From: an uncultured Alphaproteobacteria bacterium | GTDB taxonomy: Bacteria > Pseudomonadota > Alphaproteobacteria > Rhodobacterales > Rhodobacteraceae | NCBI GenBank assembly: GCA_902576905.1 | Contig: CACGWW010000002.1 | Location: 124,001 to 188,000 of the forward strand | DNA length: 64,000 bases | Direction of reading: 5' to 3' | Shown here: piece after piece, positions 1 through 64,000 of the stretch | Layout: each line of letters starts with the position of its first letter | Position numbering within the stretch: the stretch's first letter is position 1 | Program-made: the position numbers and the translations under genes | The notes under the pieces: model-generated | Databases searched by the model: none | Seen by the model: the letters and a program-made list of their open reading frames with translations, nothing else | What the model was told of the DNA's origin: nothing

Positions 1-1
1 A

Positions 2-817
2 ATTTTTTTTTTGAATGGTCATCGTGAATTTATTGAAAAATACTCAGAAACATTTGCACTTTTCATAAAAAAAGGGTTCAACGTTATAACACTTGATTGG
101 AGAGGCTGGGGACTTTCTGAGCGACCCTTTCCTTCCCAACCCAAAATTCAACATATTTCAAGTGCTGCTGAATATCAATTGGACTTAGATGAATTGATAA
201 GTTTGGCAAAACAGAAAAACTTGTCACCTCCGTGGCATTTAATCGCTCACTCCTTAGGTTGTCTTATAGGGTTAAGAAGACTTACGACAGAGCCACAATC
301 TTTCAATAAATATATTTTTCTATCCCCACTCTGGGGTAATTTACCTTTCATAGCAAGGCCAATTCAAAGATTAGTTATCAAATTTGAAAAAGCATTGCGA
401 CTTTTGGGATTATTATTGCTTACCCAACAAAATCCAGAAAAGTATCAGCCATATTCTCTGACAGTAGATTTCGAAACAAACACACTTACGTCCGACAAAA
501 AGCAGTTTAAGCGTTTGCAGAAAATATTAGAAAACAACAATAAATTACACAGTGGCGTGCCAACCCTTGGTTATTTGATTGCAATATTGAAGGAGATTGA
601 CAGCCTAAATAGAGTTGATTTTCCCAATAGAAATATCTTGGTATTGCTTGCCGAGAAGGAAAGAATAACTGATAACAAAGCTGTGCTGCGATTAATTAGA
701 AGTTATGATTTCATCAATGTAGTAAAAATCAAAAAAGCTCAGCATGAAATTTTGATTGAAAAAGAAACAATTAGAAAAGAGGCAATGTATGTGATAAAAG
801 AGTTCCTTGATTCATAA
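2..817 (+). CDS. alpha/beta hydrolase, lysophospholipase-like (5' end missing)
   Basis: The reading frame is open to the left edge of the window, so the start lies outside. The TTG at position 11 falls inside the conserved segment (NGHREFIEKY) and is not a believable start. Visible marks are the strand/oxyanion region DWRGWGLSERP and the nucleophile elbow AHSLGC with its serine, followed by a late histidine (KAQHEIL) that can complete the triad. This matches the monoacylglycerol lipase/lysophospholipase (PldB-like) branch, which cleaves acyl esters. Substrate is not deducible. Its stop overlaps the 3' end of the convergent phosphatase gene by 6 bp. No regulatory region is visible. Confidence 0.8.
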   Translation: MFFLNGHREFIEKYSETFALFIKKGFNVITLDWRGWGLSERPFPSQPKIQHISSAAEYQLDLDELISLAKQKNLSPPWHLIAHSLGCLIGLRRLTTEPQSFNKYIFLSPLWGNLPFIARPIQRLVIKFEKALRLLGLLLLTQQNPEKYQPYSLTVDFETNTLTSDKKQFKRLQKILENNNKLHSGVPTLGYLIAILKEIDSLNRVDFPNRNILVLLAEKERITDNKAVLRLIRSYDFINVVKIKKAQHEILIEKETIRKEAMYVIKEFLDS

Positions 818-1639
818 TTGTTGAAAGTTATTGCTGAAAATTTTGATTATTTGTTCATGAACGCGGGGGTCACCTGAGGCAATTACATCGCCCCCTGTTA
901 ATGGATAAGACCCGTCAAGATTACTTATAATGCCGCCAGCAGACAAAACAATAGCTTCAGGCGCTCTAATATCATATTCTTGAAGACCAAATTCAATCAC
1001 CGCATCAATACATCCGTCTGCTAGCATAGCATATGCATAACAATCTAAGCCGTACCTATCTAACTTTGAAAGTCTCATTACTTCATCTAAACTGGTTTGA
1101 AATAGTTGGTTTGGAATCGTAGGTGATGACGTTGCAACAACTGCATTAGCTAAACTTCTACATTTTCTGACGATTAAAGACTGTGGATCATCGCTTTTAA
1201 GGTTTCCTTTCTTGAAAGCTTTTCCAAAACCTCCCCAAAAAAGCTCGCCAGTAAATGGCTGATAAATAACGCCCATTATTGGTTTACTGTTTTCGACCAG
1301 AGATAAAAGTATCCCCCATGTTGGAATTCCCGAAATAAAGGCTTTTGTTCCATCAATAGGGTCAATTATCCACGTGAAGTCAGTTGAACCACTTTTCCTT
1401 CCATATTCTTCACCAAGTATGGAGTCATTTGGATAAAGCTTTTCAATCATTTCTCTGATTTTTTTTTCTGCTGATCTATCTGCAACTGTAACTGGATTGA
1501 AAAAGTTCTCGTCTTTATTCTCAATAACCAGATTTTGTTTAAAATAGCCAATTGTTATTTTTCCAGCCTCATGGACAATATCTATCGCGTTCAGAAGAAG
1601 GCTTTGTTTCTCTCGCTCGGTAAAGATTTTTGACCCCAT
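812..1639 (-). CDS. hisN: inositol monophosphatase family protein, probably histidinol-phosphatase
   Basis: This 275-residue protein has the metal-binding motifs of the inositol monophosphatase fold: TVADRSAE (51-58), GEE (76-78) and DPIDGT (93-98), plus a C-terminal EYDIRAPEAI block. The family removes phosphate from small molecules with Mg2+. The stretch ending KAFISGIPTWGILLSL resembles the HisN type of histidinol-phosphatase more than SuhB or CysQ. HisN would catalyse the penultimate step of histidine synthesis. No other his gene is nearby, so the exact substrate is inference. It is convergent with the upstream hydrolase (6 bp overlap) and diverges from the Bax-inhibitor-like gene. The ATG at 1639 gives normal family length. 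Confidence 0.8.
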   Translation of the reverse strand: MGSKIFTEREKQSLLLNAIDIVHEAGKITIGYFKQNLVIENKDENFFNPVTVADRSAEKKIREMIEKLYPNDSILGEEYGRKSGSTDFTWIIDPIDGTKAFISGIPTWGILLSLVENSKPIMGVIYQPFTGELFWGGFGKAFKKGNLKSDDPQSLIVRKCRSLANAVVATSSPTIPNQLFQTSLDEVMRLSKLDRYGLDCYAYAMLADGCIDAVIEFGLQEYDIRAPEAIVLSAGGIISNLDGSYPLTGGDVIASGDPRVHEQIIKIFSNNFQQL

Positions 1640-1786
1640 GTTTGCTAAATTGGCGTTTTACTTCGTCTTTTCTACCATTTTATTTGATATTTTTTAATCA
1701 AATATTCATTGAATACTTGAAAAAATAGCTTACTTAAACGATATTAAGGATATCATTAACTCAATAATTAATTAGGGGTCAGTAAA

Positions 1787-2503
1787 ATGGCAGAATATCA
1801 AACTGCAAAATCATATGTAGATTCATCTCAGACCATAGATGTAGGTCTTAGAGCCCATATGAACAAGGTATATGGACTTATGTCGTTAGCGATGTTGATA
1901 ACAGGGGCTGTAGCTTACGCAGTGGGCACAACGCCTGCGCTGGTTATGGCAATATTTGGAACATGGCTACAGTGGGTTGTAATGTTAGCGCCACTCGGCG
2001 TTGTTTTTATGTTTAGTGCTAAAATCCACTCTATGCGAACTCAGACAGCGCAATTAGTTTTCTGGATTTTCGCAGCTTTAATCGGACTTTCAATATCTTA
2101 CATTTTCTTGGCATACACAGCGATATCAATTGCACAAACCTTTTTTACTACTGCGGTCGCATTTGGAGCGCTCAGCCTTTATGGGTATACAACAAAAAGA
2201 GACCTATCAGCTTTAGGGAATTTCTTGTTTATAGGTCTGATCGGTATAATCGTAGCATCCATAGCAAATTGGTTTTTTCAAAGCCCAGTTATGCACCTTG
2301 CAATATCTGCGATTGGCGTGCTAATTTTTGCAGGATTGACCGCATATGATACGCAGAATATCAAAAATACGTATTTACAGTATAGATCATCATACGGTGA
2401 AGAGTATGCAGAAAAGATGGGTATAATGGGTGCTCTGTCCTTGTACCTAAACTTCTTGAATATGTTTATGTTTCTTCTTCAATTTATGGGAAACAGAGAC
2501 TAA
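1787..2503 (+). CDS. Bax inhibitor-1/YccA family membrane protein
   Basis: This 238-residue protein has about seven hydrophobic segments and the family signature of an N-terminal soluble arm followed by VYGLMSLAMLITG, and a C-terminal half with GLTAYDTQNIK and LYLNFLNMF. Bacterial members are inner-membrane proteins of the BI-1 (UPF0005) family, related to calcium-leak channels and to YccA, a modulator of FtsH. The physiological role in alphaproteobacteria is poorly defined. A purine-rich AGGGGTC lies just upstream of the ATG. The gene is convergent with rpmG, and a strong hairpin separates the two. Confidence 0.9.
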   Translation: MAEYQTAKSYVDSSQTIDVGLRAHMNKVYGLMSLAMLITGAVAYAVGTTPALVMAIFGTWLQWVVMLAPLGVVFMFSAKIHSMRTQTAQLVFWIFAALIGLSISYIFLAYTAISIAQTFFTTAVAFGALSLYGYTTKRDLSALGNFLFIGLIGIIVASIANWFFQSPVMHLAISAIGVLIFAGLTAYDTQNIKNTYLQYRSSYGEEYAEKMGIMGALSLYLNFLNMFMFLLQFMGNRD

Positions 2504-2511
2504 TTTCTTTA

Positions 2512-2541
2512 GGTAGCAGCTTTTGTAGAAAAGTTGCTACC
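2512..2541. terminator. stem-loop between convergent genes
   Basis: A 13-bp inverted repeat (GGTAGCAGCTTTT and AAAAGTTGCTACC, one G-U pair) with a 4-nt loop sits exactly between the stop codons of the BI-1-like gene and rpmG. A T-rich stretch follows on the plus strand. It looks like a terminator, mainly for the plus-strand gene and possibly for both. Confidence 0.7.
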
Positions 2542-2709
2542 TTACTTAATTTTTCCTTCCTTATACTCTACGTGCTTTCTTGCTACTGGGTCATACTTCT
2601 TGACCACCATTTTGTCTGTCATAGTTCTTGAGTTTTTCTTAGTGACGTAAAAATGCCCCGTATCTGCGGTAGAATTAAGTCTTATTTTTATTGTTGAAGG
2701 TTTAGCCAT
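2542..2709 (-). CDS. rpmG: 50S ribosomal protein L33
   Basis: Reading the minus strand from ATG 2709 gives 55 residues, starting [20 protein letters not shown] and ending VEYKEGKIK. The content ([12 protein letters not shown], then [11 protein letters not shown]) is the L33 family, a component of the large ribosomal subunit. There are no CXXC zinc motifs, so it is the zinc-free form. The gene stands alone and is separated by a hairpin from the convergent gene downstream. Length and both ends match the family well. Confidence 0.96.
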
Positions 2710-2770
2710 GTCTTTATTCCTTATTTGGTAGTTAAATATTAAAACTAAGATAATTAGTCAATAAACATTT

Positions 2771-3448
2771 TTAACTGATAAAAATAAAATCCGAAGAAGC
2801 TCCATGTTTAAAAAAAGGAACTCCTTTTTTGTTTGGACCATCTTTAATAATCTCTTTGACCTCATTAAGAACAACTTCTGTTATAAAGGGTAAGTTAAGG
2901 CTCTTGACCTCATTAATATCAATCCAGTGTAAATGACTTAATTCGGTTGAAGCAGACGAAAAATCATCGAGGTTTCCATGAACATTCTCCGCTCTACAGA
3001 TAAAAAACCGGGCATCAAACCTTCTAGGTCTTCCAGGCGGGGTTATGGCTCTAAACACATATTCTAGATTACTGGCGTCAGGCAAAAAGGTGCTATTACA
3101 GAAATCCTCCCAACCTGGGCTAATTGTTCCAACATCCTCTACTTTTGCACATAATCGCAAACCAGCTTCTTCCCATAACTCTCTTATTGCCGCAACGCAA
3201 AGTTCCTTAGCAATTTTCTTTTTCGAGTATTGATGAAGTAAATCGATCCCTTTTCCATCAATACTTTTAAATAATTTAACTTTACTATCATCTTCATCTA
3301 CCGCACCCCCGGGGAATACATATTTACTAGGCATAAAAACTGCCTTATTGCCTCTTTGTCCCATAAGAACATATGTACTATCTTTTTTTTTCCTCAGTAA
3401 GATAACAGTTGCCGCATCTCGGATTGGTACCTCTTCAGTGTTATTCAT
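2771..3448 (-). CDS. Nudix hydrolase
   Basis: This 225-residue protein carries a long-spaced Nudix box: FPGGAVDEDD near residues 46-55 and AAIRELWEEAGL near 87-98, supplying the REXXEE metal site. Nudix enzymes cleave nucleoside diphosphates linked to another group. The widely split box and the SKYVFPGG entry resemble the NUDT7/NUDT19-like or CoA-pyrophosphatase-like members. Substrate is therefore uncertain. The gene diverges from the first HAD gene with about 100 bp between them. The ATG at 3448 is preceded by an AT-rich stretch with no clear Shine-Dalgarno. Confidence 0.85.
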   Translation of the reverse strand: MNNTEEVPIRDAATVILLRKKKDSTYVLMGQRGNKAVFMPSKYVFPGGAVDEDDSKVKLFKSIDGKGIDLLHQYSKKKIAKELCVAAIRELWEEAGLRLCAKVEDVGTISPGWEDFCNSTFLPDASNLEYVFRAITPPGRPRRFDARFFICRAENVHGNLDDFSSASTELSHLHWIDINEVKSLNLPFITEVVLNEVKEIIKDGPNKKGVPFFKHGASSDFIFIS

Positions 3449-3546
3449 TTTTTTAAATCTTTCACAAATAATTAACTAAAGTATTGTATTGCATTTTTCT
3501 TTATCTAGCCTACAAAAAAGAATATATTTTGAACTTATTTAAAATA

Positions 3547-4203
3547 ATGACACCAAATACGAAAAAACAAATCTCAGATTTAAAGATTGATCCTAATCTT
3601 CCAGTAATGATTTTCGATGCTGATGAGGTTCTCGTTCACTTTGCTGAACCTTTTGCTATATATCTTAAAAAACATGCCCACCGCTTACATCTAACTGGCT
3701 ATCGGTTAGATAACGCAATTAAAAAGGCAAAAACAGATGAGGTCGCCACTCCAGATACAGTAAAAGATCTGGTGTGGGGGTTCATAAATGAGGAAACAAA
3801 AATCCAGCCAGCTGCAAAAGGTGCTCCACAAGCACTAGAGAAACTTCAAGAATATGGCCAGATTATAATTTTAAGCAATGTCCCTTACTCCGTCCATAAT
3901 GATAGGGTGGCCAACCTTAAAGACCTAAATATGGATTATCCATTAATTAGTAATGAAGGGATGAAGGGGCCGGCTGTGAAGGAAATCCTGAAAAACCATA
4001 AAGCCCAGTCATTTTTCATTGATGACAATCCTTATCAAGTTGAGAGCGTATATAAGGACAATCAGCAAACAGTGTGTGTCCATTTTTCGGTTTGTGACTT
4101 AGTTAAGCCTTATATGCCTAAAGCTGTTGGAGCATCTATAGAGCCTACCTCATGGGAAGATTTAGTTTCCCAATTAATAGGCCGTTTACAAGATGCCGAA
4201 TGA
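3547..4203 (+). CDS. HAD-family hydrolase
   Basis: I chose the ATG at 3547 (218 residues) over a TTG 63 bp upstream, because the extra residues are not conserved-looking and the upstream reading is AT-rich. HAD motif I is present as FDADEV (two Asp near residues 24 and 26), motif II as ILSN, a motif III lysine near GPAVKEIL and motif IV as FFIDDNP. This is a complete haloacid-dehalogenase-type catalytic set, so a phosphatase is likely, substrate unknown. The stop overlaps the ATG of the next HAD gene in an ATGA arrangement, so the two are probably translated together. Confidence 0.8.
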   Translation: MTPNTKKQISDLKIDPNLPVMIFDADEVLVHFAEPFAIYLKKHAHRLHLTGYRLDNAIKKAKTDEVATPDTVKDLVWGFINEETKIQPAAKGAPQALEKLQEYGQIIILSNVPYSVHNDRVANLKDLNMDYPLISNEGMKGPAVKEILKNHKAQSFFIDDNPYQVESVYKDNQQTVCVHFSVCDLVKPYMPKAVGASIEPTSWEDLVSQLIGRLQDAE

Positions 4204-4898
4204 AAATTAAGGGGATTATCTTCGATAAAGATGGTACTTTATTTGACATCCAAAGATCATGGTCAGAGTGGGCTAAAGTCTTTGTCACGAAGTTCAGCAA
4301 TCAACATAATCTAGACAAACTGACATTGGCTAAAGCAATAAACTTTGACTTAGATTCTGATAAATTCGTGAGGGAAAGTATTTTTGTGCATGGCTCCGTG
4401 GATGAGGTAGTCGAAGCAATTTTCCAAAAGTTCCCGCAAGTAATGAAAAAGAAGATTCATGAAGGTCTATTTGAGGGTTCTGGTGATGCTAAACAAGTAC
4501 CATTAACTAATTTACATACATTGTTTACTAACTTAGGAACAATTACATTCGGTCTGGTAACAAATGACAGTGAAAACAATGCTATAAAACATCTTGAACA
4601 GCATAATTTAACTCAATATTTCGATATGATAATCGGCTATGACAGTGGATATGGTTCTAAGCCAGAATCCGGACAACTCGAGGCTTTTTTGAGAAAAACA
4701 AATTTACTATCCCAAGAGGTACTGATGATTGGTGATAGTACTTATGACCTAGTCGCAGCGAATAAAATAAGTATGCCTTGTGTTGGAGTATTGTCAGGCA
4801 CTGCAAATAAAAAAGATTTAAGTGCCCATACCCCTTTTATAATTGATAGTATTGATGAACTAGAGGCGTGGCTCAAAAAGACTTTCCTAGTTAGGTAG
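4200..4898 (+). CDS. HAD-family hydrolase, phosphoglycolate-phosphatase-like
   Basis: Starting at ATG 4200 (MKIKGIIFDKDGTLFD) the product is 232 residues. The ATG overlaps the stop of the preceding HAD gene by 4 bp (ATGA), which decides the start over an in-frame ATG at 4152. Motifs are DKDGT (residues 9-13), TND, a lysine in GSKPESGQ, and GDSTYD. Spacing is that of the Gph/PGP subgroup, which dephosphorylates 2-phosphoglycolate or similar small phosphates. The pairing of two HAD genes suggests one metabolic purpose, but the substrate cannot be read from the sequence. Confidence 0.82.
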   Translation: MKIKGIIFDKDGTLFDIQRSWSEWAKVFVTKFSNQHNLDKLTLAKAINFDLDSDKFVRESIFVHGSVDEVVEAIFQKFPQVMKKKIHEGLFEGSGDAKQVPLTNLHTLFTNLGTITFGLVTNDSENNAIKHLEQHNLTQYFDMIIGYDSGYGSKPESGQLEAFLRKTNLLSQEVLMIGDSTYDLVAANKISMPCVGVLSGTANKKDLSAHTPFIIDSIDELEAWLKKTFLVR

Positions 4899-4940
4899 AT
4901 ATCATATTATAATATACATGATGTTTGCTACGAATTTATA

Positions 4941-6485
4941 ATGAGAAGAAAATCTTCACGTATCTCCAACAAAGAAATTAGAGCCTCGAGGCTTTCGCTT
5001 CAGCAACAGAGTTGGCAGATACCATATAACTTTGATAATTTTGTTGAGCCACTTAAGGAAGAAGCAGTGATTGCGATACATAATACGGCAATGAAGATTC
5101 TCGAGGATATCGGCGTCCTATTTCTAAATCCAGAAGCATGCAAGATTCTTCAAAAAGCAGGATGTAAAGTAGAACTTAATGACTCAAAGGTGAAAATGGA
5201 TCGCCGATGGGTTATGGACATGTTGAAAACAGTTCCACAACACTTTTCTATCACACCAAGAAATCCCAAGAATAAAATTAAGATTGGAGATCGGCATATC
5301 GTATTTGGTAATGTTTCTTCTCCTCCAAACGTGTTGGATCTAGATAGAGGAAAGAGGCCTGGAGATTTTGATAGCTTTAAAGATTTGACAAAGTTAACTC
5401 AATTTTTCAATTGCATTCATTTCTCAGGAGGATATCCAGTAGAGCCAGTAGATATTCATCCCTCAATTCGACACTTACATTGTTTATATGAACAACTCAC
5501 CCTTACCGACAAAGTAGTTCACGCTTATTCACTAGGTCCAGAAAGGGTTGAAGATGCAATGGAAATGGCAAAGATTGCTTCTGGGTTAGATGAAAAAGAA
5601 TTCTTTTCAAAACCAAGAATTTTTACAAACATTAACTCTACTTCCCCACTAAAGCATGATTGGCCAATGCTTGACGGTGCCATGAGATTCGCGAAAAAAA
5701 ATCAGCCTGTGGTAGTTACACCTTTTACTTTAGCCGGAGCGATGTCTCCTGTCACGATAGCTGGATCAGTTGCACAGGCACTGGCTGAAGCATTAGCAGC
5801 AATTGCACTACTTCAATACATGAGCCCTGGAAGCCCCTGCGTTTTGGGGACTTTTACATCAAATGTCGACATGAAGAGTGGAGCGCCTGCCTTTGGAACA
5901 CCTGAGTATATCAGAGCAACGCAGATTACAGGTCAAATGGCTCGCTTTTACAAAATCCCTTTACGTGCGTCAAATGCGTGCGCATCAAATGCTCCAGACG
6001 CTCAGGCTACATGGGAAAGCTCCAACAGTTTGTGGTCAGCTATTTCTGGGGGAATAAATATGGTTTATCACGGAGCAGGTTGGTTAGAAGGTGGATTAAT
6101 AGCTAGCTATGAGAAATTTATTATTGATTGCGAGATTATTCAGCAACTTCAAAAATATCTTGACCCTGAAATTACTAATGCTAGTGAGGAAAAGTTGGCT
6201 TTCTCAGCTATACAAGAGGTGGGTCATAATGGGCACTTCTTCGGCGCTACACATACTCGAGAAAGGTACAAGGATGCTTTTTATGCACCAATCTTATCAG
6301 ACTGGCGCAACTATGAGGCTTGGGAAGCAGATGGGAAACTATCGACGGAGAGAAGGGCAAACAATCTTTGGAAGCAGATACTAGAGGAGTTTGAACCCCC
6401 AATGATTGATTCAAAAATAGTGTCAGAATTATACAATTTTGTTCAACGAAGAAAAAAAGACGGTGGAGCCAAAACTGATTTTTAA
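4941..6485 (+). CDS. trimethylamine methyltransferase (MttB) superfamily protein, non-pyrrolysine
   Basis: The 514-residue protein belongs to the MttB superfamily: it has the GYPVEPVDIHPSIRHL region, the SPLKHDWPM segment, the central small-residue tract (PFTLAGAMSPVTIAGSVAQALAEALA) and the C-terminal HTRERYKDAFYAPILSDWR. The reading frame has no internal amber codon, so it is the non-pyrrolysine kind. Such proteins demethylate quaternary amines (glycine betaine, carnitine and relatives) with a corrinoid partner in anaerobes. In marine alphaproteobacteria they are numerous and mostly unassigned. No corrinoid-protein gene is adjacent. It is convergent with pntB, with 4 bp between stops. Confidence 0.85.
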   Translation: MRRKSSRISNKEIRASRLSLQQQSWQIPYNFDNFVEPLKEEAVIAIHNTAMKILEDIGVLFLNPEACKILQKAGCKVELNDSKVKMDRRWVMDMLKTVPQHFSITPRNPKNKIKIGDRHIVFGNVSSPPNVLDLDRGKRPGDFDSFKDLTKLTQFFNCIHFSGGYPVEPVDIHPSIRHLHCLYEQLTLTDKVVHAYSLGPERVEDAMEMAKIASGLDEKEFFSKPRIFTNINSTSPLKHDWPMLDGAMRFAKKNQPVVVTPFTLAGAMSPVTIAGSVAQALAEALAAIALLQYMSPGSPCVLGTFTSNVDMKSGAPAFGTPEYIRATQITGQMARFYKIPLRASNACASNAPDAQATWESSNSLWSAISGGINMVYHGAGWLEGGLIASYEKFIIDCEIIQQLQKYLDPEITNASEEKLAFSAIQEVGHNGHFFGATHTRERYKDAFYAPILSDWRNYEAWEADGKLSTERRANNLWKQILEEFEPPMIDSKIVSELYNFVQRRKKDGGAKTDF

Positions 6486-6489
6486 AAAG

Positions 6490-7893
6490 TCAGCTGATTT
6501 TTGTTAATAGCTCGTCGACCGACTTTTTTGCGTCTCCATACAACATTCTACTATTTTCTTTGTAAAACAGAGGATTTTCGATACCCGAATAACCTGTACC
6601 CTTGCCGCGTTTCGAGATTATGACGTCCCTAGATTTCCATACCTCCAGAACGGGCATCCCAGCAATAGGACTATTTGGATCATCTTGAGCAGCGGGATTT
6701 ACAATATCATTAGAACCAATAACTATAACCACATCTGTTTCTGGGAAATCTTGATTTATTTCATCCATTTCGAGAACTATGTCGTATGGTACCTTTGCTT
6801 CGGCAAGTAGTACATTCATATGTCCAGGTAATCTTCCTGCAACGGGATGGATTGCGAATCTAACATTTTTGCCTCTATTACGAAGGCGTTTGGTAAGCTC
6901 AGAAATAGACGATTGAGCTTGAGCAACAGCCATTCCGTAACCTGGGACAATAATAATCTCTTTTGCATTTTCGAGCATACTGGCGACGGAGTCATTGTCA
7001 GTTGCAACCATCTCTCCCTCTATATCAGCCAATGGTTCGCCACTTCCTCCCCATCCTCCTAATATAACAGATACAAAGTTTCTATTCATTGCTTTACACA
7101 TAATATAAGAAAGGATGGCTCCAGAGGACCCAACAAGCGCACCGGTAACAATTAACAGGTCGTTGCCTAACATAAAACCTGTAGCTGCAGCTGCCCATCC
7201 TGAGTAACTATTTAGCATTGATACAACAACGGGCATATCAGCACCACCAATGGCCAAAACCAAATGCGCACCGATAACGAATGCAATTATAGTCATAGCT
7301 ACTAGCGTCCATATCCCCGTTTGGTTGAGATATGTCGCTAAGACTGTGTCGTTAAGGTACATCCAACCAAGCACTAAACAAACAACAATCATCAATATGT
7401 TTAAGAGATGTCGACCGGGTAAAATAACTGCTTTCCCAGTTATACTCCCAGCAAGCTTCCCATACGCTACTACGGATCCTGTGAAAGTAATAGCACCAAT
7501 AAAAATACCAAGAAAAACTTCTGTATCATGTATCACTTTATCGGCTCCAAAATACATTTTGGTAGGGTTGATTTCCTGATTTAAACCAATAAAAACTGCT
7601 GCTAAACCAACAAAAGAATGTAGGGCTGCTACCAATTCAGGCATCCCCGTCATTTGAACTCTTTGGGCAACAAACAATCCAATTATTGAGCCTACAATGA
7701 GGCTCGGAATTAAATACTTAGATACACTCATTTCTGGGCCTAATACAGTTGCCAAAATGGCAATAGCCATACCCACAATACCAAACCAAACACCTCTTTT
7801 GGCTTTTTCTTGGTTGCTCAAACCACCTAGAGAGAGGATAAATAATACGCTTGAACCGATATACGCCGCTGTTACTAACTCTGTACTTAGCAT
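6490..7893 (-). CDS. pntB: NAD(P) transhydrogenase subunit beta
   Basis: The 467-residue subunit has an N-terminal membrane region of about eight or nine helices (residues 5 to about 265) and a C-terminal NADP-binding domain III with the [12 protein letters not shown] motif near 315, then [32 protein letters not shown] and the [12 protein letters not shown] end. PntAB couples proton entry to hydride transfer from NADH to NADP+, supplying the NADPH that pigment and carbon biosynthesis need. It follows pntA with an 11-bp gap, so both are one transcript. Confidence 0.97.
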
Positions 7894-7904
7894 AAGAGAA
7901 CCTC

Positions 7905-9467
7905 TTAACTTTTCTGAAACATGGCGAGCATTCTTTTTGTAACAAGAAATCCTCCCACGATGTTTATTGTTGCGATCAAAACGGAAATACTAGCAAGTAT
8001 TTCCACGACGAAATTAGGCGACCCAACCTGCAAAAGTGCGCCTACGACGATAATACCGGATATCGCATTGGTCACCGCCATTAATGGTGTGTGCAATGCA
8101 TGATTTACATTCCAAATAACCTGAAAGCCGACGAAGCAAGACAAAACAAATACTATGAAATGTTGCATAAATGCTGGAGGAGCATATTGGCCTAAAAGAG
8201 CCATGACCAAACCTCCCAGAATTAACATTCCTACTTGAAAGGCACCAGCCTTTCTAGTAGCAGCAGCTTCTTCTATTTTCAATTGCTCGGGTGTTTTTTC
8301 TACCACTTCTGAATTTTTTGTAGTTGGCACCGCTTTCACCTTTGGCGCAGGTGGTGGGTACATTACTTTTCCACCATGAGTTACAAGCGACCCCCTAATA
8401 ATATCATCGTCTAGGTTTACAGCTACTTTTCCATTCTGTTCAGGTGTTAGATCATCAAAAAGATGTCTTACATTGTTGGCGTAGAGAGATGATGACTGTT
8501 TTGCCATCCTACTTGGGAAATCTGTGTAGCCTATAATCGTAACGCCATTTTTTGTAACAACTTTTTTATCTGCCTTGGTTAAATCACAATTTCCACCTTT
8601 TTCAGCAGCGAGGTCAACGATTACTGAGCCTGGCTTCATCTTAGCTACCATATCTTTCAGCCATAATTTTGGTGCATCTCTTCCTGGAATTAGCGCTGTT
8701 GTAATCAATATATCTATATCTGGAGCTTGCTCTCGGAAACATTCCAATTGCTTTTTCCTAAATTCGGGACTCGAAGGTGCTGCGTAACCTCCATCGGTTG
8801 AACTACTTTCATCAAAATCAAGAAATAAAAATTCGGCTCCCATAGACTCAATTTGTTCAGCAACTTCAGGCCTCACGTCGAATGCTCTTACTATAGCACC
8901 TAGGCCTTGGGCTGCTCCAATTGCAGCGAGACCAGCAACCCCTGCTCCTATTACAAGGACTTTAGCAGGTGGAACTCGGCCAGCAGCTGTTATTTGTCCA
9001 GTAAAAAATCGACCGAAATTATTTGCGGCCTCTATCACAGCTCTGTAGCCGGCAATATTTGCCATCGATGAGAGAGCATCCATCTTCTGAGCTCTACTTA
9101 TTCTAGGGATCATATCCATAGAAAGAGAGGTTATCTTTTTCTTATTTAAGTCTTTTACAAGCTGAGGGTTTTGAGCTGGCCATATGAAAGTAATTAAAAT
9201 CTGTCCGACTTTAAATCTTTTTATTTCAGCAATGGTAGGTTGATTAACTTTTATAAGCGCTTCACTGTTTTTAATGAGCTCGCTTGAAGACGCCATAACT
9301 TTTACCCCAGCCTCTTTGTATTCAGCGTCAGCAAAACCTGCACTAGTACCAGCACCTTTTTCGATCAGACACTTATGACCTAACTTTGACAAAAGTTGAG
9401 CGCTTTCTGGTGTTAGTGCTACTCTATTCTCGTCTTTCTTATTTTCTTTTAACGCTCCAATAATCAT
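7905..9467 (-). CDS. pntA: NAD(P) transhydrogenase subunit alpha
   Basis: This 520-residue subunit holds the NAD-binding alanine-dehydrogenase-like domain I (RVALTPES near 15-22; nucleotide motif GAGVAG at 174-179; AFDVRPEV), a proline/lysine-rich linker around 380-410 and four C-terminal transmembrane helices. It is the fused alpha form as in Escherichia coli, not the split PntAA/PntAB version common in many alphaproteobacteria. It forms the proton-translocating transhydrogenase with PntB, directly downstream. The ATG at 9467 starts [20 protein letters not shown], the standard family N-terminus. Confidence 0.97.
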
Positions 9468-9820
9468 ACTGTTCTCTTGAGTTTCTTTTTATTATCAATT
9501 CTTTCCCGAAGTTTCTCGTTGGGATAGGTTGTTTTAGACAAAAAATAATAAGAAAGTCAAATGCAAAAAGCCATTATCTGTCTAACTAGCCTTCATAATA
9601 AAAAAGTTGTCTGTGAAGCACTTTGGAGCGGGCGATGAGATTCGAACTCACGACATTTACCTTGGCAAGGTAACGCTCTACCCCTGAGCTACGCCCGCAA
9701 CAAATTTTTTATACATGGAAAATTGTGAAAAACAAATAAAATAATTGGGATATTCTTTAGGAAGCTAAATTATTAAACTTTCATTTGATAAAGTAATTTA
9801 GGGTTGTTAATTACATTAGC
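9468..9820. other. intergenic region with tRNA-Gly
   Basis: This 353-bp gap between pntA and the helicase gene holds the tRNA-Gly gene on the minus strand and little else. A possible tRNA promoter reads TTGTTT (9730-9735) and TATAAA (9708-9713), 16 bp apart, on the minus strand. The leading part (9468-9620) is AT-rich with no gene I can support. It holds the pntA leader and the tRNA 3' flank. Confidence 0.6.
9624..9698 (-). tRNA. tRNA-Gly (anticodon GCC)
   Basis: The minus strand folds as a full cloverleaf: acceptor GCGGGCG paired with CGCCCGC, D arm with GTAGCTCAGGGGTAGAGC, anticodon arm TTACC-TTGCCAA-GGTAA with GCC in the loop, and T arm with GTTCGAATC. Discriminator U is at 9627 and a templated CCA covers 9626-9624. 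This decodes GGC/GGU glycine codons. Confidence 0.97.
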
Positions 9821-12046
9821 ATGAAAGACATTTCATATTTAGGAGATCTCAACAGTGAGCAAGAAAAGGCGGTGCGTCAGACCGATGGGCCAGTTCTAGT
9901 ATTGGCAGGAGCGGGCACTGGGAAAACAAAGGCTTTGACTGCACGAGTTGCCTATTTGATAAAAAGTCTTAATGTAAGATCACACAACATTCTAGCCGTT
10001 ACGTTCACGAACAAAGCAGCGAATGAGATGAAATTCAGAATAGAGGAACATATTGGACATCTTTCTGAGGGCTTAAAGTGGATAGGCACTTTTCATTCAA
10101 TATGTGTAAAGATTCTTCGAAGACATGCTGAAAAAGTAAACTTAAACTCCAATTTCACTATTATTAATACTGATGATCAACTTCGTTTATTAAGGCAGGT
10201 GATAAAGCTTGAGTCAATTGATGAGAAAAAATGGCCCCCTCGATTGCTGGCTTATATCATTGATCAATGGAAGAATAAAGCTTTAACATATCAAAGCATT
10301 CCAGAAGACGACCTTCAATTTGATGGGAAAGCAAAAAAACTCTACGAAATTTATCAATCCCGCTTACGTACGCTCAATGCTGTTGACTTTGGTGACTTGA
10401 TTCTTCATGTCATAGAAATATTAAAAACAGATACCTCTCTCCTCTTTAATTATCAGAACTTATTTAAGTATATTCTCGTTGATGAATATCAGGACACGAA
10501 CATGGCGCAATACCTATTGCTAAGATTATTAGCACAAGGAAGCAAAAATATTTGTTGTGTAGGCGACGATGATCAGTCCATTTATGGATGGAGAGGGGCA
10601 GAGATAGGAAACATTCTGAAATTTGAAAAAGACTTCCCCGGCGCCACAGTTATACGATTGGAACAAAACTACCGATCAACTTCAAATATCTTAGGCGCAG
10701 CAAGTGGTCTAATAGAAAGCAACCAGGGAAGACTCGGGAAAACACTATGGACTGAGTCAAATGTGGGAGACAAAGTCCAAATAATCAAACATATCGATGG
10801 GAAGGATGAAGTATCTTGGATTTGTGATGATATTTACAATAAAATAAAGTTGGAAAAAATAAAACTTTCTGATATTGCGATATTGTTCAGAGCAACATGG
10901 CAGTTTAGAGATTTTGAAGATCTCCTACTAAGAAGAGATATTCCACATATCATAATAGGCGGCACTCGTTTTTTTGATCGACAAGAAATTAAAGATGCCG
11001 TGGCTTATCTTCGGATAATAAATTCTGACGCAGACAGCTTAGCTTTAGAAAGAATAATAAATGTACCAAAAAGAGGGATAGGAGAGAAATCACTACAACA
11101 ACTACATAATATTGCGAGAGAAAAAAATTTTAGGTTGATAGATGCTGTACGTCATGCGGTCAAGACTGGCTTAGTAGGTAAAAAGATACAAGAGAACCTT
11201 GGGCGGTTTATTGATATGTTAGATATATGGCGTGACGTGGGTTCATCCGATAAGAAAAATCATATTGATCTTGTCGAGCAGGTTCTGGACGAATCGGGGT
11301 ATACAGATATGCTGCAAAATGAACAAACACCAGAGTCAGAGGGCAGGTTAGAAAACCTAAAAGAATTGGTATCGAGCTTGAATGATTTCTCTGATCTTCA
11401 AGGGTTTCTTGATCATGTCTCACTTGTCATGGAAAACCAAGTTGACAGAAATCCAGATAAAGTATCCCTAATGACCTTACATGCCTCTAAGGGACTTGAA
11501 TTCAAACAAGTATACCTTCCAGGCTGGGAGGAAGAAACTTTTCCTAACAAAAAATCTTTGGATGATAACGGTCAAAACGGATTAGAAGAAGAACGTAGAC
11601 TAGCTTATGTCGGAATTACTCGAGCAAAACTATTATGTACAATTAGCTCTGCAGAGAGCAGATATAAGTTTGGCGATTTCAACTTCAATCTAGAAAGTAG
11701 GTTTATAAAGGAATTACCCAGTAACTATGTTGAAGACTTGACACCTTCAGGGTTCCAATCTTCCAACGCATTGAACCAGTCAAATTTTCTTGAACAAGAA
11801 CCGTCATTTTACAGATCGCCTGGCTGGAGCAGACTTCAAAATAACATGGCTAATAATTCCTCTCCATTTTTCAATAGTGCATCAAACGTAAATAAAATAT
11901 TTAATGTTGGTGATCGAGTATTCCACGAAAAATTTGGCTATGGAATTATAACTGAACTAGAGGCCGATAAGGCATTGGTCGATTTTGAAAAGGCAGATAG
12001 AAAGAATATAAAAACAGCATTCCTTACTTCTGAAAAAGATCTGTAA
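9821..12046 (+). CDS. uvrD: UvrD/PcrA-type ATP-dependent DNA helicase
   Basis: This 741-residue superfamily 1A helicase has the Walker A AGAGTGKT (29-36), motif Ia FTNKAANEMK, the GTFHSICVKIL segment, DEYQD (motif II), GDDDQSIYGWRG (motif III), QNYRST (motif IV), LMTLHASKGLEF (motif V) and EERRLAYVGITRAK (motif VI). The C-terminal GDRVFHEKFGYGII region is the PcrA/UvrD Tudor-like domain that touches RNA polymerase. It unwinds 3'-5' in excision and mismatch repair. It stands alone just outside the photosynthesis cluster and converges with hemA, with 30 bp between stops. Confidence 0.95.
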   Translation: MKDISYLGDLNSEQEKAVRQTDGPVLVLAGAGTGKTKALTARVAYLIKSLNVRSHNILAVTFTNKAANEMKFRIEEHIGHLSEGLKWIGTFHSICVKILRRHAEKVNLNSNFTIINTDDQLRLLRQVIKLESIDEKKWPPRLLAYIIDQWKNKALTYQSIPEDDLQFDGKAKKLYEIYQSRLRTLNAVDFGDLILHVIEILKTDTSLLFNYQNLFKYILVDEYQDTNMAQYLLLRLLAQGSKNICCVGDDDQSIYGWRGAEIGNILKFEKDFPGATVIRLEQNYRSTSNILGAASGLIESNQGRLGKTLWTESNVGDKVQIIKHIDGKDEVSWICDDIYNKIKLEKIKLSDIAILFRATWQFRDFEDLLLRRDIPHIIIGGTRFFDRQEIKDAVAYLRIINSDADSLALERIINVPKRGIGEKSLQQLHNIAREKNFRLIDAVRHAVKTGLVGKKIQENLGRFIDMLDIWRDVGSSDKKNHIDLVEQVLDESGYTDMLQNEQTPESEGRLENLKELVSSLNDFSDLQGFLDHVSLVMENQVDRNPDKVSLMTLHASKGLEFKQVYLPGWEEETFPNKKSLDDNGQNGLEEERRLAYVGITRAKLLCTISSAESRYKFGDFNFNLESRFIKELPSNYVEDLTPSGFQSSNALNQSNFLEQEPSFYRSPGWSRLQNNMANNSSPFFNSASNVNKIFNVGDRVFHEKFGYGIITELEADKALVDFEKADRKNIKTAFLTSEKDL

Positions 12047-12076
12047 GCCTGAACTCTGAATAAAGTAAAAACCTAA

Positions 12077-13291
12077 TCAAGCTACAACACGTGAAAGTGC
12101 GCACTGGCTCCAAAGCTCGTTCATAGCATTAACTAAAAAGTCAATATCGGAAAAAGAGTGAACAGGAGATGGAGTTATCCTTAACCTTTCAGTTCCTTTA
12201 GGAACAGTTGGGTAGTTTATGGGTTGTACATAAATCCCATAATTTTCCATTAAAATATCGCTTATCATTTTACATTTAATGGGATCCTTGATCATTACAG
12301 GCACTATATGACTAGGATTAGATAAGTGAGGTATATTATGCTGATCAAGCTTTTCTCTGAGATATTTTACTTTTCGTTTTTGATCTGCTCTCTCAATTTC
12401 AGAAGACTTTAAATGTCTGATTGAGGCAAGTGCACCCGCAGCAATTGCCGGGGGTAGTGCAGTTGTGAATATGAAGCCGCTTGAGAAAGATCTTACAAAA
12501 TCACATACTTCTTTTGAACCACTGATGTAACCACCAAGAACCCCAAAAGCTTTCCCGAGTGTTCCTTCTATTATCGAAATTCGGTCAGCAACTCCATCTC
12601 TTTCGGAGACTCCCCCTCCTCGTTTGCCATAAAGACCTACAGCGTGCACCTCATCCAAATACGTTAGCGCTCCGAATTCATCTGCAACATCGCATATATC
12701 TGAGATAGGTGATATATCACCATCCATTGAATACACAGACTCAAACGCAATGATTTTTGGGACATTAGGGTCAAGGCTGCTGAGATGATTTCTTAGATCA
12801 TTTACATCATTATGCTTCCAAATAATTTTTTTTGCTCGCGAATGCCGAACTCCCTCTATCATTGATGCATGGTTTAGTTCATCAGACAAAATTACACAAT
12901 TTTCTAAATTTGCACCTAAGACCGAAAGCGACGCCCAGTTAGAGACATAACCAGAGGTAAAAAGCAAAGCTGAGTCTTTCCCATGAAGGTCTGCCAATTC
13001 CTGTTCAAGCAAAACGTGATAATGATTGGTCCCTGAGATATTTCTTGTTCCGCCAGCTCCTGCACCACACTTTTCCAATGCATCACTCATCGCTGCAATT
13101 ACATCTTTATTCTGACCCATTCCCAGATAGTCGTTTGAGCACCACACGGTGACATCACGTTCCTTGTTTCCAATATAATTTTTTGCTCGAGGAAAAGATC
13201 CTTTGTATCTTTCAAGATCAGCGAAAACTCGATAATTTCCTTCTTGTTTTAACTTTTCAAGTCTTTCCTGAAAAATTTTATCGTAGTTCAT
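12077..13291 (-). CDS. hemA: 5-aminolevulinate synthase
   Basis: The 404-residue PLP enzyme condenses glycine and succinyl-CoA to 5-aminolevulinate, the first step of the alphaproteobacterial tetrapyrrole pathway and the supply point for bacteriochlorophyll and haem. Evidence is the [14 protein letters not shown] start, [10 protein letters not shown] (51-60), [12 protein letters not shown] (81-92), [11 protein letters not shown] (212-222) and the PLP lysine in [11 protein letters not shown] (Lys247). Its start overlaps the puhE stop by 14 bp, so it ends the puh-acsF operon, as in Rhodobacter and Roseobacter clusters. It marks the left edge of the photosynthesis cluster. Confidence 0.97.
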
Positions 13292-14126
13292 TTTTACTCT
13301 CCTTAGGAAAATTTGAATTTGTTTCTGCCAGCGTAATTGTGTCTGATGACTTTTTTAAGTTTGGTAATACCCAATTCCAAAGCATGGCATCTTTTACAGG
13401 TAAGGCCATAAATAGATGTTCAAGTACCGCCAATCCCGCGAGGGTACTCAACAACAAATATCCAAACTGGATATCTGACATAGGCTCAGCAGCAAACGTA
13501 AATCCCACTAAGAATAGAAACATTAGACACAACATAACAGTAGAAGCGATAAAGAAAAAACCGATAGGTGCAACTCTACAAAATGTCGCGATATGCTTTA
13601 GTGGGACCGTCAAAAAATGTAAATTTATATATGGCACTCCAAAGAAAAGATTGAGCTTTGCTGAAACTCTAGCCACATAAAGTATTAAAAATGTAGTTAA
13701 TCCAAAATTATTTTCTGAACCAATTGACATAACAGCCATAATAAACAAACAGGAAAGCAGAAAACATTCATTCAGTGCTATTGATCGGAAACCATTTACA
13801 AAACGCTCACGTTCTGTATCTCCGTCTATTTCTTGCTTTTCTAAAAGAGGAATGCCCGCAACAACACCTGTTAGAAATGTTAATTCAACCCATCCCCAGA
13901 TAAATAAGCTTGCCAAGAAAGAACAGAAGATTTCTGCATAGCTCATGCCATCCAAACAATAAAAATAAAAGTACCATGCGCAAAAAAACAGAGGCAAAGT
14001 AAATAAAACTACTGTGAACCGTGTCTTGCTATCACTTAAATCTAATCGCTTTGCTGTATATAGAATTACGCCCGTTAAGAACCACCATAAAAATAAAACA
14101 AAAAATATACTGACTATTGAGCTCAT
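13278..14126 (-). CDS. puhE: photosynthetic complex assembly protein PuhE
   Basis: This 282-residue integral membrane protein has seven or eight hydrophobic segments and the motifs [13 protein letters not shown] and GTVKK-type loops seen in PuhE proteins. In Rhodobacter capsulatus, loss of PuhE alters reaction centre and LH1 levels; the mechanism is not known. Identification rests on topology, length and its fixed place between acsF and hemA. It lies 16 bp after acsF and overlaps hemA by 14 bp. The start is ATG 14126 ([19 protein letters not shown]). Confidence 0.88.
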
Positions 14127-14142
14127 GAACTTCTTTCTTCTT

Positions 14143-15198
14143 TTAATAACTCGGCTGGAGTCTGCTAGTCTCAGGTACAGAGTTCCTCTTTGCAGGAATA
14201 GAATATAATCTCACAAATGCTATGCCGAGATTCAATGCTGCTATAGGTCGCTTAAGTAATCCAGTTACACCCTTTGACTGCTTAGCTTTTCCATAGGCTA
14301 ACATAGCTTTTTTGACTCTTTTTAATCCAATCATCCACTTGGGGTTATCGTGATCTATTTCGATAGGAAACACTTGTCTTGAAATTTCAGTAGTCATCCT
14401 TAAAACCTGGTCATCATACCAATCAATGTCTACTCCCAGCGCTTTGTGGAACTCAGGTCTAGCATGATCTCTTACATACATCGTTGCATAAACGGCAACT
14501 AAAAAGAATTTTATCCAGTAAATATTCAAACCTGATGTTAGCTTCGGATCGGATCGCATCAGCAATGCGAAGGCTTCCCCGTGCCTAAATTCGTCATTAC
14601 ACCATTTTTCAAACCATTTAAATATTGGATGAAATCTAGAACTCGGGTTCTTTTCCAAATGACGATAAATCGTAATGTATCTAGCGTAGCCTATTTTTTC
14701 TGACAGATAAGTCGCGTAGTAAATAAACTTTGGAGCAAAGTATGTATACTTCTTTTTTCTCGTTAAAAAGCCCAAGTTAACAGCAATATTTGCTTCTCTT
14801 AAAGCATCATTAATGAAACCGGCATGCCGAGCCTCATCTCTAGCCATCATGGCAAATAGTTCACAGATATCTGCGTTACTTCCCTGACGTTTCATCTCTT
14901 TATAAAGAACACAGCCGGAAAACTCCGAGGTGAGAGAGCTAACCAAAAAGTCAATGAACTCTTTCCTTAATCCTGGCTCTAAATCCTTAAAATCAAAATC
15001 GTCCCACTCAGACGTTTTCTGAAAATGTCTTTTGTTAGGGTCTGAGCGCATTTCCTTAATTAATGGATCCCATTCATCTCTTATTGATGAAACATCAATT
15101 TTATCCAATTCTTTATAATTTGTTGTATAAAACCTTGGGCTAATAAGTGTTTCCTCCATAGCCATATCGGTTGTATTGTCATCAATAATAGTACTCAT
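14143..15198 (-). CDS. acsF: Mg-protoporphyrin IX monomethyl ester oxidative (aerobic) cyclase
   Basis: The 351-residue diiron enzyme forms ring E of bacteriochlorophyll using O2. Diiron ligands sit in EFSGCVLYKEMKR, ARDEARHAGF and NDEFRHGEAFALL. The N-terminal TLISPRFYTTNYKELDKIDV is typical. It is the only ring-E cyclase in the cluster: no radical-SAM bchE is present, so pigment synthesis here should need oxygen. It overlaps bciE by 4 bp upstream, matching the known need of alphaproteobacterial AcsF for the small BciE protein. Confidence 0.97.
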   Translation of the reverse strand: MSTIIDDNTTDMAMEETLISPRFYTTNYKELDKIDVSSIRDEWDPLIKEMRSDPNKRHFQKTSEWDDFDFKDLEPGLRKEFIDFLVSSLTSEFSGCVLYKEMKRQGSNADICELFAMMARDEARHAGFINDALREANIAVNLGFLTRKKKYTYFAPKFIYYATYLSEKIGYARYITIYRHLEKNPSSRFHPIFKWFEKWCNDEFRHGEAFALLMRSDPKLTSGLNIYWIKFFLVAVYATMYVRDHARPEFHKALGVDIDWYDDQVLRMTTEISRQVFPIEIDHDNPKWMIGLKRVKKAMLAYGKAKQSKGVTGLLKRPIAALNLGIAFVRLYSIPAKRNSVPETSRLQPSY

Positions 15199-15491
15199 AG
15201 AGAAACCTCCTCTGAAAACGAAAACTCACAGATTTCCATAAATTCTAATTTGCCAACTACCCTAGTCCAAAGTCTCTCAATGGGAGTCGCTCTAACAATT
15301 GTAGCCTCTCTATCTTCCGTAATTACTTCTCCGTAGGGTGCTTTTACAGGATCACCATGGACAATAACCTCATCGCCTGGATATACGATCGCTCCATTAT
15401 TAAATCTTACATGTGCATGCAAAGACTCAAAGGTATTGGATACTTCGATGGTACACGGCGCACTATCTCTTCTTTTTCTAAAAAAACTCAT
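15195..15491 (-). CDS. bciE: BciE-like small subunit of the aerobic cyclase
   Basis: From ATG 15491 (MSFFRKRRDSAP) the product is 98 residues. A GGGGGG Shine-Dalgarno lies 4 bases upstream, which favours this start over a GTG 51 bp earlier that would run into puhC. The protein is soluble, with the conserved-looking YPGDEVIVHGDP and ATPIERLWTRVVG. In Rhodobacter sphaeroides a small gene next to acsF, bciE, is required for AcsF activity, and this gene sits in the matching place between puhC and acsF with a 4-bp overlap. Assignment rests on size, position and recalled similarity. Confidence 0.8.
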   Translation of the reverse strand: MSFFRKRRDSAPCTIEVSNTFESLHAHVRFNNGAIVYPGDEVIVHGDPVKAPYGEVITEDREATIVRATPIERLWTRVVGKLEFMEICEFSFSEEVSL

Positions 15492-15501
15492 TTTCCCCCC
15501 T

Positions 15502-15954
15502 TTAAAAAATTGATAAAAATAGCTCACTATTTTTACTACCAAAACTCGTTACATTTAAACTCCAACTTGCTTTGCTATCCTCTAGAGATATCCTACCAGA
15601 GGCAAACCTTTTGATTTCGATCTGGTAAGAATCTAACAACTCAAGTCCTACCTTTTTCCTATTATACTCTAATCCAGTCATAATCACCGATAAAAATCCA
15701 CTCTTACCATCGTTTGAATTTAGTAGTTCTTCATTTTGTAAATTTGCTATTGACACTGACCCATCGGTTAGCTTTGCCAATATCAAATTTTCTTTCTCCA
15801 AAATTTCTATCTTATCAGGCACATCAAATTTATTTCCAGGAAATAAAGATGCTGAGAATACAACCAACAAGGACAACACAACCATTATAGATATGGCATA
15901 TAGAAACCCTTTTGGCACCAAATCATCCTTTCTGTGCTTTGTTGTATCTCGCAT
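15502..15954 (-). CDS. puhC: photosynthetic complex assembly protein PuhC
   Basis: This 150-residue protein has one N-terminal membrane anchor (residues 14-33, YAISIMVVLSLLVVFSASLF) and a periplasmic domain with LTDGSVSIANL and FLSVIMTGLEYNRKKVG. PuhC is needed for efficient assembly and organisation of the reaction centre-LH1 core in Rhodobacter. The gene starts immediately after the puhB stop (no gap) and is followed by bciE. Similarity in the family is low, so the call leans on the membrane anchor, size and operon position. Confidence 0.88.
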   Translation of the reverse strand: MRDTTKHRKDDLVPKGFLYAISIMVVLSLLVVFSASLFPGNKFDVPDKIEILEKENLILAKLTDGSVSIANLQNEELLNSNDGKSGFLSVIMTGLEYNRKKVGLELLDSYQIEIKRFASGRISLEDSKASWSLNVTSFGSKNSELFLSIF

Positions 15955-16593
15955 TTATACGCCTTGCTCTATTTGAGACTTGAAATCTGGGTCGCTTGTG
16001 GGCGTCTGAAGACTTATCGTCCTTGCCATTACCGACTTTCTTAAAATGGTAGCAACATCGTCTACATCTTCTATACAAGAAAAAGCAGGCTCAGTGTTTT
16101 TGAGTTTCCAAGGCCGCACGCTTGGCCAACATGAAATATAGGGAATCCTCTTTCCAGAACTTAACTCAAAGGAAATTGTTCCTAAAGACCCCTTACGTTT
16201 CTGCAAATTTACTGCTTTTATTTTTTTAAATGGTATAGAAATTAAAAAAGATAAGGCGGCACCACTTTTTATTATTACTCTATTTTCGGTGATAATATAT
16301 ACAGAACTTTGAGATTGTATTCCAGCGAGAGCCATGAGTATAAATGAAGCTAAAATACCGCTTGAAAGAAAGGGTAGGAAGTCAACTGCAAAAGCTGTAT
16401 AGAAATCAGTAACCGTCAATCTCGCGGCGAATACGACTGAGAGTATTATCAAATAAAAGGCTAAAAGCTTTAATCCAAAAAAATACCAAGAAAACCCCCA
16501 AAAAGAGGGTTTTCCTTTCCACAGAATACTCTCGCCTTCTGGAATTGCATCCAAAATATTTTTATGCGCTTCTAATTTAGATTTATATTCCAT
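15955..16593 (-). CDS. puhB: photosynthetic complex assembly protein PuhB
   Basis: The 212-residue protein opens with a soluble segment ending IPEGESILWKGKPSFWG, then two or three membrane helices (about 32-60 and 70-92), followed by a bacterial PH-type (bPH2) domain with YIITENRVIIKSG and the basic KKIKAVNLQKRKGSLG. PuhB dimers assist reaction centre assembly in Rhodobacter capsulatus. Downstream are puhC (directly abutting) and bciE; upstream is puhA, with a 9-bp gap. The ATG at 16593 gives the usual length. Confidence 0.93.
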   Translation of the reverse strand: MEYKSKLEAHKNILDAIPEGESILWKGKPSFWGFSWYFFGLKLLAFYLIILSVVFAARLTVTDFYTAFAVDFLPFLSSGILASFILMALAGIQSQSSVYIITENRVIIKSGAALSFLISIPFKKIKAVNLQKRKGSLGTISFELSSGKRIPYISCWPSVRPWKLKNTEPAFSCIEDVDDVATILRKSVMARTISLQTPTSDPDFKSQIEQGV

Positions 16594-16602
16594 TTCTTCT
16601 CC

Positions 16603-17373
16603 CTAAAATGCAGATACCAATCTGTCATAAGAGGCATAGAGTTGGCCACCACTGTAATAAGCAGAGATCTTATCCTCTTCTAACATCGTAACTTTAGTCT
16701 GAGCTTTTGTTCTTGGCACTTTTGGGAAATGTTTCCCATAAAGAGTGTTTACATGAACTCCATCGCTCCGAATTAGTGCTAGCGGCATGGGTAACAAGCA
16801 TGACGTTTTATCTTTCAACTCTATTTCAAGATATCTTACAAGCTGTTCTGGAGCATCCACCCAAAGATCTGAAATTTTACCGACAATTTTTTTGTCAGCT
16901 GATATAACGTTCATACCTCGCGGATCTTTTCCTGCTGATACTTCGTATTTTTTCAATGTTCGCATGGGCACTATCTTGGGCTTACCATGTCCATCCAGTT
17001 CAGGAACATCTCTTCGCTCAGCCCAAGCTGCGGCGCCTATGCCATCCGTCATAGGATTTCCAGTAGGCGAAAATGGTGCTCCACCTGAAATGTTTTCCCT
17101 CTTAATAGACAATTTTCTTTTTTCTTTTCCATTTTCTGGAACAGTAATGCTACCCCTACCGTGTGGCAGCTTAAATGTCTTTGTCTCTGACGGACCTCCA
17201 TAGGGTCCTTGATTAGCACTAAGATCACCCTCCTCATTCTCTAAGGGATACCCTTCTCTCATATTCTCTCTTTGCAAATATATAACTAAGCCTGCAAAAA
17301 ATAACCAAAATGCATAGAGGGAAATTTGTGCCAAATCCACATTCCCAAAAAATATTACGTTATAAGGTTCCAT
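16603..17373 (-). CDS. puhA: photosynthetic reaction centre subunit H
   Basis: This 256-residue subunit has a single N-terminal transmembrane helix (about 15-34, LYAFWLFFAGLVIYLQREN) and a large cytoplasmic PRC-barrel domain with RGMNVISADKKIVGKISDLWVDAPEQLVRYLEIEL. H caps the L/M pair, shields QB and guides proton delivery. The gene is 24 bp downstream of lhaA and 9 bp upstream of puhB, the standard order. The start MEPYNVIFFGNVDLAQISLYAFW matches the family. Confidence 0.97.
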   Translation of the reverse strand: MEPYNVIFFGNVDLAQISLYAFWLFFAGLVIYLQRENMREGYPLENEEGDLSANQGPYGGPSETKTFKLPHGRGSITVPENGKEKRKLSIKRENISGGAPFSPTGNPMTDGIGAAAWAERRDVPELDGHGKPKIVPMRTLKKYEVSAGKDPRGMNVISADKKIVGKISDLWVDAPEQLVRYLEIELKDKTSCLLPMPLALIRSDGVHVNTLYGKHFPKVPRTKAQTKVTMLEEDKISAYYSGGQLYASYDRLVSAF

Positions 17374-17397
17374 TTGATATTCTCCTGATTTTCATGG

Positions 17398-18839
17398 TTA
17401 AGTTGGCATTTCTGAAAAACCAAATTTTCCCAATTTTTTACCATCATGCCTAAGGCTAGACAGGTATTGAGAAAGAGGCCCCAAAAAAGCTAATGTTAAA
17501 AATAGAAGGAAGATTTCTAAATGATACACAACTAAATACGAAAATGCTGCGTTAGAAGAGACAACTAAATTCAAGCCCTCCGAACCAACAACTGACCTAG
17601 AAATGTCATTTAAAATTCCACCTAAACCTATGCCCAAGCCAGCGGCCGTTGCCTGAGCTGCCCCCCATGAACCGAGAACAAGACCACGTCCTGTCCCCTT
17701 TGAAATAGGTATGGTCATTGCAATTATCAAAGTCGACACTGCAAATAAACCAGTACCCAAACCAATTAAAAATGATCCAAAAAAATAAAGTGAAGCTAAT
17801 TTCATTGGATCAGACATAATTACGAAACATAGCCCACCAATAGCTGTAAAGAGTGCAAAAACTATTGATTTAATTGGCCCTCCTTTTTTTCTTTTTAGGG
17901 ACCTAGAGGCTAAAAATAATCCAAATAGAGCTCCAAAAACCCATACTGCAGTAAGATTTGTGGTAGCTGCGACACTCAATCCCAATATTTCCCCACCATA
18001 TGGTTCTAGTAAGATATCTTGCATAGAGAGACCTAAAGTTCCGAAGAATACAACTAATAGCAAACCTCGCCCTCCCTGAGATTTAAGGAATAATCCCATT
18101 ATGGGAATAAATCCAGCCTCAGTCTTATAGATATTTTTCTTTTCTACTGGTATAAGTTTTTCTTGTCTCCAGATCGCAACTAAATTCAGCAAAAGGGTTA
18201 CAACGGCTGCTCCCTGGACCACTTGAATTAGTTTGAACTTTGTAAAGTCTGCTAACAAGAGTCCAAAAGTCAAGGCAGCTAGACCCATCCCTAGAAGAAA
18301 CATAACATAAAGAAGTGCAACAACCTGCGACCTTGTTTTATCCGTTGCCCTGTCAGCTGCTAAAGCTAATCCCGCCGTTTGAGTCAGATGTGCGCCCATA
18401 CCTGTAGCCAAAAATGAAAAAGCTACTAAAATATGTCCAGCCCACCATGGACCCACTGTTTGATCACCTGATAGAACAATTATCGAAAATGGCATAACTG
18501 CCAGCCCCCCAAACTGCCACATTGTTCCATACCAAATATAAGGCATTCTCTTCCATCCAATAAGCGATTTATGATTATCAGACTTAAACCCCAAAACAGC
18601 TCTCAAAGGAGCCAATAATATAGGGATAGCTACCATGGTTGCTACCAATGAAGCTACGACACCTAACTCCACAATCATTACTCGATTAAGGGTGCCAACT
18701 AATAAGACAGTAGCTATGCCCACAGATACTTGAAATAATGAAAGTCTTAGCAAACTCGACATTGGTAGCTCGCTCGACACAGCATCAGAAAATGGTAATA
18801 ATGAACTACTTAGCTCTTTTATCATTTTTTTTGACATAA

Positions 18840-18843
<4 letters not shown>
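17398..18843 (-). CDS. lhaA: light-harvesting 1 assembly protein LhaA (PucC family)
   Basis: From ATG 18843 (481 residues) this is a 12-helix major-facilitator-type protein of the BCD/PucC family, which helps bacteriochlorophyll insertion and LH1 assembly. Marks are LRLSLFQVSVGIATVLLVGTLNRVMIVELGV, GWKRMPYIWYG and the C-terminal GRGLVLGSWGAAQATAAGLGIGLGG. The ATG overlaps the bchM stop in an ATGA arrangement, which decides the start; an ATG two codons later is the alternative. A longer reading to 18954 lies entirely inside bchM and is rejected. It precedes puhA. Confidence 0.93.
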
Positions 18844-20437
<1,594 letters not shown>

Positions 20438-23400
20438 TTATTCTGCTGCAAGGCCTACACCTTCAACTTTATCTTCCAATTCATCAGCACCTTTTCTTAA
20501 CGCATCAAGAGTATCTTGATCTGGTTGCCAATACTCTCTTTCATGCGCTTCAAGCAGTCTATTTGCCACCCTAAGACTGGCCTTAGGATTTAGTTCCGAA
20601 AGCTTTCTTCTCATCTCCTCATCTAAAACAAATGTTTCTGAAAGTTGATCGTAGAGATCAGGATCAACTTGCCCGGTGGTCGCAGACCAACCTAATGTGT
20701 TGGTAATTTGAGCTTCAATTTGTCTAACACCTTCATGACCATGTTGAAGAAGAGGCTCAAACCATTTTGGGTTCAATGACCTAGTTCTAGTCTCTAAATT
20801 AATTTGCTCAGATAAGGTCCTTACTGCTGCATCACCTCTGGTTTGATCTCCTATATAAACCGGGATTGCATCTCCTCCATTTGCTTTTTTTACAGCTCTG
20901 CTTATTCCACCAAGTGTATCAAAATAGTGATCTATAGTTGTTACACCCAATTCGACACTTTCTAAGTTTTGATAAGCAAAATCGACTTTTTTCAAAGCAG
21001 ATGAAAGTAGTTCAGACTGTTTAGTACATTTCCCATCCAAGCCATAGGCAAATCCTTTTCTATTGTTAAAAGTATCGGCCAGCTCTTCCTCATCATCCCA
21101 CGAAGAAGTATCAATGAGGTGACTCACATTTGAGCCATATGCACCCTCCGCATTTGAAAAAACTCTGAGTGCAGCTGACTTAATATCAATGTTCATCTCT
21201 TTTTGATGTTTTAAAGTATTTGCTCTGATAAAATTCATATCCAAGGGTTCTTCTTCAAGAGAAGCCTTATAAGCAGCACTAGCAAGCATTCTGACCTGTA
21301 ATGGCAATAGGTCTCTAAAAATGCCAGAGAGAGTCATTAAGACATCTATCCGCGGCCTTCCAAGATCAGAAAGTGGAATAAGCTCTGCGCCACACAATCT
21401 TCCGTAATCATCAAACTTTGGCATAGCGCCCATTAGAGCCATTGCCTGTGCTATAGATAGTCCGTCAGATTTTATATTGTCTGAACCCCACAAAACCATT
21501 GCGACCGAATTAGGGTAGGTTTCGTGCTTCGACAATAATAGTTCTGCTTGCTGCTCTCCCTCTTTCATGGCAAAAAGAGAAGGCATTCTGAATGGATCAA
21601 AGGCATGTACATTTCGTCCGGTTGGAACAATATCGGGCGACCTAATCAAGTCACCCCCCGGAACCGGCCTAATAAATTGGCCATTTAAGGCATTAATTAT
21701 TCCTTCGACTTCTGTTTGCTTTTTTAACTTCTCTAAAAGCTTGCCCACTTCTTGATGATTATGACTTTCTCTTAAATATCCATCATACTCTTTTAGCTTT
21801 TCTTCGCTTAACTCTCGGCCCACAATATGTAACCCATCGGGAATTAAAGCATCCTCGCTTTCTATTATTTTTAGCCATAAATTCTCGATGGTATCGAAAT
21901 CTTTAAAATTAACGAGTTTAGCCTGATCAATTATAAGATTTTCTAGTTTTTTCTTATTACCATCATCATCAGCCAGTTCTCGATATTGAATAACACTCTC
22001 TTTTAGTTCAATAAGACCTTTATAGAGACCTGCTTTTGCAAGAGGTGGAGTAAGATGGGATATTACAACGGCATTTGTTCTTCTCTTAGCTAGTGAAGCC
22101 TCAGAAGGATTATTTGCTGCATATAGGTAAATATTAGGGATATCACCTATTAATCGATCGGGCCAACACTTTGAGCTAGACCCAACTTTTTTTCCAGGCA
22201 TAAATTCCAAAGCACCATGCATCCCAAAGTGCAAAAACGCATCAACTTTAAAGCCATTCCGCATCCATCTATAAAATGTAGAAAAAGCATGCGTAGGAGC
22301 AAAGCCTTTTTCAAATAATAATCTCATTGGGTCTCCTTCGTACCCAAAGGTCGGCTGAATACCCACTACTATGTTCCCAAGCTTTTTCCCAAGAATGAAA
22401 ACACCTGTGCCATCTGATTGAATCTTTCCCGGAGCTGGTCCCCATACTTCCTCTATTTCCTTCAAATATGGTTCATTTTCAACTATTTCAGCACCGTCAA
22501 CACGCTCAATTACATTTGCTTCTTGACCGTACTTGCATGAATTTCCATCCAAGACGGCTTCTCTTAAATCGTAGGTAGAATTAGGAAGTTCAATTTCGTA
22601 ACCTTCACTTTTCATTGACTTTAGTACATTGTATAAGCTCTCGAATACACTCAAGTAAGCAGCGGTTCCAATAGAACCAGCATTAGGAGGGAATCCATAT
22701 AAAATAATTCCTACTTTCTTTTCCGAATTTTCTTTTCTCTTAAGTTTAACTAGTCTGCGAGTCTTTTCGGATAAGCTTTTTATCCTTTCATAACAAGGAA
22801 CCATATCGAATGCTTTCTCGTTACCAGTTCTTAATTGCACGCAACAACTACAGCCTCCTTCTTCACCCAATCTTCCTCCAAAAACTGTTGGGTTAGTCGC
22901 TCCGTCTAACTCTGGTAAAGACACTAAAATAGTCGTCTCTATTGGATTAAGTCCACCATCACTTTTATCCCACTGATTAAGGTTCTGGAACTCAATAGCA
23001 TGCGCTGCAATATAGGGTACATCTAACTCAGCTAAAGCTTCCTCCGCAGCTTTACTACTATTGTATGCCGGTCCGCCAACCAAACTAAACCCTGTCAAAG
23101 ATAGAAATGTGTCGATTGATGCCTTAGCATTTTGCACAAAATATTTATTTATTGCTGGCCTAGCGTCTAAACCTGCGGCAAACGCTGGAATAACCTTTAA
23201 ACCCTGTGCTTCTAAACTTCTTATAACTTGATCATAATGTGCGGTGTCTCCAGAGAGAACATAGGATCTCATCAAAAGAAGACCTACGGTACCTATTGAG
23301 TGTTTTGCAAAAGGGATTTCTGAAATATTTTCAGTAATTTTCTTCGGTATATCGGGATGATAGAGGCCTGTTTCAGGGTATTCAACAGGTGATTTAATCT

Positions 23401-24002
23401 CGACCTTTGAACTATTATGAAGTGAGCTATATCTCGACAATAAATAGCAAAAAAGACTCTCAATGTTTTCTTCAGATCCTGCCAACCAATATTGCATGGA
23501 TAGGAAATAGGCTCTCAAATCCTGGGCTTTTCCAGGTATAAATTTCAAGACTTTCGGGATCTGGCGAAGAATAGCCATTTGTTTTTCCCCACCAGTAACT
23601 TTATTTTTATCTCCTCTTAGTTTTTTCAAGAACTTTAGCACTCCTGAGGAGGGTTTAGACATATCTAAGCCACCCATTTTTGTAAGATTCACAATTTCTT
23701 TTGATGAGACTAGTCCAAGCATAAGATCACACTTTTCCCTGGCTTTTTTCAAATCTGGAAGGATTGCTGAAATATGGTCCTCCAAAAAAACTAAAGTGAT
23801 AAGAACCATATTTGCCCTTGCAAGATCCTCCTTTGTTTTAAGCAAACTACTAGGATCTTCTTCCCAGGATGCTGCTGCGTGCACAATTATCTCTAGCTCA
23901 GGATAAATTTTGCTAAACCTGCTCTTTATTCTTTCTACTGAGCCAATAGAATGCGCATCTAAGGTTAGCATTACTAGTGTATACGGATCTCTTTCATATG
24001 AT

Positions 24003-24013
<11 letters not shown>
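20438..24013 (-). CDS. bchH: magnesium chelatase subunit H
   Basis: The product is about 1191 residues from ATG 24013 ([21 protein letters not shown]). A longer reading to 24076 would add 21 residues lying inside bchB and is rejected. BchH binds protoporphyrin IX and is the catalytic subunit of the chelatase with BchI and BchD. Landmarks are [56 protein letters not shown] and [11 protein letters not shown]. The start overlaps the bchB end by 11 bp. BchI and BchD are encoded about 28 kb away at the other end of the cluster. Confidence 0.97.
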
Positions 24014-27297
<3,284 letters not shown>

Positions 27298-27337
27298 ACT
27301 TACGAGACCTCTGAAATAAAGCTTTACGTACTAAAAA

Positions 27338-27365
27338 ATGGTAGCGAACCTATCTAAAGTGTCAA
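27338..27365 (-). promoter_or_regulatory. candidate bchF operon promoter
   Basis: On the minus strand, TTGACA (complement of 27360-27365) and TACCAT (complement of 27338-27343) lie 16 bp apart, about 40 bp upstream of the bchF ATG. The -35 is the end of a PpsR box, so bound repressor would block polymerase. Confidence 0.6.
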
Positions 27366-27377
27366 CAAAAAGTTACA
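27360..27377. promoter_or_regulatory. PpsR/CrtJ binding box, bchF-ppaA region (1)
   Basis: Exact TGT-N12-ACA: TGT at 27360-27362 and ACA at 27375-27377. It overlaps the candidate bchF -35 and is one of two boxes in this divergent region, 41 bp apart start to start. Confidence 0.82.
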
Positions 27378-27400
27378 TCTTTTAAATAAATCTTTTTATT

Positions 27401-27418
27401 TGTTGAAAAAAGATTACA
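27401..27418. promoter_or_regulatory. PpsR/CrtJ binding box, bchF-ppaA region (2)
   Basis: Exact TGT-N12-ACA: TGT at 27401-27403 and ACA at 27416-27418. The distance to box 1 (41 bp) is close to four helical turns, so tetramers could bind both on one face. Confidence 0.82.
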
Positions 27419-27543
27419 TGAGAGGGGGAAACAATCGCATTTACTGCCTCACTTGATAGAAATCGGAGAAACCAGGGTATTTGTAAATAATAAATTACAT
27501 AGAAATCTTGACTATTATCTCTTAAGACCTCAAAATATTTTAT

Positions 27544-28302
27544 ATGAATAACGATATACACAGCAGATTAAGTTATTCTGGGCAAGGGGGATTAGGTATC
27601 CACCCCGAGAGTCTGGCAAAAATAGCTCTTAGCGAAATTGCAAACGGAAATATAGACCAAAGATTTTATAATGCCGATCTCACTTCATCAATTTTTAACT
27701 CTCTTGTGACTGATGAGCCCGAACACACAATTAAGTTGATCAGAAAAGAGCTAGAGAATGGACTGGCTATACAATTTTTCTTTGAAGGAATAGCGCCAAT
27801 TATTGCAGAAAAATTGGGTGATTCATGGAAACAAGATACAATGACATTTTCCGAAGTTACTATAGCTGTAAGCAAGTTGAGACTACTTTGCCAGGAACTG
27901 GAGTCGCTATATCTTGAGCCTGAAGATACTCTCAAATCAGCACCAAAAATTTTACTTTTTACCCTAGAAGGCGAAAATCATACTTTTGGTTCTTACTTAG
28001 CTGCATTAAAATTGAAAAAAGAAAACTTTAATGCCCAAGTAGCTATCGGATACAGCGAATCAGATCTATTTAAACTTTTAGAATTTGGCGATTTTCAGCT
28101 AATTGGCGTCTCAATTGGCAGTGAAAACATGGTCAATCAAAGTAACACAATTACTGATCGAATTAGAAAGAATTTCCCACTACCCATCGTCGCAGGAGGA
28201 TCCTTTGTAACCCATCACAAAACGCTATCCAAGACATGCCTTGACGTCGACTTCTTCCAACCGAGCCCTAAAGAAATAAAAAGTTTACTTAAAGTTAATT
28301 AA
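27544..28302 (+). CDS. ppaA: cobalamin-binding antirepressor PpaA/AerR
   Basis: The 252-residue protein matches PpaA/AerR: an N-terminal helical part with LGDSWKQDTMTFSEVTIAVSKLR (W95 and following) and a B12-binding domain starting PKILLFTLEGENHTFG, with His146 as the likely cobalt ligand. In Rhodobacter capsulatus, AerR with light-activated cobalamin interacts with CrtJ/PpsR and changes its DNA binding. The gene is just upstream of ppsR and diverges from the bchF operon across a region with two PpsR boxes. The ATG 27544 gives the usual length. Confidence 0.92.
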   Translation: MNNDIHSRLSYSGQGGLGIHPESLAKIALSEIANGNIDQRFYNADLTSSIFNSLVTDEPEHTIKLIRKELENGLAIQFFFEGIAPIIAEKLGDSWKQDTMTFSEVTIAVSKLRLLCQELESLYLEPEDTLKSAPKILLFTLEGENHTFGSYLAALKLKKENFNAQVAIGYSESDLFKLLEFGDFQLIGVSIGSENMVNQSNTITDRIRKNFPLPIVAGGSFVTHHKTLSKTCLDVDFFQPSPKEIKSLLKVN

Positions 28303-28336
28303 AGCTCAACGGCTAAATAACTTTCTAACATAAATA

Positions 28337-28354
28337 TGTCTAAATTTGTTTACA
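28337..28354. promoter_or_regulatory. PpsR/CrtJ binding box upstream of ppsR (1)
   Basis: Exact TGT-N12-ACA: TGT 28337-28339, ACA 28352-28354, in the ppaA-ppsR gap. The next box starts exactly 21 bp further on. Confidence 0.8.
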
Positions 28355-28357
28355 ATG

Positions 28358-28375
28358 TGTCAAATTTAGCTTACA
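28358..28375. promoter_or_regulatory. PpsR/CrtJ binding box upstream of ppsR (2)
   Basis: Exact TGT-N12-ACA: TGT 28358-28360, ACA 28373-28375. Its right arm ends in CTTACA, a possible -35, with GATACT 15 bp downstream as a weak -10. The 21-bp phase with box 1 is two helical turns. Confidence 0.8.
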
Positions 28376-28414
28376 CTTTTTATTAAATTTGATACTAAGT
28401 CAGAGATCCCTTCA

Positions 28415-29818
28415 TTGACCAAGAGAGAGAGTAAAGTAAGAGCTGCTGATCAGATAGTCAGACTAAACCCCGACATTTTCGGTGATGTAATTTTGCGTGC
28501 ATCAGATATATCACTCTTAATTGACACAGCTGGTCTCATTTTAGAGGTTATTTACAATACTGAAAATAAAAACTTAGGCGACATAGACCACTGGCGAACG
28601 AGAAATATTCGAGATTTTATAACAAAAGAGAGCGGGATTAAACTTGAAGAAATTTTAAATTTATCCTCAAGCGAGAATGAAAAAATTGAGAAAGATATTA
28701 TTCAGCTAAATCATATTAAAAATGGTGGCGATGACTTTCCAATTCAATACTCTATCCATCCCACTGGAGTAAATAACCAAATTCTACTTTTTGGCCGTGA
28801 TCTGACCCAGATAGCACAGGCTCAACAAGAACTCATGAAAACTCAATTAAAATTTGAGAGAGAATATGACCGATATAGATCATTTGACACTAAATATCGA
28901 GTAATACTAGAACAGTGTGGCAGCGCATTCATTATTGTTGATGAAGCTGGTCAGCTTATTGATTTTAATCAAAAAGCTGTGGCAATTTTAGAAAAAGCCG
29001 ATTTAAACCAAAAAATGTTAAAGGATTTATTTTACCAAGGAATAAGCTTAGACATTCTGAGCGAGCTTGAAACATTAAACAAAAACAAGCCCTCAACTGC
29101 ATTAAATCTAAACGTTAAAGAAACCAATAAGGAAGTACAATTGCGGGGTACGTTTTTTCGTTCGAATAACGGTGTCCATTCTTTAATAAGGTTATCCAGT
29201 TCATCAAGTCAGAGAACAAGCTATTCCGAAGAAAAAATTTATCTATCTGATCTGTATCAAAAAACTTCAGATGCATTTGTCTTTATTGATGAAGCAGGAA
29301 AAATAGTTGATGCTAATGAGAGCTTTTTAATTCTTACAGAGAATCCAAATATTGATGAAGTTGTCGGCAAGTCATTTTCTGACTATCTCAAAAATGCCAC
29401 TACTGATTTAAAAATTCTAACTGATAATTCGAAAAGACTTGGGAAAATTAGAAACTATGCAACTGATTTTATTACAACTTTCGGATCAAAAATTCCTGTC
29501 ACAATTTCATCGACTTGGGTATCAAATCAAGATGACGATTTTTATGGGTTCATTTTAAGAGACACTTCAAACGTAGAGCTAGAGAAACAAAACGATAATG
29601 AGAAACATAGCTGGGAAGCAACCACCAAATTGGTAGGAAGTGCTCCGTTGAAAGAGTTAGTAGCCCAAACCGGAGATATTGCGGAAAGAATATGCTTAGA
29701 AACCGCACTTAATTTAACAAATAACAATAAAGTAGCAGCTGCCGAGCTACTTAGTCTGTCGCGTCAAAGCCTATATGTGAAACTCAGAAAACATAATCTT
29801 TTGGATATTAAGGACTAA
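28415..29818 (+). CDS. ppsR: transcriptional repressor PpsR/CrtJ
   Basis: The 467-residue regulator starts at a TTG (28415); no ATG fits better. Layout is an N-terminal PAS-like domain (about 25-130), a linking coiled coil (134-158), two PAS domains (about 160-260 and 275-390) and a Fis-type helix-turn-helix at the end (about 430-460; VAAAELLSLSRQSLYVKLRKH). It represses bch, crt and puc genes under oxygen in Rhodobacter. Only two cysteines are seen, C168 and C427 (in the HTH region); no cysteine is present near residue 250, where the R. sphaeroides protein has its second redox residue. Two PpsR boxes upstream suggest self-control. Confidence 0.95.
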   Translation: MTKRESKVRAADQIVRLNPDIFGDVILRASDISLLIDTAGLILEVIYNTENKNLGDIDHWRTRNIRDFITKESGIKLEEILNLSSSENEKIEKDIIQLNHIKNGGDDFPIQYSIHPTGVNNQILLFGRDLTQIAQAQQELMKTQLKFEREYDRYRSFDTKYRVILEQCGSAFIIVDEAGQLIDFNQKAVAILEKADLNQKMLKDLFYQGISLDILSELETLNKNKPSTALNLNVKETNKEVQLRGTFFRSNNGVHSLIRLSSSSSQRTSYSEEKIYLSDLYQKTSDAFVFIDEAGKIVDANESFLILTENPNIDEVVGKSFSDYLKNATTDLKILTDNSKRLGKIRNYATDFITTFGSKIPVTISSTWVSNQDDDFYGFILRDTSNVELEKQNDNEKHSWEATTKLVGSAPLKELVAQTGDIAERICLETALNLTNNNKVAAAELLSLSRQSLYVKLRKHNLLDIKD

Positions 29819-29823
29819 AATCA

Positions 29824-30723
29824 GTGATTAAAAGCTATCAAACTCATTTTACCAGTACGCCTAGCTTGATATCGCTTCTTGAACTTATAAAACCTGTTAC
29901 CTGGTTTCCACCTATGTGGGCTTTTTTATGTGGTGTGGTGTCAGTTGGCGCCTTAAATAGCAATAATACTATACTCATATTATCCGGTCTTCTACTTGCC
30001 GGACCATTGGTATGTGGAATGAGCCAGGCTGTAAACGATTGGTGTGACCGTCATGTCGATGCAATTAATCAACCAGAGAGACCCATTCCATCTGGAAGAG
30101 TGAGTGCTGGATGGGGTTTTTTTACCGGCATTATAATGAGTGCCACAAGTATCCTTTTTGCATACTATCTTGGAAATCTTATCTTTTTTGCAACAATTAT
30201 AGGCGTCTTAGCCGCTTGGCTTTATTCATTAGAACCGATAAGACTGAAACGATCGGCGATTTTTGGGCCAGGAGTAGTGGCAATTTGTTATGAAGGGCTT
30301 CCATGGTTTACTGGCGCTGCTATTTTCACAATATCATTGCCAAATAAAGAGGTTCTAATAGTGCTCTCATTGTATGCTTTGGGAGCGCACGGAATAATGA
30401 CTATGAATGACTTCAAAGCAACCAAGGGAGATAAACTTTTAGGCATCAATTCTTTACCTGTGATTTTAGGCAGAAAGACCGCTACTTTAGTGGCTTGCCT
30501 TGTAATGCTTTTCCCACAGCTAATAGTAATATCTCTATTTTACTTCTGGGGATCTTTAATTCTAGCCATTACGCTGGCAGTTTGCGTTCTACTGCAGTCC
30601 TTATCAATGATTTTTCTCATTCGGGATCCAGAAAAAAATACACCATTCTTTAATATAACCGGAGTACTTTTATATATTGCTGGGATGATGTTATCAGCAA
30701 ATGGACTGTATTTAATGAATTAA
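29824..30723 (+). CDS. bchG: bacteriochlorophyll synthase (geranylgeranyl/phytyl transferase)
   Basis: The 299-residue UbiA-family prenyltransferase starts at a GTG, 5 bp after ppsR. It has the two Asp-rich sites NDWCDRHVDAINQPERPIPSGR and MNDFKATKGDKLLGINSLPV, and about eight membrane helices. It esterifies bacteriochlorophyllide a with geranylgeranyl diphosphate, after which BchP reduces the tail. LELIKPVTWFPPMWAFLCG is typical of BchG. It begins the bchG-PucC-like-bchP-idi run. Confidence 0.97.
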   Translation: MIKSYQTHFTSTPSLISLLELIKPVTWFPPMWAFLCGVVSVGALNSNNTILILSGLLLAGPLVCGMSQAVNDWCDRHVDAINQPERPIPSGRVSAGWGFFTGIIMSATSILFAYYLGNLIFFATIIGVLAAWLYSLEPIRLKRSAIFGPGVVAICYEGLPWFTGAAIFTISLPNKEVLIVLSLYALGAHGIMTMNDFKATKGDKLLGINSLPVILGRKTATLVACLVMLFPQLIVISLFYFWGSLILAITLAVCVLLQSLSMIFLIRDPEKNTPFFNITGVLLYIAGMMLSANGLYLMN

Positions 30724-30737
30724 ATTAGGGGGTAGTA

Positions 30738-32090
30738 ATGAATTGGTTTTCGATTTTAAGATTAGGGTTAGTTCAACTTTGCATTGGTTCAAGTGTGGTT
30801 ATTCCATTGTCTACACTGAATCGCTTGATGAAAGTAGAATTAGCTTTACCAGCAACTATTGCCGGTTTTTTGATTGCGCTGCATTATGCAGTCCAGTTAA
30901 CGAGAGTCAATTGGGGTTACTTATCTGATAAATCTCAAAACAGGAGTCAGTGGATAATATTTGGAATGCTAATTTTAGGGATAGGTGGAGTACTAGCTTC
31001 TGCTTCTATACCTCTAATTGAAAGTAATTTCGCATATGGAATAATGCTTGCTTTATTTTCATATACTTTAATTGGGTTTGGGGTAGGTGCAGCAGGAACC
31101 CCTCTTCTTGCTCTTCTTGCCTCTTACAGTTCTAAATCACAGAAGGGCTTTGCCGCCTCTATCACCTTTCTTATGATGATATTAGGACTTGCAATAACTG
31201 GTATAACAGCTGGCATAATCTTAGACCCCTACTCTCATCAAAAGCTAATAAAAATCACAGCCTCTCTTGCTATAATGACCAATATATTATCTTATCTTAG
31301 CTTGAAAAACTTAGAAAAAACGCTGCGAAATAATGCAGACTCTCGCACACCGAATGCTATTAGCTATAACGAACCATTTCTTGTAGGTATTAAAAAAGTA
31401 TGGATGGAAAGAGAAGCGAGGCTTTTCACAATTTTTATTTTTATCTCTATGGGTGCTTTTTCAATGCAAGATCCAATATTGGAACCCTTCGCTGGAGAAG
31501 TCTTTGGCTTTGCTGTCGGAGAGTCAACAAAACTTGATGGATTCCATAAGATTGGGACGTTAATTGGAATTATTTTAATAATCCTTTGCCTTTCAAAGTT
31601 TAGAATTGGATTTGCTTCTTTATCGATTGTTAAAAATGAACGCCTAGGAACAGAAAAATTTTGGCTGATCACTGGATGCCTCTTTTCTGCATTTTCACTA
31701 TTTATAATTTCTCTTCTTGGACTTACATATAGAGATCCAGGTATATTAAACTCAGTTGTTTTTCTTTTCGGAATATCTAATGGTGTGTTCACTGCGGGAA
31801 TATTGGGAACTATGTTGCATTTAGCAAGGAGGGGTTCGAGTGATAACAACACGGGTACCCGTATGGGGATATGGGGGGCAGCACAAGCTTATGCAACTAT
31901 GATTGCTGTTTTTTTTAGCACAGTCTTGGTCGATATACTTGGCCTTATGATGAATTCCCTCCCAAGTGTATATGGAATAGTGTTTCTAACTGCTGCAAGT
32001 TTTTTTATAGCTGCAGCATTTTTGGGTTCATTAATTATTAAAAAAGATGAACTCGATCAAAATCAAAACATACTACAATCGGTGAGTTAA
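30738..32090 (+). CDS. PucC/BCH2 family transporter
   Basis: This 450-residue, 12-helix protein belongs to the same BCD family as LhaA and PucC. It shows LRLGLVQLCIGSSVVIPLSTLNRLMKVEL near the N-terminus and GTRMGIWGAAQAYATMIAV near the end. In Rhodobacter clusters an unnamed member (orf428 type) lies in the same place between bchG and bchP. It probably delivers pigment or assists assembly, but its function has not been settled. A GGGGG Shine-Dalgarno lies just before the ATG, and the stop is 1 bp from the bchP start. Confidence 0.88.
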   Translation: MNWFSILRLGLVQLCIGSSVVIPLSTLNRLMKVELALPATIAGFLIALHYAVQLTRVNWGYLSDKSQNRSQWIIFGMLILGIGGVLASASIPLIESNFAYGIMLALFSYTLIGFGVGAAGTPLLALLASYSSKSQKGFAASITFLMMILGLAITGITAGIILDPYSHQKLIKITASLAIMTNILSYLSLKNLEKTLRNNADSRTPNAISYNEPFLVGIKKVWMEREARLFTIFIFISMGAFSMQDPILEPFAGEVFGFAVGESTKLDGFHKIGTLIGIILIILCLSKFRIGFASLSIVKNERLGTEKFWLITGCLFSAFSLFIISLLGLTYRDPGILNSVVFLFGISNGVFTAGILGTMLHLARRGSSDNNTGTRMGIWGAAQAYATMIAVFFSTVLVDILGLMMNSLPSVYGIVFLTAASFFIAAAFLGSLIIKKDELDQNQNILQSVS

Positions 32091-32091
32091 A

Positions 32092-33267
32092 ATGATCTAT
32101 GATATAACAGTTATAGGAGGAGGACCCTCCGGCGCAACAGCTGCAGAGCAACTGGCGAAAAAAGGTTTCAAAGTCGCATTAATAGATAGAGCAGGAAGAA
32201 TAAAGCCTTGTGGAGGTGCTATCCCTCCAAGATTAATTGAAGACTTTGAAATACCTCAGTCTCAATTAGTTGCAAAAATCAAGACAGCAAGAATGATATC
32301 ACCAACGAATAGGAAAGTAGACATTCCAATAGAAAATGGTTACGTAGGAATGGTAGATAGAGAATTCTTTGATGAATATCTTCGGGAAAGAGCAGCAAAA
32401 TGTGGTGCAAAACGGTTTACCGGCACATTTGTAAAATTATCTAAAAATTCACAATATACTAAAGTTGATTTTAATAATCACTTAACAAAAAAAATTTCTA
32501 CACTCCTCACAAGATATGTAATAGGTGCAGATGGTGCTAAATCCAATGTTGCAAGAAATACAATTAAGGACGCACATAAGATCCCCTATGTGATAGCGTA
32601 TCATGAGATAATAGAGGCCCCGAAAGCAACTAGTGAATATAATCCAGATAGATGTGATGTTATTTACAATGGAGATATATCGCCTGATTTTTATGGATGG
32701 GTTTTCCCTCATGGAAAATCGGCAAGTGTAGGAATGGGAACAGGGATAAATAGCGTTAACCTGAAGAAGGCTACCAGCGATCTTAGGACTCAAGCAGGAC
32801 TAGACAAATGCTCAACCATAAGAAAAGAAGGAGCTCCAATCCCGCTTAAGCCCTTGGAGAGGTGGGATAATGGAGATAATGTCGTACTTGCCGGTGATGC
32901 TGCTGGGGTAGTAGCACCCTCATCGGGGGAGGGTATCTATTATGCAATGATAGGAGGTAAGTATGCAGCGGATGCGGTTGAAAAATGCTTGCTTAATGGA
33001 GATTCGAAATTTTTAAGTTTAGCAAGAAAGAATTTTATGAAAGAACATAAAGCGGTTTTTCAAGTTCTCGGTGCCATGCAAAACGCATATTATAGATCTG
33101 ATGACCGAAGAGAGCGTTTTGTAACTTTATGCAAAGACATAGACGTTCAAAGAATAACTTTTGAATCTTATATGCATAAAAAACTATCTCGTTCGAGGCC
33201 AATAGCACACCTAAAAATAATGTTTAAAAATATTGCCCACCTCACCGGTATAGTTAAAGCCACATGA
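32092..33267 (+). CDS. bchP: geranylgeranyl reductase
   Basis: The 391-residue flavoprotein has an N-terminal FAD motif (VIGGGPSGATAAEQLAKKG), PCGGAIPPRLIEDF, VIGADGAKSNVAR and GDAAGVVAPSSGEGIYYAM. It reduces the geranylgeranyl tail of bacteriochlorophyll to phytyl in three steps with NADPH. It follows the PucC-like gene by 1 bp and overlaps idi by 4 bp. Confidence 0.97.
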   Translation: MIYDITVIGGGPSGATAAEQLAKKGFKVALIDRAGRIKPCGGAIPPRLIEDFEIPQSQLVAKIKTARMISPTNRKVDIPIENGYVGMVDREFFDEYLRERAAKCGAKRFTGTFVKLSKNSQYTKVDFNNHLTKKISTLLTRYVIGADGAKSNVARNTIKDAHKIPYVIAYHEIIEAPKATSEYNPDRCDVIYNGDISPDFYGWVFPHGKSASVGMGTGINSVNLKKATSDLRTQAGLDKCSTIRKEGAPIPLKPLERWDNGDNVVLAGDAAGVVAPSSGEGIYYAMIGGKYAADAVEKCLLNGDSKFLSLARKNFMKEHKAVFQVLGAMQNAYYRSDDRRERFVTLCKDIDVQRITFESYMHKKLSRSRPIAHLKIMFKNIAHLTGIVKAT

Positions 33268-33788
33268 ATATTAATTTTATTCCTGCATGGGATCAAGGGG
33301 TCTTACAACCATTGGAAAAGCTGGAAGTTCATAAAAGAGGTCTAAGGCATAAAGCGGTCTCGGTATTCTTAATTTCAGATAATAATGTACTTATTCAAAA
33401 AAGAGCATCAATGAAATATCATACGCCAGGATTATGGGCTAATACCTGCTGCACACACCCCTTGTGGTCGGAAGATCCCGAGGAATGCGCTCACAGAAGA
33501 CTAAAAGAAGAGTTGGGAATAGAGGTGCCGGAATTAGTGTATAAAAACAAAATTGACTATAAAGCCGATGTTGGCAATGGCTTAATCGAAAATGAGAATG
33601 TAGATGTCTTTGTTGGCTCAATAAAAGAAAAAGATAATTTAAAAATACGTCTTAATAACGATGAAGTGGCAGAGGTGAAGTGGATTTGTTTTGACAGGTT
33701 AAAAGAAGAAATATCACTATCGCCTAATAAGTTTACACCTTGGTTGAGGATATACGTCCAAGATCATTTTGAACAAATTATAAACTGA
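33264..33788 (+). CDS. idi: isopentenyl-diphosphate delta-isomerase, type I
   Basis: The 174-residue Nudix-fold enzyme interconverts IPP and DMAPP. The active-site cysteine is in LWANTCCTHPLW and the metal-binding glutamates are in the RLKEELGIE block. It overlaps bchP by 4 bp (ATGA) and converges with dxs, 5 bp between stops. With dxs in the same cluster it boosts isoprenoid supply for phytyl and carotenoids. Confidence 0.96.
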   Translation: MNINFIPAWDQGVLQPLEKLEVHKRGLRHKAVSVFLISDNNVLIQKRASMKYHTPGLWANTCCTHPLWSEDPEECAHRRLKEELGIEVPELVYKNKIDYKADVGNGLIENENVDVFVGSIKEKDNLKIRLNNDEVAEVKWICFDRLKEEISLSPNKFTPWLRIYVQDHFEQIIN

Positions 33789-33793
33789 CCAGC

Positions 33794-35716
33794 TTATTTT
33801 ATAATCTTAATTTTATTGCTTCGTATATCGACTATACCCAGAACATCAAGAATCGTTGTTGTAATTCCTGTGACATCTAGCCCAGCTTCCTTATACATTA
33901 CATTTGGTGAAGCTTGATCTATAAATTTATCCGGTAAAAATAAACTTCTTACCTTTAGATTGTTATTTATCATGTTATTTTTGAGTAACCAGTCTACCAC
34001 ATGAGATCCGAACCCACCAATGGATCCCTCTTCTAGGGTAATTAATAACTCATGGTTTTCTGAAAGCACTTTTACTAAATCTACATCTAATGGTTTAGCA
34101 AATCTAGCATCTGCAACAGTTACTGAAATGCCTAATTGCTCCAACTCCTCTGACGCGTCTAGTGCTTCTTTGAGATGTGCTCCAAAACTTAATATTGCGA
34201 CCCTATTGCCCTCTTTACAAATTCTTCCTTTCCCTAGCTCAAGAACTTCACCTCTTTCAGGAAGTTCTACACCTATCCCCTCACCTCTTGGATACCTAAA
34301 TGATATGGGGCCGTCATTATACTCTGCTGACGTTCTGATCATATGCATTAGCTCTAACTCGTCTGCTGCTGCCATTACCACAAAACCTGGCAAATTTGAA
34401 AGGTAAGCTACGTCAAAAGAACCTGCATGGGTAGCTCCATCAGCACCAACCAACCCAGCTCTATCAATTGCAAACCTTACTGGTAATTTTTGTAGAGCCA
34501 CATCATGAACAATCTGATCATATCCTCTTTGAAGAAAAGTTGAATATATTGCGCAGAAGGGTTTCAAACCTCCAGCTGCCATACCAGCACAGAAAGTTAC
34601 AGCATGTTGTTCTGCTATTCCAACATCAAAAGTTCTACCAGGGAAACCATCCTGAAAAATATTTAATCCGGTACCTGAGGGCATTGCTGCCGTAACAGCA
34701 ACAATCTTTTCGTCAAGAGTTGCCTCTTTTACAAGTGTTTGACCAAAGATTGATGTGTATGATGGAGCGTTTGATTTTCCTTTGTGCTGCTTTCCCGAAG
34801 CAACATCAAATTTCGACACGCCATGATATTTATCCGCAGATGTTTCTGCTGGTGCATACCCAGCTCCTTTTTTTGTAACACAATGTATTAAAACTGGTCC
34901 CTCAGATCTGGTTTTGACTGTTCTTAAAACTGGTAGTAGTTGGTCTAAGTCATGTCCATCTATTGGACCGACGTATGAAAAACCCAAATCTTCGAAAAAA
35001 GTGTTACCCGTTCCACCAGCTAGTCCTGTTATCAAACCTCTAGCACGTTTTGCACCTTCTCTAAGTGGCCCTGGTAGTGACTTCGCAAAATTCTCTGCTA
35101 ATTCCTTAAGAGTATAAAATTGTTGGTTTGCATATAGGCTGGATAAATATTTCGACATAGCGCCAACCGGTGGAGCGATAGACATTTCATTGTCATTCAA
35201 GATAACAAAAAATCTTCTCCCTTCAGCACCTGCATTATTTAGTGCTTCGTAAGCCATTCCAGCACTTATAGATCCATCACCAATAACTGCAACAGCATCA
35301 CCGGTAGCCATTCCCATATCTCTAGCTACCGTAAATCCTAAGCCTGCAGATATCGACGTAGATGAATGAGCTGCTCCGAAGGGATCATAATCACTTTCAC
35401 TTCTCTTTGTGAAACCTGACAGTCCTCCCTCTTGTCTAAGAGAACTCATTTTTTCTCTGCGACCAGTAATTATTTTATGTGGATAACATTGATGTCCAAC
35501 ATCCCATATCAACTTATCGTGCGGTGTATTAAACACTGAATGTATTGCAACTGTTAGCTCTACAACGCCTAGGCTTGATCCTAAATGTCCTCCTGTCTCA
35601 GAAACCGCTCTAATTGTTTCATTACGCAATTCTATAGCAAGTTTTTTGAGATCTAAATCTGAGAGATGCCGAAGATCAGCAGGGTAATTTATTTTATCAA
35701 GAAGTGTAGATTTCAT
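33794..35716 (-). CDS. dxs: 1-deoxy-D-xylulose-5-phosphate synthase
   Basis: The 640-residue thiamine-diphosphate enzyme condenses pyruvate and glyceraldehyde-3-phosphate, the first step of the MEP isoprenoid pathway. Features are the thiamine motif [18 protein letters not shown] with the closing [11 protein letters not shown]-type residues, [15 protein letters not shown] and the C-terminal [12 protein letters not shown] transketolase domain. It lies 65 bp downstream of pufM on the same strand, with a stem-loop between, so low-level read-through from puf is possible. It sits where pufX or pufC would be in relatives. Confidence 0.97.
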
Positions 35717-35738
35717 AACTTAGATGTGTAACTTATTT

Positions 35739-35769
35739 TTCACGTGGAGGAAACATTTCCCCCACGTGA
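35739..35769 (-). other. stem-loop 3' of pufM
   Basis: A near-perfect inverted repeat (TCACGTGG...CCACGTGA, extended inward with one mismatch) with a very small loop occupies the gap between pufM and dxs. On the transcribed strand it is followed by AAAAATAAG and not by a U-run, so it looks more like a 3'-protecting mRNA hairpin or weak terminator than a full intrinsic terminator. Confidence 0.65.
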
Positions 35770-35781
35770 GTTTAGAATATT

Positions 35782-36729
35782 CTAACTAGGCCCGTTATAC
35801 AAGCCACCTTCGATAGCAAAACCATGAAGAACCGCCCAACTAAACCAGTCGTCGACAACCGTTCCAGTTAGCAATATGCCTATACCACCGGTGATAGGAC
35901 AAAGAATTGCGAACCACCAAGCCCATCTATGAATTCCTTCCATGGAAGCGTTAAAGCCCATGGTCCATCTCCAGAACAGAGCAGCACGCTCAGAGGCGGT
36001 GCCACGATCATAGATTTGTTCGAGTTCCCTGTCCCCTCCCATTCTAGAGGTAGCTAATATCGTTGCTCCATGCATTGCGAAAAGTAGAGCAGAGCCATAT
36101 AGAAAGACGATGCTCAGCGCGTGAAAGGGATTATAGAATAGATTGCCATGATTTAAAGAAAGGTAATTTGTCCAATCTAGATGTGGAAAAATTCCATAAG
36201 GAACCATTTCTGACCAAGTGCCCATAGCCACTGGTCTAAAAAGACCAATTACAAGAAATAGCCATATTGCTGCAGCAAAAGCCCAACAAACATGTTTTCC
36301 CATTCCTAATTCATTGGCTCGCAGGTATGATCTAATCCACCAGCTTAAAACTGCTATGAGCAGACATGTACTCGCAATTAAGTACAAACCGCCCTCCCAA
36401 ATAGGTGGAAAGCCAAGGCCATATTCTTCACCAGGAGGGTCAAGAGAAATCCACCATAAATCTCTCCATAAGGCCTGCCATGACCAATCAACTGATTGGA
36501 GCATGCCTATTCCAGTAAGAAAAAACCACGCTGTACCCAAGAAGAATGCTATTGTTCCAAACATGCCAAGATGAATTGGACCCAACTGTGCATTTCCGAC
36601 GTAACCAAGTATAGAAGAAAACCGCGGCTCAACACCTCTTTCTTTTGCTACTAATCCTTTTTCATCAAGACCCATTTCTGCCGGGCCACGAACTTGAACC
36701 TGTGTTAAAATATTATGGTACTCTGCCAT
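35782..36729 (-). CDS. pufM: photosynthetic reaction centre subunit M
   Basis: The 315-residue subunit has five membrane helices and the typical PufM stretches [61 protein letters not shown] and [20 protein letters not shown]. It binds bacteriochlorophyll, bacteriopheophytin and quinone with L, and provides iron ligands. The C-terminus is several residues longer than in Rhodobacter. It follows pufL with a 1-bp gap and is the last puf gene: no pufX or pufC follows. Confidence 0.98.
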
Positions 36730-36730
36730 A

Positions 36731-37579
36731 TTAACCTCCTATACTTGCGAATGTGAAGAAATTTGGCCACCAATCCCACCATTCAATCCAGCTTTCACCA
36801 TCTGGCATTAACCAAGAAGGTCCAGATATAATGATACAAATTCCAGACCACCAGCCGGCACTAAGCGCAACGAATAATCCAATTCTATGAATACCCAATG
36901 TACCAATAGAGTAGCCGATAAAGTCTCTGAAGTACGTATCTTCATGGTCGGGTGTTTTTGCTTCTTCACCCTTCTCTGGATTTGCTGCCGACAAAATCAA
37001 AGATCCATGTAATGCAAGCAACATCGTAGTCGTAAAGAAACAAGCAATTGCAAGCATATGGATTGGGTTATAATGGAAATTACCATATTGATATCCAGTA
37101 TAAGATACCCAGTCTAAATGGGAAAAGATGCCATATGGAAATCCATGCGCCCACGCACCCATTAAAACTGGTCTAATAACCACCAAAGAAACGTAGGCAA
37201 AAATTGCAAAAGAAAAGGCAAATGGTATATGATAATCCATTCCCAATTTTCGCGTGATTTCGACCTGTCTTAACATCCAACTACCAAATGCTCCGATGGC
37301 GCACAAAGTTATAACTTGCCATAAGCCACCATCGTTCATGGGAGCCATTTTGAGCCCGTATTCAAGAGGCGGTGGCTCTATGCTTATTAACCAGGGATTC
37401 CAGACACCCTGCTGAGCAGCTCCCCAAAAAATCATAATACTACCGAGGGCAGCAAAGAAAATTGTCGAGACTCCAAAAAAGCCGACATAAAACGGCCCGA
37501 CCCAAAAGTCAAATAAGTCCCGACCTATAAGAGTACCGCCTGGAACACGATACTTTTTTTCAAAACTGAGTAATGCCAT
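36731..37579 (-). CDS. pufL: photosynthetic reaction centre subunit L
   Basis: The 282-residue subunit starts at ATG 37579 ([20 protein letters not shown]), with GGAGG 9 bases before it. An in-frame upstream start at 37597 lies before this Shine-Dalgarno and is rejected. Features are five helices, [17 protein letters not shown] and [19 protein letters not shown] with the iron and special-pair ligands. The charge-separating core is the L/M pair. It is separated from pufA by about 110 bp containing two hairpins. Confidence 0.98.
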
Positions 37580-37606
37580 TCTATGACCTCCATTCAAATT
37601 ACTCTG

Positions 37607-37632
37607 CTGACTGACAAATAGTAGTCAGTCAG
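37607..37632 (-). other. puf intercistronic hairpin (pufL-proximal)
   Basis: A perfect 9-bp inverted repeat (CTGACTGAC and GTCAGTCAG) with an 8-nt loop lies between pufA and pufL. Together with the neighbouring hairpin it matches the well-known puf mRNA element that protects the pufBA segment from decay. Confidence 0.78.
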
Positions 37633-37640
37633 AATGCCAC

Positions 37641-37674
37641 GGGCGAGATCCTAAGGGGGGACTGGTTCTCGCCC
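37641..37674 (-). other. puf intercistronic hairpin (pufA-proximal)
   Basis: A perfect 8-bp GC-rich stem (GGGCGAGA and TCTCGCCC) with an 18-nt loop lies shortly after pufA. In Rhodobacter the equivalent stem-loop holds the pufBA mRNA stable so LH1 is made in excess over reaction centres. The GC-rich stem stands out in AT-rich surroundings. Confidence 0.82.
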
Positions 37675-37692
37675 ACAGCGTATCGTAGGTTT

Positions 37693-37851
37693 TTAGCCAG
37701 CTGCTCTTGCTGCGGCCTCAAACCAATTGAAGTGATCGGTGCTGAGCAACACTAAATGAATCATTGCTGCTAGCAAGAAGAGAAAGACGCCCTGTGCGAC
37801 AAACACTCGTCTAGGATCAAATATCAGCCATATTTTATAAAAGTGACTCAT
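37693..37851 (-). CDS. pufA: light-harvesting complex 1 alpha subunit
   Basis: The 52-residue peptide ([20 protein letters not shown] at the start) has one helix and the bacteriochlorophyll-binding histidine in MIHLVLLS (His32), then HFNWFE. This is typical LH1 alpha. It lies directly after pufB and before the two stabilising hairpins. It was found by reading the frame because it is too short for a 60-residue cut-off. Confidence 0.97.
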
Positions 37852-37861
37852 TTCTTTCTCC

Positions 37862-38020
37862 TCAACCGAAATAGAACCAAGGACGCCAGATCCATGTTGC
37901 TATATGAGCTAATATGCACATTATGGTAAATGTCCATAGTCCACTCATATAAACGCTATGTAATTCTTGCGCCTGTTCATCTGTTAAACCTGATAAAGAC
38001 AGGTCATTATTTCCAGCCAT
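37862..38020 (-). CDS. pufB: light-harvesting complex 1 beta subunit
   Basis: The 52-residue peptide has [20 protein letters not shown], the conserved beta N-terminal half, then one helix with the axial histidine (His39) in [11 protein letters not shown] and the final RPWFYFG. CGGAGG lies upstream of ATG 38020. LH1 beta pairs with PufA around the reaction centre. It precedes pufA by 10 bp. Confidence 0.97.
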
Positions 38021-38046
38021 TATACATCCTCCGGATTAAGTGACTG

Positions 38047-38105
38047 TTGCGCTACAAGCACCTTATGTGCTAGCAACGATTCTTCCGCCAAAAGACGGTA
38101 AGAAT
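38047..38105 (-). other. two stem-loops between pufQ and pufB
   Basis: The 97-bp gap holds two inverted repeats: 38047-38076 (TTGC..TA..GCAC type, with bulges) and 38079-38105 (ATTCTTCCG with CGG-T-AAGAAT, one bulge). They could be processing or 5'-stabilising structures for the pufBALM transcript, as in Rhodobacter. The folding is by eye. Confidence 0.5.
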
Positions 38106-38117
38106 TCTTTAAAACCC

Positions 38118-38303
38118 TCATGAAAAAATCATGGGCGTAATTGTTTTGGCATTTGCCCATGCCTTACTAAACATATCTTTTTCAATTTTTCCTTTTACTA
38201 GACTTTTCATGCAGGTGAGTAGAGCTCCTGGTAACGAAAATATAAATATTACTATGAAATAAACTCGATACTCCCAAATTGGCTTTTTTCTTGTTCTTCT
38301 CAT
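38118..38303 (-). CDS. pufQ: PufQ, bacteriochlorophyll/LH assembly factor
   Basis: This 61-residue protein has a basic start (MRRTRKKPIWEYRVYF), one hydrophobic segment and the C-terminal AWANAKTITPMIFS that ends PufQ proteins. PufQ supports bacteriochlorophyll synthesis and delivery in Rhodobacter capsulatus. AAGGAGG lies close before the ATG, which is 12 bp after bchZ. Recognition rests on the C-terminal motif and position. Confidence 0.9.
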   Translation of the reverse strand: MRRTRKKPIWEYRVYFIVIFIFSLPGALLTCMKSLVKGKIEKDMFSKAWANAKTITPMIFS

Positions 38304-38315
38304 CGCAGTCCCTCC

Positions 38316-39797
38316 TTATGCAACCTTATTACTTTTATTAACTTCTTCATCCTCTGGATTAAGCATTTTTATAACCTCTTTCGCGACTTTTTTATCTCCA
38401 TTTTGTAGTGCTATTTTTTCAGCTTGATCACGGAGAGTTTTAGTGGCGGAAATTCTAGTTAAAGGTGAATGCTTGGCCACAATTTCTTCCAAAATATCTT
38501 TAGCTTCCTGATCCCACGGTAGCTCCTTTCTCAATTTGGTTAATGTCGCATCTGTTTTGTCCAAATCAGATCCAAGAGGCAATATGTGAAAGAGCGCATC
38601 AAATAATCCATTGCAAATTTCTTGTAACAAATAAGTTGATCCCGAGTACCCCATCATTGGTGTGCCGACAGCACGTCTTATTGCTGCTCCTGGAAAACTC
38701 GCTGGGACGAATGATGCTTTTGGTCCAAAGCCTTGGCCTGCCTCTGCAAGATACATTTTTTCATTTATGGATCCCATCAAAACCAGAGGTCTAGTTTGCT
38801 TTATAAGATTTCTAATTTTTTCATTATCCGTCTTCTTCCCAGCAACTCTTGCTACCGCAAATTTACAGGGAAGGCCTAATTCATTCTCCAAAAAATTTCT
38901 TATACCCCTTGTGTATGTTTCATTAGCCACAATTCCGAAACTGGCGGTCGCAAAAAAATCCTGAGTCACAGATCGCCAAAGATCCCATACAGGTTTAATC
39001 GTTGAATGCTTCTCTTTTTCGATGAAGGCTTCAACATCAATATTCAGTATCTCTCCCAATTTCGTTAAGAATTTAGTTGTACTATCAATACCAATTGGGG
39101 CCTGTAAATAAGGCTTACCCAATAGCTCAGCTAAACCTCTACCAAACTCTCTATACATTACAATATTTGCATCAGCATTCACAAGTTTCGACATCTCTGC
39201 TATATGAGCACCCATTGGCATAACCATATTTACTTCTGCACCAATGCCTTCTACAAGTCGTCTAATTTCTGCTAAATCGGAAGGCATGTTAAAAGTCCCG
39301 TACATAGGGCCCAAAATATTTACCCTGGGTTTAGAATTTTCTTCCCTTTTTACTTCTTTTGGCATTCTGCCTTTAGTCATCCCAAAATTAGTAAAAAGCC
39401 ATGTCATAGATCTATCTGCAGCCTGCCATTGGTCTTCATCAATCGTTCTTGGTAAGAACCTTTGAATATTTGTGCCTTGAGGTGTCACACCTCCTCCTAT
39501 CATTTCTGCAATTGAACCTGTTACAACAACAGCCGGCAATACAGGATCCAAGGTATCCCAGGCACGTTTCATAGCTCCTTCTGTTCCTTCTCGTCCTAGC
39601 TCCTCCTCGCCTAATCCAGTGACCACAATTGGTAACTCGTGTGGCGGTAAAGCATCTGTGTAGTGAAGAACTGATGTAACGGGTAGGTTTTCACACCCTA
39701 CTGGACCGTCTACAACAACTTGAAGGCCTTTTACGCCACAAAAAGCATAAACTGACCCCCAATATCCTCCTGCTCTATCGTGATCCTGAATTAACAT
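38316..39797 (-). CDS. bchZ: chlorophyllide a reductase subunit Z
   Basis: The 493-residue NifK-like subunit begins [26 protein letters not shown] with conserved [22 protein letters not shown] and [15 protein letters not shown]. With BchX and BchY it reduces ring B of chlorophyllide a, a nitrogenase-like reaction. It overlaps the bchY stop by 1 bp (TAATG) and is followed by pufQ, so bchCXYZ and puf form a superoperon. Confidence 0.98.
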
Positions 39798-41374
39798 TAA
39801 ATCATCTCCTCTGCCTTTGCGGCGATCTTTCTTTTCTCTATTTTCTTTGCCTGATGGGCTCGGAATTGGGGGTTGAGATTTGGCTCACCCTCCCAAACTC
39901 CTGCGGTATCACCTTCCCCTACACCCTCGAAGAAACTCTTCATTTTTTCCATTCGTGACCCATTGCTTATGGCCTGCAATATTACTTCGGCTAAGCTCCC
40001 TGCACCAGCAACACCCATTATTGGTCTAGCAGAAATTAAATTTGTGTAATAAAGAGAGGGGATACCTAACTCTTTAGCTTTTTGCACTACCGGGGTCGTT
40101 CCAATCGCCAAGTCAGGATTAACGCTCTTTACCGCTGAAATATCATCCTCCAAACTCGCCCTAAATTTCACAAAAACGCCTCTACTCTCCAACCAATCTT
40201 TGTCTTCAGTAGACCATTTAGTCTTGGGACAGGCAGTTCCTACATAAGGAACTTCAGCGCCAGCCTCTATCAGTGTTCTTGCTACTATAAGTTCCGAACC
40301 TTCATAGCCCGATACTGTAATTTTGTTATTAATTTTTTTGTCATCAAGAGATTTTTGTATTTGTGGCAGAATCTTCTGTTTTGCCGTCCCAATGATCTTT
40401 TTCGCAATGTTAAAAGTATCGCCTATTCGATCAATCCAAAAATTAGTACCTTCAACACCCACTGGGGCCGATCCAATAATTGGCTTACCAGCGTCTTCAA
40501 ACTCTCTTACAGCAGCGGTATAAAAGGGATGAATAGCTGCAACCGCTCCACAATCAAGCGCTGCATACAATTCCCGCCACTCTCTGCAAGGTACAACCTG
40601 TCCCGCGGCCAACCCAAGTGGTTCTAGAATTGCCCCAATATTCATGGGATCCGCCGGAAACATTTCTCCCAACAATGTAACGGTCGGTCTATCTGATTTC
40701 TTTGAAGCTGGAGCAGCTACTGGCCCAGACTCGATTTCGTTTTTTGCATAATTCAGTAACGCACCAGCCAAGACATCTTTTGCCTCTGCGTGCGTGGGAA
40801 TACCAAAACCAGGCACATCAATACCAATTATCCTAACCCCGTTAATTTCTTTTGGGAGAAGCCTCAAAGGAACCCCAGAAGCGCTAGGAACACACAGATT
40901 TGTGAAAACAACAGCATCAAACCTATCGGGGTCAGCCATTTCATGTGCAGACTCTAAAATATCTTCATATAGTTTTCCTGTTACTAGAGTCTCAGAGGAA
41001 AAAGGTACATAACCGACAGATCTTCGGGCTCCATAAAAATGTGACACAAAGGTTAACCCATAGACACAGCATGCAGAACCTGACAACACAGTTGCCACTC
41101 GCTTCATTCTCAGACCAACCCTTAAAGATCCAAAAGCAGGACACATGCTTTGTGGCTTATCATGGGGACCCATGGGGTAATCTTTTCGCATATTTTGTAT
41201 GAGTTCTTTGTTGGCACTTCTTTCTGCACTACCCTTAAGAGATGAGGACCCACAAAGACCATCAGATGTGGTGCCTACGCCTGCAAAATGTTGGTCTTCT
41301 AAATCAACATTGACCTCATCATTCAACTTAACGTCGTCTGCTGCATCATATTTTATTTCTCTCTTAGTGCCCAT
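39797..41374 (-). CDS. bchY: chlorophyllide a reductase subunit Y
   Basis: The 525-residue NifD-like subunit has [44 protein letters not shown] with cluster cysteines, [16 protein letters not shown] and the [12 protein letters not shown] region. It forms the catalytic YZ tetramer. The N-terminal part (about 1-70) before [10 protein letters not shown] is less conserved. It follows bchX by 18 bp. Confidence 0.98.
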
Positions 41375-41392
41375 TCTTCTTAATTTTTCTCT

Positions 41393-42415
41393 TTACACTT
41401 CGTCATATACGACTTCTAACGACTCTTTAGGTTTGGCAAATTTTCCTCTCATGTCAGCATCGGTAGCTGGTTGCAACACAAAGTCAGCTCCTGTCTCACT
41501 AGCTGCAAACAAATTGAGAAGGCCATCTTGGTCAAGTGGCTTTGGTCTAAGTGGTGGGGCCTCAGCTGTATTGGTTCCTAGTTCAGCAAACAAGTCTCCC
41601 CACTGTGACTCTTTTGTTCCAACAATGTGATAATTTGCGGACTTCTTTCTCAGGTCATCATCTTGAGGTATACTTGCAAGAATTGGTATTTTTACTGTCT
41701 CAGCAAAAGCTGCTGCTTCACCCGACCCATCGTCTTTGTTAATTACTAAACCTGCCACACCAACGTTTCCACCTAATTTTCTAAAATACTCAACTGCTGA
41801 ACAAACATTATTTGCTACATATAGAGATTGAAGATCGTTTGATGCAACCAATATTACCTTTTGAGCCATATCCCTTGCTATTGGCAATCCGAAACCGCCG
41901 CAAACCACATCACCCAAAAAATCTAATAATACGTAATCAAAATCCCAATCGTGAAACCCTAGCTTTTCCAATAGCTCAAAGCCATGGATTATGCCGCGTC
42001 CTCCACATCCTCTTCCTACTTCTGGCCCACCGAGCTCCATCGCAAATACGCCATTTCTTTTAAAACACACATCTCCAATAGAGACTTCTTCACCCGCAAG
42101 TTTCTTATTAGTCGATGTTTCAAGTATAGTTGGGCAAGCCTTTCCCCCGAATAAGAGAGAGGTTGTATCAGATTTCGGGTCACATCCTATGAGTAGAACT
42201 CTTTTTCCTTGTTCTGCCATCATATGACTAAGATTTGCAAGAGTGAAACTTTTACCGATGCCTCCTTTACCGTAGATCGCTATTATCTGGGTTTTTTTTG
42301 TTGGCTCACCAACTGGAACTTCGTCGATAGGTTGATTTGCTTCTTCTCGAAGGTCTTTGTGGTGTTTTTCTAAGTCTTTCTTATCTAAAGTATTAGTCGG
42401 GTTATCTAAGCTCAT
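41393..42415 (-). CDS. bchX: chlorophyllide a reductase iron-sulfur ATPase subunit X
   Basis: From ATG 42415 (340 residues) this is a NifH-like protein with the P-loop GKGGIGKS (49-56), the GCDPKSDTTS segment, GPEVGRGCGGRGIIHG and [15 protein letters not shown] cysteine blocks. It is the electron donor to BchYZ. The ATG overlaps the bchC stop (ATGA), so I prefer it to the reading from 42430. Compared with bchL it has a longer N-terminal arm and a C-terminal extension, both normal for BchX. Confidence 0.97.
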   Translation of the reverse strand: MSLDNPTNTLDKKDLEKHHKDLREEANQPIDEVPVGEPTKKTQIIAIYGKGGIGKSFTLANLSHMMAEQGKRVLLIGCDPKSDTTSLLFGGKACPTILETSTNKKLAGEEVSIGDVCFKRNGVFAMELGGPEVGRGCGGRGIIHGFELLEKLGFHDWDFDYVLLDFLGDVVCGGFGLPIARDMAQKVILVASNDLQSLYVANNVCSAVEYFRKLGGNVGVAGLVINKDDGSGEAAAFAETVKIPILASIPQDDDLRKKSANYHIVGTKESQWGDLFAELGTNTAEAPPLRPKPLDQDGLLNLFAASETGADFVLQPATDADMRGKFAKPKESLEVVYDEV

Positions 42416-43353
42416 GCTACATCCCTCCAATCAATAACCATTTTCAGGCATTCTGGATCTTCAAAAGATTGTCGATAAGCAGCTTTCGAGAAATTTACAT
42501 TACTCTCATGCGATATTAAATCTTCTAAAGATAGAGCACCAGTTTCTAATAGTGATCGTGTAATATTTATGTCTTCAGTATTGAATTCAGCTGAAATCCT
42601 GAACCTAGCCTCTTTTATAAATGCGGGAGGGAAAGAAAAGGAGATAGGAGATGAATAAAATCCAGCAAAAACTATTTCGCCATTTTTTTTCAATTTTGGA
42701 ATTATCTTATCCAAAACGCTAATATCTCCACTAGCCTCATAAATCGATTCATGATCTGAAGAATTATCATTTTCTGGATCTATAACATCGTAATCTGTTT
42801 CATTACCCACTCTAAGAGGATTACTTTCCCATACAACCGGGGCTTCACCTCCTGCTGCTATTGTTAATCGAGCTAGCAACCGTCCTAAAACACCATGACC
42901 AATAATAAGTGAGGGAAGTTTGTTCCCAAGCCCTGCGATTGCATGCCTAGCAGTTGCTGCGAGTGCAAATAATGTCCCTTTAGCTTTCAAATCAGGGTCT
43001 ATTTTTATAAGCTTTTCATCGGAAGCTATTAGAAGGCTTGAGGATGCACCGAAAAGACCCTTCTCGTTTTTATAGCAATTGGCCCCTGGGACAAATACAT
43101 GATCGCCAACCTTGAGTTTCCTAGATGCTCTGTTGTCGACTACCACCCCAACTGTTTCATAACCTGGGACAAGAGGATAACCCATTCCAGGAAAAAATGG
43201 CATGTCACCATTCCAAAACAAACGTTCAGTGCCAGTAGAAACTCCAGAGAACTGTGTTTCAATTATGACTTCACCTGGCTCCGGTTCCCTGAGGGCAACT
43301 TTGCGCAGGTCCAATTCACCTGGGTTATCAATTACTATTGCTAATGTTTCCAT
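42412..43353 (-). CDS. bchC: bacteriochlorophyllide a dehydrogenase (3-hydroxyethyl to acetyl)
   Basis: The medium-chain dehydrogenase-like enzyme oxidises the C3 hydroxyethyl group to acetyl. I take ATG 43353 (METLAIVIDNPG, 313 residues) over a TTG five codons upstream. Features are FSGVSTGTERLFWNGDMP, GYPLVPGYETVGVV and PSLIIGHGVLGRLLARL. It is the first gene of bchCXYZ-pufQBALM, after an intergenic stretch with two PpsR boxes and a good sigma70-like promoter. It overlaps bchX by 4 bp. Confidence 0.95.
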   Translation of the reverse strand: METLAIVIDNPGELDLRKVALREPEPGEVIIETQFSGVSTGTERLFWNGDMPFFPGMGYPLVPGYETVGVVVDNRASRKLKVGDHVFVPGANCYKNEKGLFGASSSLLIASDEKLIKIDPDLKAKGTLFALAATARHAIAGLGNKLPSLIIGHGVLGRLLARLTIAAGGEAPVVWESNPLRVGNETDYDVIDPENDNSSDHESIYEASGDISVLDKIIPKLKKNGEIVFAGFYSSPISFSFPPAFIKEARFRISAEFNTEDINITRSLLETGALSLEDLISHESNVNFSKAAYRQSFEDPECLKMVIDWRDVA

Positions 43354-43509
43354 ATTAAACGCTGACAATTATTGTGATTTTCATTAATTAACGCGAAAAA
43401 ATCTACGTGGAAACCTATGGATCCCCCTCGTAATTCGATGTCTTTTTCTAGCTTTCTTAAAAACTCAACCAAAAAGCTGGTCCTCTTTTATTTACGTAAA
43501 TATCCCATA

Positions 43510-43538
43510 ATTAAAGCCAACTCAAAAATAAATGTCAA
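43510..43538 (-). promoter_or_regulatory. candidate bchC promoter
   Basis: On the minus strand TTGACA (complement of 43533-43538) and TTTAAT (complement of 43510-43515) are separated by exactly 17 bp, upstream of bchC by about 150 bp. The -35 hexamer is the end of a PpsR box, so repression by occlusion is expected. Confidence 0.7.
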
Positions 43539-43550
43539 TAAATTTAGACA
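43533..43550. promoter_or_regulatory. PpsR/CrtJ binding box upstream of bchC (1)
   Basis: Exact TGT-N12-ACA with TGT at 43533-43535 and ACA at 43548-43550; on the minus strand its last six bases are TTGACA of the bchC promoter. Confidence 0.85.
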
Positions 43551-43555
43551 AAAAC

Positions 43556-43573
43556 TGTAATAAATTTCTGACA
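43556..43573. promoter_or_regulatory. PpsR/CrtJ binding box upstream of bchC (2)
   Basis: Exact TGT-N12-ACA with TGT at 43556-43558 and ACA at 43571-43573, 23 bp from box 1, just past the crtF stop. Paired boxes at bchC are known in Rhodobacter. Confidence 0.82.
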
Positions 43574-43596
43574 TATGGTTTTTATGCAAAAAAAAC

Positions 43597-44727
43597 CTAC
43601 TTTTGAGCACTCATAACTTGGGTAATAAATGGCGCACTTACAGCATGCTTAACAATATTTGAAAAACCAGCCCTGAGAAGAATCACCTTATGCTCCTCAA
43701 AAGAACGCACTTTCCCTGTTGTCATTGCCATCGTATAAAATGAAAAATAGCAATCACTGGAACGCATTGCTTTGCTTCCACCAGACATTGGCTCTGTTAT
43801 TAACAAAGACCCACCCTTTGGAAGAGCTTCGTAGATTCTTTTGAGCAACAACTCTACAGTGCTGTCTTCATGATCATACAAAACCCTTACTAAACTTATA
43901 ACATCTTGATTCGAAGGAAGATCATCTTTTAAAAAATCACCAGGACAAAAATTTAAAAGCCCTACTATATCATCAATTTTTTGGTGATTACTCTTTGCAA
44001 CGTTTATTACATTAGGCAAGTCAAAAACGGTCGCTTTGATACTGGGATACTTGCTCTTTACCGCTAATAAAAATGCACCCGTGCCACCGCCAATATCCAG
44101 AATCTTTTTAATGCCTTTAAAGCTATATGCCTGCAAAGTTTGATCCGCAACCAACCTTTGGGAAGTCTGCATAAGCTTACTGTATTCGGAAGATACCTTT
44201 GCAGAAATCTTCTTTTTTTCTCCTTCTTTTCTTACATAGGGCCAAAATTGACTCATCTCTGTTTCACTTTTCCCATACAATAACTTCACTGGATCTAAAA
44301 GATCTCGATATAAAATTTGGTTGTGCTGAATCATATCCATTAACCCAGGAACCCCAACTATTTGCGCCCCTACCCTGGTTAACCAATATTTATTTCTTTT
44401 GTAGCATATCAGGTTTAAAGCACATCCACCACGCAGCAACAACAAAGACCTTTCATTCTCAATCTCCAGAAACTGGCTAACTTCATTCAGTGATCGCCCT
44501 TCTTTCTTGAGAAATTTAAAGATATCCAAATAGATCAATAAATGGAGAATTTGTGAATAGACAAACCCAGACATTATCTCATGAATCTTATTGCCCTCAT
44601 AACTAATGAGAGCTCTAAGAATTGGAACTTTAGCGATAGCTTCATGCACTTTGGTTGATGAAAAGATCTTAATCTTCAATCGATAATAGCTTTTATAAAG
44701 TGAATTAATTTTTTCTTTCAAAATCAT
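43597..44727 (-). CDS. crtF: hydroxyneurosporene methyltransferase
   Basis: The 376-residue SAM-dependent O-methyltransferase has an N-terminal helical dimerisation region and the SAM site ILDIGGGTGAFLLAVK, then VRVLYDHEDS and LLITEPMSGG. It methylates the C1 hydroxyl of acyclic carotenoids to give the methoxy group of spheroidene. It lies downstream of crtE with a 43-bp gap, same strand. A long gap with two PpsR boxes separates it from bchC. Confidence 0.93.
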   Translation of the reverse strand: MILKEKINSLYKSYYRLKIKIFSSTKVHEAIAKVPILRALISYEGNKIHEIMSGFVYSQILHLLIYLDIFKFLKKEGRSLNEVSQFLEIENERSLLLLRGGCALNLICYKRNKYWLTRVGAQIVGVPGLMDMIQHNQILYRDLLDPVKLLYGKSETEMSQFWPYVRKEGEKKKISAKVSSEYSKLMQTSQRLVADQTLQAYSFKGIKKILDIGGGTGAFLLAVKSKYPSIKATVFDLPNVINVAKSNHQKIDDIVGLLNFCPGDFLKDDLPSNQDVISLVRVLYDHEDSTVELLLKRIYEALPKGGSLLITEPMSGGSKAMRSSDCYFSFYTMAMTTGKVRSFEEHKVILLRAGFSNIVKHAVSAPFITQVMSAQK

Positions 44728-44770
44728 CCGATCGGAGCAGTCTTAAACTCTTGTTAAACATATAAGTAGC

Positions 44771-45631
44771 TTACAAAGTTTTTTGAAGAGGCTTTACTGG
44801 TGTTAGACGTTCCGCCTGACTTCTGACAATTTTAATCAATTCAACTTCACCGGGGCATGAGGGAATAGAAGCTATAGCTCCAGCCAAGATGTCTTGAAGC
44901 CTTTTAATCGCACCTTGCTCTCCTAACTTTAAAACAGCGTTCGGGCGCTCATTTTCGCTATCTCTATTATTCGATTTACCACTTTTTTGAGAGTCAGAAA
45001 AGTCTTTCAAATCATCAGCAACCTGAAACGCCTCACCTATTCTCTGCCCGAGCTCTGCCCATGGCTCTGGATCTTCGCCTGCAGAAATTGCCCCCATTTT
45101 AGTAGCCGCTACAAATAATGAGGCCGTTTTAAGTTTATGATATGAACTAAGATCAATAATTTTTTCACTTTCCCAACCTTGACCTGAACAGATTCCATAG
45201 GGCATACCCGTTGACGTTGTTAAAACATTTATCAACTCACCAAGCCTATCAGGAGCGCTTGTGCCTTTAGAAGTAAGCACCTGAATTGCTAAAATAATGA
45301 GGGAATCGCCACATAGAACAGCTAGTGGCTCATCAAAGGCCTTATGAACAGTAGGCTTACCCCGCCTAACCTCTGCATTATCAAATGCTGGCAAATCATC
45401 ATGCACTAAACTGGCGCAATGCATCATCTCGACTGAAACTGCTGAAGCCATTGAGAGATCAAAATTATCTAACCCACACGCATTGGAAACAGCAAGGCAG
45501 AGCTGAGGCCGTACTCTAGCACCGCCTGGAAAAATTGCATAATCCATCGCCGCAGCTAATTTTGGTGGAGCAGGCGATCTACTCGCCTTCTTAATTGCCT
45601 TTTTCAGTGCCTCTTCTAGCTTTTCTTTCAT
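44771..45631 (-). CDS. crtE: geranylgeranyl diphosphate synthase
   Basis: The 286-residue prenyltransferase has the first Asp-rich motif in LVHDDLPAFDNAEVRRG and the second in FQVADDLKDF. It adds isopentenyl units to give C20 GGPP for carotenoids and for the phytyl tail. CAGGAAT lies before the ATG. It diverges from crtD across 90 bp that hold two PpsR boxes. Confidence 0.95.
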   Translation of the reverse strand: MKEKLEEALKKAIKKASRSPAPPKLAAAMDYAIFPGGARVRPQLCLAVSNACGLDNFDLSMASAVSVEMMHCASLVHDDLPAFDNAEVRRGKPTVHKAFDEPLAVLCGDSLIILAIQVLTSKGTSAPDRLGELINVLTTSTGMPYGICSGQGWESEKIIDLSSYHKLKTASLFVAATKMGAISAGEDPEPWAELGQRIGEAFQVADDLKDFSDSQKSGKSNNRDSENERPNAVLKLGEQGAIKRLQDILAGAIASIPSCPGEVELIKIVRSQAERLTPVKPLQKTL

Positions 45632-45640
45632 ATCTATTCC

Positions 45641-45658
45641 TGTGGTAAAAATTAGACA
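45641..45658. promoter_or_regulatory. PpsR/CrtJ binding box, crtE-crtD region (1)
   Basis: Exact TGT-N12-ACA with TGT 45641-45643 and ACA 45656-45658. It covers the candidate crtE -10 element. Confidence 0.82.
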
Positions 45659-45678
45659 TCATTTGAAATTTGTGTAAA
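45651..45678 (-). promoter_or_regulatory. candidate crtE promoter
   Basis: On the minus strand TTTACA (complement of 45673-45678) and TCTAAT (complement of 45651-45656) are 16 bp apart. The -35 lies in PpsR box 2 and the -10 in box 1. Confidence 0.6.
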
Positions 45679-45690
45679 TAATTTTGGACA
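45673..45690. promoter_or_regulatory. PpsR/CrtJ binding box, crtE-crtD region (2)
   Basis: Exact TGT-N12-ACA with TGT 45673-45675 and ACA 45688-45690. It ends in TGGACA, a possible -35 for crtD, and contains the crtE -35 on the other strand. Confidence 0.8.
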
Positions 45691-45721
45691 CTTTTTAAAA
45701 TAAGTCAATAAAATACCATTT

Positions 45722-47209
45722 ATGCCAAAAGAAAACGAACATATAATTATTATAGGAGCAGGAATTGGTGGGCTTGTTTCTGCCCTTTTACTCTCCAAAC
45801 AGGGATTAAAAGTAACTGTTGTTGAAAGAAATGGATACCCTGGAGGAAAATTAAGAGCTTTTTCAAGTCAAGAGGGTCCTATTGATGCAGGGCCAACAGT
45901 TTTGACACTAATTGACGTTTTCCAGGAAATATTCACTCAAGCAAATCTAAATATTTTTAAGGAATTAGATTTGCACAAAGAAGAGCTATTAGCCAGGCAT
46001 TACTGGCCAGATGGAAAATGTTTAGATCTTTTTTCAACTCATGAAAAAAATCTTTCTTCAATAGAAAAAGTATTTGGAAAAAATTCAGCAGCTGAATTTG
46101 ATAAGTTTCATAGAGATTGTGAGACGCTTTTTAATGCTTTTAATAATTCGTTGTTAAGAAATCGCTACCCTGGGAGCTTTTTGACAAAAAAAGATTTTTT
46201 AAAAAGTATTCCTCGATTAATTAACATTTTGGGCTTCCCAACCGACTACTGGAAAAAGTTAGAGAAATATTTCAGCGAACCTAAGCTCAGACAACTGTTT
46301 GGAAGATACGCGACATATGTTGGGGGGTCACCTTTCAATTCTCCATCCCTGCTACAGCTTATATGGTATGTTGAGTTTCTGGGAGTATGGCGTATAAGGG
46401 GAGGTCTTCACACTCTTGCAAATAAATTGAAGCAATTATCAGCAGAAAATGGTGTTGAGTTTGTTTTCAATAAGTCTGTTACTAAAATTAATATCAAAGA
46501 CAACAATGTTTGTAGCGTGGATCTCAATGATGGACAAAGGTACCAATCCAAAACTGTATTGTTTAATGGAGATCCACGGAACTTTAGAGAAGGTAACTTG
46601 GGTAGTGATTTAAAAAATTTGATGAAAAGAACAGCTACTGAACCACGATCTTTATCTGCCTATGTTTGGTCATTTGCTTCTGAAACTACGGGAGTGGAAC
46701 TAGCCCACCATAATGTTATTTTTAATGAAAATTATAAGAATGAATTTGATAGCATATCAGCCGGGCAAATAGCTTTAGACCCCACTTTATATATATGCAA
46801 GCAAGAAAAGGGCTTAAAAAGTAGCTCAAAAAATCGCTTTGAGATAATCATCAACGCGCCCTCACTCACTCAAAACAAAATTACTGCTACGAAGGAGTAT
46901 GATTTATGCAAAGAAAGAACATTTCAAAAACTCAGCAAAATGGGAATATACTTCAAAAACAAACCGAATTCACACAATCTGACAACTCCGAGAGCATTCG
47001 AAAGACTAGCACCGGGCGCGGACGGATCACTCTACGGTCTGAGCCCCGAGAGACTACTTTCAACCTTCCAAAGACCCTCCACAAAAACAAAAATAAGAGG
47101 CCTCTATCTGGCGGGAGGGGGAACTCATCCAGGACCGGGTTTGCCAATGGCAGCTCTATCAGGCAAGCATGCGGCAGAAATGATAAAACGGGACCTTGCT
47201 TCGATCTGA
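45722..47209 (+). CDS. crtD: hydroxyneurosporene/methoxyneurosporene desaturase
   Basis: The 495-residue FAD-dependent desaturase starts KENEHIIIIGAGIGGLVSALLL and ends with the family block GLYLAGGGTHPGPGLPMAALSGKHAAEMI. It introduces the 3,4 double bond after hydration and methylation, giving spheroidene. It is paralogous to crtI (49612) and keeps the same C-terminal signature. Its stop overlaps the presumed crtC start (CTGA). It diverges from crtE. Confidence 0.93.
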   Translation: MPKENEHIIIIGAGIGGLVSALLLSKQGLKVTVVERNGYPGGKLRAFSSQEGPIDAGPTVLTLIDVFQEIFTQANLNIFKELDLHKEELLARHYWPDGKCLDLFSTHEKNLSSIEKVFGKNSAAEFDKFHRDCETLFNAFNNSLLRNRYPGSFLTKKDFLKSIPRLINILGFPTDYWKKLEKYFSEPKLRQLFGRYATYVGGSPFNSPSLLQLIWYVEFLGVWRIRGGLHTLANKLKQLSAENGVEFVFNKSVTKINIKDNNVCSVDLNDGQRYQSKTVLFNGDPRNFREGNLGSDLKNLMKRTATEPRSLSAYVWSFASETTGVELAHHNVIFNENYKNEFDSISAGQIALDPTLYICKQEKGLKSSSKNRFEIIINAPSLTQNKITATKEYDLCKERTFQKLSKMGIYFKNKPNSHNLTTPRAFERLAPGADGSLYGLSPERLLSTFQRPSTKTKIRGLYLAGGGTHPGPGLPMAALSGKHAAEMIKRDLASI

Positions 47210-48105
47210 ACATCCCACCTAATGGTTACGGATGGTGGTACATGGATGGCCTTTCAGATGACGGCACAAAAGCAGTTTCAGTTATCGCCTTCATAGGCTC
47301 AGTGTTTTCTCCGTGGTATAGCTGGTCGGGTAGAAAAAATCCTCATGACTTTTGTTCAATAAATATTGTGACATATGGGAAAGGGGGCCGTTGGACAATG
47401 ACTGAGCGAAGGGAACGCCACGTTAAACTCACTGAAAATTCTTTTAGGGTCGGGCCTAGCAAATTAGAGTGGGATGGCAAGAAGCTTGTTCTAGAGTTTA
47501 GCGAAATAACAATTCCACATTTCGATAAAATTGAAGGTTGCATTACTGTTACACCCGAGAGTGTAAATGATTTGGAAGTATTGTTGAAACCCGACGGTAC
47601 ACACATATGGAGACCATTCTCCCCCATTTCACGTGTAGAGGTTAAAACAAATAAGAAAGGATGGAGTTGGCAAGGAAACGCTTACCTCGATGGAAATTTT
47701 GGAACAAGAGCTCTAGAACAAGATTTCAATTATTGGACCTGGAGTCGTCTACCATTTAAGGATAAATGCCTCACATTTTACGACGCTGATTTAGTTGATG
47801 GCAGCAGCGCCAACATAGCACTGCGCTTTAATAAAAATGGCTCAGTTGAAGAAGTAGAGGCACCTCCTCTTCAGCCTATATCAAAAACAAAATGGCTCAT
47901 TAAACGGGTTGCTAGATCGGATAGGGAATTTTTACCCCATCAAAGCAAGGCCTTGCTCGATGCACCGTTTTATTCTAGGAGTGAGTTAGTTACCCAAATT
48001 GATGGAGAAAAAACTACTGGAGTTCATGAAACTTTGGATATGAGAAGGTTTACAAACCCATTGATAAAACCTTTGCTATGCGCAAAGATACCTCGAATTT
48101 TTTAG
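47206..48105 (+). CDS. crtC: hydroxyneurosporene synthase (carotenoid 1,2-hydratase), unusual start
   Basis: The CrtC core is clear: PPNGYGWWYMDGLSDDG, VIAFIGSVFSPWYSW, GGRWTMTERRERH, FRVGPSKLEWDGKKLVLEF and a WSRLPFKDKCLTFYDAD block; it hydrates the C1,2 bond of neurosporene. In this frame there is no ATG, GTG or TTG between codons deep inside crtD and ATG 47242, and starting at 47242 would cut the conserved GYGWWY segment. I place the start at CTG 47206, which overlaps the crtD stop as CTGA, in the style of ATGA pairs elsewhere here. It converges with tspO (4-bp overlap). Confidence 0.85.
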   Translation: MNIPPNGYGWWYMDGLSDDGTKAVSVIAFIGSVFSPWYSWSGRKNPHDFCSINIVTYGKGGRWTMTERRERHVKLTENSFRVGPSKLEWDGKKLVLEFSEITIPHFDKIEGCITVTPESVNDLEVLLKPDGTHIWRPFSPISRVEVKTNKKGWSWQGNAYLDGNFGTRALEQDFNYWTWSRLPFKDKCLTFYDADLVDGSSANIALRFNKNGSVEEVEAPPLQPISKTKWLIKRVARSDREFLPHQSKALLDAPFYSRSELVTQIDGEKTTGVHETLDMRRFTNPLIKPLLCAKIPRIF

Positions 48106-48569
48106 GAATTCTCCTTATTCAATTGAATAATAGAAAAATTTAACGCCCCCGCGTAGGAACCCCAAACAATATAGGGAGTAAGTACAAGACCTGCTATTAG
48201 ATCGATATAGAAAGCTAGGACAACCATGATAACAACCGAAACCCAAAGGCATAATAGAATAATAAAACCTAGCTTTATCCTATTGAGCCCAAAGAATACG
48301 GGAGTCCATAAAGTATTGAATACAAGTTGAAGAGCCCAAAAAATCAAGAATAAGTCATTGCCAGGAGCTCCATAAACTCTTACTAAAGAATATGACATGG
48401 CTATGTATAAATATAACCATGCAATAGGGAACACCCAGTCTGGAGGTGTCCAACTAGGTTTGTTAAGGGCTTTATACCAGTCTCCTGTTGGGAACAAAGA
48501 ACCAGTAGACCCAGCTGCGATACATGCCAAAAAACCTAACAAAAAAATGACTATAGACTCTGTCATCAT
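48102..48569 (-). CDS. tspO: tryptophan-rich sensory protein TspO (CrtK)
   Basis: The 155-residue protein has five membrane helices and TspO/MBR marks: SLFPTGDWYKALNKPSWTPPDWVFPIAWLYLYI, WALQLVFNTLWTPVFFG and TPYIVWGSYAGALNFSI. TspO binds porphyrins and dampens photosynthesis gene expression under oxygen in Rhodobacter. It lies between crtB and crtC, as in Rhodobacter. It follows crtB with a 9-bp gap. Confidence 0.95.
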   Translation of the reverse strand: MMTESIVIFLLGFLACIAAGSTGSLFPTGDWYKALNKPSWTPPDWVFPIAWLYLYIAMSYSLVRVYGAPGNDLFLIFWALQLVFNTLWTPVFFGLNRIKLGFIILLCLWVSVVIMVVLAFYIDLIAGLVLTPYIVWGSYAGALNFSIIQLNKENS

Positions 48570-48578
48570 CCAGATTCT

Positions 48579-49607
48579 CTATGTTGATAAATAAATGCTT
48601 TTCTTATCATTTTTCTCAAGTTCCATTAAAACGTCCATCAGTCTTTTGCCAGAAAAAAGAATCATATCATTGCCATAATTTTTCTTCTGTGCGCTATTTA
48701 CAATAAATTTTACTTCTCTTAAAGCGGGGGCATGAACGATAGCTGAAACAGGCAAAATTTTAGAACTAAGGGTTTTTAAAAAAGAAAAAGCAAGCAAGGT
48801 TATCTTTTCAGATTTTGACGTTACCGCTCTTTGGTTGATGCTATCATATTGAACAGATTCAATATGTGCTCCGATACCTTCATAAATGTAACGGGCTGCA
48901 TATATTCCTGGCTGACAAGAAGTTGGCAAACCAAAAAGACCAGATTCTGAACGCTGGTATAATCGACTTGCTTCTTGTAATAAACGTTTTGCTATTGAAG
49001 CTAACTCTTTGGAGGGCTTAGGGCTTGTCAGAAAATCTTTTATGTCTAAGTTTTTTTCCTTCATCCAATCAGTAGGAATGTATATACGGTCACTTCTTGC
49101 ATCTTCGCCTATATCTCTAACGATGTTTGTGAGTTGCATAGCTACACCAAGATCACAAGCTCGAGCTAATATATCTTTATCTCTTACCCGCATTAGGACA
49201 CACATCATTACGCCAACGGTTGATGCAACTCGTGCACAATAGGAGCGTAACTCTGAAAGAGATTTGTAGTTTCTCCCTTCAGCATCCCATTGCATTCCTT
49301 CTAATAAAGCCATCGGAAGTGCCTTTGGCATTTCATAAAACCTAACAAGCTCTGCAAAACATCTATCGGAGGCGTGATTTTCAGGTTTTCCCAAATAGAC
49401 TTTTTCAAGTCTGACAAAGAGCTTTTTTAGAGATAGCAATTTTGCCTGACTATCATCTATTGCATCGTCGACAATTCGACAAAATGAATACAAAACAATC
49501 GCAGAGTCGCGTACTTTTTTGGGAAGAATTTGTGAAGCAGCATAAAAAGAGTGGGACCCTTTTTTTATCATTTCGTAACAGGTTTCCAGATCTTCTTGTT
49601 TATACAT
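48579..49607 (-). CDS. crtB: phytoene synthase
   Basis: The 342-residue enzyme joins two GGPP to phytoene. The two Asp-rich sites are VDDAIDD (residues about 46-52) and NIVRDIGEDARSDRIYIP, with SFYAASQILP near the start and FGLPTSCQPGIYAARYIYEGIG later. It lies 4 bp after crtI on the same strand. Confidence 0.97.
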   Translation of the reverse strand: MYKQEDLETCYEMIKKGSHSFYAASQILPKKVRDSAIVLYSFCRIVDDAIDDSQAKLLSLKKLFVRLEKVYLGKPENHASDRCFAELVRFYEMPKALPMALLEGMQWDAEGRNYKSLSELRSYCARVASTVGVMMCVLMRVRDKDILARACDLGVAMQLTNIVRDIGEDARSDRIYIPTDWMKEKNLDIKDFLTSPKPSKELASIAKRLLQEASRLYQRSESGLFGLPTSCQPGIYAARYIYEGIGAHIESVQYDSINQRAVTSKSEKITLLAFSFLKTLSSKILPVSAIVHAPALREVKFIVNSAQKKNYGNDMILFSGKRLMDVLMELEKNDKKSIYLST

Positions 49608-49611
49608 TTAA

Positions 49612-51210
49612 TTAAACCTGCATTACTTTCTTATTGGTGGGATAAACTTTTTTATGCGCAACCTGTTTCAAATCTGGAATAATCTCATCTAGTATTTCTG
49701 CAGATGCTAATACACCCGGCAATCCTGGTCCAGGATGCGTACCAGCGCCAACAAGAAAGAGATTATCAAGTTCTTCTGATCTATTGTGAGGTCTAAACCA
49801 GGCGCTTTGAAACATTTGAGGTTCCAAAGAAAAACCACTTCCAAAATGGCTCAAATATCTGTCTTTAAAATCAAGCGGAGTCATAACATACTCAGTTTTT
49901 ATCGATTGGCCTAAACCAGGCAAAAGTCTTCTCTCTAAAACATTGAGTATTTTTTTCTTATAATTTTTTTTAATTTTTTTCCAATCAATGTCTGTCTTGA
50001 AACTTAAGTTTGGAACACAAGCCAATACATAGAAAGTATCATCTCCTTTTGGAGCACAAGTTTTATCAGTAACAGAAGGCCTGTGCACATATAAACTCAT
50101 CTCCTGTGGCAACTTTCCTTTTATAAAAATATCGTTAACCTCTTTTTTATAACTTGGGCCTACAAGTATTGTATGGTGCCCAACATCTTTCCATTTTGAT
50201 CTCGTTTTTGACGTACCAAAATGCCAAACAAATAGACTCATGGACCAATTCTTCTTGTCTAATTTGTTTTTGGTCCACCTTTTCTTCTTTTTATGCCCTA
50301 ATAAACTATCATATGTATTCTGAAGATCTGCGTTTGATACTACATAATCCGCGCTAATTTTTTCTCCAGATTCCAACTGGACCCCAATTGCTCTGTTTTC
50401 ATTTGTTAAAATTTTATTAACTGTTGTATTAAGTGTTACCTGACCCCCAGAGGATTTTATTTTTTCTGCCATTTTATTCGCCATGGCTTGCGCTCCTCCA
50501 TGAATATAGTAAACACCAAATCTATGCTCCAAATAATTAACTAAACCCCACATGGACGTCACAGTAAAGGGATTCCCACCTACAAAAAGTGGATGAAAAC
50601 TTAACGCAAACCTCAGCTTTGAGTTGGATACATAGCTCGCAGCACTTCTATAAACGGACCTATCTGCTCTTAGAAGAGCAAAAATTGGAAGAACCTTTAG
50701 AGTATCCCATAGTCTATGCATAGGACTTCTTCCCATTGAGCCCTTTTTTGAAAATGCGAAATTATATTGCCTTTCTGACAAACGCATGAACTTTCGATAT
50801 CCTTTGAGATCATTTGGAGCAAACTTTTTAATTTGAGCTTCAAAATTTGACTTGTTGCCAGAAACTGAAAGAACATCATTATCTTCAAATCGCAAATCAT
50901 AATATGGGTTTAGCTTTTCTATTTTTACATGTTGATTGAGATCATCCCCACATCTCTTCCAAAGTTCTTCAAAATTTTTTGGTAAAGTCAAAATTGTAGG
51001 ACCTAGATCAAATCTATGCCCCTCTTGAGTTTTTGAAGACCCACGACCACCAACTGTTTGCAATCTATCAAAAACATGGACATGATACCCTTTTTCAGAG
51101 AGAAGCATTGCCGCAGACAAGCCTCCAAACCCTGCTCCAATAATAGCAACAGAAGGCTTTTTCACTTCTCTCTCGCCTTCAAAGAACGTTCCGTCGGTCT
51201 TTTTTAACAT
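49612..51210 (-). CDS. crtI: phytoene desaturase
   Basis: The 532-residue FAD enzyme has the dinucleotide motif AIIGAGFGGLSAAMLLSEKG (about 22-41) and the C-terminal LVGAGTHPGPGLPGVLASAEI. It makes neurosporene (three desaturations) in the spheroidene pathway. The start MLKKTDG at ATG 51210 includes about 17 residues before the FAD fold, so an internal start is possible. It diverges from crtA across an intergenic stretch with one PpsR box. Confidence 0.95.
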   Translation of the reverse strand: MLKKTDGTFFEGEREVKKPSVAIIGAGFGGLSAAMLLSEKGYHVHVFDRLQTVGGRGSSKTQEGHRFDLGPTILTLPKNFEELWKRCGDDLNQHVKIEKLNPYYDLRFEDNDVLSVSGNKSNFEAQIKKFAPNDLKGYRKFMRLSERQYNFAFSKKGSMGRSPMHRLWDTLKVLPIFALLRADRSVYRSAASYVSNSKLRFALSFHPLFVGGNPFTVTSMWGLVNYLEHRFGVYYIHGGAQAMANKMAEKIKSSGGQVTLNTTVNKILTNENRAIGVQLESGEKISADYVVSNADLQNTYDSLLGHKKKKRWTKNKLDKKNWSMSLFVWHFGTSKTRSKWKDVGHHTILVGPSYKKEVNDIFIKGKLPQEMSLYVHRPSVTDKTCAPKGDDTFYVLACVPNLSFKTDIDWKKIKKNYKKKILNVLERRLLPGLGQSIKTEYVMTPLDFKDRYLSHFGSGFSLEPQMFQSAWFRPHNRSEELDNLFLVGAGTHPGPGLPGVLASAEILDEIIPDLKQVAHKKVYPTNKKVMQV

Positions 51211-51225
51211 ATCTGATATTAAACA

Positions 51226-51243
51226 TGTCAGTTTTTTTTGACA
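51226..51243. promoter_or_regulatory. PpsR/CrtJ binding box, crtI-crtA region
   Basis: Exact TGT-N12-ACA with TGT 51226-51228 and ACA 51241-51243. Its right arm is the TTGACA of the crtA promoter. It is the only box found in this gap. Confidence 0.82.
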
Positions 51244-51266
51244 ATATTTTTAATAAAAAATATGCT
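51238..51266 (+). promoter_or_regulatory. candidate crtA promoter
   Basis: TTGACA (51238-51243) and TATGCT (51261-51266) are exactly 17 bp apart, giving a predicted start of transcription near 51273. The -35 lies in the PpsR box. Confidence 0.7.
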
Positions 51267-51297
51267 TTGAATTGAATAAGCGATTTTGGAGTAGATA

Positions 51298-52002
51298 ATC
51301 AAAACAATTACCATAAGTTTTTTTAGGTTCCAGTCCATATTTGGCAAACTATGGGCTTTTTCCCATATGGGGTTTTCACATTTATATATGAGAAGGATGA
51401 AAGGCCTACAGTTTTATAAACTTTTTGGTAGTGGTGTGGGGGAAGGCTTTACCCCTGTATTAAACCCTAATGTTTATGCTATCATGGCGGTATGGGATAG
51501 TGTGACCGATGCGGATAAAAACATAGCCAACTCATCAATTTTCAAACAATATAAAAATAGATCCAAAGAGAACTGGACGCTATATCTAAAACCTACCAGA
51601 TCTTGGGGCAGCTGGGATAAAAGAAACCCGTTTAAAATAGCTGATAACATCGATCAAACATTTCCTGTAGTGGCGCTTACAAGAGCAACAATAAAAACAA
51701 GTATCCTTTTAAAGTTTTGGAAAAGAGTGCCAGATATATCAAAAACAATTGGGCTCAATAGAGATGTTTTATTTAAAATCGGCTTAGGAGAAATTCCATG
51801 GTTTCACCAAGTCACCTTCTCAATATGGCCAAGTCAGGAAAGTATGGATCAATTTGCTAGAAATTTTGGGCCTCACAAGGAAGCCATCAAAGCTGTAAGG
51901 GAAAATAATTGGTTTAAAGAGGAACTCTATGCAAGATTTGTAATAGAAAAGCAAATCGGCCAATGGCCAGAAATAAATATAATTAAGGAAGCAAGTGAAT
52001 AA
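51298..52002 (+). CDS. crtA: spheroidene monooxygenase, ATC start
   Basis: The enzyme adds a keto group to spheroidene in air, giving spheroidenone. The N-terminus needed by homology, I/M-K-T-I-T-I-S-F-F-R-F, is encoded from ATC 51298, and FGKLWAFSHMGFSHL follows in frame. There is no ATG, GTG or TTG upstream; the first ATG, at 51367, would delete 23 conserved residues. GGAG at 51288-51291 is 6 bases before the ATC. This gives 234 residues, the usual size. It overlaps bchI by 8 bp. The promoter with a PpsR box is directly upstream. Confidence 0.9.
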   Translation: MKTITISFFRFQSIFGKLWAFSHMGFSHLYMRRMKGLQFYKLFGSGVGEGFTPVLNPNVYAIMAVWDSVTDADKNIANSSIFKQYKNRSKENWTLYLKPTRSWGSWDKRNPFKIADNIDQTFPVVALTRATIKTSILLKFWKRVPDISKTIGLNRDVLFKIGLGEIPWFHQVTFSIWPSQESMDQFARNFGPHKEAIKAVRENNWFKEELYARFVIEKQIGQWPEINIIKEASE

Positions 52003-53008
52003 GTATTTTCCATTCTCAGCAATAGTTGGGCAAGAACAAATGAAACTTGCTCTGATTTTGACAGCAATCGATCCATCAATTGGAGGCGTACTCGTATTTG
52101 GAGATCGCGGCACTGGGAAATCAACCATTGTTAGATCGCTCGCGGGATTATTACCAAAGCAAAATTTTGTAATAGATTGCCCCTTTAATTGCCAGAATTC
52201 ATTTAATCTATGCGATCAGTGTAAAAAAAAGAAGTCTCTTGAGTTTGAAGAACGTTCAACCCCAGTTATAGATCTTCCCTTGGGGTCAACAGAAGACAGA
52301 GTTGTTGGATCACTAAATTTAGAAATTGCTTTGACTGAGGGCAGGAAAGTATTTGAACCAGGCTTATTAGCCAAAGCAAATAGCGGCTTCCTTTATATAG
52401 ATGAGGTCAACTTGCTAGAGGATCATATCGTTGATCTGCTTTTAGACGTTGCCGCATCAGGAGAGAACCTAGTTGAAAGGGATGGAATTTCGATAAGACA
52501 CTCATCAAAGTTCGTCTTAATTGGTTCTGGGAATCCCGAAGAGGGTGAACTCAGACCGCAGCTACTTGATAGATTTGGTTTCTCAGTAAATGTGGGTTCC
52601 CCCGCCGAAATATCGCAAAGAATTGAAGTGATTAAAAGAAGAGATGAGTTTGAAAGAGATCCTCAAGCTTTTTTACGCAAATGGAGACGGAAAGATTTAA
52701 CAGTTAAAAAAAAAATAATTCACGCAAAAAATACTTTAGATAACATTAAGCTTGACGATAGTATTTTATCAAAGTGTGCTGAAATTTGTATCGCGGTTGG
52801 CTCTGATGGATTGAGGGGAGAACTAACACTTTTGAGGGCTTTAAGAGCACTCTGTGCGTTTAATGAGACAACAAAGCCAACTTTAAAGGATATTAGAGAG
52901 ATAGCTGTTTACACTCTTAGCCACAGACTGAGAAGGGATCCATTGGATGATACAAGTTCAGAGGTGCGCGTGAAAAGAAAAGTCAATGAACTGATAGATG
53001 GCAAATAA
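51995..53008 (+). CDS. bchI: magnesium chelatase subunit I
   Basis: The 337-residue AAA+ ATPase starts at GTG 51995, overlapping crtA by 8 bp. It has Walker A GDRGTGKST (36-44), GFLYIDEVNLLEDHIVDLLLDVAASG as Walker B region, and SGNPEEGELRPQLLDRFG. It drives magnesium insertion with BchD and BchH. The four-cysteine insert around CPFNCQNSFNLCDQC is typical of BchI. It overlaps bchD by 11 bp. Confidence 0.97.
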   Translation: MNKYFPFSAIVGQEQMKLALILTAIDPSIGGVLVFGDRGTGKSTIVRSLAGLLPKQNFVIDCPFNCQNSFNLCDQCKKKKSLEFEERSTPVIDLPLGSTEDRVVGSLNLEIALTEGRKVFEPGLLAKANSGFLYIDEVNLLEDHIVDLLLDVAASGENLVERDGISIRHSSKFVLIGSGNPEEGELRPQLLDRFGFSVNVGSPAEISQRIEVIKRRDEFERDPQAFLRKWRRKDLTVKKKIIHAKNTLDNIKLDDSILSKCAEICIAVGSDGLRGELTLLRALRALCAFNETTKPTLKDIREIAVYTLSHRLRRDPLDDTSSEVRVKRKVNELIDGK

Positions 53009-54704
53009 AATTGACTTTCTTGAGCATGAGCTCGATGTAAATGCTCTCATCCAGGGCATATTAACAATTAGTAGTATCGATCCCTCTCTTGGTTCTTTAA
53101 CTATAAAGGCTAACTATTCAACCGTAAGAGAGGTGTTTCTTTCTAACCTCTTGTCCCTATTAAAACCAAAACGATTTAAAAAAATTTATCCCTTTCAAAA
53201 TCCAACCGACTTTGCCAATAACCTTAATATGATCGATACGCTAACCTTTGGCATGCCAAAATATAATGAAGATATATTCTCGTCCGACAACATCGCTTTA
53301 ATTTTAACTAACACTGAAAAAATGGAAAAAGGTCTAGCTACATTTTTGAGAGACAAAATTAAGAACAACAACAACAAATTCTTTATTGCATTAGACGAAA
53401 GCGAAAGTAATGAAGTGCCCAGAGAAAATCTTTCCGAATATCTTATTTTTTCCATAAATCTGGATGGCACAAGACATAAAGATTTGAAAAAAGTTTCTAT
53501 AAATAGAAAAAAAATTGCTGAGGCTAAAGAAAATCTAGCGACGCTAAAAGTCAATAAAAAAGCATTAGATTACTTAATCGCGTCCGCCGAAATGTTTTCT
53601 ATTTCTAATATGCATACAATTTTTACCACGTTAAAAGTCGCTAAGTCATTATGTGCTTATAAAGGGAAAAAAAATGTCTCCAAAGAAGACATAAACCTGG
53701 CTATTTCTCTTTCCATGATACATAAGGCAAAAAAATTTCCTGAATTTCAACAAGATAATAAAGCAGAAACGCCTGAACAAGAACAATTAAGAGATGAAAA
53801 AGAAAGTAAAGCAAACAACTCAGAACTAAATAGTGAAGACAAGAAAATGCTTATAGATGCTCTTAAAATCTCTCTCCCGAGCAACCTCATTGAGAGTCTT
53901 TTGTCAAAAAACTCTCAATCTATTAGTCTTGGGGAATCAGCTGGATCTGGAGAAAGAAACAATAATTTCTCGGCAGGCCGCCCTATACCTTCCGTTAATA
54001 GAAAATATTCTTCTGACAAAAGAATTGATTTGATGGGGACACTTATAAAATCTATCCCCTGGCAAAAACTAAGATCTTCTTCAGTTACAAAAAATAAAAA
54101 AATAATCATTTATCCACAAGACATCATGATAAAAAGATTTGAGAAGCAATCAGAAAGGCTTCTAATATTTTTAGTTGATGCCTCCGGCTCTAATGCTATT
54201 GGGCGGTTAAATGAAGCAAAGGGAGCTATCGAGATATTATTATCCGATGCTTATGCAAAGCGAGATAATGTTGCTCTCATTTCTTTTAGTGGATTGAAAG
54301 CTGATCCTTTACTATTGCCTACAAAATCTCTTGTGACAGCCAAGAAAAAACTAAGTTCACTTCCTGGAGGTGGTGCTACACCTTTGGCTAATGGCCTACT
54401 CGAAGCATTTAATATGGCTGATGTCGCTAGATCCCGAAATATAAAACCTATTATTATCCTATTATCCGACGGCAAGGGAAACATGTCGCTTGATGGAGTG
54501 GGAGATCGCGTTAAAGCTACTAAGGATACAAACTATGTAGCATCATTAATAAAACGAAACGCTATCAATAATATCTTTATTGATACTTCTAGAAGAAAAA
54601 CACCAATGGCTAACGAGCTTGCAAGAGAGCTAAACGGTCATTATTTCCAATTGCCAATGGCAAATTCCGGCAGTATTTCAAAAGCAGTTCAGCAATCGAT
54701 ATAG
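52998..54704 (+). CDS. bchD: magnesium chelatase subunit D
   Basis: The 568-residue subunit has an inactive AAA-like N-terminal half, a charged linker (about 250-280), and a von Willebrand A domain with the MIDAS-type DASGS near residue 391, then GGGATPLANGL. It scaffolds the BchI ring onto BchH. As usual for BchD, no intact Walker A is seen. It overlaps bchI by 11 bp; bchO is 9 bp downstream. Confidence 0.95.
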   Translation: MANKIDFLEHELDVNALIQGILTISSIDPSLGSLTIKANYSTVREVFLSNLLSLLKPKRFKKIYPFQNPTDFANNLNMIDTLTFGMPKYNEDIFSSDNIALILTNTEKMEKGLATFLRDKIKNNNNKFFIALDESESNEVPRENLSEYLIFSINLDGTRHKDLKKVSINRKKIAEAKENLATLKVNKKALDYLIASAEMFSISNMHTIFTTLKVAKSLCAYKGKKNVSKEDINLAISLSMIHKAKKFPEFQQDNKAETPEQEQLRDEKESKANNSELNSEDKKMLIDALKISLPSNLIESLLSKNSQSISLGESAGSGERNNNFSAGRPIPSVNRKYSSDKRIDLMGTLIKSIPWQKLRSSSVTKNKKIIIYPQDIMIKRFEKQSERLLIFLVDASGSNAIGRLNEAKGAIEILLSDAYAKRDNVALISFSGLKADPLLLPTKSLVTAKKKLSSLPGGGATPLANGLLEAFNMADVARSRNIKPIIILLSDGKGNMSLDGVGDRVKATKDTNYVASLIKRNAINNIFIDTSRRKTPMANELARELNGHYFQLPMANSGSISKAVQQSI

Positions 54705-54713
54705 AGCATAGAG

Positions 54714-55565
54714 ATGGTTAATGACGCTGCAAATAATTTTTGGCCATACTCTGAATATAGTAAGTTTCTTGAGACCGATAATTTTGTTTGGCATTATCAA
54801 TTAATTGGGAAACCAGGTAACCCTATTATACTTCTTATCCATGGAGCTGGAGCTTCTTCGCATTCTTGGGCCAATCTAATACCAAAACTTCATAAGTTTC
54901 AAGTTTTGGCGGTTGACCTACCTGGACATAGATTCTCAAAGATAAAAAAAGGAATACGACCTCAACACGATACTATTGTGAGGGATTTGATAATTCTTTT
55001 TGACTCATTAAAGATTAAACCAAACGTCTTTGTAGGTCACTCTATCGGTGCAGTAATCGTTTTGTCCTTAGCCGTTATCTACAAGGGACCGCTATTATCC
55101 ATAGTTCTTATAAATGGTGCACTGGAGAAATTTGAAGGTCCAGCTGGAACGATTTTTCCATTAATGGCACGAGTGTTTTATGCAAGCCCTTTAACTAAAT
55201 ATTGGATAAGGCTTTTTAACAGTGCCGAAACAAGTCTTAGAAAATTCCTTTCAATATCTGGGAGCAATCTTACTATTAAAAATATTGACTACTATATGAA
55301 ACTCATGACTGATGAGGACCATATTACCGGCACTCTGGCATTCATTTCCCATTGGAATATCGGCGATATTGAAAAAAAAATTAAAAAAGTCAGTGTTCAA
55401 ACTCTTTTTTTAGCAGGCATGCGCGATGGGATTGTAAATTATAAAACAACTGTAAGAGCTCACAAAAAAGCATTTAACGCTAAAATAAAGCTTTTTAAAA
55501 GTGAGGGCCATTTGATCCACGAAGTTTCAAGTGCAAAAATTGCCAAAGAGATTAATTCTCTTTAA
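54714..55565 (+). CDS. bchO: alpha/beta hydrolase BchO (magnesium chelatase accessory)
   Basis: The 283-residue hydrolase has the oxyanion-loop motif LLIHGAGASSHSW (residues 40-52) and the elbow GHSIG with Ser110. It is normally found with bchID; its role in bacteriochlorophyll synthesis is not settled. The assignment comes from context and the family motifs. It ends the right side of the photosynthesis cluster. It is convergent with the enoyl-CoA hydratase gene. Confidence 0.93.
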   Translation: MVNDAANNFWPYSEYSKFLETDNFVWHYQLIGKPGNPIILLIHGAGASSHSWANLIPKLHKFQVLAVDLPGHRFSKIKKGIRPQHDTIVRDLIILFDSLKIKPNVFVGHSIGAVIVLSLAVIYKGPLLSIVLINGALEKFEGPAGTIFPLMARVFYASPLTKYWIRLFNSAETSLRKFLSISGSNLTIKNIDYYMKLMTDEDHITGTLAFISHWNIGDIEKKIKKVSVQTLFLAGMRDGIVNYKTTVRAHKKAFNAKIKLFKSEGHLIHEVSSAKIAKEINSL

Positions 55566-55578
55566 GACCGAAGTCAAA

Positions 55579-56352
55579 CTAAGTCCCTGTAAAATTCGGT
55601 TTTTCTTTTTTAAAAAATGACTCTACAGCAGATTTAAAATCGTTGCTCAGCATCAAGGTATCTTGCTCTCTCGCTTCATGATTGAATCTATCACAGTAAG
55701 CTTTAAAAGTATCTTCACGCATTACTTGCTTTGCGGCAGATGCTGCTAAAGGCGATCTTTGCGATAATTCTTCAGCCCAGCTTCTTACGTCGTCAATAAA
55801 GCTGCCATCCTGAAATATTTTGTTGGCCAATCCATAGTTCAGACATTCCTCCGAAGATAGATGGCTACCCGAAACAATTACCTCTAAAGCTTTTCTATAG
55901 CCTAGAGATTTTTGGAGAAGATACGTTGCTCCTCCATCAGGTACCAAGCCAATATTAGAAAACACCATTGAAATACGAGACGAGGCCGCCATCACCGTAA
56001 AATCACAATTCATTGCTAAAGCCGTTCCTATCCCCGCTGCTGATCCGTGTACGGCTGCTATGAAAAGTTTTTGACTTTTTGAGATTATTTCAAATATGGG
56101 AAAATACTCATCTAAAAGCTGTTTTGAAGGAGGCATTTGCCCTCCATCATTTAAATCGGCGCCAGCACAAAAACCAGGTCCCTCTCCTCTCAATATCACT
56201 ATTCTCGTATCTTTATTTTGATCAATTTTCCTCAATTTTTCAGCAAGACTTAACCTGAGTTCTGTATTAAATGTGTTATAATCTTCTGGCCTATTAATTA
56301 AAACCTCGACTATGTGGTCTGTTAAATGCTCTACTTTTATAATTTCTGACAT
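55579..56352 (-). CDS. enoyl-CoA hydratase/isomerase family protein
   Basis: The 257-residue crotonase-fold protein has FCAGADLNDGG and AAVHGSAAGIGTALAMNCDF (oxyanion hole), then FSNIGLVPDGGATYLL with an aspartate where hydratases have glutamate, similar to PaaG-type isomerases. It acts on an acyl-CoA, maybe in phenylacetate or fatty-acid breakdown. No other paa gene is in view. It lies just outside the photosynthesis cluster, convergent with bchO. Confidence 0.85.
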   Translation of the reverse strand: MSEIIKVEHLTDHIVEVLINRPEDYNTFNTELRLSLAEKLRKIDQNKDTRIVILRGEGPGFCAGADLNDGGQMPPSKQLLDEYFPIFEIISKSQKLFIAAVHGSAAGIGTALAMNCDFTVMAASSRISMVFSNIGLVPDGGATYLLQKSLGYRKALEVIVSGSHLSSEECLNYGLANKIFQDGSFIDDVRSWAEELSQRSPLAASAAKQVMREDTFKAYCDRFNHEAREQDTLMLSNDFKSAVESFFKKEKPNFTGT

Positions 56353-56428
56353 TTAATTCTTTCCTATTATAGTTTCACGTGTACGACTATTGTGATTAAA
56401 GAATACAAGCTTTTAACTGACAAGTTCA

Positions 56429-57649
56429 ATGATCAATATAGATTTTTATATAAAAAATTTACGCTGGCTCTATGTAGTATTTATTCTTACTTTTTGTTCT
56501 GCTTTTGGTCAGACTTTTTTTATTTCATTATACTCGGGAGAAATTAGGGCCGCTTTCGGGTTAACTCATGGTCAATGGGGACTGATCTACTCTTGCGCAA
56601 CTTTATCTTCAGCAATTCTTATCCTCTTTATGGGTGGTTATGCAGATAGATTTTCAGCTAAAAGACTCAGCACGTCGGTCATTTTTGGATTGATTGTTTT
56701 TGTATTTTTAATGGCAAACAATACTTCTACATGGGGGCTAGTTTTTATTATTCTAGGCCTCCGTTTTTTTGGTCAAGGAATGCTTGGGCACATATCAATG
56801 GTCTTTTGTGGCAAATGGTTTTTTAAAAATAAGGGTAAGGCAGTCGCCGTTGCAAACTCTGGTTACACTCTTGCAGAAGCTATAATGCCCACAATATTTG
56901 TTGCTTTAATAGGCCTTCTAAGTTGGCAGACCAGCTGGTATGTATCGATAATAATGAGTATACTAATATTGGCCTCAGTTAGGTTTCTTGCTAAAACAGA
57001 GCGAAACAAGGGCACCAAGCCTCAGAAAGAAAACCAGCAGGTAGGCATGTTGAAAAAATCATGGAAGCGATCCGAGATGTTAAGAAGTTGGGTTTTTTGG
57101 GCAGCAGTGCCGGGGCTAATGACTTCTCCCATGATTACAACAACCCTTTTCTTCCACCAAGTTCATTTAGTGGAAATAAAAAATTGGGATCTTTCAACGT
57201 ATGTACTATTTATTCCAGCCTATTCAGCCGCAACTCTTTTTTCTTTGTATTTAATCGGTTATTTGGTGGATAAACTTTCCACAAAATTGATTCTACCTGT
57301 TTTTCTTTTTCCTCTCATCTCAGGGTTATTACTCTTATCGATCGCTACATGCTACTTGGAATTACTCCTTATCTTTATCCTGTTAGGTTTAAGCGCAGGG
57401 GCATACATCGTAGTATATGGAACTTTTTTCCCAGAATTCTTCGGGTCTTTATATCTAGGGTCAGTGCGTACGGTTGGAGTAACCATTATGGTTTTCAGTT
57501 CTGCTATAGGACCTGTTTTAAGTGGTTATTTTATAGACTTAGGCTATCTCATTGATCATCAGTTCAAATTTTTTGCTGCATTTTCGGTGTTTGCTTCCTT
57601 ATTATTTTTAACTATCAATCTTAGGGTAAAGCTCCCTGAAAATCCTTAA
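56429..57649 (+). CDS. major facilitator superfamily transporter
   Basis: The 406-residue protein has 12 hydrophobic segments, with GHWG-like sequence FGLTHGQWGLIYSCATLSSA, the MFS loop motif GGYADRFSAKR, and GSVRTVGVTIMVFSSAIGP late. It resembles the oxalate/formate or monocarboxylate-type MFS proteins. Substrate is unknown. It diverges from the enoyl-CoA hydratase gene and precedes acetoacetyl-CoA synthetase on the same strand, so an organic acid is a reasonable guess. Confidence 0.85.
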   Translation: MINIDFYIKNLRWLYVVFILTFCSAFGQTFFISLYSGEIRAAFGLTHGQWGLIYSCATLSSAILILFMGGYADRFSAKRLSTSVIFGLIVFVFLMANNTSTWGLVFIILGLRFFGQGMLGHISMVFCGKWFFKNKGKAVAVANSGYTLAEAIMPTIFVALIGLLSWQTSWYVSIIMSILILASVRFLAKTERNKGTKPQKENQQVGMLKKSWKRSEMLRSWVFWAAVPGLMTSPMITTTLFFHQVHLVEIKNWDLSTYVLFIPAYSAATLFSLYLIGYLVDKLSTKLILPVFLFPLISGLLLLSIATCYLELLLIFILLGLSAGAYIVVYGTFFPEFFGSLYLGSVRTVGVTIMVFSSAIGPVLSGYFIDLGYLIDHQFKFFAAFSVFASLLFLTINLRVKLPENP

Positions 57650-57670
57650 AGTAAAAATTTAAAAGCGTTT

Positions 57671-57781
57671 ATGATTGGAGTTATGTTGCGCTATAATGAT
57701 AAAGAGAAACTGAAGCTAGCGTGTGCGGACTATATATTAAATGACCCCAGCGAATTAGTTAAAATATTAAGAGGCCTCTAA
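57671..57781 (+). CDS. possible 36-residue ORF before acetoacetyl-CoA synthetase
   Basis: An ATG at 57671 opens 36 codons ending in TAA at 57779-57781, immediately followed by the ATG of the synthetase gene (57782). The peptide starts MIGVMLRYNDKEKLKLACA. I do not recognise it. The abutting arrangement suggests translational coupling, but so short a frame could be chance. Confidence 0.35.
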   Translation: MIGVMLRYNDKEKLKLACADYILNDPSELVKILRGL

Positions 57782-59728
57782 ATGGATAAACCTGAAATCA
57801 TTTGGCAACCAAGTAGTGAAAGTAGAAAGTCGAGCAACCTATATCGGTTTATTGAATTTGCAAATCAAAGGTACTCACAATTAATAAAAACAGAATACCA
57901 AGATATTTGGGATTGGTCAGTCAATAATGTCGAAAAGTTTTGGTCTTTGATGTGGGATTTTTCTGAAATAAAAGGAAGCAAGGGCACAAAAATTACTAAA
58001 AATTATGGGCGGATGCCTGGCGCTAGGTTTTTTCCAGATGCAAAACTAAACTATGCAGAAAACCTACTCCGAGCTGCAGATAATGCTATAGCTATAGAGG
58101 AATTTAGAGAAGATGAGTACTCGAATGCATTAACCAGAAAAGAACTTGAAAGTAAGGCCCTTAAAATGGCTGGTTGGATGAAAGGCAAGGGGGTCAAGAA
58201 AGGGGATCGTGTCTGCGCTTACATGCCCAACTGTTCTGAAACAATTATATCGATGCTCGCTACTTCTGCCTTAGGAGCTATTTTTTCTTCCTGTTCGAGC
58301 GACTTCGGTATTGAGGGGGTTATAGATCGCTTTGAACAAATAGAGCCCAAAATTATGATTGCTACGAACGGCTACCTTTATAATGGAAAGGTTATAGATA
58401 GATCAGAGGAAATTAAAACAATATCCAAACGCCTTCCCTCGTTAGAACATATTATTGTTGTTGAATATATAAGTTCTTCCAAAGACATTGATAATTTTAC
58501 AAATTTTAAAGCTGTTTTTCAGTCAGACAGATTAGAAAACTATGTTTTGTGTAAATTTAATGACCCCCTATATATTGTTTTTTCATCGGGTACCACTGGC
58601 AAACCTAAATGCATAACACACAGCATAGGAGGCGTTCTAATTCAACACGCAAAAGAACACCTGCTTCATATAAATTTAAGCGAAAAGCAGAAAATGTTCT
58701 ATTTTACTACTTGTGGTTGGATGATGTGGAACTGGTTGGTTGGCTCCCTATTTTGTAAAAGCTCTATAGTCCTCTATGAAGGAAGTCCATTTTATCCAAA
58801 TCCCGAACATCTGTGGAAAATAGCTGAAAAATCGAAGGTGAGCATATTCGGTACATCAGCAAAGTATATCGATGCACTTTCAAAATCTAATATAGTTCCC
58901 AAGAAACACTTCATGTTGAGCAATCTACGAACTATTTGTTCAACTGGCTCTCCACTCAGCCCGGATAGTTATGATTACATTTTGAACAATATAAAACCAG
59001 ATGTGCAGATTGCATCGATTTCTGGTGGAACAGATCTTCTCAGCTGTTTTGTTTTAAGTAACCCTTTGAGTCCTGTAATCAAAGGTCAAATCCAATGCAG
59101 AGCACTCGCAATGGACGTGGATATTTTCAACGAGTATGGAGACAGTTTGGTTAACATGGAAGGTGAGCTTGTATGCAAAATTCCATTCCCATCAATGCCC
59201 ATAAAGTTTTGGAATGATCAAAATGATACAAAATATAAACAAGCATATTTTGAAAAATTTAAAGGGGTATGGCGGCACGGGGATTGGGCCAAAATAACTG
59301 AGCGCGGTACGGTGGTAATTTACGGTAGATCAGATGCAACCCTAAATCCTGGCGGAGTGAGGATTGGCACTGCCGAGATATATAATACCGTTGAGAAACT
59401 CAATGAAATTGCTGAGTCCATCGTAATAGCACAAAATTGGAATAATGATGTTAGAATTGTTTTATTTCTAAAGTTACAAGATGACTATAAGCTAACTGAA
59501 AATCTTAAAGAAAAAGTAGTTAATCAGATAAGAACAAATCTAACCCCAAGACATATACCAGCTAAAGTAGTTGCTGTTCCAGATATTCCTCGAACGCGTT
59601 CTGGGAAAATAACTGAGCTAGCAGTTAGAGATATTGTACACGGAAAAGAAATTAGAAATAAAGAAGCTTTGGCTAACCCAGAGGCCCTAATCCATTTTGC
59701 CAACATACCTGAATTAAATACAGGTTAA
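57782..59728 (+). CDS. acetoacetyl-CoA synthetase
   Basis: The 648-residue ANL-superfamily enzyme has the AMP-binding motif IVFSSGTTGKPKCITHSIGG, TTCGWMMWNWLVGSLF, ISGGTDLLSCFV, RHGDWAKITERG and the C-terminal RTRSGKITELAVRD lysine. These are the marks of acetoacetate-CoA ligase (AacS), which activates acetoacetate for ketone-body or polyhydroxybutyrate metabolism. It converges with trkH, with 4 bp between stops. It is preceded by a 36-codon frame. Confidence 0.9.
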   Translation: MDKPEIIWQPSSESRKSSNLYRFIEFANQRYSQLIKTEYQDIWDWSVNNVEKFWSLMWDFSEIKGSKGTKITKNYGRMPGARFFPDAKLNYAENLLRAADNAIAIEEFREDEYSNALTRKELESKALKMAGWMKGKGVKKGDRVCAYMPNCSETIISMLATSALGAIFSSCSSDFGIEGVIDRFEQIEPKIMIATNGYLYNGKVIDRSEEIKTISKRLPSLEHIIVVEYISSSKDIDNFTNFKAVFQSDRLENYVLCKFNDPLYIVFSSGTTGKPKCITHSIGGVLIQHAKEHLLHINLSEKQKMFYFTTCGWMMWNWLVGSLFCKSSIVLYEGSPFYPNPEHLWKIAEKSKVSIFGTSAKYIDALSKSNIVPKKHFMLSNLRTICSTGSPLSPDSYDYILNNIKPDVQIASISGGTDLLSCFVLSNPLSPVIKGQIQCRALAMDVDIFNEYGDSLVNMEGELVCKIPFPSMPIKFWNDQNDTKYKQAYFEKFKGVWRHGDWAKITERGTVVIYGRSDATLNPGGVRIGTAEIYNTVEKLNEIAESIVIAQNWNNDVRIVLFLKLQDDYKLTENLKEKVVNQIRTNLTPRHIPAKVVAVPDIPRTRSGKITELAVRDIVHGKEIRNKEALANPEALIHFANIPELNTG

Positions 59729-59732
59729 TATC

Positions 59733-61181
59733 TTATTGCTTCCAAAAGATGGGTAGGAAAAATGCCATTGCCACTAGAAGTTCTAATCTTCCTAAAATCA
59801 TTGCCAATATTAAAATATATTTTTCAACGTCATCAAGGCTCTTGAAGCTTCCCGATGGACCAATTATTTCACCTATTCCAGGGCCAACATTTGCTAATGC
59901 AGTAGTTGCTCCAGATATAGCGGTAATAAAATCTAACCCACAAAAAGCCAAACTTAACGTTACTAAAATGAGACAGGCAAAAAAACAACAGATCATTGTT
60001 ACTGTTGAGCGATAAATGTCTTGATCAACAAGTTTGTTTCCATATCTCAATAGGAATACTCCCTTCGAATAAATTAGCTGTCTTAAGGATGTCTTAATTA
60101 CTTGCCCAAGTACAATAAATCTATAGACCTTTATTCCCCCGGCAGTGGAACCCGCACAACCTCCAATAAAAATTAAAAAGAAAAACAAGACTGGACCTAA
60201 AGAGCCATAATTCATGAAGTCACCACTAGAATATCCTGTTGTCGTTATTATAGAAACCACATTGAAAATATATTCAGTGTTTACATGAATTGATTTTGCT
60301 ACCCCTCCATTTTGGTAAAGTATCAACAAAGTACAAGAAAAAAGAATAATTAATATAAAGGTGAATACCTGTGGGTCTAATTTGGGAATATTTCGGGTAA
60401 AAAAAATTGCAACAAATACGCTAAAAGGTAGACCTCCCACTATCATAAAGAGGATTGCAACCCACAGAACAGACGAACTATCATAATAACCAAGAGACTC
60501 ATCGTGAGTTGAGAAACCACCGGTTGCCACGGTAGTCATACCATGAGTTAAAGCATCGAATGGTGTCAATCCGACGAAAAGATAAGCAACGACACACGCC
60601 AAAGATAAAATAAAATAAATAATGATGATTGATCTTGAGATTTCTACTAATCTTGGAAGGGGCTTATCAGATCTATCCGAACTTTCCATTTTAAATAGCT
60701 GCATTCCACCAATCCTCAAAAAAGGAAGTAAAATTAGCCCTAATGAAAGTATGCCTAGGCCTCCAACCCATTGCATCAAAGCTCTCCATAAAAGAATTGG
60801 CCGATCATAGCTTAGAATGTCTGTCATTATAGTTGACCCAGTGGTCGTAAGTCCGGAGGTTGCTTCAAACAAAGCATCTACGAAACTTAAGTTTGCAGAT
60901 GAATTGGCTAATGGTATTGCACATAAAATTGGCAACAAAAACCACAACATATTAACCACTAATATTCCAAATCTCGGGGTAATTTTTGGTTGATCACCAA
61001 AACAAGCAATTACCACTAAAACACAAACTATCGCAGCCATTAAACCTGACCAAAGGAAAGATATGCCTCCCTCCCAACCAGTGAGGACAGAAGTTATCCA
61101 CGGAATTAACATTAAAAAAGAAAAAAATAATCCGACATATGCGACTATTAGTCCTGCTGACCTTACTTCTTTTAATAGCAT
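59733..61181 (-). CDS. trkH: Trk-type potassium uptake protein TrkH
   Basis: The 482-residue membrane protein has the four pore-loop repeats of the TrkH/KtrB family: ATSGLTTTGSTI, MTTVATGGFSTHD, SIITTTGYSSGDF and TTALANVGPGIG, the filter glycines being clear. It imports potassium driven by the membrane gradient with TrkA, which is not in this window. It is downstream of lptF on the same strand with a 107-bp gap. Confidence 0.94.
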   Translation of the reverse strand: MLLKEVRSAGLIVAYVGLFFSFLMLIPWITSVLTGWEGGISFLWSGLMAAIVCVLVVIACFGDQPKITPRFGILVVNMLWFLLPILCAIPLANSSANLSFVDALFEATSGLTTTGSTIMTDILSYDRPILLWRALMQWVGGLGILSLGLILLPFLRIGGMQLFKMESSDRSDKPLPRLVEISRSIIIIYFILSLACVVAYLFVGLTPFDALTHGMTTVATGGFSTHDESLGYYDSSSVLWVAILFMIVGGLPFSVFVAIFFTRNIPKLDPQVFTFILIILFSCTLLILYQNGGVAKSIHVNTEYIFNVVSIITTTGYSSGDFMNYGSLGPVLFFFLIFIGGCAGSTAGGIKVYRFIVLGQVIKTSLRQLIYSKGVFLLRYGNKLVDQDIYRSTVTMICCFFACLILVTLSLAFCGLDFITAISGATTALANVGPGIGEIIGPSGSFKSLDDVEKYILILAMILGRLELLVAMAFFLPIFWKQ

Positions 61182-61288
61182 CGCTAAAACTTATTTGAAT
61201 TTTAAAAAAATTACAATAATTGATGTATTGGCAAAATTCTCGTAGGGATGCTATTTACTGTTTTTGATTTCTCCTCAAGATCGTATCC

Positions 61289-62383
61289 CTAGGCAAATGT
61301 ATCTTTTAGATTAATGACTAATGATATTGCCACAAGAACTACTAAAGGCGGAAGATAGATAAGTAAAAACGTATCTGGATTGAGAACAAGAAGTGATTTC
61401 AGTGAAATAATGGCTACTTGCATTACCAATGCTACCAGTGACAGGAAAATAACAATTACAGTAGTTCTATATTTTTCTCTGTTGAAAACTATTAGAGCTA
61501 ACCCTCCAAGCATACATAATGCAATTGGAGACAATATCGACGATAGCTTCATATGGCTCTCTGCCAAATATTCAGAGGAGGTATAGTCAGTTAATTCAGC
61601 AAGTTCTTTAGATTTCATAATTCCCGTAATTGGTGAAACGTCGGATGGTGAGGCCAGGTAATACTGAGTTTCAGGTATAAAGGAATTTAAGTTAATTCCA
61701 AATCTCTCAAATCTCACAGACACTATACTCTTTTCATTTTTTGAAACGATCTGCAGCTCTCCATCCTGCATAATTAAATCTCTAATACTATTATTATCTC
61801 TAATAGCAGCCTCTTTCGCGGAATATAATAATGAATAATTATCATTCCGATCATCAAAGACAAATACTCCAGTCATTTGATTCTCTTCCAATTTATCTCT
61901 GACATAAATAGTCACACCAGATATTGGATGTAAAAACTTACCACTATCAATAAATTTTGTGGCGAAGTTTTGTTCGATATTAAAAAAAATAGACTGAAGT
62001 TTAAAGGCACTTTTTGGCAATACAAAAAATGTTATTAAAAATAGGATTAGACTGACAGTTAATCCAAATATAAAAATTATTTTTGTAAAAGAAAGAAATG
62101 AAAAGCCTGAGCTTGTGATAGCTACAATTTCAGTTTCAGAAACAAGTTTATTTATAGCATAGATAGTTGAAAAAAAAGCTGCAACCGGTATTACAAAATA
62201 GGCTACCTGGGGAATTGTATGCATTGCCACATTAAAAAATATACCAAGCGGCTGCTTGTTTAAAACTAAAGTTTCAAGCTTTGGAAGAATTTGAACCAAC
62301 CATAGTATACCGATAAACGTGAACGAAAATATCACAAATGGTTTTAATAGCTCGATATATAGATATTTGTTTATCAGCTTCAT
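61289..62383 (-). CDS. lptF: lipopolysaccharide export permease LptF
   Basis: The 364-residue protein has six membrane helices in two groups of three (about 10-125 and 275-360) around a periplasmic beta-jellyroll domain, the YjgP/YjgQ (LptF/LptG) architecture. IAITSSGFSFLSF is the typical coupling-helix region. It works with LptB and LptG in moving lipopolysaccharide. lptG usually follows; here trkH follows instead. It could in principle be LptG, but the N-terminal sequence fits LptF better. Confidence 0.78.
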   Translation of the reverse strand: MKLINKYLYIELLKPFVIFSFTFIGILWLVQILPKLETLVLNKQPLGIFFNVAMHTIPQVAYFVIPVAAFFSTIYAINKLVSETEIVAITSSGFSFLSFTKIIFIFGLTVSLILFLITFFVLPKSAFKLQSIFFNIEQNFATKFIDSGKFLHPISGVTIYVRDKLEENQMTGVFVFDDRNDNYSLLYSAKEAAIRDNNSIRDLIMQDGELQIVSKNEKSIVSVRFERFGINLNSFIPETQYYLASPSDVSPITGIMKSKELAELTDYTSSEYLAESHMKLSSILSPIALCMLGGLALIVFNREKYRTTVIVIFLSLVALVMQVAIISLKSLLVLNPDTFLLIYLPPLVVLVAISLVINLKDTFA

Positions 62384-62588
62384 TTAGAAATTATTCTTTA
62401 TACACCAAATTAGGCACGATTTTTGCTCTTTAGTTAACGTTAATAGAGCGTATTTCCTCATACGTCAAAAGGTTAGCTCCTAAATAAGCTCGTGCAGGCC
62501 ACGGTTAGTCTGCGTTTTTCTTTCATTATAAAATCAATTTATATATCATATATTAAGCATTTTTGTGAAACATAAATAGGTTAAATAT

Positions 62589-64000
62589 ATGGATACCAGT
62601 GAAAAAATCACCCTACGAACTAGCGAGTTGATTACTAAATATTCAACTTCCTCAAAGAGTGTTCATTATCTGCTCTGCGATCAATATCCTGCGACTAAAC
62701 TTGCGTATAAAATAATAAACGAAAATATGGAAGAATATGCTCTTTCATATGGAGAACTAAAAACTCAGTCCATTTTGATAGCAAATGGATTGAAACAAAG
62801 AGGCATCAAAAAAGGTGATAGAATTGCCACGCTTATGGGGAAAAGCAAAGAGTACATTATCACTTTATTGGCGATCTGGAGAATAGGAGCCGTTCACGTC
62901 CCCTTATTCACGGCTTTCTCTACGCCAGCTATAACGCTTAGAGTGAATGGAAGTAATTCTAAAATAGTCTTCTGTGACCAAAAACAGCAGTCAAAACTTA
63001 AACCATCGGATGACTTTGCGCCAAATAGTAAAGTCGAAGTTATTACAACCGCTAGTTTTGATCAAACACCCAATTGGACTTTTAGATGGGAGGATTTATT
63101 AGTGACTGATAATCACTTTAAGGACGAGCCAGGTTTAGATCCAGATGCACCTATTATTCACATTTTTACATCTGGAACAACGGGTGAGCCAAAAGGTGTT
63201 AGTCTTCCTGTAAAAGCTCTTTCATGCATAGAAGCATACGGAGAATTCGCTTATGATTTAAGACAGACCGATGTCTTTTGGAATGCAGCTGATCCAGGTT
63301 GGGCTTATGGACTTTACTGTGGTATTCTTGTGACATTAACCACGGGTACCCCAGCTATTTTGTTTGAAGGTGGTTTCAGTGCACAAGCAACTATTGACAT
63401 AATAGAAAAGCAAAAAATCACAAATTTTGCCGCCGCACCGACAGTCTATCGCTCACTTCGGGCTGACGGAATAAAAATTTCAAACAAACATAAACTCCGA
63501 TGTTTATCAAGTGCAGGAGAGCCTTTAACCCCTGAAATCAATGAATGGGCAAAGTCTTTCTTTGGCCTCTCTGTCCATGACCATTATGGTCAGACAGAAA
63601 CTAGTATGGTTATAAATAACCATCATCACCCAGAACTCAAAACAGAATTGCGGGATGGTTCCATGGGTAAAGTAATGCCAGGTTGGTCAGCTACTGTTCT
63701 CAAAAATAATGAAGATATACCAGAAAAACCCGGAGTCCCAGGGCGTGTTGCCTTTATTATTGATAAAAGTCCTTTTTCCTGGTTTACAGGTTATGTTGGT
63801 AATCCTAAAAAAAGTGCTGAAAAATTTTCAAAAGATAAAAAGTATTATTTAACTGGAGATACTGGGTCAGTAGATAAAGATGGTTATTTCTACTTCTCCA
63901 CAAGGGATGACGATGTGATTATTATGGCAGGCTATAGAATTGGGCCTTTCGAAGTTGAGTCTGCTCTGAGCACTCATAATGCAGTTGCAGAATGTGCAGT
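62589..64000 (+). CDS. AMP-binding acyl-CoA synthetase (3' end missing)
   Basis: About 470 residues are present, running past the window end. ANL-superfamily motifs are IFTSGTTGEPKGVSL, AADPGWAYGLYCGIL, DHYGQTETSMVIN, YYLTGDTGSVDKDGYFYF and RDDDVIIMAGYRIGPFEVES. These place it near acetyl-/propionyl- or medium-chain acyl-CoA synthetases. The ATG at 62589 has only a weak AGG upstream. It diverges from lptF across 205 bp with nothing else supported. Confidence 0.85.
   Translation, partial: MDTSEKITLRTSELITKYSTSSKSVHYLLCDQYPATKLAYKIINENMEEYALSYGELKTQSILIANGLKQRGIKKGDRIATLMGKSKEYIITLLAIWRIGAVHVPLFTAFSTPAITLRVNGSNSKIVFCDQKQQSKLKPSDDFAPNSKVEVITTASFDQTPNWTFRWEDLLVTDNHFKDEPGLDPDAPIIHIFTSGTTGEPKGVSLPVKALSCIEAYGEFAYDLRQTDVFWNAADPGWAYGLYCGILVTLTTGTPAILFEGGFSAQATIDIIEKQKITNFAAAPTVYRSLRADGIKISNKHKLRCLSSAGEPLTPEINEWAKSFFGLSVHDHYGQTETSMVINNHHHPELKTELRDGSMGKVMPGWSATVLKNNEDIPEKPGVPGRVAFIIDKSPFSWFTGYVGNPKKSAEKFSKDKKYYLTGDTGSVDKDGYFYFSTRDDDVIIMAGYRIGPFEVESALSTHNAVAECA

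Follow-up and report, generated by a model that had tools for sequence, protein, structure and literature searches.

In a 64,000-nucleotide stretch of DNA from an uncultured member of the Rhodobacteraceae (the window), the reading frame of crtA, the spheroidene monooxygenase gene, extends upstream of the ATG at which a program-made list of open reading frames places its start (51367), raising the question of which codon begins the protein. The original prediction, made from the sequence alone, proposed ATC 51298, where the crtA frame reads K-T-I-T-I-S-F-F-R-F six bases downstream of a GGAG. The comparisons below support that interpretation. The favoured reading is that crtA starts at ATC 51298 and that AUH (AUU, AUC or AUA) is a family-wide, selected start giving low or IF3-tunable CrtA, to which a probability of roughly 0.87 is assigned; initiation at this codon and its control by IF3 are what we infer from the pattern.

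The crtA start region in the window

The sequence agrees with the description given in the original prediction: GGAG is followed by TAG, ATA (51295-51297) and ATC, leaving a spacer of six bases between GGAG and ATC, and the codons after ATC (AAA ACA ATT ACC ATA AGT TTT TTT AGG TTC) encode the expected crtA N-terminus (Table 1). The statement that a stop at 51292 leaves no ATG, GTG or TTG ahead of 51367 was borne out by codon-by-codon reading, which found no in-frame ATG, GTG or TTG between the TAG and ATG 51367 (codon 24).

A start at the in-frame ATA was rejected, as its spacer is just three bases and relatives L007, L010 and L011 have ACA, CAC and TTA there. Read-through from an in-frame ATG at 51262 (ATG CTT TGA) was likewise rejected, with three in-frame stops lying ahead of ATC. 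This minimal ORF (51262-51270) lies inside the -10-like element of Table 1, is present in close congeners too, and is probably only promoter sequence.

Table 1 Features of the crtA start region and neighbouring genes in the window
Feature	Position	Strand	Basis
crtI, divergent neighbour, ordinary ATG	49612..51210	-	By eye and gene position
TGT-N12-ACA, putative PpsR/CrtJ-type operator between crtI and crtA	51226..51243	.	Sequence match
Promoter-like TTGACA-17-TATGCT, leader of about 25 nt expected	51238..51266	+	By eye
Shine-Dalgarno core GGAG	51288..51291	+	Sequence; duplex energy -5.9 before ATC
In-frame TAG closing the frame upstream	51292..51294	+	Sequence
Proposed crtA start codon ATC, read as fMet	51298..51300	+	Column ATT/ATC/ATA in 67/177 relatives, ATG in 50/177
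crtA, spheroidene monooxygenase, 234 codons plus TAA	51298..52002	+	NF045923, 320.2 bits, profile positions 2-224
Codons 2-23, conserved coding segment ahead of the inner ATG	51301..51366	+	pN/pS 0.18; model with strand at 3-10, helix at 14-32
Inner ATG (Met24), rejected as main start	51367..51369	+	Met here in 177/177 relatives
bchI, GTG start, 8 nt overlap with the crtA end	51995..53008	+	Overlap 51995-52002

The gene context crtI / crtA-bchI-bchD, which is usual for such loci and not strictly defining, is present in the window, with the crtI-like and bchD-like frames named by eye. In named plasmid-borne crtA records, crtA, bchI and bchD are annotated in that order in 8/8 and a divergent crtI in 7/8. 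Of 67 loci in which the junction of crtA and bchI was examined, 52 have an overlap of 4 or 8 nt (15 four-nt and 11 eight-nt overlaps in AUH loci, 17 and one where a canonical codon occupies the start column, and eight four-nt overlaps in loci with a shifted start), which suggests translational coupling.

The start column in crtA relatives

Among 101 genomes searched, crtA was found in 29, 12 of which, including that of the window, belong to the window's genus. The start column, the position aligned with ATC 51298, is ATT in 11 of these 12 distinct congeneric loci, ATC in one (the window) and ATG in none, and AUH is retained throughout the genus over protein identities of 73-100%. A canonical codon (ATG, GTG or TTG) is absent back to the upstream in-frame stop in ten of the 12; L011 and L012 have an ATG 13 codons upstream of the column, without a Shine-Dalgarno.

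A search of the family with the NF045923 profile gave matches in 171 of 394 genomes, of which 153 were read (150 listed and three more, the weaker matches being left out). Together with other relatives these gave 191 loci, or 177 distinct loci once identical coding sequences had been removed. The start column in the 177 loci is ATG in 50, ATT in 45, ATC in 18, ATA in four, GTG in eight and TTG in three, and CTG in none. Another 45 loci have some other codon at the column and an ATG, GTG or TTG within six codons upstream, and four (L091, L179, L219 and L220) fit no start class, possibly because of other start positions or errors. The presence of ATG in 50 and AUH in 67 loci at one and the same column identifies it as the start column and argues that the AUH codon is not an error, which upholds the claim that crtA begins at ATC. 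The original prediction had also proposed looking for ATG at this position in relatives: it is found in none of the 12 congeneric loci but does occur in 50/177 wider relatives, and ATG in distant rather than near relatives is evidence for the position of the start and not for a sequencing error.

The AUH codon is specific to this column. Where columns -6 to 0 are free of canonical codons (59 loci), column 0 is AUH in 55, compared with 0 to 18 of the 44-59 loci examined at each of 14 neighbouring columns; where the entire open frame as far as the column offers none, AUH is present in 32/32. An AUH codon is therefore conserved at the orthologous start column without a better start (67/177 loci overall, 32/32 in that subset and 12/12 in the genus). 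Some canonical codon lies upstream in frame in 35 of the 67 AUH loci, in 24 of these 35 between the operator and AUH, and the Shine-Dalgarno is stronger at AUH than at the nearest such codon in 35/35. Canonical codons close to the column (GTG at -1 in L117, GTG at -3 in L024 and L078, ATG at -4 in L043 and L046) are possible starts in those loci.

Within the 153-locus survey subset, which holds nearly one genome per genus, AUH occurs in 52 loci. It is also found in 99% complete genomes of other genera (e.g. L020, L022 and L024, the last with ATT) and, as ATA, in a named isolate, Roseovarius sp. TE539 (L048); L113 has ATG at the column. All eight named plasmid-borne crtA records, which were counted apart from the 177 loci except where sequences coincide, are annotated as starting with ATG, GTG or TTG, either at the column or one to three codons before it. 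Outside the family, six genomes were matched in the class search (three of them partial matches) and two in the phylum search. Three loci outside the family have ATG at the column (L233 and L234) or TTG one codon upstream (L231), and the N-terminal motif used to place the column did not fit either phylum-search locus. On these alignments, the AUH start of crtA is a family-wide feature of the Rhodobacteraceae, spread over many genera. The non-canonical start of the original prediction stands, with its scope widened from a single genome to the family.

The operator provides an independent landmark for the start column, as judged from the position of its motif. An exact TGT-N12-ACA, the PpsR/CrtJ motif (PMC6199135), lies within 160 nt upstream of crtA in 173/177 loci, compared with 6.1 expected by shuffling. 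In loci with a box, it ends 16-25 nt before the column in 33/65 AUH loci, 21/48 AUG loci and 88/173 loci overall, so that little room is often left between operator and ribosome-binding site; the box in the window ends 54 nt from ATC 51298.

When the AUG and AUH states were placed on a quick tree of the 177 proteins (start residue omitted), parsimony gave 21 changes on a topology with weak support, 35 of its 174 inner branches being starred. Disjoint starred clades hold both states (L024 with ATT and L148 with ATG; L159 with ATG and L182 with ATC; L062 and L073 with ATG and L068, L098 and L104 with AUH), making at least three AUG/AUH exchanges well supported. The best reading of these sequence patterns is that selection has long maintained AUH as an alternative to AUG at the crtA start in the Rhodobacteraceae, with repeated exchange between the two.

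Shine-Dalgarno strength, codon choice and competing readings

A strong and well-spaced Shine-Dalgarno, with GGAG at a spacer of 6-9, precedes 47/67 AUH starts. The mean duplex energy with the anti-Shine-Dalgarno is -7.5 for AUH loci, -5.5 for AUG loci, -5.0 for shifted starts and -8.4 for GUG/UUG starts (n=11), and AUH differs from AUG with p 0.0002 and from shifted starts with p 1e-7 (Mann-Whitney, relatedness of loci ignored). As GUG and UUG starts have an equally strong Shine-Dalgarno, the strengthening accompanies any weak start and is not special to AUH. Codon choice points the same way: AUU, AUC and AUA occur at the start in the ratio 45:18:4 vs 15:43:9 expected from the Ile codons of the same genes, and in GC3-rich genes AUU is found at 27/46 starts where seven were predicted. 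An ordinary Ile codon would follow usage, and the preference for AUU against usage supports AUH as a start. Leader structure was rejected as a regulator, since the folding energy of the leader (-25..+35) gave no clear separation between AUG and AUH loci (p 0.08).

The loss of canonical starts was compared with that in neighbouring genes, using those crtA loci that extend far enough to include the control gene. The open frame offers a canonical start ahead of the conserved motif in 68/68 bchI, 123/123 crtI and 145/177 crtA loci, and in bchI a canonical codon lies at one single column in 56 of 68. The crtI gene is the weaker control because its motif lies further from the start, leaving more room for chance canonical codons. 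This comparison bears on the possibility that AUH, although the start, serves no regulation, having arisen from AUG by neutral drift and been tolerated owing to a strong Shine-Dalgarno and a low demand for CrtA. Such drift would fit the alternation of AUG and AUH among relatives, with the 21 changes counted on a weakly supported tree, and the presence of AUG in 50/177 loci. However, AUH has been retained over the full range of protein identity within the genus, neither the enrichment of AUU against Ile usage nor the strengthened Shine-Dalgarno is predicted by drift alone, and bchI and crtI show no comparable loss of canonical starts, which together make drift without regulatory meaning an unlikely account.

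Use of both starts, with a scarce long form from AUH and a short form with another role from the inner ATG, would resemble the case of AerR in Rhodobacter capsulatus, which according to PMC6199135 has two isoforms and an internal CTG start, and would agree with the invariance of Met24 (177/177). Met24 is nevertheless invariant whatever the start class, the Shine-Dalgarno before it is poor (duplex energy in the window -2.4 before the inner ATG vs -5.9 before ATC), and the short form would be without a core strand predicted by the structural model; a two-start arrangement is accordingly regarded as improbable.

A single start at the inner ATG, giving a protein shorter by 23 residues, is considered highly improbable. 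In its favour are the same invariance, the status of ATG as the usual start and its choice in the program-made list. Met24 is, however, equally invariant where column 1 is ATG and is thus simply a conserved residue, and in 64/67 loci the duplex before AUH is stronger than the one before the inner ATG. The original prediction held that a start at 51367 would drop a conserved N-terminus, and codons 2-23 are indeed as constrained as the codons after them: pN/pS across the 12 congeneric loci is 0.18 in this segment and 0.19 downstream of it, and among the ten closest 0.09 and 0.13, respectively. By simple count the segment appears less conserved (16/22 codons vary, 11 with an amino-acid change, vs 138/177 and 60 in the codons after it), and the coding argument therefore rests on the pN/pS ratio and on the S-[FL]-[FY]-R-F motif of the N-terminal segment, which is conserved among crtA relatives. 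Judged by this ratio and motif, codons 2-23 are under purifying selection. A decayed crtA is also ruled out by pN/pS.

The protein comparisons agree with the longer form. The ATC frame scores 320.2 bits against NF045923 from profile position 2 onward, above the curated NCBIfam cut-off of 300, whereas the frame from ATG 51367 scores 291.2 bits from position 24 onward and falls below it. In a structural model of CrtA (mean pLDDT 79.6), a strand at residues 3-10 and a helix at 14-32 form the predicted N-terminus, and a start at codon 24 would cost the protein this strand and roughly half of the helix. Foldseek hits of the model are distant and include ABM-like monooxygenases and heme aldoxime dehydratases, with query TM values of at most 0.60 among the best 50; according to PMC10604819, CrtA is a ketolase that requires oxygen and carries a five-coordinated heme. 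No Pfam family was matched at E 0.001, and no sequence relative in the PDB was found at E 1.

A sequencing, amplification or assembly error hiding a true ATG has a negligible chance of being correct: the window genome is incomplete (77%) and its named congeners carry isolate names resembling those of single-cell assemblies, but 12/12 congeneric loci with ATT or ATC exclude a single-base error in one genome, and AUH recurs in the 99% complete genomes and the Roseovarius isolate named above.

Known AUH starts and a possible link to IF3

If crtA starts at ATC 51298, initiator tRNA would be used at this codon to give the full 234-residue CrtA. Initiation at AUH would be weak because IF3 discriminates against such codons, the stronger Shine-Dalgarno would offset this in part, and the expected outcome would be low or IF3-tunable CrtA from the crtA-bchI-bchD operon, whose later genes would be needed in larger amount. 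IF3 inhibits initiation at ATT, ATC and CTG (PMC6199135) and, in E. coli, discriminates against the AUU with which its own gene begins (PMC9410913). As crtA precedes bchI, a weak crtA start would lower CrtA and not the Mg-chelatase mRNA, unless coupling transmits the effect. By this analysis, the AUH start would lower the output of CrtA and might render it sensitive to IF3.

One of the closest parallels within the class is infC, where AUH was read by eye at the start of 30/30 alphaproteobacterial loci (AUA in 25 and AUC in five; L184-L213, a sample of 30 of 52 matches), including AUC in three congeneric loci (L208, L212 and L213); infC was not found in the genome of the window, an incomplete assembly. 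Like crtA, infC combines a conserved AUH start with a Shine-Dalgarno, but it has AUH throughout and mostly as AUA, whereas crtA alternates with AUG and prefers AUU. As CrtA is a carotenoid enzyme, autoregulation of the IF3 kind is not on offer as an explanation.

Outside infC, pcnB of E. coli resembles crtA in having a weak, expression-limiting AUU start; PMC9410913 describes it for E. coli, whereas crtA has all three AUH codons in many genera of one family. In Staphylococcus aureus, ccpN (AUA) and cvfC1 (AUU) share with crtA a conserved non-canonical start and a strong extended Shine-Dalgarno, and these two genes and citZ (AUA) gave about 10% of an AUG reporter in poor medium, with ccpN reaching as much as 30% in rich medium (PMC13009471). 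The starts of ccpN, cvfC1 and citZ were proven by ribosome profiling and reporters according to that source, whereas the crtA start is predicted from sequence; crtA further differs from the S. aureus genes in being a member of the photosynthesis gene cluster and in switching between AUG and AUH. The short isoform of the photosynthesis regulator AerR is likewise a product of non-canonical initiation, for which the authors invoke IF3, in a purple bacterium, Rhodobacter capsulatus, that has a crtA-bchI operon, but there an internal CUG serves as a second start that yields an isoform (PMC6199135), whereas AUH is the primary start of crtA. In the open-access literature searched, no account of a non-canonical crtA start was found, and crtA is, as far as that literature shows, a newly seen case in the known class of conserved AUH starts.

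A broader proposal can be put forward tentatively, as a possibility on which doubts prevail. The crtA and infC genes may form a set read by IF3, in which AUH would tie the conversion of spheroidene to spheroidenone to IF3 and the state of the ribosome, adding a translational layer over the PpsR operator, which in roughly half of the loci lies only 16-25 nt ahead of the start codon, and lineages would enter or leave this set by a single-base exchange between AUG and AUH. A photosystem phenotype of pifC, the IF3 homologue of R. sphaeroides, was reportedly described by Babic in 1997 (cited in PMC6199135); no claim is made that crtA explains it.

Few conserved AUH starts are on record in bacteria, and the present one is widespread in a pigment enzyme of a phototroph-rich family. 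Its repeated exchange with AUG provides natural matched pairs for testing the purpose of a weak start codon. Annotation pipelines confined to ATG, GTG and TTG risk truncating crtA, or missing it altogether, in genomes where its start is AUH; in the window, the protein cut to 51367 falls below the NF045923 naming cut-off.
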